Source: Bacteroidota bacterium
GTDB lineage: Bacteria > Bacteroidota > Bacteroidia > Flavobacteriales_C > GCA-002722245
Length of the DNA: 34,114 nucleotides
Direction of reading: 5' to 3'
Assembly: GCA_026390935.1 (NCBI GenBank)
Contig: JAPLEZ010000142.1
Coordinates: 1-34,114, forward strand
Within the stretch, counting starts at the first letter, position 1. Each line of letters starts with the position of its first letter. This document shows positions 1 to 34,114 of this stretch, piece by piece. A program made the position numbers and the translations under genes. The notes under the pieces are model-generated. The model saw only the letters and a list, made by a program, of their open reading frames with translations. It did not search any database and had not been told where the DNA came from.

Positions 1-88
1 CTAAGGTTAACACAAGTTCTATCGAGTGCCTACGACCACTCGATATCCGTGGGTCTTCTACTTCTTGAAATAGTTCTATTAGGTTCAT
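1..88 (-). CDS. ISAs1-type transposase, N-terminal fragment (runs off the left edge)
   Basis: Reading the minus strand from an ATG at 88-86 gives 29 codons without a stop to the window edge, beginning MNLIELFQEVEDPR and continuing ISSGRRHSIELVLTL. The D-P-R followed by G-R-R-H and a hydrophobic helix is the hallmark of the H-repeat-associated N-terminal domain (DDE_Tnp_1-associated) of ISAs1-family transposases. Only this N-terminus is in the window, so I cannot say whether the element is intact. The 45 bases upstream of the ATG are very AT-rich; I could not identify a terminal inverted repeat or a target duplication. Family recognition comes from a short motif, so the assignment is likely but not certain. 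Confidence 0.62.
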   Translation of the reverse strand, partial: MNLIELFQEVEDPRISSGRRHSIELVLTL

Positions 89-132
89 ATTTTTGATTTT
101 TTCAAAAATATAAATTTTTGGAATGAATCAGT

Positions 133-260
133 CCTGCTTTTCCAAAGGAGGAAGTTAGTTAGCGAGCATTTCCTGAAGTTTGAGAATGGATGAGTACTGG
201 ACTTCTCCCTTTGAAAAAGGGAGAGTGCGAGGGAATTCTGTGTGAGGGCAGAGGGATTTT
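133..260. repeat. Dispersed hairpin repeat, copy A
   Basis: This 128-base block is closely matched by 13538-13668 (copy B). Shared landmarks in the same order are AAAGGAGGAAGTTAGTTAGC, GCATTTCCTGA, AATGGATGAGT, a triloop hairpin (CTCCCTTT at 205-212, GAA, AAAGGGAG at 216-223), and a final GGCAGAGGGATTTT. In both copies the last T is also the last base of the stop codon of the adjacent minus-strand gene. It probably acts in, or inserts into, gene ends. The 20-base core at 159-178 recurs in diverged form at 17598-17617. Confidence 0.8.
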
Positions 261-2452
261 TAATTCGCGATATCACTCAAAAATTTCACCCTCATCAAAC
301 GCATGTCTTCCTCTGATAAATTTTCGCCATCAAATTCTTCCATGGCGTTTTCAATAGAGTCGGTTTCAGCGTCATTGAAATACTCAAAAATTTCATCCTG
401 TAAATCTTCTTCCACAATATCGGAAATGTAATAATCCAGATTGATTTTTGTGCCTGAAGCAACTATCGCTTCTATTTCGGAGAGAATGTCGTTGTATGAT
501 TTTCCTTTGGCTTTTGCGATGTCTTCTAATGGAACTTTACGGTCGATGTTTTGAATGATGTATACTTTCAATCCGCTTTTATTCACTGCAGATTTAATCA
601 CTAAATCTTGCGGACGATCGATGTCGTTTTCTTTCACGTAAGCTGCGATGGCTTCCACAAATGGTTTTCCAAATTTGCTTGCTTTTCCTGTTCCAACCCC
701 TGCTATCTGCTGCAATTCGTCCATGGTACAAGGATATTGAATGGCCATGTCGTGAAGTGATGGATCTTGAAAAACAACAAATGGAGGAACATTTTTTTCC
801 TTGCCTATTTTTTTGCGGAGGTCTTTTAAAATCAACAATAAACCTTCGTCGGCAACAGATGTTTTCTGACTGCTTTCGATTTCTTCGATTTGAATCTGGT
901 CGTAATCGTGGTTTTGCGTGAGCATCACTGACCATGGATTTTCCAAGAATTTTTTTCCTTCTTCAGTGAGTTTTAAAGTACCATAAGTTTCTACATCCTT
1001 TTCAAGGAAACCATGCACCACCGATTGGCGGATCACAGCGTTCCAGAATTTGATGTCCTTATCTTTTCCTGCGCCAAACAATGGATGTGCATCGTGACGA
1101 TGGTCTTTAATATCCTGATGAGCCATGCCCGTAATGAAATCGGCCATGTATTTCGATTTGAATCTTTCTTTCAGTTCTTCGATAGATTCCAAAAGAAGAT
1201 TGATGTATTCGGTTCCTTCAAATTTATCTTTAGGAGTGCGACAGTTATCACAGCCTTTATCGCATTTTCCGGCGTCGTAAGTCTCGCCAAAATAACGCAG
1301 CAATAATTTTCTTCTGCACACGGCTGATTCAGCAAAGCTCACCATTTCGTGCAACAGTTGCTTGCCAATTTCCTGTTCCGCGATTGGTTTTCCAACGAGG
1401 AATTTTTCTAATTTCTCAATGTCTTTGTAAGCGTAGTAAGTTACGCAAACGCCTTCGCCACCATCACGTCCAGCGCGACCGGTTTCTTGGTAATATCCTT
1501 CTAAGCTTTTAGGTATATCGTAGTGAATGACAAAACGAACATCTGGCTTGTCGATGCCCATTCCAAATGCTATCGTAGCAACAATCACGTTGATGTCTTC
1601 CATCAAAAACGCATCTTGATGCGCAGCTCTCACATTGGCTTCTAAACCCGCGTGATAAGGCACTGCTTTAATACCATTGAGTTGCAACAACTCTGCGGTT
1701 TCTTCTACTTTTTTTCTGCTTAAGCAGTAGATGATGCCCGATTTTCCTTCATGCCCTTTGATGAAGCGGATGATGTCTTTATTGATGTCGTGTTTCGGAC
1801 GTACTTCGTAGTATAAATTCGGTCGGTTGAAAGAATCCTTGTACACCGTGGCATCCATCATGCCTAAGTTCTTTTGAATATCTTGCTGCACTTTAGGTGT
1901 TGCAGTGGCAGTCAATGCTATGATGGGTCTTCTGGTGATGTCTTCAATAATGGTTTTCAACTTTCTGTACTCTGGTCGGAAATCATGTCCCCATTCCGAA
2001 ATACAATGTGCTTCGTCAATAGCGAAAAACGAAACATTGATGCTTTTTAAAAACTCTATGTTTTCATTTTTGGTGAGCGACTCCGGGGCAACATAAAGCA
2101 GTTTTGTTGCTCCTGACTTGATGTCGTCCTTAACAATACTGATTTGTGTTTTGGTTAAGGAAGAGTTGAGGTAATGAGCGATATTGTTTTCTTCAGAATG
2201 GCCGCGAATGGCATCCACCTGATTTTTCATTAATGCGATGAGGGGAGAAACGATGATGGCTGTTCCTTCAGAGATGAGCGCTGGCAATTGGTAGCACAAT
2301 GACTTTCCGCCACCAGTGGGCATAATTACAAAACTGTCTTTTCCTGAAAGTAGATTACTTATAATTTCTTCCTGGCGACCTTTGAATCCGCTAAAGCCAA
2401 AATATTTTTTCAGTGCGCCCGTGAGTGAGCCGTCAGCAACCTCGATCTCCAT
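260..2452 (-). CDS. recQ: ATP-dependent DNA helicase RecQ
   Basis: This is a 3'-5' DNA helicase of the RecF recombination and fork-repair pathway, acting in the cytoplasm. The 730 residues hold a superfamily 2 helicase core: Walker A TGGGKS at 46-51, DEAH at 146-149 within AIDEAHCISEWGHDFRPEY, the TATATP motif, and the arginine-rich GRAGRDG motif VI. The RecQ-C-terminal region carries the zinc cysteines (CRRKLLLRYFG, then CDKGCDNC), followed by an HRDC-like domain with LQQIAGVGTGKASKFG and an acidic C-terminal extension. The length is usual for Bacteroidota RecQ, longer than the E. coli enzyme. The start is the ATG at 2452-2450. It is divergent from kdsD across 113 bases, and its stop codon abuts repeat copy A. 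Confidence 0.97.
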   Translation of the reverse strand: MEIEVADGSLTGALKKYFGFSGFKGRQEEIISNLLSGKDSFVIMPTGGGKSLCYQLPALISEGTAIIVSPLIALMKNQVDAIRGHSEENNIAHYLNSSLTKTQISIVKDDIKSGATKLLYVAPESLTKNENIEFLKSINVSFFAIDEAHCISEWGHDFRPEYRKLKTIIEDITRRPIIALTATATPKVQQDIQKNLGMMDATVYKDSFNRPNLYYEVRPKHDINKDIIRFIKGHEGKSGIIYCLSRKKVEETAELLQLNGIKAVPYHAGLEANVRAAHQDAFLMEDINVIVATIAFGMGIDKPDVRFVIHYDIPKSLEGYYQETGRAGRDGGEGVCVTYYAYKDIEKLEKFLVGKPIAEQEIGKQLLHEMVSFAESAVCRRKLLLRYFGETYDAGKCDKGCDNCRTPKDKFEGTEYINLLLESIEELKERFKSKYMADFITGMAHQDIKDHRHDAHPLFGAGKDKDIKFWNAVIRQSVVHGFLEKDVETYGTLKLTEEGKKFLENPWSVMLTQNHDYDQIQIEEIESSQKTSVADEGLLLILKDLRKKIGKEKNVPPFVVFQDPSLHDMAIQYPCTMDELQQIAGVGTGKASKFGKPFVEAIAAYVKENDIDRPQDLVIKSAVNKSGLKVYIIQNIDRKVPLEDIAKAKGKSYNDILSEIEAIVASGTKINLDYYISDIVEEDLQDEIFEYFNDAETDSIENAMEEFDGENLSEEDMRLMRVKFLSDIAN

Positions 2453-2482
2453 TTACAATAGTAATAAGTTCCGTAACTTTAA

Positions 2483-2490
2483 TATTTTTG
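2483..2490 (+). promoter_or_regulatory. Candidate -7 box (TATTTTTG) for kdsD
   Basis: This exactly matches the Bacteroidota vegetative -7 consensus TAnnTTTG and lies in the recQ/kdsD divergent spacer, about 75 bases before the kdsD start. I see no clear -33 TTTG partner, so support is the box and its position only. Confidence 0.35.
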
Positions 2491-2565
2491 TGATTTCTAT
2501 ATTAAAAATACAACATAAAGTTTTACCATGCCAGCATAATGGCAATTTTCTAAAAAAATAAGGTT

Positions 2566-3534
2566 TTGTTAAAGTCAGAAAAGATCATAGAAATAGCGCA
2601 AAGCACCATTGAAGTTGAGGCGCAAGCCTTGCTGGCCTTGAAAAAGAGTATAGGTCCATCTTTTGTTGCCGCGGTAGAACTGCTTTTTCGCAGTAAAGGA
2701 AGAGTCATTGTTTCGGGCATTGGTAAAAGTGCCAATATCGCGAGCAAGATTGTAGCCACTTTGAATTCCACAGGAACTCCTGCAATTTTTTTACATGCTG
2801 CCGATGCCATTCATGGCGATTTGGGCATTGTGCAAAAAGACGACATTGTCATTTGCATCTCCAACAGCGGGAACAGTCCGGAAATAAAAAACTTAATTCC
2901 CTTTGTCAAACAGCGCGGCAATAAACTGATCGCGTTAGCCGGAAATGAAAATTCAGTGTTGGCGAAGGAAGCCGATTTTTTCATTTCTACAGCGGTAGAA
3001 AGAGAAGCCTGCGCCATCAATGTAGTGCCAACAGCCAGCACCACTGCGCAGTTGGCGATGGGTGATGCTTTGGCGGTTTGCTTATTAGAGATGAAAGGCC
3101 TCACAGCCGATGACTTCGCGAAATTTCATCCCGGAGGAACTTTAGGAAAACAGCTTTCTTTAAAACTGGAAAGTTTTTGCAAAAGTGAAGCGCCGAAAGT
3201 TTTGGAAGCAGCAACTATCAAAGAAATTATTTACGAAATATCTTCCAAACGATTGGGTGCAACTGTAGTGCTGGATAACTCCGGTGCTATCACAGGAATT
3301 ATTACGGATGGAGATATCCGTAGAATGCTGGAAAAAGGCGGTGATGTGAGCTTGCTCAAAGCGAAAGACATTATGGGCCACAAGCCAAAAACCATTGGCA
3401 AAGTCGAGCTCGCGATAAAGGGACTAGAAATGTTGGAGCAAAAAAATATCACGCAGTTGATTGTAGTGGATGAAAATGGAAAATACTTTGGTATGGTTCA
3501 TTTTCATGATTTGATAAGGGAAGGATTGAAATGA
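2566..3534 (+). CDS. kdsD: D-arabinose-5-phosphate isomerase, KpsF/GutQ family
   Basis: It interconverts ribulose-5-phosphate and arabinose-5-phosphate, the first step towards KDO for lipopolysaccharide. The 322 residues show an N-terminal SIS sugar-isomerase domain (about 35-175) with VSGIGKSANIA, HAADAIHGDLGIV, CISNSGNSPEI and the FHPGGTLGK motif. Two CBS domains follow (about 205-322, with GIITDGDIRRMLEK in the first and VVDENGKYFGMVHFHDL in the second). It starts with TTG at 2566: an in-frame stop lies at 2551-2553 with no ATG between, and the N-terminus (KIIEIAQSTIEVEAQALLAL) is typical of the family. It is divergent from recQ. I infer KDO synthesis as the role; capsule or glucitol-linked paralogues have the same fold. 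Confidence 0.92.
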   Translation: MLKSEKIIEIAQSTIEVEAQALLALKKSIGPSFVAAVELLFRSKGRVIVSGIGKSANIASKIVATLNSTGTPAIFLHAADAIHGDLGIVQKDDIVICISNSGNSPEIKNLIPFVKQRGNKLIALAGNENSVLAKEADFFISTAVEREACAINVVPTASTTAQLAMGDALAVCLLEMKGLTADDFAKFHPGGTLGKQLSLKLESFCKSEAPKVLEAATIKEIIYEISSKRLGATVVLDNSGAITGIITDGDIRRMLEKGGDVSLLKAKDIMGHKPKTIGKVELAIKGLEMLEQKNITQLIVVDENGKYFGMVHFHDLIREGLK

Positions 3535-3560
3535 TGAAATTAATTCACTAATTTTAAATC

Positions 3561-3761
3561 ATGTCAGATTTATTAATCAATACAAAATTCGCTTCACTAC
3601 CTTCCGATATGCAAAAGGAGGTTAGCGATTTCATTGATTTTTTGCAACAGAAAGCTAAGAATAAGAAACCTAAGCCAATTAAGTTTGGTTTTGCAAAGGG
3701 CGCTATTAAAATAAAACCTGGGTTTGATGAGCCCTTAGAGGATTTTAAAGATTATATGTAA
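3561..3761 (+). CDS. VapB-type antitoxin, DUF2281-like
   Basis: This is a 66-residue protein, start ATG at 3561, lying 26 bases after kdsD. The N-terminal half (LPSDMQKEVSDFIDFLQQKA) resembles the DUF2281 family of small proteins that commonly precede PIN-domain toxins. The C-terminal half is basic and ends in an acidic DEPLEDFKDYM tail, the type of flexible segment that wraps a PIN toxin. The stop codon overlaps the next start by one base (TAATG), so the pair is translationally coupled. The antitoxin role is inferred from this coupling to a PIN toxin; a DNA-binding fold is not obvious. Confidence 0.8.
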   Translation: MSDLLINTKFASLPSDMQKEVSDFIDFLQQKAKNKKPKPIKFGFAKGAIKIKPGFDEPLEDFKDYM

Positions 3762-4144
3762 TGAATCTTCTATTAGATACCCACATTTTGTTATGGTTTA
3801 TAGCTGGGGATAAAAAGTTAAGTCAGAAACAAATCAAAGAAATTTCTTCACCCAACAACAAACGCTTTGTTAGTATCGCCAGCGTTTGGGAAATTGCCAT
3901 TAAACTTTCTTTAGATAAACTTGAAATCAAAGGAGGTTTTCAAACAATTCAAGAGTTTTTTATTCAGAATGACGTGGAAATTCTATCAATCGAATTCCAT
4001 CATTTGAACAAACTAATGAAATTACCAAAGCATCATCGTGATCCTTTTGACAGAATCATCATTTCACAAGCACTTGCCGAGAAATTAATCCTTATTTCAA
4101 ATGATAAATTTTTCGAACAATATAAAGTAAAACTCTTTTCCTAA
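3761..4144 (+). CDS. VapC-type PIN-domain toxin (ribonuclease)
   Basis: This is a 127-residue PIN-domain protein expected to be a Mg-dependent endoribonuclease held inactive by the upstream 66-residue partner. The acidic catalytic set is visible: D6 in LLLDTHILLWF, E44 in SVWEIAIK, D94/D97 in HHRDPFDRIIISQA, and D115 in ISNDKFF. The length is normal for the family. The start ATG overlaps the antitoxin stop by one base. The pair sits between kdsD and lpdA, two housekeeping genes with unrelated functions, which is typical of a mobile two-gene module, although I see no flanking repeats. Target RNA cannot be read from sequence. Confidence 0.88.
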   Translation: MNLLLDTHILLWFIAGDKKLSQKQIKEISSPNNKRFVSIASVWEIAIKLSLDKLEIKGGFQTIQEFFIQNDVEILSIEFHHLNKLMKLPKHHRDPFDRIIISQALAEKLILISNDKFFEQYKVKLFS

Positions 4145-4166
4145 ATTAGCAGCAAATTAAATTATC

Positions 4167-5570
4167 ATGAGCAAATTTGACGTTGTAGTTATTGGTTCGG
4201 GACCTGGCGGTTATGTTGCCGCTATCCGTTGTGCGCAGTTGGGAATGAACACTGCCATCATTGAAAAATACAGTACTCTAGGTGGTACTTGTTTGAATGT
4301 AGGCTGTATTCCATCAAAGGCATTACTCGATTCTTCCGAGCATTTTCACAATGCAACGCATACTTTTAAAGAGCACGGTATCGATGTGAAAAGCGTATCT
4401 GTAAACATCAAACAAATGATTCAAAGAAAAGCCGATGTGGTGTCGCAAACATGCGCTGGCATCGACTTCCTGATGAAAAAAAATAAAATCACTGTTTTTA
4501 AAGGAACAGGATCTTTCTTAGATAAAAACACCATTGAAATCACTTCCGATAAGGGAAAAGAACAAATCACTACAGCGAAAACCATTATCGCTACAGGTTC
4601 AAAACCAATGGCTTTTCCTGGAATGGAAATCGATAAAAAACGAGTGATTACTTCTACTGAAGCTTTAAACTTAACCGAAGTTCCAAAAAACTTAATTGTG
4701 ATTGGTGGTGGTGTGATTGGTTTAGAGTTGGGTTCTGTATACGCTCGATTGGGCGCTAAAGTGCAAGTGGTGGAATTCGCTGGCGGAATTATTCCAACTA
4801 TGGATAAAGCCTTGGGCAAAGAATTGCAAAAAGCATTGACAAAATTGGGCTTCGAATTTTTCTTCGGTCATAAAGTACTTTCTGCTAAAGGATCGGCTAA
4901 AGAAGCGGTTGTGGTAGCTGAAAATGCTAAAGGAGAAAAAGTAGAATTTAAAGGTGATTATTGTTTGATTTCTGTTGGAAGAAAACCTTTCACGGAAGGA
5001 TTGGGCTTGGATAAAGCAGGAGTGAAATTAGACGATAGAGGAAGAATTGATGTAAACAATCACCTCGAAACAAATGTTCCTGGAATTTACGCTATCGGCG
5101 ACGTTGTGAAAGGCGCAATGTTAGCGCACAAAGCAGAAGAGGAAGGTGTTTTTGTTGCGGAAGTTATGGCCGGACAAAAACCACATATTGATTATAATTT
5201 AATTCCTGGTGTGGTTTACACATGGCCAGAAGTTGCAGCTGTTGGACAAACAGAAGAACAACTCAAAGAAGCCAACATCCCATACAAAACAGGATCTTTC
5301 CCTTTCAAAGCAAGTGGTCGCGCCCGCGCAAGCATGGACGCTGAATTTGGTTTTGTAAAAGTACTCGCTCACAAAGATACCGACGAGGTTTTAGGCGTTC
5401 ACATGATTGGTCCGCGTGTGGCCGATATGATCGCTGAAGCGGTAGTGGCAATGGAATTCCGTGCTTCTGCCGAAGATATTTCCCGTATTTGCCATGCACA
5501 TCCTACTTTCACGGAATCGTTGAAAGAGGCTGCGTTGGATGCGACGGGGAAGAGGGCGTTGCACATTTAA
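4167..5570 (+). CDS. lpdA: Dihydrolipoyl dehydrogenase (E3)
   Basis: This is the FAD-dependent E3 subunit that reoxidises dihydrolipoamide in the pyruvate and 2-oxoglutarate dehydrogenase complexes and passes electrons to NAD+. The 467 residues show the FAD dinucleotide fold GSGPGGYVAAI (10-20), the redox disulfide C42-x4-C47 in GGTCLNVGCIPSKALL, the NAD fold GGGVIGLELGSVYARLGAKV, the second FAD contact YAIGDVVKGAMLAHKAEEEG, and the C-terminal His-Glu dyad in HAHPTFTESLKEA. Length and motifs are normal. It starts at ATG 4167, 22 bases after the toxin gene. No lipoyl E1/E2 genes are in the window. The following membrane-protein gene begins 5 bases after its stop, so the two may be cotranscribed. 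Confidence 0.97.
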   Translation: MSKFDVVVIGSGPGGYVAAIRCAQLGMNTAIIEKYSTLGGTCLNVGCIPSKALLDSSEHFHNATHTFKEHGIDVKSVSVNIKQMIQRKADVVSQTCAGIDFLMKKNKITVFKGTGSFLDKNTIEITSDKGKEQITTAKTIIATGSKPMAFPGMEIDKKRVITSTEALNLTEVPKNLIVIGGGVIGLELGSVYARLGAKVQVVEFAGGIIPTMDKALGKELQKALTKLGFEFFFGHKVLSAKGSAKEAVVVAENAKGEKVEFKGDYCLISVGRKPFTEGLGLDKAGVKLDDRGRIDVNNHLETNVPGIYAIGDVVKGAMLAHKAEEEGVFVAEVMAGQKPHIDYNLIPGVVYTWPEVAAVGQTEEQLKEANIPYKTGSFPFKASGRARASMDAEFGFVKVLAHKDTDEVLGVHMIGPRVADMIAEAVVAMEFRASAEDISRICHAHPTFTESLKEAALDATGKRALHI

Positions 5571-5575
5571 TCTAA

Positions 5576-5836
5576 ATGAAAAAGGTTTTACCAACTCTTC
5601 TTTTTTATTTAATTGCATTAGCCTTAATTTTTACTATTTATCTCATAGAAGATACAGAAGCGATTCACTTTATATACAATTGGGAAGGCACCCTTTTGAT
5701 TTTGCCTCTTATCAGTTTCATTCTTCTTATTGTGAACATTTACCGACATTATACAAATTCAAATAATGTGATTGTTATTATTGTCCATTCAGCTGCTATT
5801 CTTTTAGTGGTCTTATTTTTTTGTTTTTTAAAATAG
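5576..5836 (+). CDS. Small three-helix membrane protein, unknown function
   Basis: This 86-residue protein is almost entirely hydrophobic, with three predicted transmembrane segments at about 5-24, 36-54 and 63-84 and short charged loops (EDTEA; YRHYTNSNN). It begins MKKVLPTLLFYLIALAL, 5 bases after the lpdA stop. I do not recognise a family. It is followed after 29 bases by a secreted protein, and then by the truncated start of a second copy of itself (MKKALPTLIFYGVAF at 6414). The duplication supports it being a real gene. A function in the envelope is all that can be inferred. Confidence 0.7.
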   Translation: MKKVLPTLLFYLIALALIFTIYLIEDTEAIHFIYNWEGTLLILPLISFILLIVNIYRHYTNSNNVIVIIVHSAAILLVVLFFCFLK

Positions 5837-5865
5837 AAGATTCATAAATTCAATAAATACAGCAA

Positions 5866-6417
5866 ATGAAGCAAATTTTATTACTAGCGATTTTTATCTT
5901 TTTGGGTGAATCATTGCCAGGCCAAAGGGATAGGATAAGTACTTTGAAAATCGAGAAAGAACGGGTTGAACTGATAAAAAAATTTTTAGACGAGTTTAAT
6001 ACCGCTGCTTTGAATAAAGATGAAGAGCAGTTGAAGCAAAAGATCTGTAAAATCGAGTTTTCAAAAAATCACGATATTCAAAAGGAGTTAATTGCTGCTG
6101 TTTTTAAAAACGACGAAACACTTAAGAAAGATATCTGTTATTCAAATCGAGCGATGACGATAGTAAAAGACTCTTTACTAGACCAATTCAGGTATATTGA
6201 TCAACGCACTTATGATCGCCTTAAGGATGAGCTTAAAGGCAATAGCAATGTTTTAAAAGGGGTGTCAAAAAAGCACGTTGTAATGTTTGGCGATTATTGT
6301 CAACCAAATGGATTTGGCGTTGGACCCAAATATTGTGGAACGGATATTTTTTTGCTCATTGACGGAGATGAAGTGAAGTTGATAATGATGTTAGGTATAA
6401 ATAAAGTTCTGAAATGA
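5866..6417 (+). CDS. Secreted protein of unknown function
   Basis: This is a 183-residue protein with a signal peptide (MKQILLLAIFIFLGESLPGQ, cleavage probably after G19 or Q20). The mature part is mostly charged helix (about 21-110, rich in K and E). A C-terminal region (about 135-183) includes KHVVMFGDYCQPNGFG and a hydrophobic strand-like end, DIFLLIDGDEVKLIMMLG. Three cysteines lie in the helical part or close to the C-terminal segment. I do not recognise the family, and there is no T9SS sorting domain, so it is probably periplasmic. Its TGA stop overlaps the ATG of the next, truncated membrane-protein ORF (ATGA), suggesting the original cassette was coupled. Confidence 0.72.
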   Translation: MKQILLLAIFIFLGESLPGQRDRISTLKIEKERVELIKKFLDEFNTAALNKDEEQLKQKICKIEFSKNHDIQKELIAAVFKNDETLKKDICYSNRAMTIVKDSLLDQFRYIDQRTYDRLKDELKGNSNVLKGVSKKHVVMFGDYCQPNGFGVGPKYCGTDIFLLIDGDEVKLIMMLGINKVLK

Positions 6418-6506
6418 AAAAGGCATTACCTACTCTTATTTTCTATGGAGTAGCTTTTATTGTGATTTGGTATTTAACCTTTTTTTCCTCGCTCCGCGAA
6501 GTTTAG
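6414..6506 (+). pseudogene. Truncated second copy of the small membrane protein
   Basis: The ATG at 6414 overlaps the previous stop (ATGA). The 30 codons read MKKALPTLIFYGVAFIVIWY, then LTFFSSLREV and TAG at 6504-6506. The first 12 residues match the protein at 5576 at nine or ten positions, and the DNA starts are also alike, so this is a paralogue. Only about one transmembrane segment remains. The reading frame leaves membrane-protein-like sequence exactly where the hairpin element beginning at 6490 starts, so the simplest reading is a gene cut by that element. It could alternatively be a functional 30-residue peptide. Confidence 0.55.
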
Positions 6507-6632
6507 CGATAGCGTAACTTCGCGGCATCTTTTCTTGAAGCTTTCAGCTTCTTTTAATTCTAAATTTTCTTAAATAACGGAAGCTGAAAGCTTCAAGAAA
6601 AAATTCCGTTAAGTTGAAAACTTAACGGAGCG
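6490..6632. repeat. 143-bp element of three nested hairpins with inverted ends
   Basis: The outer ends are inverted (CGCTCCG at 6490-6496, CGGAGCG at 6626-6632). Inside are three separate hairpins. The first has perfect 10-bp arms, CCGCGAAGTT (6494-6503) and AACTTCGCGG (6516-6525). The second has perfect 21-bp arms at 6531-6551 and 6580-6600, each itself near-palindromic around GAAGCTTTCAGCTTC. The third has perfect 10-bp arms, CCGTTAAGTT (6606-6615) and AACTTAACGG (6619-6628), with a GAA loop. No coding capacity is visible. It resembles a non-autonomous MITE- or REP-like element; no target duplication was found. Confidence 0.75.
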
Positions 6633-6712
6633 TGCGCAAGGAGCGTGTGAACTGTTTCCATAAAAATCCTTTCCTCCTTAAATCATGTGAATCAAGGTTC
6701 CGACAATTTCCT

Positions 6713-6720
6713 TATTTTCG
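6713..6720 (+). promoter_or_regulatory. Candidate -7 box (TATTTTCG) for hemH, with downstream 8-bp inverted repeat
   Basis: TATTTTCG is one base off TAnnTTTG and lies about 62 bases before the hemH ATG. Just downstream, AATGTTTG (6730-6737) and CAAACATT (6744-6751) form an 8-bp inverted repeat around a 6-base spacer, in a position where a repressor or 5' leader structure could act. A link to haem or iron control would be guesswork. Confidence 0.3.
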
Positions 6721-6782
6721 CATCAATGAAATGTTTGTATTTTCAAACATTCTCTCTGACCATTAAAGAATAAACGCTCCAG

Positions 6783-7784
6783 ATGAAAGCCATTCTCCTC
6801 ATTCAACTTGGTACCCCCGACGCTCCTGAAAAAGCCGATGTAAAAAGATATTTGAAAGAATTTCTCAACGACGGTCGTGTGATTGATTATCCTCCTTTCA
6901 AAAGGTCGTTGCTGGTGAATGGAATTATCATTCCTGCACGATTGAATAACTCAACAGCGATTTATAAAAAAGTGTGGACCGACAAAGGTTCTCCGCTTTT
7001 ATTTCATACTACAGAATTGGCGAAAAAATTACAGAAAGAAATGGGCGAAGGCTACCTCGTAAAATTTGCGATGCGTTACCAAAACCCTTCTCTGGCAGGT
7101 GTTTTAGCTGAACTGGAAAAAATGCCTTTGGAAGAATTGGTAGTTGTTCCTTTGTATCCGCAATATGCGTCATCGTCTACAGGCAGCACTACACAAAGGG
7201 TTTTGGAGTTAGTGAGTAAATGGGAAACCATTCCAACCGTTCGTTTTGTGAATCGCTTTTTTGACAATGATGGCTATATTTCTTGCGTTGCCGAACAGGG
7301 TTTAAAACACAACTGGAAAGAGTACGATAAAGTGGTTTTTAGTTTCCACGGTTTGCCCGAAAGGCACATCACCAAAGGCTGTAAAGTAGCGAACTGCAAA
7401 AAGGAAGATTGTATTTCAAAATGTGATGACGACAGAAAATACTGTTATCGTTCTTCGTGTTACGAAACGGCGCGAATGGTATGCGCAAAAATGAATATTC
7501 CGGAAGATAAATACATGGTAGTGTTCCAGTCGAGATTAGGAAAAGATCCATGGATACAGCCTTTCGCTGATGTTGAACTGGTGAACTTAGCCAAGGCTGG
7601 CGCCAAAAAATTATTGTTTTTTTCTCCAGCATTTGTTGCCGATTGTTTGGAAACCATTGTTGAAATTGGAGGAGAATACAATGAAATTTTTCACGAGAAT
7701 GGAGGCGAAAAAGTACAGCTAGTGGAAAGTCTGAACAGCAATGACAGCTGGGTGAAGGCTTTGAAGTCGATAGTGCTGGAATAG
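6783..7784 (+). CDS. hemH: Ferrochelatase
   Basis: This inserts Fe2+ into protoporphyrin IX (or coproporphyrin III) as the metal-insertion step of haem synthesis. The 333 residues begin with the family signature AILLIQLGTPDAPEKADVKRYL. The catalytic His is H189 in FSFHGLPERH, and the second metal-site Glu is E290 in VADCLETIVEIG. A cysteine-rich segment sits between them (C200, C205, C210, C214, C221, C226), with the YCYRSSCYETAR pattern. Such a segment is common in Bacteroidota ferrochelatases, and similarly placed cysteines bind a [2Fe-2S] cluster in some bacteria; whether they do so here is an inference. The start ATG at 6783 gives the normal N-terminus. No other hem genes are nearby. Confidence 0.96.
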   Translation: MKAILLIQLGTPDAPEKADVKRYLKEFLNDGRVIDYPPFKRSLLVNGIIIPARLNNSTAIYKKVWTDKGSPLLFHTTELAKKLQKEMGEGYLVKFAMRYQNPSLAGVLAELEKMPLEELVVVPLYPQYASSSTGSTTQRVLELVSKWETIPTVRFVNRFFDNDGYISCVAEQGLKHNWKEYDKVVFSFHGLPERHITKGCKVANCKKEDCISKCDDDRKYCYRSSCYETARMVCAKMNIPEDKYMVVFQSRLGKDPWIQPFADVELVNLAKAGAKKLLFFSPAFVADCLETIVEIGGEYNEIFHENGGEKVQLVESLNSNDSWVKALKSIVLE

Positions 7785-7832
7785 CGCGTGCATTCAATTT
7801 CTAAATAGCACGAGAATAATCAAAGAATAAAC

Positions 7833-7840
7833 TAATTTTA
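7833..7840 (+). promoter_or_regulatory. Candidate -7 box (TAATTTTA) for pabB-tilS
   Basis: This is one base off TAnnTTTG and sits 6 bases before the pabB ATG. If used, transcription would begin at or just before the start codon, giving an almost leaderless message. It is a weak motif in AT-rich DNA. Confidence 0.22.
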
Positions 7841-7846
7841 TCCCCC

Positions 7847-9130
7847 ATGATCAGGGATAAGAGAAAAATAGAAACGGTAGGTTGGAGCAACAATATGGAT
7901 CTTTTGCTCCACATTGCTGCGTTGCAGGATATTTCTGTACTATTGAATCCTTTTTCTGTTGCGCCAGGATACACAACGGTACTGGCCATTGGCGATAAGC
8001 AATCGGTGAGTGGAAAGGCGAAAAATGCATTTTGGGAAATCGCTCAATTGAAGAAATATGCCGATCATATTTTTGGATTTTTTGCTTACGATTTGAAAAA
8101 TGAAATTGAAAATTTGCAATCGGAAAACCTTGACGGCAGCGATTTTCCCGATTATTTTTTCTTTCAGCCTAAGTTAATTGTTCGTGTTTCAAAGGATAAA
8201 CTGCAACTGGAATATTTTGAAGAAGATGCTGAATTTACTGCTGATATCGTCGCGAATTTAACAAAGGCAGTTCCTGAATTTCCTGTTGGAAAATCGGTGG
8301 TGCTGAAGCCGAGAGTGTCCAAGGAAAAATACATTGATACTGTTAATCAGCTCAAGAATCACATTCATCGTGGCGATGTTTACGAGGTAAATTTTTGTCA
8401 GGAATTTTTTGCTGAAAATGCTACAATACAAGTGCAATCGGTATTTCAAGACTTGATGAAAAAATCACCAACGCCTTTTTCCTGTTTTGTAAAAATGAAT
8501 GAGCAGTATTTGTTGTGCGCTTCTCCCGAAAGATTTTTGAAGAAGGAGGGCAGCAAAGTATTGTCGCAACCAATTAAAGGCACAGCTAAACGCGGAGCAA
8601 ACGAAGAGGAAGATCAGCAAAATATTAAAGCGCTTTCGGAAAGCAGTAAAGAGAAGAGTGAAAATGTAATGATAGTGGATTTGGTGCGCAACGATTTGTC
8701 CACTGTGGCATTGGCGGGCACAGTGAAGGTAGATGAGCTTTTTGGCATTCATACTTTTCAGCAGTGGCACCAAATGATTTCTACCGTTTCTTGTGAAGTA
8801 GACGAAAGCATTTCGTCTCTACAAGTTATTAAGAAATGTTTTCCGATGGGCTCAATGACTGGTGCTCCAAAGGTGCGCGCGATGCAATTGATTGAGCAAT
8901 ATGAGTCGATGAAACGAGGCATTTATTCGGGTGCCGTTGGTTATATTGACGAAAGCAATAATTTTGATTTCAACGTCGTCATCCGTAGTGTGGCTTATAA
9001 TGAAACAAAGAAGTATGTTTCTGTTTGCGTAGGTAGCGCGATCACCGCAAACTGCGATGCACAGCAGGAATATGACGAATGTTTAACCAAAGCGGAGGTG
9101 CTTTTTAAAGTTTTAAATAATGAAAAGTAG
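7847..9130 (+). CDS. pabB: Aminodeoxychorismate synthase component I (chorismate-binding family)
   Basis: With a glutamine amidotransferase it converts chorismate to 4-amino-4-deoxychorismate for folate synthesis. The 427 residues end in a full chorismate-binding domain: SKEKYIDTVNQLKNHIHRGD, FLKKEGSKVLSQPIKGTAKR, ENVMIVDLVRNDLS, the HQMISTVSCEV strand, and GSMTGAPKVRAMQLIEQYE (from residue 335). The N-terminal half is diverged and shorter than in TrpE. The P-I-K-G-T-A-K-R motif and short length fit PabB better than TrpE, which has a longer N-terminal domain with the tryptophan site. No pabA or pabC is in the window. Its last 11 bases overlap the start of tilS (9120), so the two are coupled. 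Confidence 0.88.
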   Translation: MIRDKRKIETVGWSNNMDLLLHIAALQDISVLLNPFSVAPGYTTVLAIGDKQSVSGKAKNAFWEIAQLKKYADHIFGFFAYDLKNEIENLQSENLDGSDFPDYFFFQPKLIVRVSKDKLQLEYFEEDAEFTADIVANLTKAVPEFPVGKSVVLKPRVSKEKYIDTVNQLKNHIHRGDVYEVNFCQEFFAENATIQVQSVFQDLMKKSPTPFSCFVKMNEQYLLCASPERFLKKEGSKVLSQPIKGTAKRGANEEEDQQNIKALSESSKEKSENVMIVDLVRNDLSTVALAGTVKVDELFGIHTFQQWHQMISTVSCEVDESISSLQVIKKCFPMGSMTGAPKVRAMQLIEQYESMKRGIYSGAVGYIDESNNFDFNVVIRSVAYNETKKYVSVCVGSAITANCDAQQEYDECLTKAEVLFKVLNNEK

Positions 9131-10427
9131 TTTCAAAAAATACGTTGAGCAAGAGCAACTCTTTTCTAAAAAAGATGCATTGTTGGTGGCTGTGAGTGGT
9201 GGTGTGGATTCTATGGTGCTACTGCATTTGCTGAACAGTGCAGGTTATAAAATTGCAATTGCGCACTGCAATTTTTCTTTGCGTGGAAAAGAATCGGATG
9301 CAGAAGAAAAATTGGTGCGAAAGGTGGCAAAGGCCCTACAATTGAATGTTTTCGTCAATCAGTTCAATACTTTGCAATACGCCAAAAACAGAGGTGTTTC
9401 CACGCAAATGGCTGCGCGTGAATTGCGCTACGATTGGTTCAATCAATTGTGCGCTGAGCATGAATACAGCAAAGTTGTGGTGGCCCATCATTTGGATGAT
9501 CAGATAGAAACTGTTTTGCTCAATCTCACCAGAGGCACTGGCGTTATGGGTTTAACAGGAATGGCGCCTGCAAATGGCAATGTAGTGCGACCGCTGCTTT
9601 TTGCTACCAGAGAAGAAATAGAAGCTTATGCAAAAAGCAATAAGATTGAATGGAAGGAAGATTCCAGCAATCAGGAAGATAAATATGCCCGCAATAAAAT
9701 TCGCCACCATGTTGTTCCGCTTTTAAAATCCATCAATCCGGGTTTGTATCAAACATTTACCCATAGCGAACAAAGAATAAAAAATGTACAGGTCATATAT
9801 GCCAAGGAAAAGGCGGATTATTTAGTGAATGCTTCTTTTGATGGCGGATGGAAATTTCCTGTGCAAGCAACGGTTTTGGACAAATACCAAACGGCATTAT
9901 TCCGAGAAATGCTAATGGATTTTGGCTTCTCGCATTCGCAAGTGGAAGATGTGTTGGAATCGGCTTCTGCTGCTTCAGGGAAGCAGTTTTTGGGCGATCA
10001 TTGTCGACTCATTAAAGACCGCAAGGATTGGATTTTAGCGCCGCACAGCAAGCAACAAGCAGAATATTTGGTGGAGGTCGAAGAAAGTCTGACTGCCCCA
10101 CTGAAAATGGAAGTGAAAATTAAAACTGCTAAGGCCATAAAATTCTCCAAAGATCCAGCGCTTGCTTATCTCGATTGCGACAAGCTACGATTTCCCCTTA
10201 AGCTCAGAAAATGGAAAAAAGGTGATTTCTTTTATCCCTTCGGTATGAAAGGAAAAGTAAAGCTGAGCGATTATTTTGTGAATCATAAGTTTTCGCTGGC
10301 CGACAAAGAAAACGCCTGGATATTGGAATCGGGAGGAGATATTGTGTGGCTGGTTGGACAGCGGATCGACGACCGCTTCAAGGTTGGTCAAAAGACAAAA
10401 AAAGTATATCTTGCACACCTCAAATAA
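9120..10427 (+). CDS. tilS: tRNA(Ile)-lysidine synthase
   Basis: This uses ATP and lysine to convert C34 of tRNA-Ile(CAU) to lysidine, so that the tRNA reads AUA; it is essential in most bacteria. The 435 residues start with the N-type ATP pyrophosphatase domain, with the P-loop SGGVDS at 26-31 and the further motifs AHCNFSLRGKESDAEE, VVVAHHLDDQIETVLLNLTR and KYARNKIRHHVVPLLKSINP. A middle helical region and a C-terminal TilS domain follow (about 365-435, with LRKWKKGDFFYPFGMKGK and KLSDYFVNHKFS). Length is normal. It overlaps the end of pabB by 11 bases and is followed 4 bases later by a two-TM protein gene. Confidence 0.96.
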   Translation: MKSSFKKYVEQEQLFSKKDALLVAVSGGVDSMVLLHLLNSAGYKIAIAHCNFSLRGKESDAEEKLVRKVAKALQLNVFVNQFNTLQYAKNRGVSTQMAARELRYDWFNQLCAEHEYSKVVVAHHLDDQIETVLLNLTRGTGVMGLTGMAPANGNVVRPLLFATREEIEAYAKSNKIEWKEDSSNQEDKYARNKIRHHVVPLLKSINPGLYQTFTHSEQRIKNVQVIYAKEKADYLVNASFDGGWKFPVQATVLDKYQTALFREMLMDFGFSHSQVEDVLESASAASGKQFLGDHCRLIKDRKDWILAPHSKQQAEYLVEVEESLTAPLKMEVKIKTAKAIKFSKDPALAYLDCDKLRFPLKLRKWKKGDFFYPFGMKGKVKLSDYFVNHKFSLADKENAWILESGGDIVWLVGQRIDDRFKVGQKTKKVYLAHLK

Positions 10428-10431
10428 GTTT

Positions 10432-10923
10432 ATGAGCGACCAGGTTTTATTTGAAGAAAAACAATATCTCGGCACCAATAAAATGCATCTTCTGATTCGT
10501 TTGGTGATTGCCATGGGCTGTTTTTCCCTCTACCATTTTTCGGCTGCCGATGACGAAACGAAGGAATTATTTTTTATATTAGGTATAACCGCACTAACCA
10601 TTTCGGGACTTCTTGTTTTTGTTTTGCATATCAGTACCGTGGTGACTTCGGGCAGTTTGGTGTTGGACGGTTTTTGGATGGCCCGTCGCGTAAAGATTGA
10701 TTTGAGCAGTATTGTAAGTGCTGATGTTACTATTTATCCGCGATTTATGATGCACCGCGCAGTGTACAATTTGCATATGAAGGGAACCATTAAATTTTTC
10801 ACCAAAGGGAGTCAGGCTGTATTGCTTACCGACCGTGATGGATTAAAATATTGCATTGGAAGTCAGAAGGCTAAGGAATTATGTGCGGCGATTCAGAAAC
10901 AAATTCAGACCGCTAAAGTATAA
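10432..10923 (+). CDS. Two-TM protein with a PH-like cytoplasmic domain, unknown function
   Basis: This is a 163-residue protein starting at the ATG 10432 (MSDQVLFEEKQYLG). A longer frame back to 10342 runs inside tilS and is not needed. Two hydrophobic helices lie at about 19-37 and 48-68. The C-terminal part (about 72-160) alternates strands (VTSGSLVLDGFWMARRVKID, GTIKFFTKGSQAVLLTDRDG, LKYCIGSQKAKEL) and ends in a helix. That layout resembles the bacterial PH-like domains found after two TM helices, but I do not recognise a named family. It starts 4 bases after tilS and is probably in the same transcript. Confidence 0.78.
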   Translation: MSDQVLFEEKQYLGTNKMHLLIRLVIAMGCFSLYHFSAADDETKELFFILGITALTISGLLVFVLHISTVVTSGSLVLDGFWMARRVKIDLSSIVSADVTIYPRFMMHRAVYNLHMKGTIKFFTKGSQAVLLTDRDGLKYCIGSQKAKELCAAIQKQIQTAKV

Positions 10924-10937
10924 ACCGCAAGGTTTTT

Positions 10938-10945
10938 TATATTTA
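10938..10945 (+). promoter_or_regulatory. Candidate -7 box (TATATTTA)
   Basis: This is one base off TAnnTTTG, in the 53-base gap before the small gene at 10977 and about 30 bases from its start. No clear -33 element. Confidence 0.22.
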
Positions 10946-10976
10946 CACTAACAGAACTTACTAAAACGAATTGCAT

Positions 10977-11291
10977 ATGACAGCTCAAAAATCTTCAGGA
11001 TCAGCACCTAGCGCTCAATTGATCGATAAGGAACAAGTCAAATTACTGAGATTCAGCAACACAGATGTGCTGCCAACAAAGCAAGAGCAATTGCAAAGAT
11101 TTATTGATTTACAGCGTGCAGCAGCAATGGGCGCAACAAACAAATCCAACGTTAAAATATATTTCAAATCCTATCAAGGAAATAGATACAAGGTAGAAGC
11201 AACCATTTGGGCTGTAACCGAGCAAAACATCACTTTGAAAGGAGAAGTATTGATTCCTATTATTTCAATTTATAAAGTAGGATTGTTTTAG
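10977..11291 (+). CDS. Small protein of unknown function
   Basis: This 104-residue protein is read from the ATG at 10977 (MTAQKSSGSAPSAQ); an in-frame TTG six bases earlier is possible but unnecessary. It has a flexible Ser/Ala/Gln-rich N-terminus, an amphipathic helix (TKQEQLQRFIDLQRAAAM) and a C-terminal strand-rich part (VKIYFKSYQGNRYKVEATIW, EQNITLKGEVLIPIISIYKVGLF) that looks like a small beta barrel or sandwich. There is no signal peptide or membrane segment, so it is probably cytoplasmic. I do not recognise the family. The strand pattern and clean frame support a real gene. It stands between the tilS cluster and the DsbD-like gene. Confidence 0.72.
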   Translation: MTAQKSSGSAPSAQLIDKEQVKLLRFSNTDVLPTKQEQLQRFIDLQRAAAMGATNKSNVKIYFKSYQGNRYKVEATIWAVTEQNITLKGEVLIPIISIYKVGLF

Positions 11292-11376
11292 GCATCAAGA
11301 AAGCTGTTTTCCATTTTAACCAATTTTCACGCACTCTTTGCCGCAATTGTTATATCTTGGAGACACTTAAAAAGAT

Positions 11377-13488
11377 ATGGGCAAATTAAAATTATTCCTT
11401 CCGTTAATATTGTTGCTGCAATCTTTTGTGGCTTTTTCACAAATACACGATCCAGTTAAATGGCAATTCAACGCACGCAAAAAAAGCGCGTGTGTTTATG
11501 AATTGGTGTTTCATGCCAAGGTGGATAAAACGTGGCATTTGTATTCGCAAAACATTCCCGAAGGAGGACCGGTAGCCACAAGTTTCAATTTTAATGAGGG
11601 CGAATACAAGCTCATAGGCAAAGTAAAAGAACCGGCTGCTCATGCTTTTTACGATTCTACTTTTTCCATGAAACTCAGTTATCATGAGGGAGAAGTATAT
11701 TTTACGCAAGAAGTACAACTGATCAACGATAAAAAAATTACGATCACAGGAGAAGTGGAATACATGTGTTGTGATGATCATCAGTGTTTGCCACCCGATG
11801 TAAAGAAGTTTTCTTTTGAAGTAAGCGGAAGTAAGGATTGCGCGGGAATGAAGATGATTAAGGCTTCAACTGTTGGATTACCTGGCAAACCTGAAAAGGC
11901 AATCAAACAAGGAAAAGACAGCACAAAAGTTTGTTGCGAATCGCAAGCACAGGGTAGTTCTACCATTGTAAACACCGCCGGCTTGAACATCAAAAAATAT
12001 CGTTTTAGCGAGAAGCCTTGTGCTTCTAAATTCATTAATGAGCAGAAGGAAGAATCCTATTGGCTGTTGTTTTTGTTGGCTTTTGGCATAGGGATATTCG
12101 CGCTAATCACACCATGCATGTTTCCTATGATTCCAATGACGGTGACTTTCTTTATGAACGACGCTGAATCAAAAAGAAAAGGGCGTTTGAAAGCTTTGTT
12201 TTTCGGTTTCAGCATCATCTTTATTTTTTGTTTGATAGGCACAGTATTCAGTCAGGTTTTTGGCTCTGAAGCCGCAAATTTATTGGCGACACACTGGATT
12301 CCCAATTTGATCTTCTTCATCATCTTTATCATTTTTGCAGCTTCTTTCTTCGGATTGTTTGAATTGACTTTGCCGAGTTCATGGGTAACTAAATCGGATA
12401 GCAAAGCTGATAAAGGTGGATTTATAGGCGTATTTTTCATGGCATTAACCACAGTGTTGGTGTCGTTTTCCTGCACAGGTCCCTTTGTTGGAACCATTCT
12501 CGTTGAATCTTCTAAGGGAGAGTTCATTCATCCTTTAATTGGTATGCTAGGCTTTTCCACTGCAGTGGCTTTGCCTTTTACCTTGTTTGCATTTTTCCCT
12601 TCGTGGATGCGCTCTCTCCCTAAGTCAGGTGGATGGCTCAATTCCGTAAAAGTTGTTTTCGGATTTATTGAATTGGCTTTGGCATTGAAGTTTTTAAGTG
12701 TTGCTGATTTAACGGAACATTGGGGAATCCTAGACAGGGACATTTACATCGGATTGTGGATAGTGATTTTTACGCTGATGGGATGCTACCTTTTGGGATG
12801 GATCAAATTTTCGCACGATTCAGAAGTAAAACATATTGGTGTTCCTCGACTTGGATTTATCATCGCTACCTTCGGTTTTGTAATTTACCTTTTGCCCGGC
12901 TTGATTGGCGCACCGCTTAAATTTTTGAGTGGTTTTCTGCCACCTATGAGCACTCATGATTTTAATATTCTTCAGAAAGAGGAACGTAGTGTAGACTGGA
13001 ATATCAAACCGAAGTACAGTGATATTTTGCACGCTCCTTTAGGGATAAACGCCTTTTTTGAATATGAAGAAGGAATGGCTGTGGCGGAACAGCTTGGAAA
13101 ACCAGTTTTGTTGGATTTTACTGGCTTAGGTTGCACCAATTGCAGAAAGGTAGAAGACAATGTTTGGACAGATCCGGAAGTGCTTAAAATGCTGAAAGAG
13201 GAATACGTAGTCATCTCTTTGTATGTAGATGAAAGAACCATAGAGCTGGCAAGCTATGAAAGGTATACTTCTAAAGTTGATGGTAAGGATATTCATACTC
13301 TGGCGCAAAAAAATGCCGACATTGAAAAATGCTGGTTCAACAGTAACAGTCAGCCTTTTTATGTTTTAATGAACAATGAAGAGCAATTGCTGAACAATCC
13401 TATTGATTACAATACAGCGAAATCTCCTGAAGAATTCCTTAAGTTTTTGAAGGAAGGGAAAGTGAAGTATGATTTGAATAGGAAGTAG
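11377..13488 (+). CDS. dsbD: Thiol:disulfide interchange protein, DsbD family
   Basis: This carries reducing power from cytoplasmic thioredoxin across the inner membrane to periplasmic disulfide-handling proteins. The 703 residues contain a signal peptide (about 1-21, VAFSQ), an N-terminal DsbD-alpha-like domain (about 22-165) with MCCDDHQCLPPDVK, and about eight membrane segments (about 228-525). The two transmembrane cysteines expected for the family are visible in ALITPCMFPMIPMTV and VSFSCTGPFVGT. A C-terminal thioredoxin-like domain carries C586-x2-C589 in DFTGLGCTNCRKVEDNVW. This TGLGCTNC active site is typical of Bacteroidota homologues. The stop is TAG at 13486. It is convergent with the damaged gene at 13668, with repeat copy B between them. 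Confidence 0.93.
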   Translation: MGKLKLFLPLILLLQSFVAFSQIHDPVKWQFNARKKSACVYELVFHAKVDKTWHLYSQNIPEGGPVATSFNFNEGEYKLIGKVKEPAAHAFYDSTFSMKLSYHEGEVYFTQEVQLINDKKITITGEVEYMCCDDHQCLPPDVKKFSFEVSGSKDCAGMKMIKASTVGLPGKPEKAIKQGKDSTKVCCESQAQGSSTIVNTAGLNIKKYRFSEKPCASKFINEQKEESYWLLFLLAFGIGIFALITPCMFPMIPMTVTFFMNDAESKRKGRLKALFFGFSIIFIFCLIGTVFSQVFGSEAANLLATHWIPNLIFFIIFIIFAASFFGLFELTLPSSWVTKSDSKADKGGFIGVFFMALTTVLVSFSCTGPFVGTILVESSKGEFIHPLIGMLGFSTAVALPFTLFAFFPSWMRSLPKSGGWLNSVKVVFGFIELALALKFLSVADLTEHWGILDRDIYIGLWIVIFTLMGCYLLGWIKFSHDSEVKHIGVPRLGFIIATFGFVIYLLPGLIGAPLKFLSGFLPPMSTHDFNILQKEERSVDWNIKPKYSDILHAPLGINAFFEYEEGMAVAEQLGKPVLLDFTGLGCTNCRKVEDNVWTDPEVLKMLKEEYVVISLYVDERTIELASYERYTSKVDGKDIHTLAQKNADIEKCWFNSNSQPFYVLMNNEEQLLNNPIDYNTAKSPEEFLKFLKEGKVKYDLNRK

Positions 13489-13537
13489 ATTATTCTCTTT
13501 CACGAAATCCTCCTTCCTTTCGCACAATCAACGCACT

Positions 13538-13668
13538 CCTCCTTTTTTAAAGGAGGAAGTTAGTTAGCTGGCATTTCCTGAGCATATTTATGAAAATGGA
13601 TGAGTGTGGGCTTCTCCCTTTGAAAAAGGGAGGTGCGAAAGGATTCTGTGCGCTGGCAGAGGGATTTT
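13538..13668. repeat. Dispersed hairpin repeat, copy B
   Basis: Second copy of the 133-260 repeat, in the same orientation and again ending on the last base of a minus-strand gene's stop codon. It has the same triloop hairpin (CTCCCTTT 13614-13621, AAAGGGAG 13625-13632). A further pair of arms, CCTTTCGCAC (13516-13525) and GTGCGAAAGG (13633-13642), encloses most of it, and CCTCCTTT/AAAGGAGG forms another small hairpin at its left. The block lies between convergent genes, so a role as a two-way terminator is possible; it has no coding capacity. Confidence 0.8.
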
Positions 13669-14405
13669 CACTTCCCACAATTACACTCCTGCGATTTATA
13701 CTGATTGTACAATTTTAATTTGTGCTCGATTTGAGGGTAATTTCTATCCGACATGGAAGCTATCATTTGATTGCTTTCCAAATCATAGGTGGCGATTTTA
13801 ATTTTACTGTACAGGGTTTTTTCAGATGGAACTATTGCGAAGTATTTACCGTCTTGATAGTACCATTCGTCAATGTGGAAATCCAAATCAAATGAATATA
13901 AAATGCGTTTTTTCTCCAGATCATAAACTGTTAATCCTGCTTGATCGGAATCATAAGATGAAAACAAATAGCGTTGATCGGCAGAAATGTAAAACGCTCC
14001 GCCTAGCTTTTCGGTGAGTTTTCCGGAAGCATCTAATATGAAGATCAATCCATTGTTATCACCTAGTTTTGAAAACATAAAGAAGTCGGCACGAGGTTGC
14101 ACTTCAGGGATAAAAATGCCCGAACATCCGCCCATCGGTTCAATGTTTTTGAAGTACAATTGCTTGGTGATTTTTCCTTTGTTGCTGATGTGCACCCACG
14201 CTTTGCAATAGGTGCTGCTATCGCTTTTTGCATCAATGGATTTTATCTGACGGAACTCAATTTTGTAGGTGAGGAAGGTAGCGCTGTCGACTTTAATTTG
14301 ATATTTATTTGCAGGGTAATCCGCTGGGTCAAAGACTTCCTACTTGTCTTGAGCAATCGCAGTTCGACTGATGAAAACAGTCAGTATTCCGAAGAAAAAT
14401 TTCAT
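13668..14405 (-). pseudogene. Exported-protein gene interrupted by one in-frame TAG
   Basis: From the ATG at 14405-14403 the frame reads a signal peptide, MKFFFGILTVFISRTAIAQ, then D-K and TAG at 14342-14340. It continues in the same frame without a break (EVFDPADYPANKYQIKVD and so on) to TGA at 13670-13668, which would give 245 residues. The downstream part looks genuinely coding, with repeated strand-like units (GLIFILDASGKLTEKLGG, LTVYDLEKKRILYSFDLD) suggesting a beta-propeller. I do not recognise the family. A GTG at 14195 could start the last 175 residues, but that product would lack export. The ATG lies 12 bases after the NMO-family stop, so it is the second gene of that operon. A recent nonsense mutation or sequencing error is the likeliest cause. 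Confidence 0.75.
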
Positions 14406-14417
14406 GATGAAAACAGT

Positions 14418-15365
14418 TTATTCTCCAACAATTTCTTTCACGATATCTTTTACCGGGCGAATGGAGTGAATGTGTTCAATGCTAGGTCCGGCGCACCATA
14501 CCGTTTGATACGTAGCGCCAAAGGCCGCTTTTTCAATGGCTTTCATTCCACGTAAGGCAACAAATAACTTCACGTATTTTTTTAGCCATTTATTTTTCTT
14601 GAGCAGTTTTTCTAGCCAGTTCACTTTTGTTCCTAAGCCTTGTACATAAGGCGTATTGATGACGGTGAGGTGTGAGCCCGAGAGTTTATCGGTCAATACA
14701 ATGTCTTTTGCACCGTACTGAATAAGGGCATTTTTGTAATCGTCGCTCACCGGACTCTCGTTGGTGGCGATAAATACGGTGCCTATAGAAAGTCCGTCGG
14801 CACCCAGTGCCAAAGCTTTTTTGTATTCTTCATTCGTAGCAACACCACCGGCAGAAATCACCGGGATTTTACAATTTTTTTTGAGCAGAGGAATGAGTTC
14901 TTCGGGTTTTGCTGGTCCGCAATGTCCTCCAGCATTGGAGTTCACAGCAATCAATCCATCGGCGCCGAGGGCTTCCACCTTTTGTGCGTATTTCAAATCC
15001 ACTACATCACAGTATACTTTAATGCCTTGTGGTTTGCACTTTTTAATGACTTCTTCCGGACTGCCAAGGGAAGTAATGATAAAAGCCACTTTCATTTCCA
15101 AGCAAGTTTTCAATTGTGTATCCAGCTTGAAATTGGATTTATTCACAATTAAATTCACGCCAAAGGGCTGAGTGGTTTTGCTTCTTATTTCCTGAATTGC
15201 TTTTCGGAAATCTTCGTCGCTTCGGTAATTCAATGCCGGAACTGCTGCAGTAATGCCACTTTCCAGCGCAGCAATAATCATTTTAGCATTTGACACCAGG
15301 AACATGGGTGCCATTATAATGGGATACTTTATACCTAAAGATTTGGCAAATGCGTTTTCTGTCAT
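14418..15365 (-). CDS. Nitronate monooxygenase / FabK-like FMN-dependent TIM-barrel protein
   Basis: This is a 315-residue flavoprotein of the 2-nitropropane dioxygenase family. Motifs in order are LGIKYPIIMAPMFLVSNAKM at the N-terminus, AFIITSLGSPEEVIKKCK, DGLIAVNSNAGGHCGP (FMN-phosphate and catalytic loop region), CKIPVISAGGVATNEEYKKA, LGADGLSIGTVFIATNESPV and the C-terminal TVWCAGPSIEHI. Family members oxidise alkyl nitronates or reduce enoyl-ACP (FabK), and the two cannot be separated safely from motifs alone. The AGGHCG loop and length favour the NMO class. It starts at ATG 15365-15363, 3 bases after the stop of the 145-residue exported protein, and is followed by the interrupted exported gene, so all three may share a transcript. 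Confidence 0.88.
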   Translation of the reverse strand: MTENAFAKSLGIKYPIIMAPMFLVSNAKMIIAALESGITAAVPALNYRSDEDFRKAIQEIRSKTTQPFGVNLIVNKSNFKLDTQLKTCLEMKVAFIITSLGSPEEVIKKCKPQGIKVYCDVVDLKYAQKVEALGADGLIAVNSNAGGHCGPAKPEELIPLLKKNCKIPVISAGGVATNEEYKKALALGADGLSIGTVFIATNESPVSDDYKNALIQYGAKDIVLTDKLSGSHLTVINTPYVQGLGTKVNWLEKLLKKNKWLKKYVKLFVALRGMKAIEKAAFGATYQTVWCAGPSIEHIHSIRPVKDIVKEIVGE

Positions 15366-15368
15366 TAT

Positions 15369-15806
15369 TTATAGATCATCAGGATCAGTGGCGGCCGCAA
15401 ATTTCTTTTTTGGTGGTTTAATGTGTTTGGTGAAAACAACATTGATGATTTCATCTTCGGTGGTGAGCATTGATTTTGATATTCCGCTTCCAGCCGCAAT
15501 GGTCATTTCTTCTTTGTGTTTGTACGTTTTTGTCATTGGTGTTTCTTCGTAGGTTCCGTCAGAAAATCTTCTGTACATCGCTACGATCACTCCTTTTTCA
15601 ACTCTAACTTTTCCCGGAATACATTCAGCGGTAGTTCCTTTTCGGATAGTGATCACAATATCTTCATGCCAGCCGTCTTCTACAATGAAGGCACCTCTCT
15701 CGGTAAATTTCTTTGCGTATTTTTCATAACAGTTGGAAGAGGTTTCTTGCGCATAAGAAAGTGTGGAAACCATTAGAAATACAAGCCCAAGCAGCAATTT
15801 GTTCAT
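15369..15806 (-). CDS. Small exported protein, unknown function
   Basis: This 145-residue protein has a clear signal peptide (MNKLLLGLVFLMVSTLSYAQ, cut after A19). Two cysteines in the mature part (NCYEKYAKKF, TAECIPGKVRV) could pair. The body is strand-rich (IVITIRKGTT, KVRVEKGVIVAMYRRFSDGT, EIINVVFTKHI), and the C-terminus is basic then acidic (PPKKKFAAATDPDDL). There is no T9SS sorting domain. I do not recognise the family. The start is the ATG at 15806-15804, divergent from comM across 139 bases. It precedes the NMO-family gene by 3 bases, which suggests a shared transcript, but no functional link is evident. Confidence 0.78.
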   Translation of the reverse strand: MNKLLLGLVFLMVSTLSYAQETSSNCYEKYAKKFTERGAFIVEDGWHEDIVITIRKGTTAECIPGKVRVEKGVIVAMYRRFSDGTYEETPMTKTYKHKEEMTIAAGSGISKSMLTTEDEIINVVFTKHIKPPKKKFAAATDPDDL

Positions 15807-15821
15807 CAGAATAAAATTTAA

Positions 15822-15862
15822 TTGGTATTTATTGTATGCCTAAAAATAGGAAAAAATACCAA
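15822..15862. promoter_or_regulatory. 9-bp inverted repeat between divergent genes
   Basis: TTGGTATTT (15822-15830) and AAATACCAA (15854-15862) are perfect inverted arms 23 bases apart, in the divergent spacer next to the start of the 145-residue gene. The layout would suit a regulator binding two half-sites, but AT-rich DNA makes a chance match possible. Confidence 0.25.
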
Positions 15863-15891
15863 ATAGGAAGCAGCAGATCGGATTAAAAGAT

Positions 15892-15899
15892 TATTTTTA
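15892..15899 (+). promoter_or_regulatory. Candidate -7 box (TATTTTTA) for comM
   Basis: This is one base off TAnnTTTG, about 46 bases before the comM ATG in the divergent spacer. No clear -33 element. Confidence 0.25.
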
Positions 15900-15945
15900 C
15901 CCCAACTAAACAAAGAAACCTAAACCGTTTCACAAAATTCATTTT

Positions 15946-17487
15946 ATGCTGGTCAAAACCTTTGGATGTACCGTAACGGGTATAGACGCCACTGTTATTA
16001 CTGTTGAAGTCAACGTAATGCCGGGGTCGAAATTTTATTTAGTCGGCTTGCCCGACAATGCTGTAAAAGAAAGTCAGATGCGGATTGAATCCGCCCTAAA
16101 GCACAACGGCTATCGCATGCCGGGTAAGAGAATCATTGTAAATATGGCGCCTGCCGATATCAAGAAGGAAGGCTCGTCTTATGATCTCACCATTGCTTTG
16201 GGGATTTTAACTGCTTCCGGACAATTGGAAACCGAAGAGCTGGAGAAATACATTTTACTTGGGGAACTGTCACTAGATGGCACTTTGCAGCCGATAAAAG
16301 GTGTTTTGCCTATTGCTATCAAAGCCCGACAAGAAGGATATGCCGGCATCATCCTTCCGGAAGAAAATGGCGAAGAGGCCGCTATTGTTGATGGTTTGAG
16401 TGTTTTCGCAATGAAGAATATAAAGGAGGTAATTGATTTTTTTGTGCTGAAAAATGAAAGAAAACCGCCAGTGACTTTTGATACTCGACTTCATTTTTTA
16501 ACCGAGCAAAATATTTTGGAATTTGATTTCAATGAAGTGAAGGGTCAGGAAAATGTGAAGCGTTCGCTGGAAATTGCTGCCGCTGGCGGACACAATGTAA
16601 TTTTGATTGGTCCGCCTGGATCAGGGAAAACGATGCTTGCTAAAAGATTACCTACCATTTTACCTCCTTTGAGTTTACACGAAGCTTTGGAAACCACAAA
16701 AATTCATTCGGTGGCTGGAAGGCTAAAAGGAAGTAGAGGACTGGTTTCTATGCGCCCTTTCCGAAATCCGCATCACACTATTTCTGATGTGGCTTTAGTC
16801 GGTGGAGGAACTTTTCCGAAGCCGGGCGAAATTTCTCTCGCCCATAATGGAGTATTGTTTTTAGATGAATTGCCCGAGTTCAAGCGAACAGCATTGGAGG
16901 TAATGCGTCAGCCTTTGGAAGACAGAGTGGTGAGTATCGCCCGTGCAAAATTTGATGTGCAATATCCGGCCTCGTTCATGCTCATTGCGTCGATGAATCC
17001 TTGTCCCTGCGGATTTTACAATCATCCCGATAAAGAATGTTCTTGCAATCCCGGAGATGTGCAACGCTATCTCAATAAAATTTCCGGACCGATGATGGAC
17101 CGTATCGATTTGCATGTGGAAGTTACGCCAGTTTCTTTTGATGAATTAACGGTGCAAAGAACAACAGAATCTTCTTTGCTCATTCGCGAGCGAGTAATAT
17201 TGGCCCGTGGAATTCAGCAGCAGCGCTATGTTGCCGACGAAGGGGTGCATTGCAATGCGCAAATGCAGCCACGGCACATCAAGGATTTTTGCCAATTGGA
17301 TCCATCCTGTAAAACGCTTTTGAAAACAGCGATGGAAAAACTGGATTTATCTGCGCGTGCTTACGACAGGATTTTAAAGGTATCCAGAACCATTGCTGAT
17401 TTAGACGGATCAGAAAAGATCACACAGCAACATTTGGCAGAAGCCATTCAATACAGAAGTTTGGATAGGGGAAGTTGGGCGGGATAA
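15946..17487 (+). CDS. comM: ComM/YifB family Mg-chelatase-like AAA+ ATPase
   Basis: ComM is a hexameric helicase that promotes branch migration during integration of taken-up DNA in naturally competent bacteria; homologues occur widely in species not known to be competent. The 513 residues contain the N-terminal Lon-protease-like fold (about 1-170; TGIDATVITVEVNVMPG), the Walker A GPPGSGKT at 222-229, Walker B in NGVLFLDELPEF, and the arginine-rich ALEVMRQPLEDR. A cysteine cluster typical of the family (NPCPCGFYNHPDKECSCNPG) follows, then the C-terminal Mg-chelatase domain (YDRILKVSRTIADL). The length is normal and the start is ATG 15946. It is divergent from the 145-residue exported protein. 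No other competence gene is in the window. Confidence 0.94.
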   Translation: MLVKTFGCTVTGIDATVITVEVNVMPGSKFYLVGLPDNAVKESQMRIESALKHNGYRMPGKRIIVNMAPADIKKEGSSYDLTIALGILTASGQLETEELEKYILLGELSLDGTLQPIKGVLPIAIKARQEGYAGIILPEENGEEAAIVDGLSVFAMKNIKEVIDFFVLKNERKPPVTFDTRLHFLTEQNILEFDFNEVKGQENVKRSLEIAAAGGHNVILIGPPGSGKTMLAKRLPTILPPLSLHEALETTKIHSVAGRLKGSRGLVSMRPFRNPHHTISDVALVGGGTFPKPGEISLAHNGVLFLDELPEFKRTALEVMRQPLEDRVVSIARAKFDVQYPASFMLIASMNPCPCGFYNHPDKECSCNPGDVQRYLNKISGPMMDRIDLHVEVTPVSFDELTVQRTTESSLLIRERVILARGIQQQRYVADEGVHCNAQMQPRHIKDFCQLDPSCKTLLKTAMEKLDLSARAYDRILKVSRTIADLDGSEKITQQHLAEAIQYRSLDRGSWAG

Positions 17488-17566
17488 ATTTCGTTTACGA
17501 TAATTTAATTTTGATTTTAATAATTTACTAAATACCTTTTGACAAATTAATAGTAAAAAAAGTAGT

Positions 17567-17664
17567 GGCGATAGATCCTTCCTTTGTCAGGAGGACATTA
17601 GCGGGCATTATCTGAAGAATATGGTTTGCATTTTGTCCTCCTGACGAAGGAAGGATCTATCGCC
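17567..17664. repeat. 98-bp hairpin: 30-bp inverted arms, one mismatch
   Basis: The arms at 17567-17596 and 17635-17664 are complementary over 30 bases with a single mismatch (T in the left, C in the matching right position), around a 38-base loop. The loop starts with a 20-base core (17598-17617) that matches repeat copies A and B (17 of 20 bases against copy A, 159-178). The GGAGGA context immediately before the core is also shared. This makes it a diverged or shorter relative of that repeat family, with longer terminal arms. It sits between comM and the orphan antitoxin-like gene. Confidence 0.78.
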
Positions 17665-17694
17665 CTCAGCGTCACTTTTGGCAGTATCGATTGT

Positions 17695-18081
17695 ATGATT
17701 ATGAAAAAGGAAGTAACAAAAAAAAAGTTTGCAATTGCTGAAGAAAAAATGAATACAATCTTAGCCATTGTAGACAAAAAGGGAGGTTTCGACAAGCTCT
17801 CTAAAAAAGAATTGGCCGAATTGGAGAAACAAACTCAAATAGTAAAAGCCTATGAGAATTTACACTACGTAATACCTCTGCCTCAAACACTGAAAGGCAT
17901 AATTGAGTTAAAAATGTTTGAGAATAAATTAAAGCAAAAGGAACTTGCAAAAATGTTGAACACCACTGATACCAAGCTTTCGGAAATAATGAATAACAAA
18001 CGAAAACCAAGTCTTTCCTTTATACAGGCTTTGCATAAGATTTTAGGTATTGACGGAAATCTGCTTTTAAGGATCGCATAA
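17695..18081 (+). CDS. HigA-like HTH antitoxin, without a toxin partner
   Basis: This 128-residue protein is read from the ATG at 17695 (MIMKKEVTKKKFAIAEEKM); ATG 17701 is equally possible. An upstream in-frame ATG at 17626 lies inside the hairpin repeat and is unlikely. The N-terminal half is helical (about 1-60). The C-terminal half is an Xre-type helix-turn-helix (LKQKELAKMLNTTDTKLSEI, then MNNKRKPSLSFIQALHKIL). The sequence follows the Bacteroidota HigA pattern, including YVIPLPQTLKGIIELKMFEN. HigA is normally encoded just after its toxin HigB, but the 207 bases upstream hold only the hairpin repeat, and no RelE/HigB-like frame is seen nearby. It may be a toxin-less remnant or a stand-alone regulator. 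Confidence 0.8.
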   Translation: MIMKKEVTKKKFAIAEEKMNTILAIVDKKGGFDKLSKKELAELEKQTQIVKAYENLHYVIPLPQTLKGIIELKMFENKLKQKELAKMLNTTDTKLSEIMNNKRKPSLSFIQALHKILGIDGNLLLRIA

Positions 18082-18127
18082 ACAAAGTCTTTTTAATTAA
18101 ATACAAACTTTTCTTGTTCCCTTCGTA

Positions 18128-18887
<760 letters not shown>

Positions 18888-18889
18888 TT

Positions 18890-19894
18890 TTAAAAGCTCG
18901 GACAAGGAATATTTTTTAGTCTTTTCTGGCCGTTTTCAGCATTCTTCGCATAATTGACAAACTCGAAAACAAGTGAAAGTTCGTGTGCCCCCAAGGTGCT
19001 TCCATACAATTTTGAAATAGTGATATCATAGCTGTATCCAATACGAAATCCTGGAGTTGAATAGCCCAACATAATGATTAATGCATCGTTGTTGGAATAG
19101 CCAGGTTGATAGGATTTAAATACTGGGAGTCCCCTGTACCACAAGCCGAAGACGAGCGGTTTTCTATCGTAGTAAACACCTAAATCCAGTTGATCAAAAA
19201 GGGCTTGATTTTTATAGTTGAAAGCAAATACTAAATCTCGTTCTTCTTTCTTTACTTTTTCTAAAGTGTATCTAAAACCACCATGTGCAGAATATTTTAT
19301 GGGAAGCCGACTTACACTGTTGAGCAACGATTCGTTCGGACGATTTAGGTGGTGCGCTGAAAATCCGAACCATGCTTTTCTTGAGTAAAGTAAAACACCT
19401 GAGGAGAGATCCAGAAAATATTTCCTTTGATAATTTTGCTGTACTTCGTCAGGGACATTTCCTCCATTGAATAGCTGAGAACTAAAGGTGAGCTGATTTA
19501 CGTTTAGTGCTTTAATGCTTTCGCCGATTTGCACTCCTGCGCGCGCATACCAGCTTTGATTCAAACGGATGCTTTGCGAGTATAAGGCAGAAAAATTTGT
19601 GAATTGATATCCAGCAGGTCCAGCTTGCGAATGTGTTACGATTATGCCTAATCCCCCATTGATGCCACGAAGATTTTGATCGTATGCAAAATTAAAGGAT
19701 TTAAATGCTCCTGGAATTGATGGCCATTGCAATCGGTCTTGCAGCGCTACTTTCCCACCTTTTGTTTCGCCAGCAAACGCAGGATTTAAATAGGAGGAAG
19801 AAACAAAAAATTGCGAAAATTGTGCATCTTGTGTTTTTGCGGATGCAAAAACAAAGAACAAAAATCCTAATATGTAAAATCCTTTTTGCTTCAT
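18890..19894 (-). CDS. PorP/SprF family T9SS outer-membrane protein
   Basis: This 334-residue protein has a signal peptide (MKQKGFYILGFLFFVFASA) and the family opening QDAQFSQFFVSSSYLNPAFA, followed by an outer-membrane beta-barrel pattern. Visible strands include GGLGIIVTHSQAGPAGYQFT, SWYARAGVQIGESIKALNVN, GFSAHHLNRPNESL and FRIGYSYDITISKL. In Flavobacterium johnsoniae SprF is needed to deliver the adhesin SprB through the type IX system, and PorP-like proteins usually sit beside type B cargo. That fits here: its ATG overlaps the last 4 bases (ATGA) of the PKD-repeat type B cargo gene. It probably binds or anchors that protein at the surface; this is inferred from context. Confidence 0.92.
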   Translation of the reverse strand: MKQKGFYILGFLFFVFASAKTQDAQFSQFFVSSSYLNPAFAGETKGGKVALQDRLQWPSIPGAFKSFNFAYDQNLRGINGGLGIIVTHSQAGPAGYQFTNFSALYSQSIRLNQSWYARAGVQIGESIKALNVNQLTFSSQLFNGGNVPDEVQQNYQRKYFLDLSSGVLLYSRKAWFGFSAHHLNRPNESLLNSVSRLPIKYSAHGGFRYTLEKVKKEERDLVFAFNYKNQALFDQLDLGVYYDRKPLVFGLWYRGLPVFKSYQPGYSNNDALIIMLGYSTPGFRIGYSYDITISKLYGSTLGAHELSLVFEFVNYAKNAENGQKRLKNIPCPSF

Positions 19895-22542
19895 CTTAAT
19901 AAAGTAATTGATCCTGAAGCTTGATATACCTCACCATCACGATCTTCAAAAACCACTTCTGTTTTCCAAACATATACATCGGGCTGACAAAGAGTTTCTT
20001 TGTAATATCCATCCCAGCCGATGTTGACGTCATTACTTTCAAAAAGTAATTCACCCCAATGGTTGAAAATCATGAGGTGATATTTTGATATGCTTTCATA
20101 TTTTGGAAAAAAAACATCGTTTTTTATGTTGGTGACATCATATTTTCCGCCATTCGCAACTTCTTTATTAGGGATGAATGCGGTAGGAAATTCAATACTT
20201 CCATGTTCTTTTACAACAATGTTTTTTTCTAAGGTATCTGGGCATCCATAGGCATTTGTAACAATTAGTGTTATGGGGAATGTTCCTGTGCTGGAATAAG
20301 TATGCAAAGGATTATTGATAGCACTACCAATGCCATCTCCAAAGCTCCATAAATAGGAAGTGGAATTGCTGCTTTCATTTTTGAAAATGACTGGGACAGT
20401 ATTGGGTAAAAAATATTTTGAAGGAGAAAAGGAAAATTCCGCAACAGGCGCGCTATATACGAGTATTTGCTGAAAAGTGGTGTCGCGGCATCCGTTATTG
20501 TTAGCGATCAATTCTACTTTTGTTAGCGCGTTGGTATCGGAATTATTTGTTAGCTGTACACTAGGGTTTGCGTCGTTGGAAAAAGCAGTATTTCCCGATG
20601 AAAAACTCCAAGAATAGGTGCTTGCCTTGGTAGATGTATTTTGAAAAGTAATTGCAAATGGTGAGCAGCCTGGTGCAATGCTATCAAAAGATGCTTTGGG
20701 ATAAGCGTTTATAGATAGTTTTCGGGAAGAGGTGTCGTTAACGCATCCTTTTGCTGATGTAACAGAAAGTTTGACTGTGAAGTTCCCTGCTGATGAATAC
20801 ACATGTGTAGGAGCGCAATTGCTTGAGCTTGTTCCATCACCAAAATCCCAAAGACAACTATTGGCTAAGGTTGAATTATTGGTGAAAGTGAAGGGAGTGT
20901 TTGTGCAAGTATTTTCGCTGCTAACTGAATAATTTATTGCCGGATACGGATAAACATTTATTGTTTCAATAGTAGAATCTGAAATACATCCGTTGGGTGA
21001 AGTAACCGTTAAATTTCCTGTATAAGCACCTGTGGCGGCATAAGTATGCGAAGGATTGCAATTGTTGGTGGATGGGCTTCCGTCTCCGAAATCCCAGGTA
21101 CAGGAGGACGACAAAGTGCTGTTGTTGGTGAAAGTTGCAATATGAGGCGCACAACCATCTCGGTCATCAATGTTGTAGTTGATGATGGGCAGGTCGAAAA
21201 CATTAATCATTGCCGTTGCAATGCTGTCGGTAACGCAACCAAATTCATTGGTTATACTAAGTTTAACATTGTACAAACCAGAATTTTTGTATAAATGTGT
21301 GGGGTTGCAAACGCTTGAACTATCTCCATCACCAAAAAACCATTTGCAGGAAGTTGCTGTAATGTTGGTGCTAGTGAAAGTGGCGGTGTGCTGCGGACAA
21401 AAATCTTTGTCGTCAACAAAGAAAGGTTTGATGGCGCTGTACACTGGAGGATCAACAACTATAGATGAAGTAAAACAGTTGTGTTTAACACTGTCGATAT
21501 TTATTATAAAAGTGTATTTGCCACTTCCGTAATTTTTAGCCGACACTTTTATAATACTGTCGGTTTCACCAATTAAAGCGATTCCATTTTTGTACCATTG
21601 ACGCGTACCTCCAGAGAAGGAACTATGGCCTAATAATTCAAGATTTTTGCAAAGAGTTCCCGATGATTGAATGGATTGTGAAGCTTTGAATGTGGATGTT
21701 TTATTTAAAATCAAATTGTCAAATAAAACATATAGAATTCCATTTTCATCTGAATTGTCGGAACGGAAAGTCTCGACTTTGCATGGTGGTCCCAGCATTA
21801 CCGAGTAGATATCTTCTGTTGGTGTGATTGTCATTGTGAGTTCCTTCCATAAGGTGTCGTAGTCATATTTTACTTTGCCAATTTCTTTCCATCCTTTTTC
21901 TGCCGGACATTCCAAAAAATAGGCTGTTGGATTTTGGGGAGTTACGTTGGTGAGAGGGAAATTCGGACAAGAGGTGGTTCCAAATAAGGTGACATCCACT
22001 GGGAGAAATTTAATTTTTTTCCAAATGGTATCTGCGCCAAAAGTGGTAGCAAATCCTGCGATGTTGAATTTTAGTTCGTATTCCGTTCCACTGCGCATAG
22101 GTTCTGTTAAGCAAGCCCCAACGTATTCTTGCCATGTGGACAAAAATCCACATCCTACAAATGCATTTCCATCGGGTACGGGTTGGTGGTTCAAAAATCC
22201 ATGCCAGGGACAGGTCATGTTGTATAAATCGGAAGTAGCATCGGTAGCTTGTCGCCAGCCTTTTGATCTGTCTACTTGTGCAAAGGCATCTGTACAACTA
22301 TCCATTTCTTCAAAGGATGGATTGGGAATGAGCGAAGGAATAAACTCATATTTTTTTTCAATACTGCAAAAACATTCCACAGAATCATTAAGATCGATGA
22401 GTAAATCACCATCATCGTCAATGCCATTGTTGCAAATCTCCTGTGCCGAAAGGAAGCATGAAATTCCAATGCAGAAAAATATAAGTAAGAATGCTCTTTT
22501 CAAGATATTGTTTGCCGTTAATTTGTGCGTCATACGGAACAA
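19891..22542 (-). CDS. PKD-repeat surface protein with T9SS type B (gliding-associated) C-terminal domain
   Basis: This 883-residue secreted protein has a signal peptide (about 12-34, AFLLIFFCIGISCFLSAQ) and a Ca-binding-like NNGIDDDGDLLIDLNDS motif. A jelly-roll-like region (about 70-290) carries SLIPNPSFEEMDSC, then MLGPPCKVETF. At least five PKD-type domains follow (about 370-785), recognised by CSWDFGDG-like cores: CKWFFGDGDSS, CTWDFGDGSPS, CLWDFGDGTSS, YSWSFSSGN and YLWSFGDGIGS. The last 95 or so residues are a gliding-motility-associated C-terminal domain (EFPTAFIPN, HLMIFNHWGELLFES, GWDGYYKETLCQPDVYVWK). Such proteins are large adhesins exported by T9SS. ATG 22542 gives MFRMTHKL; the second ATG, three codons later, is equally good. 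It overlaps the PorP-like gene by 4 bases. Confidence 0.92.
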   Translation of the reverse strand: MFRMTHKLTANNILKRAFLLIFFCIGISCFLSAQEICNNGIDDDGDLLIDLNDSVECFCSIEKKYEFIPSLIPNPSFEEMDSCTDAFAQVDRSKGWRQATDATSDLYNMTCPWHGFLNHQPVPDGNAFVGCGFLSTWQEYVGACLTEPMRSGTEYELKFNIAGFATTFGADTIWKKIKFLPVDVTLFGTTSCPNFPLTNVTPQNPTAYFLECPAEKGWKEIGKVKYDYDTLWKELTMTITPTEDIYSVMLGPPCKVETFRSDNSDENGILYVLFDNLILNKTSTFKASQSIQSSGTLCKNLELLGHSSFSGGTRQWYKNGIALIGETDSIIKVSAKNYGSGKYTFIINIDSVKHNCFTSSIVVDPPVYSAIKPFFVDDKDFCPQHTATFTSTNITATSCKWFFGDGDSSSVCNPTHLYKNSGLYNVKLSITNEFGCVTDSIATAMINVFDLPIINYNIDDRDGCAPHIATFTNNSTLSSSCTWDFGDGSPSTNNCNPSHTYAATGAYTGNLTVTSPNGCISDSTIETINVYPYPAINYSVSSENTCTNTPFTFTNNSTLANSCLWDFGDGTSSSNCAPTHVYSSAGNFTVKLSVTSAKGCVNDTSSRKLSINAYPKASFDSIAPGCSPFAITFQNTSTKASTYSWSFSSGNTAFSNDANPSVQLTNNSDTNALTKVELIANNNGCRDTTFQQILVYSAPVAEFSFSPSKYFLPNTVPVIFKNESSNSTSYLWSFGDGIGSAINNPLHTYSSTGTFPITLIVTNAYGCPDTLEKNIVVKEHGSIEFPTAFIPNKEVANGGKYDVTNIKNDVFFPKYESISKYHLMIFNHWGELLFESNDVNIGWDGYYKETLCQPDVYVWKTEVVFEDRDGEVYQASGSITLLR

Positions 22543-22612
22543 TACTTATTTAGTTTCTAGATATTTGGAACCATATACCAAATGGAAACGTAATGAGACA
22601 AAAATTTAAATT

Positions 22613-23818
22613 ATGAAAAAAGGATTACTACTGTTCTTATTAACTTGTACAAGCTCTGTATTTGCTCAACAAATTGTGTTTACTGCATTGAATAATTCTG
22701 TTCAAGAATATTGGAAGGTGAATACCGCTTTACCTGCTGTATACACTAAAATAAGCGATTCATTGGATGCACATGCTTCTTATGCAGGCAAACATCAAGG
22801 TCCAATCTCTATATCACACACTGGAAATTATTATGTTTTTCAAAGCGAAAGATTTGCCACCGATATCGATGGTTACGAAGCGATCACTATTTGCAAAACT
22901 GATTTTACGGGATTTGAAGTTCCAAGAGACGGGCAGGGAAATGCTTTTCACGCCGAAGGAATTATGCAGGTTTCAAACGATGGAAAAACAATTGTTTTTG
23001 TTCAAGATGGTACGCACAACAGAGACATTTTTAAAATCACAAAGTCGGGTAACGTATGGACTGCTGTGGAATTAACAGTTTCAGCCAATACTTATACGCA
23101 TTATCTTTCTCCATACTTGTCGTACGATGAAACTAAAATAATTTTTGAAGCGGCCAATGGAACGTATCCTATTACCGCCATTCAGCAAATAGGAATTAAT
23201 GCAACGGGCTTGGTAACGGTAGCCTCTACTATCACTGTGAATTCTGCGTCACAGGTAAAATCGCCTACTTATGATTCTGATGGAAATATTTATTTTGAGG
23301 CTGAAACTGATGCAGAACGAGTTTGGAAAATTGCTTCAGGAGGAGGATCACCAACCGTGGTAAAAAGCTCGTTTACCAATGATAATTCACCGATTACTTT
23401 GCCCAATGGAAAAATTGCTTCGCTATTGTATACTTCCGCTCACCATATAAAAATTATGAATAGCGATGGAACGAATGATTTTATGTTAACTACTGGCTCA
23501 GGTCCAGTTAGCGATATAGAAGACATAGGAATTAGTGCGGGAGGAAGTGTTTCATTGGGAATTAATTTAATTGAGCACGATGCTTTTGAGTTGATAGCTT
23601 TTCCAAATCCAATGATTGAAACATTAACGATAGGGTTAAATAACATTGAAAATTCTGCATTGATAAGTGTTAGCAATTGCATGGGACAAATTGTTTTTCA
23701 GCAGCAGTTGATCCAATTGCAAACGGAAATTAATGTTGCAAATCTTAATAGCGGTTTGTATTTCATTACAGTAAGTCAAGGTAAAGAAACGAGTGTGCAA
23801 AAGATAGTCAAACAATAA
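22613..23818 (+). CDS. Secreted beta-propeller protein with T9SS type A sorting domain
   Basis: This 401-residue protein has a signal peptide (MKKGLLLFLLTCTSSVFAQ). The central region (about 25-315) repeats strand units typical of a TolB/WD40-like propeller (ISISHTGNYYVFQSERF, VSNDGKTIVFVQDGTHNRDI, LSYDETKIIFEAANG, SPTYDSDGNIYFEAETDA). The last 75 or so residues form a type A T9SS sorting domain (FPNPMIETLTIGL, ALISVSNCMGQIVFQQQ, INVANLNSGLYFITVSQGKE, TSVQKIVKQ), which directs export across the outer membrane and is then cleaved. The ligand or substrate is unknown. It is divergent from the PKD adhesin gene across 70 bases and is followed after 26 bases by the methyltransferase-like gene. Confidence 0.88.
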   Translation: MKKGLLLFLLTCTSSVFAQQIVFTALNNSVQEYWKVNTALPAVYTKISDSLDAHASYAGKHQGPISISHTGNYYVFQSERFATDIDGYEAITICKTDFTGFEVPRDGQGNAFHAEGIMQVSNDGKTIVFVQDGTHNRDIFKITKSGNVWTAVELTVSANTYTHYLSPYLSYDETKIIFEAANGTYPITAIQQIGINATGLVTVASTITVNSASQVKSPTYDSDGNIYFEAETDAERVWKIASGGGSPTVVKSSFTNDNSPITLPNGKIASLLYTSAHHIKIMNSDGTNDFMLTTGSGPVSDIEDIGISAGGSVSLGINLIEHDAFELIAFPNPMIETLTIGLNNIENSALISVSNCMGQIVFQQQLIQLQTEINVANLNSGLYFITVSQGKETSVQKIVKQ

Positions 23819-23828
23819 GACTATCTTT
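23800..23828 (+). terminator. 10-bp hairpin over the stop codon
   Basis: AAAGATAGTC (23800-23809) and GACTATCTTT (23819-23828) are perfect inverted arms around a 9-base loop that contains the TAA stop (23816-23818). The right arm ends in TCTTTTA. It could end transcription of the propeller gene, but the stem is AT-rich and the T run is short. Confidence 0.45.
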
Positions 23829-23836
23829 TACCTTTG
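23829..23836 (+). promoter_or_regulatory. Candidate -7 box (TACCTTTG) for the methyltransferase-like gene
   Basis: This exactly matches TAnnTTTG, immediately after the 10-bp hairpin and 8 bases before the ATG at 23845. If active, the transcript would be nearly leaderless. No convincing -33 TTTG was found in the hairpin region upstream. Confidence 0.38.
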
Positions 23837-23844
23837 TTTCGTCA

Positions 23845-24498
23845 ATGAAAAACTTATTTACGCGCTCCGTTCCTAAAGGCGGAAAAGTACTTAAATCAAA
23901 AATCAACGGTCAGCTCGAATTGAATTGGCATGAAGGAAAATTGATGCTTGATTCGGAGAGCGCGAATTATTCTTATGGTGCTCTGCAACGTGCATTGGCC
24001 GAAGGATTGCTGCACATTGGAAAGGATGAGGTGCAAAATTTTCAAAATATTTTACTGTTGGGAATGGGTGCGGGATCAGTGATTGAGACTTTGCGTAAGG
24101 ATTTTAAAAACGAAGGAAAAATTACAGCCGTTGAAATTGATCCAGTGGTTGTTTCTATCGCGAAGAAATATTTTAAAGTAGATGCATTTTCTAAACTTGA
24201 CATTGTGGTGATGGATGCCTTTGCCTTTGTGCAGGAAAATCAATCTCTCTATGATTTTACCATTGTTGATTTGTTCATCGACAGAGAAACTCCTCAAAAA
24301 TTTTCTTCTCCCGAATTTCTGGAAGCCCTTGTTAAATTAATGTCTACACAGGGAATTGTGCTTTTCAATACAGTGAATGTGGAAGAAGAATTCACAGAAA
24401 GAAATTTAAACATGATTGCTCTTTTTGAAAAATATTGTAGCGTGGAAGTCCTTAAGGGAATTGAAGGAGGGAATGATCTAATCATCATTAAAAAATAA
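23845..24498 (+). CDS. Spermidine-synthase-like SAM-dependent methyltransferase
   Basis: This 217-residue protein has the Rossmann fold of the spermidine synthase/SAM-methyltransferase group. Visible are motif I, LLLGMGAGSVIETLRK, the acidic end of strand 2, ITAVEIDPVVVSIAKKYF, then LDIVVMDAFAFVQ and DFTIVDLFIDRETPQKF. The N-terminal part (GQLELNWHEGKLMLDSESAN, SYGALQRALAEGLL) resembles the small beta domain preceding the fold in spermidine synthase. It is short for that enzyme (usually about 280) and I do not see the full polyamine-binding set, so aminopropyl transfer is doubtful; a methyltransferase or a SpeE-like protein of unknown substrate is more cautious. It starts 26 bases after the propeller gene, with its own candidate promoter. 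Confidence 0.82.
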   Translation: MKNLFTRSVPKGGKVLKSKINGQLELNWHEGKLMLDSESANYSYGALQRALAEGLLHIGKDEVQNFQNILLLGMGAGSVIETLRKDFKNEGKITAVEIDPVVVSIAKKYFKVDAFSKLDIVVMDAFAFVQENQSLYDFTIVDLFIDRETPQKFSSPEFLEALVKLMSTQGIVLFNTVNVEEEFTERNLNMIALFEKYCSVEVLKGIEGGNDLIIIKK

Positions 24499-24499
24499 T

Positions 24500-24570
24500 T
24501 TTCCCACAGATTTCACAGATCACCACAGATCATTGGGTTTTCCGTGTTGATCTGTGAAATCTGTGGGAAA
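24500..24570. repeat. 23-bp perfect inverted repeat built on CACAGAT units
   Basis: The arms at 24500-24522 and 24548-24570 are perfectly complementary around a 25-base loop. Each arm is built from CACAGAT steps (CCCACAGAT, TTCACAGAT), and the loop starts with a further CACCACAGATCA. It lies in the 95-base gap between the methyltransferase-like gene and the 997-residue cargo gene, so it could end transcription or be a REP-like element. Confidence 0.75.
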
Positions 24571-24593
24571 CAAAAAAGTGTAATTCTTTTTGA

Positions 24594-27587
24594 ATGAAAA
24601 AACTGCTACTCTCTGCATTGGCATTAGGATCTATTTCTCTTTATTCGCAAATTGAATATCCCGGAACAGTTACTACCATTGGAAGTGCCACCACTGTGTT
24701 TGATTATTCCACGCAAAATTGCAATACCATTGATATTCCCGATGTGCCGGCTCGTGCTTTTCGCGATGCCTCAGGAAAAATAAATTTAATCGCTTCGCAT
24801 TATACTACATGGAGAATGACAGGAAATGATTTTTCTTCATTGACTAAAGATTGTACTCCTGTGATGACTTCTCATGGTGGGACGAATGCATCGGATTTCG
24901 ACAATAATGAGTGGATCATGTCTACTTATACTGCTGACGGCGTTAACATACATGCCTTGGTGCACAATGAATTTACTCCTTGTGGCACCTGGAACAGTTG
25001 CTGGTACAATTCAATTACCTATGCCACATCAACCGATAGCGGTAAAACCTACACGCATACCACTGCACCCTCTAACTTGGTGGCGGCTTCACCTTACAAA
25101 GATACTTACCCTACCACACATACTCCGTATGGATTTTTTGGTGGATCAAACATTATAAAAAAGGATGGATATTATTACAAGTTTATTCAAGTTGAAGCGC
25201 ACGGATTGCAAGATTGGGGAGCAGGATTAATACGCACCAATAATTTAGGCGATCCAACAAGCTGGAGAGGTTGGGATGGATCAGGATTCAATGTTCAATT
25301 TGTGAATCCATACACCGAAACTGGCTACAATGTTGCTAATAAAATTTTAGCGCCTGTAGCGCGTGATCAAATTGGAAAGATGTGTGCTAGCTTAACTTAC
25401 AATACTTACTTAGGAAAATATATGTTGGTGGATTATACCAACGGTGATTATAATGGAAGTACCAATCAGTACGGCTTTTATTTTTCGGTGTCGGAAGATT
25501 TAATTACTTGGTCGCCGCGCCAATACATCATGGCAGCTCCGTCTTCTTGGGGTGTTGGCGGATTGTATTATCCGTCCTTAATTGATCATGCTGACACCAC
25601 ACGAAATTTTGAGCAGTGTGGACAAACACCATACTTGTACTACACCAAGTGGAACAGCGGAACTTACGACAGAGATTTGCTGAGAATTCAGTTGCAGTTC
25701 ACACAAAAAATCGTGAGTTCTTTAACTGTTACTGCTGCCGGAAATCAAAGTGATGCAACACCTGGTGATGGGGTTTGTAAAATTGTGGGAGCAAGTACTT
25801 GCACGCTTAGAGCTGCTTTGGAAGAATCCAACGCCCGACCAACCTATAAGGGCTACGATACTATTGCATTGCCCATTAATTTTGGCATTACAGGCACTGG
25901 CTTAAAAACAATTTCTCCAACTAGCGCTTTTCCCGAAATTTTTTATCCTGTTGATATCAATGGATACACGCAAACTGGTGCTTCGGCCAACACCAATAAT
26001 TTTGATCAGGGATTGAACACGGTGATTAACGTGTTGATATATGCTGGTGGAAATGGCGGAGCTCCCGCTTTGTCATTTCACAGCGCAAAAAATAGGGTGC
26101 GAGGAATTGCTTTTCGACAAGGCGACATTTTCTTTACTTATGAACCTGGCTATTCTAAAGGCGAAGGACAAAATAGTGTGGAAGGTTGTTTTTTAGGCAT
26201 TGCTGCTGACGGAACCACTAAATATACTTCAGGCGGAATTACTATTGATCACACTGGTGGTGTTACCATTGGCGGAATTACCAATGCAGCACGAAATTTA
26301 ATTGTTGGTGGAATCACTATTATTAAGGGCGATAGTAACACTGTAGTTGGGAATTATATTGGATCGAAAAAAACTGGGGCATTGGCCGCTTTAGGAACTA
26401 ATTATGGCATTGACATTCAAGATTCCTCTTACTACAATATCATTGGTGGTAGCACGAGTGCTGAACGTAATTTAATTTCTGGAGGAGCAAGCGTTGGTGT
26501 TTCAATTGCGGGAACGCAGTCGCACCACAATTCTGTTCTTGGCAACTACATTGGAGTTGCGGTTGATGGAAGTACTGCTTTAGGCAATGGAAGAGCAGGA
26601 ATTAATTTGGCCGACAGTACACATGACAATAACATAAGCGCAAATGTTATTGGCGCCAATTCAACTGATGAAGGCGGAATTTGGATGACCAACGTTTATA
26701 GCAATACTATTCAATCCAATTACATTGGTACCGATGCTGCGAAATCAGCAAGCATTGGGAATGGTGTGAGTGGCAATCCTTGCGGAGGAATTGTGATCAA
26801 TGGAGCCAGTCATGATAATACAATTGGTGGTTGGAATGCGAATGAGGGCAACGTGATTGCCAACAATAAAAGTCATGGTATGATTTTACAACAAGCAGTT
26901 GGTAAAGGAAATGCCTTGCTCTCCAATTTAATTTACAACAATGATGAAATGGGAATTGATATTGGTTGGGACGACGCACCAAATTCCAACGACAATTTAG
27001 ATGCCGATACGGGTCCAAATGATGGTCAGAATTTTCCAGTGCTTGATGGTGCTTATGTTACTGCCAATGATATTACGGTTTCAGGCACCTTGAATTCAAA
27101 ACCAAATGAAACATACAAAGTGCAATATTTTTACAACGCATCTTGTGATGGATCAGGCAATGGAGAAGGTCAGACTTTAATTGGTACCGAAACCATGACT
27201 ACCAATAGTTCGGGGAATGCAGGCTTCTTTAAATCATTTAATATCTCGTTGTCGGTAGGAGGCTATGTTAGTGCATTGGCAACCGACGCATCCAATAGCA
27301 CATCGGAATTTGCTGTTTGTCAGATTGTAGATGCAGCAACAGGACTGAAACAAGTGAACGCCTCTGTAGTTACTGTTTATCCTACTGTTGCAGCGGAAAA
27401 TGTGTTTTTAATTTCCGAAAAAGAATTTTCCTATTCTCTATATGATCAACAAGGAAAATTGGTGTTGCAAGGAAATATTGAAACACAAAATTCTTCTATT
27501 AATATCAGCAACTTATGTGAAGGAGTATACGTAATAAAACTCGAGGGCAACAATTGGGTTGACCACAAAAAAATTGTAAAAAATTAG
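24594..27587 (+). CDS. Large T9SS type A cargo: propeller-like, CSLREA-like and beta-helix regions
   Basis: This 997-residue secreted protein starts with a signal peptide (MKKLLLSALALGSISLYSQ). The N-terminal third (about 20-370) resembles a glycoside-hydrolase-type propeller (ASGKINLIASHYTTWR, GFFGGSNIIKKDGYYYKFIQ, YYPSLIDHADTT). Next is a CSLREA-like segment (about 390-420: GDGVCKIVGASTCTLRAALE). A right-handed beta-helix with repeated NxIGG/NxIxGNYIG steps follows (about 490-800). A DxDxGPNDGQNFPVLDGA unit and an Ig-like stretch lead to a C-terminal type A sorting domain (about 925-997; TVYPTVAAENVFLISEKEFS, YSLYDQQGKLVLQGNI, SNLCEGVYVIKLEGN). The role is unknown, perhaps polysaccharide binding or degradation; no catalytic residues could be assigned. 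Neighbouring cargo genes at 22613 and 19891 suggest a cell-surface cluster. Confidence 0.85.
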   Translation: MKKLLLSALALGSISLYSQIEYPGTVTTIGSATTVFDYSTQNCNTIDIPDVPARAFRDASGKINLIASHYTTWRMTGNDFSSLTKDCTPVMTSHGGTNASDFDNNEWIMSTYTADGVNIHALVHNEFTPCGTWNSCWYNSITYATSTDSGKTYTHTTAPSNLVAASPYKDTYPTTHTPYGFFGGSNIIKKDGYYYKFIQVEAHGLQDWGAGLIRTNNLGDPTSWRGWDGSGFNVQFVNPYTETGYNVANKILAPVARDQIGKMCASLTYNTYLGKYMLVDYTNGDYNGSTNQYGFYFSVSEDLITWSPRQYIMAAPSSWGVGGLYYPSLIDHADTTRNFEQCGQTPYLYYTKWNSGTYDRDLLRIQLQFTQKIVSSLTVTAAGNQSDATPGDGVCKIVGASTCTLRAALEESNARPTYKGYDTIALPINFGITGTGLKTISPTSAFPEIFYPVDINGYTQTGASANTNNFDQGLNTVINVLIYAGGNGGAPALSFHSAKNRVRGIAFRQGDIFFTYEPGYSKGEGQNSVEGCFLGIAADGTTKYTSGGITIDHTGGVTIGGITNAARNLIVGGITIIKGDSNTVVGNYIGSKKTGALAALGTNYGIDIQDSSYYNIIGGSTSAERNLISGGASVGVSIAGTQSHHNSVLGNYIGVAVDGSTALGNGRAGINLADSTHDNNISANVIGANSTDEGGIWMTNVYSNTIQSNYIGTDAAKSASIGNGVSGNPCGGIVINGASHDNTIGGWNANEGNVIANNKSHGMILQQAVGKGNALLSNLIYNNDEMGIDIGWDDAPNSNDNLDADTGPNDGQNFPVLDGAYVTANDITVSGTLNSKPNETYKVQYFYNASCDGSGNGEGQTLIGTETMTTNSSGNAGFFKSFNISLSVGGYVSALATDASNSTSEFAVCQIVDAATGLKQVNASVVTVYPTVAAENVFLISEKEFSYSLYDQQGKLVLQGNIETQNSSINISNLCEGVYVIKLEGNNWVDHKKIVKN

Positions 27588-27612
27588 TTGATAAGGCGGG
27601 GGACGGGGATCG

Positions 27613-27646
27613 AAACATCCTGTGATTGAAAAATCACGGGATGTTT
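27613..27646. terminator. Two-way terminator between convergent genes
   Basis: Arms AAACATCCTGTGATT (27613-27627) and AATCACGGGATGTTT (27632-27646) pair over 15 bases with one G-U pair and a GAAA loop, followed by TGTTTTAC. It lies between the 997-residue cargo gene and the convergent desaturase gene, only 4 bases from the desaturase stop, and would serve both directions. Confidence 0.8.
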
Positions 27647-27650
27647 TGTT

Positions 27651-28733
27651 TTACGCCCTTCCCAAGCGTTTAAGCATGGTATAATGACTGCCAATGGCGC
27701 TAAAAAAATTTCCTTGCGAATGATAAGGCAATTCAAATTCCAGTGCGGTTTCTTGCACTATCTTGGAAATCTTGCGGTAGTGTACATGGCAAATATTGGC
27801 AAATAAATGATGTTCAATTTGGTAGTTCAATCCGCCGATATACCATGAAAACAAACGACTTTTAGGCGAAAAGTTTGCTGTGGTTTGCAATTGATGAATG
27901 GCCCAACTGTTTTCAATAATTCCTTTTTCATTGGGAGTAGGAAACTCATTCATAGGCACAATGTGCGCGAGCTGAAAAATTAAACTCAGTGTTAGTCCGC
28001 AAACAAAATGCATTAAGAAAAATCCAATGAGAACAAGCCATACCGACACATCAAAAACAAAAATGGGAACTATGATCAAGTAGGCGAAATAGAAAATTTT
28101 CCATAAAGTAAGCACTATCATTTCTTTTAAAAATTTGTTGGATTTAATCAATCCTTTGTTTTTAAAATGAACCGCTTGCTTGTGATCCGACCAGCCGGCC
28201 CAACCCAACGTCATTAATCCGTAAGCAAAAAATGCATACAGATGCTGGTACTTGTGAATAGCTTTTTTTTCATGGTGCGGTGAAAATCGCAGGAAAGATG
28301 GTCCGTCAATGTCTTCATCTGCATTGTGCACATTGGTGTAGGTATGGTGCAAAACGTTGTGTTGCAGCTTCCATAATTTTGCATTTCCACCGACTAAATT
28401 TGCGGTGAGTCCGGTAATTTTATTGATGAATTTATTTTTTGAAAACGAGCCGTGGTTGCCGTCGTGCATAATGGATAAACCAATACCGGCCATGCCGAAT
28501 CCCATGATAATCCACAATAAAATCACTAAAAATGGATGACTCACCACTCCCGCAAGTATGAGCACAAAAGGCGAAAAATAAAGCAACAACATCACCACCG
28601 ATTTTATCGCCATGTTGAAATTGCCAAATTTTGAAATTTTGTTGCTTTCGAAATAAGTGTTTACCCGCTCTTTTAGTGTGATAAAGAATTTCGGATTGAT
28701 CTCCTTAGAGAACTTGTATTTATCTGTTATCAT
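27651..28733 (-). CDS. Membrane fatty acid desaturase (front-end/acyl-lipid type)
   Basis: This is a 360-residue di-iron membrane enzyme that introduces double bonds into acyl chains. The three histidine boxes are present: H90-D-G-N-H94 (HDGNHGSF), H125-NVLHH (with HHTYTNVHNADEDID), and QIEHH at 305-309. The Q in the third box in place of the first histidine is typical of delta-6-like front-end desaturases. Hydrophobic stretches lie at about 42-63, 66-87, 163-180 and 208-258. There is no fused cytochrome b5 domain, so an external electron donor is needed. The start ATG is at 28733-28731. It is downstream of secA on the same strand but separated by a 26-bp inverted repeat and a probable promoter, so it is likely to be its own unit. 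Exact regiospecificity cannot be read. Confidence 0.92.
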   Translation of the reverse strand: MITDKYKFSKEINPKFFITLKERVNTYFESNKISKFGNFNMAIKSVVMLLLYFSPFVLILAGVVSHPFLVILLWIIMGFGMAGIGLSIMHDGNHGSFSKNKFINKITGLTANLVGGNAKLWKLQHNVLHHTYTNVHNADEDIDGPSFLRFSPHHEKKAIHKYQHLYAFFAYGLMTLGWAGWSDHKQAVHFKNKGLIKSNKFLKEMIVLTLWKIFYFAYLIIVPIFVFDVSVWLVLIGFFLMHFVCGLTLSLIFQLAHIVPMNEFPTPNEKGIIENSWAIHQLQTTANFSPKSRLFSWYIGGLNYQIEHHLFANICHVHYRKISKIVQETALEFELPYHSQGNFFSAIGSHYTMLKRLGRA

Positions 28734-28759
28734 CTAAACTGTTTAAATGGAGATTGAAG

Positions 28760-28767
28760 CGAAGGTA
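28760..28767 (-). promoter_or_regulatory. Candidate -7 box (TACCTTCG) for the desaturase gene
   Basis: On the minus strand this is one base off TAnnTTTG and lies 26 bases before the desaturase ATG. The TTCG ending matches the hemH box at 6713. No clear -33 element was seen. Confidence 0.28.
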
Positions 28768-28830
28768 ACCTATCTGTGCTGAGGAAAGGGAATTATTTTG
28801 TGAACAAAGCTTAATGCCCACTAAGTTATT

Positions 28831-28896
28831 GAAGAAGAGTGAGTGTGGGAGTGAGAGCCGAGAACTCTAATCTCACTCCCACACTCACTCTTCTTC
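28831..28896. terminator. 26-bp perfect inverted repeat after secA
   Basis: The arms at 28831-28856 and 28871-28896 are perfectly complementary (26 bp, 14-base loop); the left arm begins GAAGAAGAGTGAGTGTGGGA. It begins 6 bases beyond the secA stop and would fold in the secA transcript. There is no T run after it, so it may terminate by another route or protect the 3' end. Confidence 0.65.
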
Positions 28897-28902
28897 CATG
28901 AT

Positions 28903-31900
28903 TTACGCTACCTCCATTTTGCCGTGGCACTGTTTGTATTTTTTACCGCTTCCACACGGACAAGGATCGTTTCTTCCAACTTTCACTTCGGCTTTTGCGG
29001 GCTCTTGTTTTGGTTTTTGTGGACGATCCAGTTCATCGGCATCCTGATGACTTGTTTTTAAATTTTTATCAGGCAATTCTTCTCTTGCAGCCTCACGCAC
29101 CTGCGGGGGTTGTCCGCCTTGGTTTTGAAGAATCTCTGCTTTAAACAAGAAAGAACCAATTTCATAATTCATTTTATTCACCATCTGTTTGAAGATGTTG
29201 AACGATTCAAATTTGTAAATCAGCAAAGGATCTTTTTGCTCAATAGATGCATTTTGCACGTTGTTGCGCAAATCATCCATTTCACGCAAATGCTCTCTCC
29301 ACGCTTCATCTATATTGAAGAGAACAACGTTTTTTTCAAAAGCATTTCTGATTTCTTTTCCTTGTGTTTCGTAAGCTTTTCTGAGGTTTACAGAAATTTG
29401 GAAAACATGCTGACCGTCGTTGGAAAAAGGAATAGCAATGTTGGTGAACTGTTGTCCCTGATTTTCAAAAACATTTTTAATTACCGGCCATGATTGACTT
29501 CTCAATCCTTCTTTTTTCTCTTCGTACATTTTTAAAATCAGCGATGATAATTTTGCAAATAAGTCTTCGCCTTTCATGTTTTGGAATTCCTCTTGAGTGA
29601 ATGGAGATTCCAACGCAAATGCTTTTACAAGGTCCATTCGGAAGCCTTCGTAGTCTTTGGTTTGCAGGTGCGTTTCAATAACATTTTCCACCAAGTCCAA
29701 CAATAAATTTGAAATGTCAACACTTAGTCTTTCACCGTTTAAAGCATTGCGACGACGTTTGTAAATCACTTCACGTTGAGCGTTCATTACGTTGTCATAT
29801 TCCAGCAATCTTTTACGAACGCCAAAGTTGTTTTCTTCTACTTTTTTCTGAGCGCGTTCAATAGATGTGGTGATCATTCCGGCCTGAATCACTTCGCCTT
29901 CTTTGTAGCCCATTTTGTCCATGATGCGGGCAATTCTTTCCGAACCAAAACGACGCATCAGCTGATCTTCTAGCGACACGAAGAACTGTGAAGTTCCAGG
30001 ATCACCTTGTCGACCGGCACGACCGCGTAACTGACGGTCAACGCGACGAGAGTCATGTCGCTCTGTACCTACAATCGCCAATCCACCTGCTTTGCGCACT
30101 TCTTCAGAAAGCTTAATATCTGTTCCCCTTCCTGCCATGTTGGTAGCAATGGTTACCATGGCCGATTGTCCGGCTTCCTTAACAATTTGTGCTTCCTGTT
30201 GATGACGTTTCGCGTTGAGGATATTGTGTTTGATGCCACGCATTTGCAACATTCTGCTCAATAACTCAGAAATCTCTACCGATGTAGTACCTACCAATAC
30301 TGGTCGACCAGCCTTAGTGATTTCCGAAATTTCTTCAATTACAGCGTTGTATTTTTCACGTTGAGTTTTGTAAACCTTGTCCTGCATGTCGGTTCTAGTC
30401 ACCGGTCGGTTGGTAGGAATAGTAGTCACATCCAGTTTGTAGATGTCCCATAATTCCTGAGCCTCCGTTTCTGCAGTACCAGTCATACCACACAGTTTGT
30501 GGTACATTCTGAAATAATTTTGAAGTGTGATGCTTGCGTGCGTTTGCGTAGTAGCTTCAATTTTTACATTTTCTTTTGCTTCAACCGCTTGGTGCAAACC
30601 ATCGCTCCAACGGCGCCCGTCCATGATACGACCGGTTTGTTCGTCAACAATTTTTACTTGATTGTCGATGATCACATATTCCGTATCTTTTTCAAAAAGC
30701 GTGTAAGCTTTCAGCAATTGATTCATGGTATGGATTCGATCGGCTTTCACACCGTAATCCTTGATGAAGGCTTCTTTCGTTGCTCTTTTTTCTTTATCGC
30801 TTAATGCTGAACTTTCAATTTTTGCTACTTCAGAACCTAGGTCTGTCATCACAAAGAAATCACGGTCATCAACGAATTGTGCTAAATGATCAATTCCTTT
30901 TTCGGTCAATTCAATACCGTTGTGCTTGTCGTCAATAACAAAGTACAGCTCTGAGTCGGCAACTCGCATCAACTTGCCATGCTCCTGCATGTGTGCATTT
31001 TCAGTTTTTTGCAATTGTTGTTTGATGCCCGGTTCACTTAAGAATTTAATAAGCGCTTTGTTTTTTGGCAAACCACGAAAAGCTCTAAGCAAGGCAACAC
31101 CGCCTTCATCTTTATTTCCTTCGCTCAATAATTTTTTAGCGTCGGCCAAAGCCTTAGTAACATAAGCTTTTTGAGCAGCCACTAGCTTTTCAACAAAAGG
31201 TTTTAGCTCGTTGAACTGCATATTTGTTTTTTGCTTGCTTGCTCCCGAAATGATCAAAGGTGTTCTGGCGTCGTCAATCAATACAGAATCCACCTCATCC
31301 ACAATGGCGAAGTGGTGCTTGCGCTGAACGAGTTGATCCAAGCTGGTGGCCATGTTATCCCTTAGGTAATCAAAGCCAAATTCGTTGTTGGTGCCGTAGG
31401 TGATATCGGCACGGTAGGCTTTTTTTCGTCCTTCTGAGTGAGATTCGTATTTGTCGATGCAATCGATGCTTAATCCATGAAACTCAAACAAAGGCGCCAT
31501 CCATTCGCAGTCCCTTTTGGCCAGGTAGTCATTCACTGTTACCAAGTGCACGCCTTTTCCAGCAAGCGCATTGAGGTATACAGGCAGAGTAGCGACGAGG
31601 GTTTTACCTTCCCCGGTGCTCATCTCCGAAATTTTTCCGTTGTGAAGATTGATTCCCCCAATGAGTTGCACATCGTAGTGGATCATGTCCCATTTCACTT
31701 CATTGCCACCGGTTGTCCATGAATTGAAATAAATGGCTTTGTCGCCTTCAATTTCAACGTTGTCTTTGCGGGTAGCCACTTCTTTATCAAAATCGTTGGC
31801 ACTTACTTCCACTTCTTCGTTTTCAGTGAAACGACGCGCGGTATCTTTAACAATGGCGAAGGCTTCAGGGAGAACTTCCAGTAAAACAACTTCAATTTTC

Positions 31901-32202
31901 TCATCAATTTTTTTAACCAGCGCATCAATGGCTGCATAGTTTTTTTCTTTTTCCTCAACGCTCAGACCTGGCTCATCTGAAGCTTTTTTGAGTGCTTCAA
32001 TTTGTTGCTCTTCTTCGGCAAAAGTAGCAGCAATGCGTTTTTTAAGTTCGGGAGTTTTTGCGCGCAACTCATCGTGGGAAAGGGAAGCAAGCTTTGCATA
32101 TTCCACTTTAACTTTTTCCACAAGAGGCATTATTTCTTTTATATCGCGATCGGATTTTTTACCAAAAAGTGCGGTGAAAATTTTCTCTACTGCTTTAATC
32201 AT
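28903..32202 (-). CDS. secA: Protein translocase ATPase SecA
   Basis: SecA is the cytoplasmic motor that pushes preproteins through SecYEG. The 1099 residues include an N-terminal insertion that places the Walker A motif STGEGKT at 195-201, about 90 residues later than in E. coli SecA. The [19 protein letters not shown] Walker B region, a further insertion before the preprotein-binding part, and motifs [46 protein letters not shown] and [14 protein letters not shown] follow. A long linker and the SecB/zinc-binding tail [18 protein letters not shown] close the protein. The overall length is typical of Bacteroidota. The start is ATG 32202-32200. The gene stands alone; the next gene downstream begins after the 26-bp hairpin. 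No anomaly. Confidence 0.98.
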
Positions 32203-32326
32203 GAGGCTATTTTTTTTAAAAGGAGTTCAAATTTACTTTAATTAATAAAGAATAACGAACCCCATTCGACAAAAATTAAACCTTTTGAAATTTAATGCCA
32301 ATATGGCGCACTTTTGAATTTTCGCT

Positions 32327-33133
32327 TTAATACAAACCGTCAATACTGGCCATTTGTAGCAAATGATGCACGTTAGTGGCGCCTGTTTTTTTGAGTAAGC
32401 TTTTACGGTGGTTGTACACTGTTTCAACGCTAATGGAGAGTTCGTTGGCTATGTCTTTGGTGTTCAGTCCGTTCCCCAGCAAATGCAACACCACCATTTC
32501 CTTTTTACCGAAATCTTCTTTTTTCTCCAAACTGTAATATCTCTTTGAGTTTACAGGCTTGAACTGTCCGTCGGATGCTTTTTTGAAAACGGTAAAATTT
32601 ACCACTTCATCATTTTTAAATTCGGTGATATCGGATACGAAAAGCACGCTGAGATGAGGTATCGTTAATAAAAAGGTTTCAATCACGCTCATGTGGTGGA
32701 GAGTCCAAATCACCCGTCCATCAGGTCTTTGTAATTTTAATGTGAAAGAAAATTTTATGTCTTTCAATTTGCCCATTAGCGCATAATTGCGGTACATGCG
32801 AAACATTTCGGGCAAAACTTCTTTGTTGTAAATTTCAAGATGTTCGGGCACCAGCATGTGTGAAAGTCCATCGCGACAATTTTCTTTCATATCGGGGATA
32901 CTAACGCCAATAATTTCCGAGAAATTCGGACTGATGTGTTCGAATTGTAAAGTGAAGTGATTGAAAATAAGAAAGGTCTCGGCTACTAAATTTAATAGAT
33001 GTTTAGTGTTTTTGTTTTGGTATAAATCGAAGCGATTGAATGATTCTAAATCCACATCTCTGCGGTCCATGGAAAAAAAATGATTCGTCAGTTTTCCAAT
33101 GGTTTGTAAGTATGATTTCGATTTATCACTCAT
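32327..33133 (-). CDS. PAS-like/LuxR-type transcription regulator (second of the pair)
   Basis: This 268-residue protein is read from the ATG at 33133-33131 (MSDKSKSYLQTIGKL). The frame is open further upstream, but that would run deep into the preceding gene. An N-terminal PAS-like region (about 50-190; AETFLIFNHFTLQFEHISPN, FSEIIGVSIPDM) is followed by a C-terminal LuxR-family HTH (LHLLGNGLNTKDIANELSIS, VETVYNHRKSLLKKTGATN). There is no receiver domain or membrane segment, so it probably senses a cytoplasmic signal or partner. Its start overlaps the stop of the first regulator by 8 bases, so the pair is coupled. Similar orphan PAS-LuxR proteins are common in Flavobacteriia; the regulon here is unknown. 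Confidence 0.87.
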   Translation of the reverse strand: MSDKSKSYLQTIGKLTNHFFSMDRRDVDLESFNRFDLYQNKNTKHLLNLVAETFLIFNHFTLQFEHISPNFSEIIGVSIPDMKENCRDGLSHMLVPEHLEIYNKEVLPEMFRMYRNYALMGKLKDIKFSFTLKLQRPDGRVIWTLHHMSVIETFLLTIPHLSVLFVSDITEFKNDEVVNFTVFKKASDGQFKPVNSKRYYSLEKKEDFGKKEMVVLHLLGNGLNTKDIANELSISVETVYNHRKSLLKKTGATNVHHLLQMASIDGLY

Positions 33134-33818
33134 GGGAATGCAGTTTTTTTTGAATGTTTCTGCGAATGGTGGCCACCGTATGCACACTAAGTTGTAGCTC
33201 ATCGCTGATCTCTTTACTTTTTTTCCCTTGTTTCACCAATGCATCAATTTGCGCTTCCCTTGGCGAAAGCAGTAATGCATTGCTTTCTAAAGGAAATTCT
33301 TTTTTTTCAAATAGGGTGTAGTCGTTTCCTTTTCCTTTTTTTTCAATAGTAAGAATGATAGAAGTAAAGGAGCTAAGGTCAGTGAAGTCGGAAATGGAAA
33401 GCAGTAATATTTTTTTTTCTGGAAGTCGTGAAATGCGAGTGAGAAAGATGCGTTCGTTGCCATTCACCGTTACAGGCAGATTTAGCGAAAATCGAAATTC
33501 CCGAGGATCAATTCCCGAGTATTTTTCATCAGCAAGTACTGCCAACATTTTTTCAATTTGCGGTCGGTATTTTTTGCTGCACAAGTTTAAAAAGTACTGA
33601 TTTTCCCAGTGCATTTTTGTGTACAATTCTTCTCCCAAAACATCTTTGGCGTTGCCGCCCATGTAAATATAATTTCTGTTTTCATTGTCGTAAATGGCAA
33701 TTACCGACATGGATAGCGAGTAGATGGAAGAGAAGGAGCCTTGCTCCAATTGCTGTATGAGTTCCAGTGTTGCGGCTGAAGAATCGGGTTGATTTTTTAT
33801 TTTTTTTCCCTTTTTCAA
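33126..33818 (-). CDS. PAS-like/LuxR-type transcription regulator (first of the pair)
   Basis: This 230-residue protein starts with TTG at 33818-33816, which overlaps the DUF2141 stop (TTGA); the next in-frame ATG would cut into the conserved PAS region. The N-terminal region (about 15-145) has a PAS-like pattern, YSLSMSVIAIYDNENRNYIY, then MGGNAKDVLGEELYTKMHWE, with a second strand set FRFSLNLPVTVNGNERIFLT. The C-terminus is a LuxR HTH (LSPREAQIDALVKQGKKSKE, ISDELQLSVHTVATIRRNIQ). It shares the general layout of the following gene and looks like an ancient tandem duplication. No phosphorylation domain is visible. It is coupled to both neighbours. Confidence 0.85.
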   Translation of the reverse strand: MKKGKKIKNQPDSSAATLELIQQLEQGSFSSIYSLSMSVIAIYDNENRNYIYMGGNAKDVLGEELYTKMHWENQYFLNLCSKKYRPQIEKMLAVLADEKYSGIDPREFRFSLNLPVTVNGNERIFLTRISRLPEKKILLLSISDFTDLSSFTSIILTIEKKGKGNDYTLFEKKEFPLESNALLLSPREAQIDALVKQGKKSKEISDELQLSVHTVATIRRNIQKKLHSHE

Positions 33819-34114
33819 TTCACAGTGACTGTTATTGAGGTGTTTTTTGTCACAGAAACTTTTGCGTCGGCAAAGCTTGGCGGACCAAAGGTGCCTTTTG
33901 CATTGTTTGAAGCACCAAACGATTCCACAGGATAGCCCACAAAGTTTTTGTCGAGTTCTTTGTTTCCATTTTCATCATGAAACCAAGAGAAGGCATAATC
34001 TCCTTTTGGAAGATTTGAAAAAGTAATTTGACTGCTGTTGTTAATGATTTTAATTGTGCCTGTGCGAAAGGCTTTCAAATGATTTTCGGGATAGCCATCA
34101 GCTCCATTGAATAA
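33815..34114 (-). CDS. DUF2141-type exported protein, C-terminal part (runs off the right edge)
   Basis: The frame is open to the right edge and gives the last 99 residues, starting LFNGADGYPENH. The DUF2141 signature is clear: F-N-x-A-D-G-Y-P, then FSNLPKGDYAFSWFHDENGN, KELDKNFVGYPVESFGASNN and GTFGPPSFADAKVSV. Family members are small proteins with signal peptides and a beta-sandwich fold whose function is unknown; the N-terminus here is outside the window. Its TGA overlaps the TTG start of the first LuxR regulator, so the three genes form one coupled unit. Whether the protein is a target, a sensor part or simply a neighbour of the regulators cannot be told. Confidence 0.85.
   Translation of the reverse strand, partial: LFNGADGYPENHLKAFRTGTIKIINNSSQITFSNLPKGDYAFSWFHDENGNKELDKNFVGYPVESFGASNNAKGTFGPPSFADAKVSVTKNTSITVTVN

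Follow-up and report, generated by a model that had tools for sequence, protein, structure and literature searches.

The element at positions 6490-6632 (forward strand) of the window, i.e., of the whole analyzed DNA stretch of 34,114 nucleotides from a Bacteroidota bacterium, is very probably a REPIN-type miniature mobile element that would be mobilized by a Bacteroidota REP-associated tyrosine transposase (RAYT) of subclass 2.6, which corresponds to Bertels group 5. It consists of four hairpins arranged in two mirrored pairs, and each end forms its own folding unit. Most likely, the element is a small parasite of the RAYT enzyme.

Anatomy and covariation of the element

The element comprises a left half, a spacer, and a right half, and its outline is REPIN- or MITE-like. 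As originally predicted, inverted ends (CGCT-CCG at 6490-6496 and CGG-AGCG at 6626-6632) enclose a non-coding and strongly structured stretch: the 143 bases between these limits fold with a z of -9.2, and an equally good fold was obtained in 0 of 200 shuffles. To the left lie a gene that we take to encode a dihydrolipoamide dehydrogenase-like protein, a gene for an 86-aa membrane protein, a gene for a 183-aa protein, and a remnant of a second membrane-protein gene. To the right lies a presumably ferrochelatase-like gene (6783-7784, forward strand), which served as the synteny anchor.

Each end is built from an outer hairpin, a linker of about 11 nt, and a small inner hairpin, and the other end mirrors this order. 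On the forward strand, the left outer hairpin (6494-6525) has a 10-bp stem and the loop TAGCGATAGCGT, which contains a GC-GATA-GC mini-hairpin; the left inner hairpin, GAAGCT-TTC-AGCTTC, occupies 6537-6551. The right half starts with the inner hairpin GAAGCT-GAA-AGCTTC (6580-6594) and ends with the outer hairpin (6606-6628), whose 10-bp stem is closed by a GAA loop. The variable spacer between the halves (6552-6579) corresponds to the position of a transposase gene in the unit on contig C106. Across copies, the loop of the left outer hairpin contains either GCGAAGC or GCGATAGC, and the mini-hairpin is GC-GAA-GC in many copies and GC-GATA-GC in the window copy. The heptamer d(GCGAAGC) is an unusually stable DNA mini-hairpin.

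The anatomy was analyzed in an alignment of 24 long copies, 15 from the same genome, five from G002, three from G001, and one from G003. In the layout with four local hairpins, 97.8% of cells are paired, 13 of 36 pairs show two-sided change, and none of 500 shuffles was as good. In the two central 6-bp inner hairpins, which have 100% and 97.2% of their cells paired, two-sided change affects 5 of 12 pairs; the left one is paired in 100% of cells in both alignments used, with two-sided change in two and three pairs. By contrast, the central 21-bp pairing has 88.7% of cells paired and two-sided change in 0 of 24 pairs, and cross-pairing between the two termini does not exceed that of shuffles, with two-sided change in 1 of 12 pairs. 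Because the local hairpins covary, whereas the central stem and the pairing of the termini do not, each end folds as its own unit. Of the three perfect hairpins (10, 21, and 10 bp) initially proposed, the outer two exist and the central one is replaced by two covarying 6-bp hairpins. The window copy could form the 21-bp pairing and can also fold as one long structure; however, this stem and the terminal inverted repeats were rejected as functional structures for want of a compensatory excess in the covariation.

These data bear on a rival reading in which the element is the MITE of a conventional DDE transposase; CGCTCCG/CGGAGCG would then be its terminal inverted repeats, and the 21-bp centre would form a long stem. 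The ends are indeed inverted repeats, and the single long fold would suit such a MITE; still, the covariation lies within each end and is missing from both the pairing of the ends and the central stem, and the halves flank an HUH-Tyr gene, making this origin highly improbable.

The RAYT gene on contig C135 is flanked by a second subfamily, which is distinguished by a longer linker and whose pairs measure 168-221 bp. One covariance model of the half-element, R1, was left aside, as its outer stem had only 4 bp, probably due to misaligned Mucilaginibacter rows.

Copies in the genus and the truncated neighbor gene

The expectation of a dispersed MITE- or REP-like repeat was borne out by 89 blastn matches and by 90 half-elements found in the same genome (G000) with the covariance model R2. 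The blastn matches resolve into 43 places, 16 of which hold long copies with both ends, one of them interrupted by a contig end. A 163-base query had matches in all four congeners and in none of 35 other relatives, that is, in 5 of 40 genomes counting its own. Model R2 describes one half-element and was trained on 27 halves from the genus, so that its counts within the genus (34 halves in G001, 48 in G002, 15 in G003, and two in G004, besides the 90) are partly circular; the other 35 genomes contain one half in total, in a single genome. Among the 76 halves listed of the 90, 51 belong to inward-facing pairs within 260 bp, which make up 25 distinct pairs, and one outward-facing close pair was observed. 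Gene-less paired elements span 112-221 bp. The tetranucleotide GT[AG]G does not occur on either strand at 6480-6642, and the window copy thus lacks the motif that marks the foot of the hairpin in canonical REPs of the GTAG superfamily.

Copy presence differs between the species. G000 and G002 have the copy on contig C120, whereas G001, G003, and G004 do not; no target duplication of the kind expected from a DDE transposase is obvious at this site, but its flanks are too diverged for a firm reading. From nine extracted copies, the flanks of five further ones were searched in the relatives. For the copies on C89, C60, C93, and C6, all 12 fetched relative loci, each matched by one flank, are without the element motif, and the flanks of the C70 copy had no match. 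The compared sites yielded no clean empty site, target sequence, or target duplication. The differences are presence/absence polymorphism between species rather than demonstrated transposition events.

An alternative explanation is that the element is a selected RNA structure, a terminator or an mRNA-stabilizing 3' structure kept for regulation, and that its spread is incidental. All 15 long copies tested are intergenic, and 14 of them with both neighbors known lie between convergent (6) or tandem (8) genes and never between divergent ones (0), as would be expected of such a structure; similar roles have been published for REPs. On the other hand, copies differ in presence between sister species, half-copies and tandem arrays occur, and the same halves bound a RAYT gene. 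Nor does any Rfam family reach its gathering score: all 31 matches with E up to 1 are sub-threshold, and most are to microRNA models, drawn by the long hairpin. We consider this explanation unlikely and retain the REPIN-type mobile element.

Next to the element, a remnant of about 24 codons of the second small membrane-protein gene (6414-6485, forward strand) is accompanied by the paralogous 86-aa gene (5576-5836, forward strand). Over its residues 1-22, the remnant shares 77% identity with an intact protein of G002; the 86-aa protein is 37% identical to the latter. In G002, an orthologous element, 95% identical, sits at the corresponding position, about 20 bp downstream of the stop codon of this intact 88-aa membrane gene. 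In the window genome, the codons for the first 22 residues are kept, the adjoining stretch of about 200 bp, as far as the element, has been lost, and the right flank is common with G002. Since G002 has the same element after an intact gene, the insertion is older than the truncation, and the comparison indicates that the remnant was truncated by a later deletion. It had been proposed that the element cuts a duplicated membrane gene. The truncated paralog does end at the left edge of the element; insertion into the gene as the cause was rejected based on the G002 synteny. Uniqueness of the element together with the same DNA and an intact, unrelated gene in a related strain had been named as evidence against a mobile repeat; in G002 the gene beside the element is intact, but the element is not unique.

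Several other repeats were noted. In G004, a single palindrome remains close to the same downstream gene. In G001, at least three tandem copies with a period of about 215 bp follow the dehydrogenase gene, and a further copy lies at the start of the contig leading to the ferrochelatase-like gene (L093 and L091; end of contig C106 and start of contig C19 of that genome). A different MITE-like inverted repeat, with the ends CATTGCGA...GAAGCAA and TTGCTT...TCGCAATGAC, is found in loci L214 (contig C32 of G002) and L216 (contig C1 of G001), at sites orthologous to those of element copies or close to such sites. Another dispersed repeat, of the AAAGGAGGAAGTTAGTTAGCTGGCATTTCCTGA type, occurs in the window at 129-266 and 13534-13674, and also beside element copies in L008 and L010. 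Finally, a 31-bp inverted repeat with 97% complementarity at 17567-17664 is probably another dispersed hairpin; a similar sequence, TCCTGACGAAGGAAGGATCGATCGCC, adjoins a REP on contig C81.

RAYT genes and their mirrored flanks

The genome encodes three Y1 transposases. Two of them, on contigs C106 and C135, score 103.6 and 104.7 bits with the NCBIfam model of REP-associated tyrosine transposases (NF047646, cut-off 80), and 21.8 and 22 bits with the IS200 model (cut-off 55); the third scores 69.1 with NF047646. A gene of this kind, outside the window, had been suggested as a possible source of mobility, and both halves of the element flank the one on C106. There, 46 nt separate the end of the left half from the ATG codon and the right half begins 1 nt after the stop codon, so that the gene is enclosed in a unit of about 0.7 kb. 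Because this RAYT is bounded by the element's own ends, the window copy looks like a gene-less version of the unit. Hairpin structures flank both the C106 and C135 genes; the absence of GT[AG]G refers to the window copy.

In an alignment of five proteins from the genus, the C106 RAYT has the motifs NHVH, WQ, and YIHNNP, with 83 aa between HUH and Tyr. The published signature of TnpAREP subclass 2.6 is NH[LIV]H, WQ, YIH[QN]NP, about 82 aa from HUH to Tyr, and a conserved SS (PMC6006769), and the C106 protein fits it fully in a motif-based rather than tree-based assignment. Variants are YIHDNP in the C135 protein and in the protein from contig C44 of G001, and WR and YIHYNP in the G004 protein. 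By these motifs, the RAYTs of the genome match subclass 2.6, or Bertels group 5, of Bacteroidetes. A PDB search by sequence returned nothing at E 0.01, and the predicted structure of a 59%-identical homolog (L131, pLDDT 92.6) has the RAYT-REP complex 4er8 as its best PDB match (E 7e-8).

Some observations speak against the REPIN reading. G002 has many element copies, yet the only RAYT gene detected in it is partial and belongs to the other, C135, type. The RAYTs of G001 and G003 share one locus, as do those on C135 of G000 and C10 of G002; the gene itself thus seems mostly inherited in place. In three relatives the C106 locus is without a RAYT but is occupied by other genes. L096 (contig C59 of G004) and L100 (contig C19 of G003) hold a third RAYT, which has a separate repeat family (CGCTTAGCG... 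AAGCCTTCGGCTT).

Mirrored flanks extend beyond the genus. A contig scan provided 80 related RAYT loci, assigned to Bacteroidota by record titles with one labelled only 'uncultured bacterium'; eight were dropped for short flanks. Upstream and downstream flanks are mutual inverted repeats above the 99th percentile of shuffles at 61 of the remaining 72 loci. Only 14 of the 72 exceed the 99th percentile of a cross-locus control, which is inflated because related loci share repeat families. A looser double-hairpin test was positive at 60 of 72 loci, compared with 96 of 360 shuffles. RAYTs of Mucilaginibacter are flanked by recognizably the same half, with the loop GTTTAGCG-AGCGTAA and the inner hairpin AAGCTTTCAGCTT; visual inspection of 16 loci showed that others keep a comparable mirrored arrangement with different sequences, and that a few have no clear one. 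Similar mirrored ends therefore appear to flank most related RAYT genes examined. The triplet GCT at the outer foot was rejected as a subclass-wide cut motif, being too weak (13 of 70 vs. a background of 8.8%).

These observations suggest the following scenario. Each end would represent a REP in which a small inner hairpin accompanies an outer hairpin; the loop of the latter is a structured GCGA(T)AGC or, at the right end of the window copy, a plain GAA. Arranged as mirror images on either side of a short spacer, the ends enclose the RAYT in the C106 unit; without the gene, they would form the window copy. In single-stranded DNA, for example during lagging-strand synthesis, the ends may fold locally; the HUH-Tyr RAYT would bind the folded ends, cut near the hairpin foot, and join the strand elsewhere, and the element would thereby be copied or moved into intergenic DNA. 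Halves resulting from decay or central deletion may persist as single REPs. A bolder suggestion, which we regard as rather doubtful, is that the domestication of subclass 2.6 RAYTs is incomplete: the gene would still reside in a compact single-strand transposon of about 0.7 kb, bounded on the left and on the right by a double-hairpin end and able to move as a whole, and the REPINs would be its deletion derivatives. If so, the group would still bridge IS200-type insertion sequences and REPtrons, which are immobile.

Comparison with known systems

The general kind of element is known, and the paired-hairpin ends appear undescribed in the open-licence PMC literature searched: no description of double-hairpin ends was found there for this RAYT group. 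In their passages on subclass 2.6, Quentin et al. (2018; PMC6006769) call the flanking repeats only 'atypical secondary structures' and report them without GT[AG]G, the hallmark of canonical REPs. The present system is alike in being a Bacteroidetes RAYT with the same motifs and with non-GTRG flanking structures that recur in the genome. The structures, not resolved in those passages, are here mirrored double hairpins, often paired into gene-less elements of 112-221 bp. The 'atypical' repeats thus gain a sequence definition, two mirrored hairpins per end with no GTAG guide in the window copy. With this definition, experiments can address the way in which a RAYT that lacks the usual guide recognizes and cleaves its repeat, and such repeats can be annotated as a family rather than as terminators or unknown hairpins.

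With the REPINs of P. fluorescens (Bertels and Rainey, 2011; PMC3116915) the element shares (i) an inverted REP doublet with a short, variable spacer and left and right ends, (ii) many, mostly extragenic copies, (iii) a RAYT in the genome flanked by the same REP, and (iv) tandem arrays and decayed singlets. It differs in having two hairpins per end and no GTAG-type head. In P. fluorescens, compensatory changes reportedly span the doublet hairpin; here, the end-to-end pairing does not covary, and a whole-doublet hairpin with compensatory changes between the ends is not observed. The E. coli REP/BIME system with TnpAREP (PMC8266576) resembles ours in the RAYT fold, 4er8 being the best match to the homolog model, and in its hairpin repeats; the stem and loop are different here, and there is no GTAG guide. 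CT, the published cleavage dinucleotide of E. coli, sits at the outer foot of our element (CGCT), where the RAYT may cut. Members of IS200/IS605 such as IS608 and ISDra2 are set apart by the NCBIfam scores, which identify a RAYT rather than an IS200 transposase, and by their defined target tetranucleotide, of which no counterpart was found here; they share with the C106 unit the superfamily of single-strand HUH-Tyr transposases and a gene placed compactly between hairpin ends.
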